Assembly (NCBI GenBank): GCA_030599175.1
Contig: JAUVON010000180.1
Coordinates: 1 to 6,081, forward strand
Direction: 5' to 3'
DNA length: 6,081 bases
From: Desulfobulbaceae bacterium
GTDB lineage: Bacteria; Desulfobacterota; Desulfobulbia; Desulfobulbales; Desulfocapsaceae
Made by a program: the position numbers and the translations under genes
In this document: positions 1 to 6,081 of the stretch, piece by piece
How positions within the stretch are numbered: the first letter of the stretch is position 1
Layout of the letters: the number at the start of each line of letters is the position of its first letter
Notes under the pieces: generated by a model
Told to the model about the DNA's origin: nothing
Databases searched by the model: none
The model's input: the letters and a program-made list of their open reading frames with translations, nothing else

Positions 1-170
1 AACTCGAATAAATCGGAATTTTAACCAACCTTCCTCGATTTCTTGTTTTTATTACAGAAGTTCCGGGGTAAGGCAGTAAAAAGCTCGATCATACCATATC
101 AGAGTAAAGAAGAATAGCTCTGCCAAAATCCAAAAGATGACAGTACACGAAGCTGCCTCAATGACAAATA

Positions 171-1145
171 ATGATTCCGACACACGACCCTGACCTGAGT
201 CCGACGGATCACTATCTCTACCTGGCCCCCATCAGAGGTGTGACTGATGCCCTGTTTCGCAACACCTTTTATCGTCATTTTGATGGTATTGATTCGGCAA
301 TTGCACCTTTCATCAATCCCCAGAGAAAAGCTCTTTTTAGTGAGAAGATGCTCTCTGATATCTTGCCGCAAAATAACACGATCAAACCTGTAATCCCACA
401 ACTGCTGCATACATCCCCTGAAGATTTTCTCACCCTGGCGAAACGCATTGCTGATCTGGGGTTTACCCATATCAACTGGAATCTGGGCTGCCCTGCGCCG
501 ATGGTCACCAGGAAAAAACGAGGCTCAGGGCTACTCCCTTACCCGGATGAAATCATCTCCTTTCTGGATAGAGTCATCCCAGAACTCACAATAAAGCTCT
601 CCTTAAAAACCAGGCTGGGATTTACCGACAAAAATGAGTTACTGCAATTACTCCCCCTCCTGAACGATTTCCCGCTTAAGGAAATTATCGTTCACACGCG
701 GCTGGGCAACCAGTTATACCGGGGAAAAACTGATCCGAAAAGCTTTGGCACGTGCCGGAAAATCAGTAAGCACACCCTGGTGTATAACGGAGATATAAAC
801 AGTCGCACAGATTTTATATCTCTTGCCGACCAGTTCCCAGAAGTTAACCGGTGGATGATTGGCAGGGGCATTCTTATGAACCCGTTTCTGGCTGAAGAGA
901 TAAAAGGCTTGCCAGAGGAATCAGGTGCAAAACGGAGAGAAAGGCTCTATAGTTTCCACAAGGATCTTTACAACGGATATGATGAAAAGCTGAGCGGTCC
1001 CGGACATCTTCTCGGTCGAATGAAACAGTTCTGGCTTTATTTTATTTCCGCTTTTCCCGGAAAAGAAAAGGCTATAAAAAAAATAAAAAAGAGTACTTCA
1101 ACTGACCAATATATCGACAGCGTCAAACAGATTTTTAACAGTTGA
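171..1145 (+). CDS. dus: tRNA-dihydrouridine synthase (Dus family)
   Basis: A 324-residue, near full-length FMN-dependent Dus enzyme, which reduces specific uridines in tRNA to dihydrouridine in the cytoplasm using NADPH. Visible family marks, in order: the N-terminal APIRGVTD strand of the TIM barrel (residues 19-26); NLGCPAP with the catalytic Cys107; the lysine and arginine strand IKLSLKTRLG (141-150); VHTRLGNQLYRG (174-185), where many Dus proteins have an HGRT/HART variant; YNGDI (205-209); and the phosphate-binding MIGRGILMNPF (229-239). A small helical C-terminal part follows. The ATG at 171 is the first start after an in-frame TGA at 162 and leaves 18 residues before the conserved APIRGVTD. 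I see no Shine-Dalgarno sequence in front of it. Another ATG at 161 is out of frame and soon stops. Family assignment is firm; the DusA/B/C type and target position in tRNA cannot be settled by eye. Confidence 0.93.
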   Translation: MIPTHDPDLSPTDHYLYLAPIRGVTDALFRNTFYRHFDGIDSAIAPFINPQRKALFSEKMLSDILPQNNTIKPVIPQLLHTSPEDFLTLAKRIADLGFTHINWNLGCPAPMVTRKKRGSGLLPYPDEIISFLDRVIPELTIKLSLKTRLGFTDKNELLQLLPLLNDFPLKEIIVHTRLGNQLYRGKTDPKSFGTCRKISKHTLVYNGDINSRTDFISLADQFPEVNRWMIGRGILMNPFLAEEIKGLPEESGAKRRERLYSFHKDLYNGYDEKLSGPGHLLGRMKQFWLYFISAFPGKEKAIKKIKKSTSTDQYIDSVKQIFNS

Positions 1146-1190
1146 TGGCGTCGTAAAAAGTCTTCATCCGGAGTCTCGCAGGCTCGCTTA
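1144..1190. repeat. Possible dispersed repeat with hairpin after dus
   Basis: The sequence starting inside the dus stop codon, GATGGCGTCGTAAAAAGTC, resembles a short repeat I remember as scattered between genes in many deltaproteobacterial genomes. Only one copy is present here, so the repeat call rests on memory. Just after it, GAGTCT (1171-1176) and AGGCTC (1180-1185) can form a six-pair hairpin (one G-U pair) with a CGC loop. No T-run follows, so it is not a standard intrinsic terminator. The rest of the gap up to 1256 shows nothing else I can name. Confidence 0.3.
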
Positions 1191-1274
1191 CCTGGTTCGT
1201 TGTTATAAATCAAAAGGCTTGAAACATATTATTATATCTCAAGATTCCCCGCAATTAAAGGAGAAGTAGGTCAA

Positions 1275-1580
1275 ATGAAAATTTCAGACTGGCTGGACGA
1301 ACAGGAATCAGCGAATGTGGATGTATCTCAAATCACATTGCCCAAGAATATGTCGTATGATCAGGATCCGGATGAAACTATTTTCTACCAGGAAGATAAG
1401 CCCTGCGGACTCTTCTGCACAGAGAATCACCCCTTTTCTACAGTAGAACGATATGGACACTGGTACCTGGCCAGGGGTCAAGACAAAAAAGCGGGTATTC
1501 ATTCACCAGAAATGAAGTGGAAGCTGTTTACAAAGGATAAAGAATACGCTCTCCAGATTGCCAGGGAACGCATAGAGTAA
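1275..1580 (+). CDS. Small conserved-looking protein of unknown function
   Basis: A 101-residue soluble, charged protein that I do not recognise. It is likely a real gene: AAAGGAG at 1257-1263 stands 11 bases before the ATG, the frame is open to a clean TAA, and the composition is protein-like. The N-terminal 40 residues are acidic (DWLDEQE, DQDPDE). The middle has a CGLFC pair (Cys44, Cys48) followed by HPFSTVERYGHWYLARG (52-68), rich in aromatic residues. The C-terminus (MKWKLFTKDKEYALQIARERIE) looks like a strand and a helix. There is no signal peptide or membrane segment. The two closely spaced cysteines and His52 or His62 could bind a metal, but that is inference. It lies 129 bases after dus and converges with the PP-loop gene with a 24-base gap, in which I see no terminator hairpin. 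Confidence 0.75.
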   Translation: MKISDWLDEQESANVDVSQITLPKNMSYDQDPDETIFYQEDKPCGLFCTENHPFSTVERYGHWYLARGQDKKAGIHSPEMKWKLFTKDKEYALQIARERIE

Positions 1581-1604
1581 AGAAGGGGAACTTATTTGGT
1601 TTAC

Positions 1605-2651
1605 CTATAATATCCAGGATCGGAAGACCTCATCCGGCAGAGGGTCCGCTATAATAATCCTGGAATTCCCCTGCAGAGTGCAGGTGACCTCACCGGGCGG
1701 ACGAGTTCCAGCAATCTTTTTGCCATAACGTACAACAAGCGAAGCCGCAAGTTGCAGATCTTCCTCTCTATCCGCCGGATCATCATACCAGGTGGCGGCT
1801 CTTCTTAAGAGCGCCGCAGGCCCCGGCCGCTCTTCCATCCATAAAAGGGCATCTTCAGCTCCAGCCAGAGCCTCCAGTTGATCGTTGTCACGCTCATCGC
1901 GCCCTAGAATCATCCATCCACCCCCTGGAAAGACAAACTGCCGCCCTATGAACAACAGACGAACATCCGTCGTTGTAATCTCTGCCGGTTGCAGGACAGA
2001 ATCCTCTGAATAAAGCTGACTCACCCGGCGGCTGAGAATAGGATCCGCCAGAGTGCATCCACCCGCAGGGGCCGGGAAGTCGGTAATCCCATACTCTTTT
2101 GCCAGTCTGATCTGATTCGAACGACCACGACCACTGAAATTGAGCAATTTATCCCTGTCTACCCAGCCTTCTCTTTCAGCCTCCGTTTCCACCATGAGCT
2201 TTGCACTTAAAGGGCGCAGAAGAATTGACCTGCTGCCGGAATCACGTTCAATAACGTTAAGAGTATCCCGTCGCTGGGACATAGGTCTCTGGCCGAGCAC
2301 TTCCCCGGTTATAAGAAACTTTGCCCCAAGCTCATCCATCATCTCTTTTGCCCTGGAAAGCATATAAATCTTGCAATCAATACAGGGATTAAAATTCTTA
2401 CCAAAGCCATGCGCCGGATTTCGCAGTAGTTCCAGATAACCTTTACTGATATCAACGACCTCCACATCGATACCAAATTTACTGCGAATTTTCTCCTTAT
2501 GACCAGGTATATCATCCAGAACATGATAATTAAAAAAAGGAGTGACAAATTGAATTGCCACAACCTCAATTCCCTGGGACATGACAAGACGTGTTGCCAG
2601 GATAGAATCAAGCCCTCCGGAGAAAAGGGATAGAGCCTTTGTCTCTTTCAC
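1605..2651 (-). CDS. PP-loop tRNA thiolase-like protein with NFACT-R-like C-terminus
   Basis: A 348-residue two-domain protein. The N-terminal PP-loop ATP pyrophosphatase domain carries the nucleotide-binding SGGLDS (residues 11-16). It also has a CIDC pair (Cys90, Cys93), the conserved-looking TGEVLGQRPMSQ (115-126) and GGCTLAD with Cys199. This arrangement is that of ThiI/MnmA-type tRNA sulfur-transfer enzymes, in which uridine is adenylated and then thiolated through cysteine persulfide or a bound cluster. The C-terminal part (about 225-345) contains ILGRDERDNDQLEALAG, which resembles the GRN-QND core of the NFACT-R RNA-binding fold. The target tRNA position is unknown. The start is GTG: its G is also the last base of the recN TAG stop (TAGTG), and GGAGG at 2665-2661 lies nine bases upstream, inside recN. 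The two genes are therefore probably translationally coupled. It could otherwise be called a generic MnmA/ThiI-like protein. Confidence 0.85.
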   Translation of the reverse strand: MKETKALSLFSGGLDSILATRLVMSQGIEVVAIQFVTPFFNYHVLDDIPGHKEKIRSKFGIDVEVVDISKGYLELLRNPAHGFGKNFNPCIDCKIYMLSRAKEMMDELGAKFLITGEVLGQRPMSQRRDTLNVIERDSGSRSILLRPLSAKLMVETEAEREGWVDRDKLLNFSGRGRSNQIRLAKEYGITDFPAPAGGCTLADPILSRRVSQLYSEDSVLQPAEITTTDVRLLFIGRQFVFPGGGWMILGRDERDNDQLEALAGAEDALLWMEERPGPAALLRRAATWYDDPADREEDLQLAASLVVRYGKKIAGTRPPGEVTCTLQGNSRIIIADPLPDEVFRSWIL

Positions 2652-4336
2652 TAGCTGCCACCTCCGGAAACCAGCATCTGCTCAGCCCAGGCTTTGGTCT
2701 TTGGTGTAGCTGAATCACCGGCAAGCATCCTCGCCAGTTCTTCAATACGCGAGGTATGGGACAACCGCACAACCTCGGACTGGGTCCGCCCCCCATCCAC
2801 CTCTTTGGATACCCGGAAATGTGACGTCCCCCTGGCCGCTATCTGGGGAAGGTGGGTTATGCAGATCACCTGGTGATGCTCAGCCAGCTCTTTAATCTTT
2901 CTTGCCACTGCCTCGGCAGCCTCTCCCCCAATACCGGCATCAACTTCATCAAAGATTACTGTTTCGACCATATCCTTTCGGGCAAGAAGGCACTTTAAGG
3001 CCAGCATCAATCGGGATAATTCTCCACCGGAAGCAACTTTGGCCAACGGCTTCGAAGGTTCTCCGGGATTGGCACAAAAGAAAAACTCGCCACGATCCCA
3101 GCCTGTTGACCTCATTGTTTCCGGAACCTTCTCCACCTCATGCCATTGCACATAAAACCCGGCTTTACCAAAAGCGAGTGAATGCAATTCCCCCTGCATG
3201 GCTTCTTCCATTCTCACCGCAGTCTCCCTTCTTTTCTCAGAGAGCTGTTCTGCATGCCTGCAGGCTTCCTGCTCAAGAGTTGCCACCTCACCCTGCAATT
3301 CTGCTATACGTGTTTCCAGGTTTTCCAGCCCTTCGAGTTCCAACGCCCCCCTGGCGCTGAATTCCAATATCTCTTCAAGGGTTTCCCCATATTTTCTCTT
3401 CAACTGCCGGATCACGTCCAGCCGCTCATTCACCATATCCAGACGAAAGGGATCTGTCTCAATTGAATCCCTGTAATGTCTCAGTTCCGTCACATAATCT
3501 TCGGCAAGGTAGGAGTATCCGCTCACATCCTCTGCCAGCTTTTCAGCCCTGGAATCAAGGGAAGCGAGCTGATCCATGTTCTGACGCAGCCGAACCAGAC
3601 CGTCCATAAGCTCTACTGACAGCAATCGGTAACTGTCCTGGCTCACTTTTATCAGAGTATCACCGTTCTTCAACCTCTTTTTCTCTGCCGCAAGAAGTTC
3701 ATCCTCTCCCACCACCAGTTCCGCCTGCTCTATTTCACTCACCTGGAACTTCAGGAAATCACGTTTCTGCTCTTTCTCCTGTTCCTCCAGCCTTAACTGC
3801 ACAAGCTGCTCTTTTTTCTGCTGCCACTGTTCGTACAGTCTGCCAAGTGCAATTCTATCACCCCAATGTTCACCGAGAGTATCGATAAAATCGAGATGAA
3901 GGGCCGGCTGCAGCAACTGTTGGTGGTCATGCTGACTGGCAACACTCAGCATATCCATGGTCAGGTTTGAAACAGATTTTGCTGTCGCAATCGAGCCGTT
4001 TACATAGAGTCTGGATCTCCCCGAATTGTTAATCGTTCTTTTAATCACAACAACAGGCTCATCACCAAACCCGCCTTCTTCAAGTTTTTTCAGGAGGTGG
4101 TGATGTTTAGGATTCAATTCGAACAAAGCCTCAATTTCGCAGAGATCAGCGCCGTTTCGCAGCCAGTTCTGGGACGCTCTTCCACCGGTTAGAAGATGGA
4201 TCGCTCTTAGCATTATTGACTTTCCCGCCCCGGTTTCACCGGTCATAACCACCAGCCCATCGTGACTGTTCCGGTCAAAATTGAGCTCCATTGATTCAAT
4301 CAGCGCGAGATTTTTTATTCTTAATTCACAAAGCAT
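2651..4336 (-). CDS. recN: DNA repair protein RecN
   Basis: A complete 561-residue RecN, the SMC-like ATPase that acts early in double-strand break repair, bringing DNA ends together ahead of RecA-dependent recombination. The N-terminal MLCELRIKNLALIESMEL is typical of the family. The Walker A motif GETGAGKS is at 33-40, a Q-loop-like SQHDHQQLL at 134-142, the ABC signature ASGGELSR at 435-442, Walker B TVIFDEVDAGIGG at 459-471 and the switch histidine in ITHLPQIA (His495). Glutamate- and lysine-rich helices at about 165-225 and 330-380 form the coiled-coil arms, separated by RLDVIRQLKRKYG (305-317). Length is close to the usual 550-570. The ATG has no clear Shine-Dalgarno sequence, but the conserved N-terminus fixes it. 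It is the first gene of a two-gene leftward operon. I found no E. coli-type LexA box upstream, so SOS control is not shown. Confidence 0.97.
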   Translation of the reverse strand: MLCELRIKNLALIESMELNFDRNSHDGLVVMTGETGAGKSIMLRAIHLLTGGRASQNWLRNGADLCEIEALFELNPKHHHLLKKLEEGGFGDEPVVVIKRTINNSGRSRLYVNGSIATAKSVSNLTMDMLSVASQHDHQQLLQPALHLDFIDTLGEHWGDRIALGRLYEQWQQKKEQLVQLRLEEQEKEQKRDFLKFQVSEIEQAELVVGEDELLAAEKKRLKNGDTLIKVSQDSYRLLSVELMDGLVRLRQNMDQLASLDSRAEKLAEDVSGYSYLAEDYVTELRHYRDSIETDPFRLDMVNERLDVIRQLKRKYGETLEEILEFSARGALELEGLENLETRIAELQGEVATLEQEACRHAEQLSEKRRETAVRMEEAMQGELHSLAFGKAGFYVQWHEVEKVPETMRSTGWDRGEFFFCANPGEPSKPLAKVASGGELSRLMLALKCLLARKDMVETVIFDEVDAGIGGEAAEAVARKIKELAEHHQVICITHLPQIAARGTSHFRVSKEVDGGRTQSEVVRLSHTSRIEELARMLAGDSATPKTKAWAEQMLVSGGGS

Positions 4337-4340
4337 CAGT

Positions 4341-4356
4341 TTTAATCAGTATTAAA
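4341..4356. promoter_or_regulatory. Perfect inverted repeat in the recN leader
   Basis: TTTAAT-CAGT-ATTAAA, two six-base arms around four bases, ends five bases before the recN start codon and lies downstream of the proposed recN promoter. The hexamer ATCAGT also occurs twice in direct orientation ten bases apart (4335-4340 and 4345-4350), one helical turn. It could be an operator or a weak A-U hairpin over the recN initiation region. An AT-rich chance palindrome is possible. Confidence 0.35.
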
Positions 4357-4386
4357 GCAATTCTTATGTCCCGACTTGACTCTATA

Positions 4387-4415
4387 TATAAAGGACAGTA
4401 GGTTACACATATCAA
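4387..4415 (-). promoter_or_regulatory. Candidate sigma-70-type promoter for recN
   Basis: Read leftward, TTGATA (4415-4410) and TTTATA (4392-4387) stand 17 bases apart, four of six matches to each consensus hexamer with ideal spacing. Transcription would start near 4380, giving a leader of about 45 bases before recN. It is the best promoter-like pair in the divergent region. A rightward TTGACT at 4376-4381 could be a -35 element for the regulator gene, but its -10 partner (TAGGTT at 4399) is poor. Confidence 0.45.
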
Positions 4416-4475
4416 TGGATAGACAGACTCCGGGCCAACCAGTCAACAAAATGATCCACTCTCCATACCCGTTAT

Positions 4476-4490
4476 TTGACCACAGTTCAA
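4476..4490. promoter_or_regulatory. Imperfect palindrome just before the DtxR-like gene
   Basis: TTGACCACAGTTCAA has matching TTGA/TCAA ends and a further C/G pair, so ten of fourteen arm bases are symmetric about the central A. It ends one base before the regulator start codon, a position suited to autoregulation of the DtxR-like protein. Read leftward it also resembles a degenerate GAAC-N4-GTTC LexA box, which would matter for divergent recN. Neither reading is proved. Confidence 0.3.
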
Positions 4491-4491
4491 T

Positions 4492-4998
4492 ATGAAAGAG
4501 AAAACAGATCTCAGTGCAAGCCTTGAAGATTACATTGAGGCAATTTATCACATAATTGAAGAAAAACTTGTCGCCAGGAGTAAAGAAATAGCAGCAAAAC
4601 TCAGTGTCAGCCGGGCTTCTGTGACTGAAGCCCTTCGTGCCTTATCCAAAAGAGGCCTCATCAATTATGCACCCTATGAGGCAATTACCTTGACGGACGA
4701 AGGAAAGATAGTTGCTGAAGATGTGATCTTTCGTCATGAGGCCCTGAAACGTTTTTTCATCGAGGTGCTGGCAATAGATACCAGTATTGCCGAAGAAGGT
4801 GCCTGCAGGATCGAACACTCCGCTCCACCTGAAGTTATTGCCAGAATGATCAGTTTCACTGAATTTATCAAGGTATGCCCTAGAGGTGGGGACGATTTGA
4901 TCCAGGGCTTCGCCGAATATTGTGCCAAAGGGAAACAGGGTGAAAAATGCGACAGCTGCGTGTCCAGCTGCCTGGAACCGTCACCTGAGGAAAAGTAA
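4492..4998 (+). CDS. DtxR/MntR-type metal-dependent regulator with Cys-rich tail
   Basis: A 168-residue metalloregulator. LEDYIEAIYHIIEEK opens a winged helix-turn-helix (about residues 11-72; recognition region VSRASVTEALRALSKRGLI, wing ending ITLTDEGK). A dimerisation and metal-binding domain follows (RHEALKRFF, then GACRIEHSAPPEV). Aligned by eye to B. subtilis MntR, Asp13, Glu16, His82, Glu108 and His109 match metal ligands, whereas Cys105 replaces MntR Glu99 and matches DtxR Cys102. The site is thus a hybrid, and Fe(II) or Mn(II) sensing cannot be decided. Beyond the core are Cys129, Cys144 and CDSCVSSC (Cys153, 156, 160). The protein lacks the room for the SH3-like third domain of long DtxR proteins. 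It presumably represses metal uptake or homeostasis genes when metal-loaded. No feo or mnt genes are in view. No clear Shine-Dalgarno sequence precedes the ATG. It is divergent from recN and converges with the selenoprotein gene. Confidence 0.88.
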   Translation: MKEKTDLSASLEDYIEAIYHIIEEKLVARSKEIAAKLSVSRASVTEALRALSKRGLINYAPYEAITLTDEGKIVAEDVIFRHEALKRFFIEVLAIDTSIAEEGACRIEHSAPPEVIARMISFTEFIKVCPRGGDDLIQGFAEYCAKGKQGEKCDSCVSSCLEPSPEEK

Positions 4999-5012
4999 CT
5001 CGCCGCATTCCA

Positions 5013-5240
5013 TTAAGAACCAGATTTTTTTATCAGCTGCTCAATCTCTCCATCCTCCGGAAACCTCTTCAGTTTCTTTTTTGAAAAGAGTAATTCTCCA
5101 TCAACAACTATCTCAAAGACACCATTCGACGAGGCTATCAGCCCAATTTCCGCACCAAGATCATTTTTCAGTTCTTCCCCCAGACTGGAGGCGCGTGGTT
5201 CATAATTTCACTTAGTGCAATATTCAATAGAAATTTCCAT
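5013..5240 (-). CDS. selW: SelW-like (Rdx family) selenoprotein, in-frame TGA = Sec
   Basis: A 75-residue protein when the TGA at 5210-5208 is read as selenocysteine. It begins MEISIEYCTK, then Sec11, then NYEPRASSLGEELKNDLG, and ends VFEIVVDGELLFSKKK-LKRFPEDGEIEQLIKKSGS. This is the full SelT/SelW/SelH layout: a first beta strand, a Cys8-x-x-Sec11 redox motif followed by Y-x-PRA at the start of a helix, then the F-E-V-x-V-D-G beta hairpin and the F-P-x-x-x-E-I helix. Bacterial homologues usually carry YCTxCNYxPRA, so the TGA sits exactly on a catalytic Cys codon. The protein is a small cytoplasmic thioredoxin-fold protein, presumably a thiol oxidoreductase of unknown substrate. AGGA at 5251-5248 lies seven bases before the ATG. 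A SECIS-like hairpin follows the TGA. The gene is divergent from the HD protein and ends 14 bases from the regulator's stop. A pseudogene with a nonsense mutation is the alternative, but everything else is intact. Confidence 0.88.
5177..5210 (-). promoter_or_regulatory. Bacterial SECIS element of the SelW-like gene
   Basis: In the mRNA, CCUCCA (5191-5186) pairs with UGGGGG (5182-5177) through six base pairs, one of them U-G, closing a three-base GUC loop (5185-5183). The first loop G is 22 bases after the UGA, inside the range I recall for bacterial SECIS elements (about 16-37). The GU in the apical loop matches the bases SelB recognises in E. coli fdhF, whose stem-loop top (CAGGUCUG) is similar. 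The element lies within the coding sequence, as expected in bacteria. I saw no good lower helix reaching the UGA. Confidence 0.72.
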
Positions 5241-5284
5241 AGCATCTTCCTGATTTAAAAATTATTGTTAATCATGATGTAGAC

Positions 5285-5295
5285 TGGAGACTCCA
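5285..5295. promoter_or_regulatory. Short palindrome between selW and the HD gene
   Basis: TGGAGACTCCA is a perfect five-base inverted repeat around one central A, with outer AGA (5281-5283) and TCT (5296-5298) extending the symmetry past a one-base offset. It sits 45 bases upstream of the SelW-like start and 63 bases upstream of the HD gene start. A one-base centre cannot be an RNA loop, so a protein-binding site is the more natural reading. I could not find convincing promoter hexamers for either gene in 5241-5358. Chance is possible. Confidence 0.25.
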
Positions 5296-5358
5296 TCTCT
5301 CGTTTGCAACCAACACTATTCATTTTTCAGAGACATCGCAATCACAAACCGGGATATA

Positions 5359-6081
5359 ATGTCACCCAGAGAAGACCAATCCACACTTTTCTCAATTCTG
5401 GAAGAACTAAACAGAAATGAAGAAATCTACCTTTCTCCATATGCCACCTGCAGTGGTTCAGGCATAAGGAGACATCCTGAAGAAAAAAGAGGCTACCGCC
5501 AGCAATTTGCCCTGGACGCTGATCGCATCCTCCACTCCCGAGCCTATATGCGATATATCGACAAAACCCAAGTATTTTGCCTAGTCGATAACGATCACAT
5601 AACCCATAGAGTCCTCCATGTCCAGCTTGTCGCCCGCATTGCCAGAACAATTGGCCGTTTCCTGCGCCTTAATGAAGACCTGATAGAGGCAATCGCTCTG
5701 GGCCATGATATTGGGCACCCTCCATTCGGGCATGATGGCGAAAGCTTCCTTGCAGAGCTGAGTGTGGAACATGGTTTGCCTCCTTTTCAACATAATATTC
5801 AATCCGTACGTTTTCTTGATAAACTTGAGCGAAAGGGAAAAGGATGGAATCTGACCCTGCAGGTATTAGACGGCATTCTCTGTCATGATGGTGAAATGCA
5901 TTCACGGCTACTTCAGCCACATAAGATAACCAGCTTTGAGGAGTTTGATCGGCAGTTAAATGAAAAGGAGCAGGATCCTCAACTCTCAATTCTGCCCTCC
6001 ACGCCAGAGGGATGCGTAGTTCGCCTTGCCGACACAATCGCATACATCGGAAAAGACATTGAGGACGCGATCATCCTGAAG
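5359..6081 (+). CDS. dgt: dGTPase-like HD-domain phosphohydrolase (3' end cut off)
   Basis: The first 241 codons of a gene that runs off the right edge without a stop. The protein resembles the dGTP triphosphohydrolase family, which splits dNTPs to nucleoside and triphosphate and so adjusts the dNTP pool. The N-terminal RRHPEEKRGYRQQFALDADRI and SRAYMRYIDKTQVF blocks are typical. The HD metal site is complete: ITHR with His83, GHDIGHPPFGHDGE with His116 and Asp117 (His120 and His125 close by), and RLADTIAYIGKDIEDA with Asp225. QHNIQSVRFLD (144-154) and CHDGE (175-179) are further family blocks. The ATG at 5359 is preceded only by a weak, close GGGA (5351-5354). No other ATG, GTG or TTG lies in frame between 5302 and it. 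The gene is divergent from the SelW-like gene with a 118-base gap. True substrate preference (dGTP or other dNTPs) is not visible. Confidence 0.88.
   Translation, partial: MSPREDQSTLFSILEELNRNEEIYLSPYATCSGSGIRRHPEEKRGYRQQFALDADRILHSRAYMRYIDKTQVFCLVDNDHITHRVLHVQLVARIARTIGRFLRLNEDLIEAIALGHDIGHPPFGHDGESFLAELSVEHGLPPFQHNIQSVRFLDKLERKGKGWNLTLQVLDGILCHDGEMHSRLLQPHKITSFEEFDRQLNEKEQDPQLSILPSTPEGCVVRLADTIAYIGKDIEDAIILK

Follow-up and report, generated by a model that had tools for sequence, protein, structure and literature searches.

The window analyzed here is the whole 6,081-nucleotide stretch of contig JAUVON010000180.1 from a Desulfobulbaceae bacterium, and it carries, between a gene for a DtxR/MntR-like metal-dependent regulator and a gene for a dGTP triphosphohydrolase, a short minus-strand gene that is predicted to encode a selW-type selenoprotein (Table 1). 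The other genes in the window encode a Dus-type protein, a ThiI-like protein and RecN, together with a 101-residue frame at positions 1275-1580 for which neither Pfam nor NCBIfam gave a match at E 0.1 and which is possibly a small protein. The DtxR/MntR-like regulator has a Cys-rich C-terminal tail (CAKGKQGEKCDSCVSSC) beyond the matched metal-binding domain. When the neighborhoods of 83 selW loci were compared, many of them reaching only 1.5 kb per side, at least one of RecN, DtxR, dGTPase or ThiI was found beside selW in 57; the adjacency of RecN, DtxR and dGTPase is frequent, it offers no defensible functional lead, and we draw no link from it.

Table 1. Position, strand and basis of assignment of the selW-type gene, its predicted signals and its two neighbors in the window
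Feature	Position	Strand	Details and basis
DtxR/MntR-like metal-dependent regulator, convergent neighbor	4492..4998	plus	Pfam/NCBIfam; neighbor in many relatives
Predicted selW-type (Rdx family) selenoprotein gene	5013..5240	minus	75 codons and TAA, ATG at 5240-5238; translation, family matches, TGA conservation, dN/dS
Predicted bacterial SECIS hairpin	5177..5191	minus	6-bp stem, 3-base loop G-U-C, 22 bases from UGA to loop; fold, pair conservation, published criteria
In-frame TGA, predicted Sec codon	5208..5210	minus	Residue 11, last position of CxxU; translation, conservation
AGGA, likely Shine-Dalgarno sequence	5248..5251	minus	7 bases 5' of the ATG; read from sequence
dGTP triphosphohydrolase, divergent neighbor, cut by window end	5359..6081	plus	Pfam/NCBIfam

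The selW-type reading frame and its family

The original prediction had proposed a complete 75-residue Rdx-family protein on the minus strand, with one TGA decoded as selenocysteine (Sec) within a CxxC redox motif and with a ribosome binding site before the ATG. Translation of the minus strand from 5240 to 5013 bears this out, since the frame runs from ATG to TAA with codon 11 as its sole internal TGA, and the AGGA upstream of the ATG can be read directly from the sequence. With the TGA read as Sec, the product is MEISIEYCTKUNYEPRASSLGEELKNDLGAEIGLIASSNGVFEIVVDGELLFSKKKLKRFPEDGEIEQLIKKSGS, in which NYEPRA follows the motif C8-T-K-U11; the "second position" of the redox motif at which the TGA had been placed is best read as the second cysteine. 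The family assignment also held when the product was compared with profiles, as it matched Pfam Rdx (PF10262) with an E-value of 5.9e-21 and 74.9 bits (cut-off 22.6), the NCBIfam family NF041051 (SelT/SelW/SelH family (seleno)protein) with 96.5 bits (cut-off 88) and TIGR02174 with 61.5 bits (cut-off 34.2). The Rdx E-value rules out a chance reading frame. Both motif columns, C8 and U11, were invariant across an alignment of 28 sequences in which U was written as C, and the motif follows the first predicted strand (residues 2-8), where membership of the Rdx/SelT-SelW-SelH group requires it.

The predicted fold of the product (pLDDT 89.9, a model only) is thioredoxin-like and of the SelW type. 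Structural matches to the solved SelW-related proteins 2fa8, 2obk, 2ojl, 3dex and 2p0g, with which this predicted fold is shared, had TM scores (query) of 0.84-0.90 at 28-36% identity. A total of 22 PDB chains were found with E ≤ 0.001, 21 of them from 2fa8, 2obk, 2ojl, 3dex, 2oka and 2p0g and one from MIEN1, with mouse SelW next in the search at an E-value of 2.7e-3. The three solved homologues that were compared residue by residue (2fa8, 3dex and 2ojl) have Cys, not Sec, in the TGA column. A thiol oxidoreductase role through C-x-x-U is likely from what is known of the family. A scan of the window against Rfam at a permissive E-value returned three matches, all to lncRNA families and all under their gathering scores, and neither a promoter nor a terminator was found in a scan of positions 4950-5400.

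The original prediction had further claimed that standard gene callers would miss or truncate such a gene, and for the relatives this was borne out, the gene being missed or garbled there. A protein database search returned 15 homologues (P0002-P0016), of which 10 have Trp at the Sec site and five start downstream and lack the site; a correct full-length protein for the window gene was not found in this search. The Trp at the Sec site in the 10 homologues is likely false and is consistent with gene callers that use TGA as a Trp codon.

Conservation of the TGA codon and of the hairpin behind it

The Rdx profile was used to search 78 genomes from the genus, family and order to which the window belongs, its own assembly included, and gave 66 matches in 63 genomes. 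All 65 order-level copies that reach the motif, including the two in the own assembly, have TGA there; the 66th match (G071:C66) stops short of the motif because its contig ends there. The TGA was likewise present in 17 of 17 named loci from a genome collection, which comprise MAGs and one other record labelled Desulfobulbaceae, Desulfocapsaceae, Deltaproteobacteria, Desulforhopalus, Planctomycetes, Phycisphaerae, Gemmatimonadetes/Gemmatimonadaceae or Bacillota, the nearest being MAGs labelled Desulfobulbaceae bacterium with 95% protein identity. The two sets overlap, so that their 82 genes amount to 75 distinct sequences from the TGA onward. No copy examined from the order had exchanged UGA and SECIS for a Cys codon. 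An Rdx match was absent from 15 of the 78 genomes, and from 13 of the 59 with completeness of 90% or more and contamination of 5% or less. Two more divergent selW-type copies, L111 (G032:C79) and L103 (G016:C92), retain the TGA, and G032 has two matches. A tblastn search against plasmids gave 20 records, each below 60% identity. Overall, these data indicate that the TGA is an inherited feature of the gene.

The own assembly (G000) holds a second, syntenic selW copy on contig C93, which retains the TGA. Its differences from the window copy number 16, of which the Nei-Gojobori method counts 9 as synonymous and 7 as non-synonymous, giving a dN/dS of 0.20. When the window copy was compared with five copies from the same genus or the own assembly, dN/dS was 0.11-0.20 for the complete gene and 0.11-0.24 for the portion 3' of the UGA. 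By this measure purifying selection acts on selW, including the stretch beyond the TGA. The DtxR-selW-dGTPase stretch as a whole occurs twice in the assembly, on the window contig (C237) and on C93, with protein identities of 96% for the DtxR part and 93% for the dGTPase, and the presence of these two copies on different contigs suggests that the assembly combines two closely related strains or species.

Behind the UGA lies a predicted SECIS-type hairpin. If the U of the UGA is numbered 1, its stem is made of bases 20-25 and 29-34, which enclose the 3-base loop, and 16 bases separate the UGA from the stem. The 82 genes gave 73 distinct 45-base sequences, and the first loop base was G in all 73. 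One of these (L074, in the single-contig same-genus genome G006:C1) keeps the UGA and the loop and has one G fewer in the GGGGG run of the 3' arm, where its frame changes; a homopolymer sequencing error would explain this, and a real frameshift is possible. L074 was left out of the pair counts, leaving 72 distinct sequences. Of these, 56 are able to form the complete set of six pairs, whereas 500 permutations of synonymous codons within each gene gave 5.6 on average (sd 2.2, maximum 12). In L111 the paired bases have changed and all six pairs form. When each genus was represented by a single sequence, six pairs were possible in 27 of 32, compared to 2.3 (maximum 7) in the permutations; sliding the register gave six pairs in 0 of 32 in each of six registers, a comparison in which the chosen register has the advantage of having been picked from the same sequences.

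In the second pair, the third base of an Ala codon faces that of a codon which is Gly, Glu or Ala in 70 of the 72 sequences; both partners are wobble positions, so that changes on either side are mostly silent. Its states were U-A in 41 sequences, C-G in 22 and A-U in three, making 66 Watson-Crick pairs, with U-G in two and C-A in four. When the partner base was exchanged among sequences sharing the first two codon bases, 44.2 Watson-Crick pairs (sd 3.5) were obtained and none of 5000 shuffles reached 66; shuffling among relatives leaves their relatedness in, a limitation that weighs less on permutation within genes and on the subset with one sequence per genus. In addition, the codon at the end of the 5' arm and the start of the loop was AGT in all 40 sequences with Ser at this place, compared to 17 of 245 Ser codons further on.

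Published criteria for bacterial SECIS elements (PMC13188914) are a stem of 4-16 bp, a loop of 3-9 bases with G among its first two, a distance of 16-37 bases from the UGA and an energy of at most −7.5 kcal/mol. The window hairpin lies within these limits, with 6 bp, loop GUC, 22 bases and −7.7 kcal/mol in the first 45 bases. For the window copy, the hairpin is the minimum-energy fold at 45 bases and a rival fold wins at 60 bases, with the pair probabilities of the stem falling from 0.64-0.98 to 0.18-0.42. Among the minimum-energy folds of the 72 sequences, six pairs appeared in 31 at 45 bases and in 29 at 60, and at least four pairs in 49 and 45, respectively. At least one of the six pairs is missing in 16 of the 72 hairpins; among the 82 genes, 11 have fewer than four contiguous pairs beside the loop in the fixed register, and seven have an energy above −7.5 kcal/mol. 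Folding energies in sliding windows were only weakly shifted after the UGA (mean z −0.55), with −0.42 for windows starting 30 and 33 codons further on. Since this signal is weak and a rival fold exists at 60 bases, we base the argument for the hairpin on its conservation and covariation and not on folding energy. The pattern of substitutions indicates that the hairpin is conserved beyond coding need, and of all the evidence the hairpin speaks most strongly for Sec insertion itself.

Selenocysteine machinery and other readings of the TGA

The original prediction called for selA, selB, selC and selD in the same genome. The own assembly is a draft of 2.9 Mb in 430 contigs, 86.8% complete and 3.3% contaminated, and three of the four were found in it: tRNA-Sec (selC) with 77.2 bits (cut-off 47) and a TCA anticodon by ARAGORN, SelB with 368 bits over positions 1-580 of 581, above its cut-off, and two SelD genes above the cut-off. 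In 14 control genomes, five passed for tRNA-Sec, two for SelB and two for SelD. Each SelD gene has an in-frame TGA near its N terminus followed by a short hairpin with G as the first loop base; the pair (L017, on G000:C44, and L018, on G000:C185) are full-length and clearly different in sequence, and extra fragments lie on C369. The fourth, SelA, was not found in this 86.8%-complete assembly by a profile search that gave matches in four of the 14 controls, E. coli included, one of them over the cut-off, nor was it found there with a same-genus SelA protein as the query, a search that had no positive control. Across the 78 genomes, SelA matches were present in 65, and in 63 over the cut-off. 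The six other same-genus assemblies, which are 72-95% complete, gave a near full-length selA in two (G002 and G006), a fragment at a contig start in one (G005) and no selA match in three. At least 20 of 66 selA matches begin less than 700 bases from the first base of their contig, making assembly breaks a plausible cause of the missing selA. Assemblies from this order may be prone to break at some feature immediately upstream of selA.

The absence of selA might also be taken to mean that the gene is intact and the species has lost selA, so that the product would be truncated or would come from inefficient read-through. Its absence from the own assembly and from half of the other same-genus assemblies speaks for this, but those assemblies are incomplete and three of the six do hold selA or a piece of it, the position of so many matches near contig starts means that selA may often vanish at contig breaks, and SelB, tRNA-Sec and two SelD genes with in-frame TGA have all been retained; we therefore regard loss of selA as very unlikely. 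Reading of the TGA as Trp by a table-4 style code, or by general read-through, would account for the Trp at this site in 10 of the 15 database homologues. However, these letters would most simply be the output of gene callers set to TGA as Trp. TGA also terminates the dus gene of the window and three of the six selW copies compared (those on C93, in G002 and in G004), which rules out a reassigned TGA code, and tRNA-Sec, SelB and SelD are present in the assembly along with a SECIS-type hairpin after the UGA. With these points against it, any decoding as Trp or by general read-through is hardly credible.

The TGA lies one base from the Cys codons TGC and TGT, and Cys occupies this column in the three solved homologues, as expected if the TGA were a nonsense mutation in a decayed Rdx gene. 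A lone decayed copy among intact Cys genes was one outcome that the original prediction had named as speaking against it, and the data point the other way: the same TGA stands in every assessable copy of the order and in every named locus, the five dN/dS comparisons remain low after the UGA, and wobble sites of the hairpin covary. The common TGA and the purifying selection largely refute decay on the evidence of the sequences, and we give it practically no chance. Overall, these results support, with high confidence, the reading of positions 5013-5240 as a conserved SelW-type gene whose UGA is predicted to be decoded as Sec and whose product is likely a thiol oxidoreductase acting through C-x-x-U. 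In the mechanism that we propose, SelB carrying Sec-tRNA(Sec) would bind the hairpin 3' of the UGA and would deliver Sec at codon 11 instead of termination, and the product would carry out redox chemistry on a thiol partner by means of Cys8-Sec11. We infer that translation reads through this UGA with Sec inserted, that the organism has SelA and that such redox chemistry takes place.

SelW-type selenoproteins in bacteria and what the window gene adds

The SelW-like family is a common and long-known family of bacterial selenoproteins. Table 3 of a 2006 study (PMC1794560) listed a SelW-like protein for Desulfotalea psychrophila, which belongs to the Desulfobulbales and the Desulfocapsaceae, and a table of losses in sister organisms in the same paper includes SelW-like for Geobacter sulfurreducens. 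In Table 2 of the GOS ocean survey, no selenoprotein family has more members than SelW-like, with 427 Sec sequences compared to 56 Cys sequences (PMC2398784), and the SelW-like members of the Sargasso Sea set are described as carrying bacterial SECIS elements (PMC1088965). For Epsilonproteobacteria, PMC4607533 reports SelW genes that annotation had overlooked and a SECIS hairpin that covaries and whose loop has an invariant G, as well as one putative SelW of Campylobacter fetus without an optimal SECIS. For the 80-residue SelW of Campylobacter jejuni, PMC11955535 describes a UGA read by tRNA-Sec and reports full-length translation by Ribo-seq and proteomics. This protein is from a different lineage; the window protein passes NF041051 (SelTWH_Campy). 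With the bacterial SelT/SelW/SelH selenoproteins in general (TIGR02174, NF041051 and the "SelW-like" proteins of Zhang and Gladyshev), the window gene has family, CxxU and SECIS type in common, and we found no mechanistic difference from them. A literature search on bacterial selenoprotein W in Desulfobulbaceae found no paper. The window gene is thus well supported but ordinary in kind.

Sec-to-Cys exchange has already been reported as rare in most families (PMC1794560), so the retention of UGA seen here fits a known trend. A selenium-only branch of SelW, in which Sec would be indispensable wherever the gene is kept and the gene would be lost and not converted to Cys, is an idea that we offer tentatively and consider rather doubtful. 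The present work adds one correctly read gene to a known family and illustrates how such genes go wrong in databases. Together, the UGA in all 65 order-level copies and the 15 of 78 genomes with no Rdx match offer a practical setting in which to study why certain SelW proteins have stayed with Sec and do not resort to Cys.
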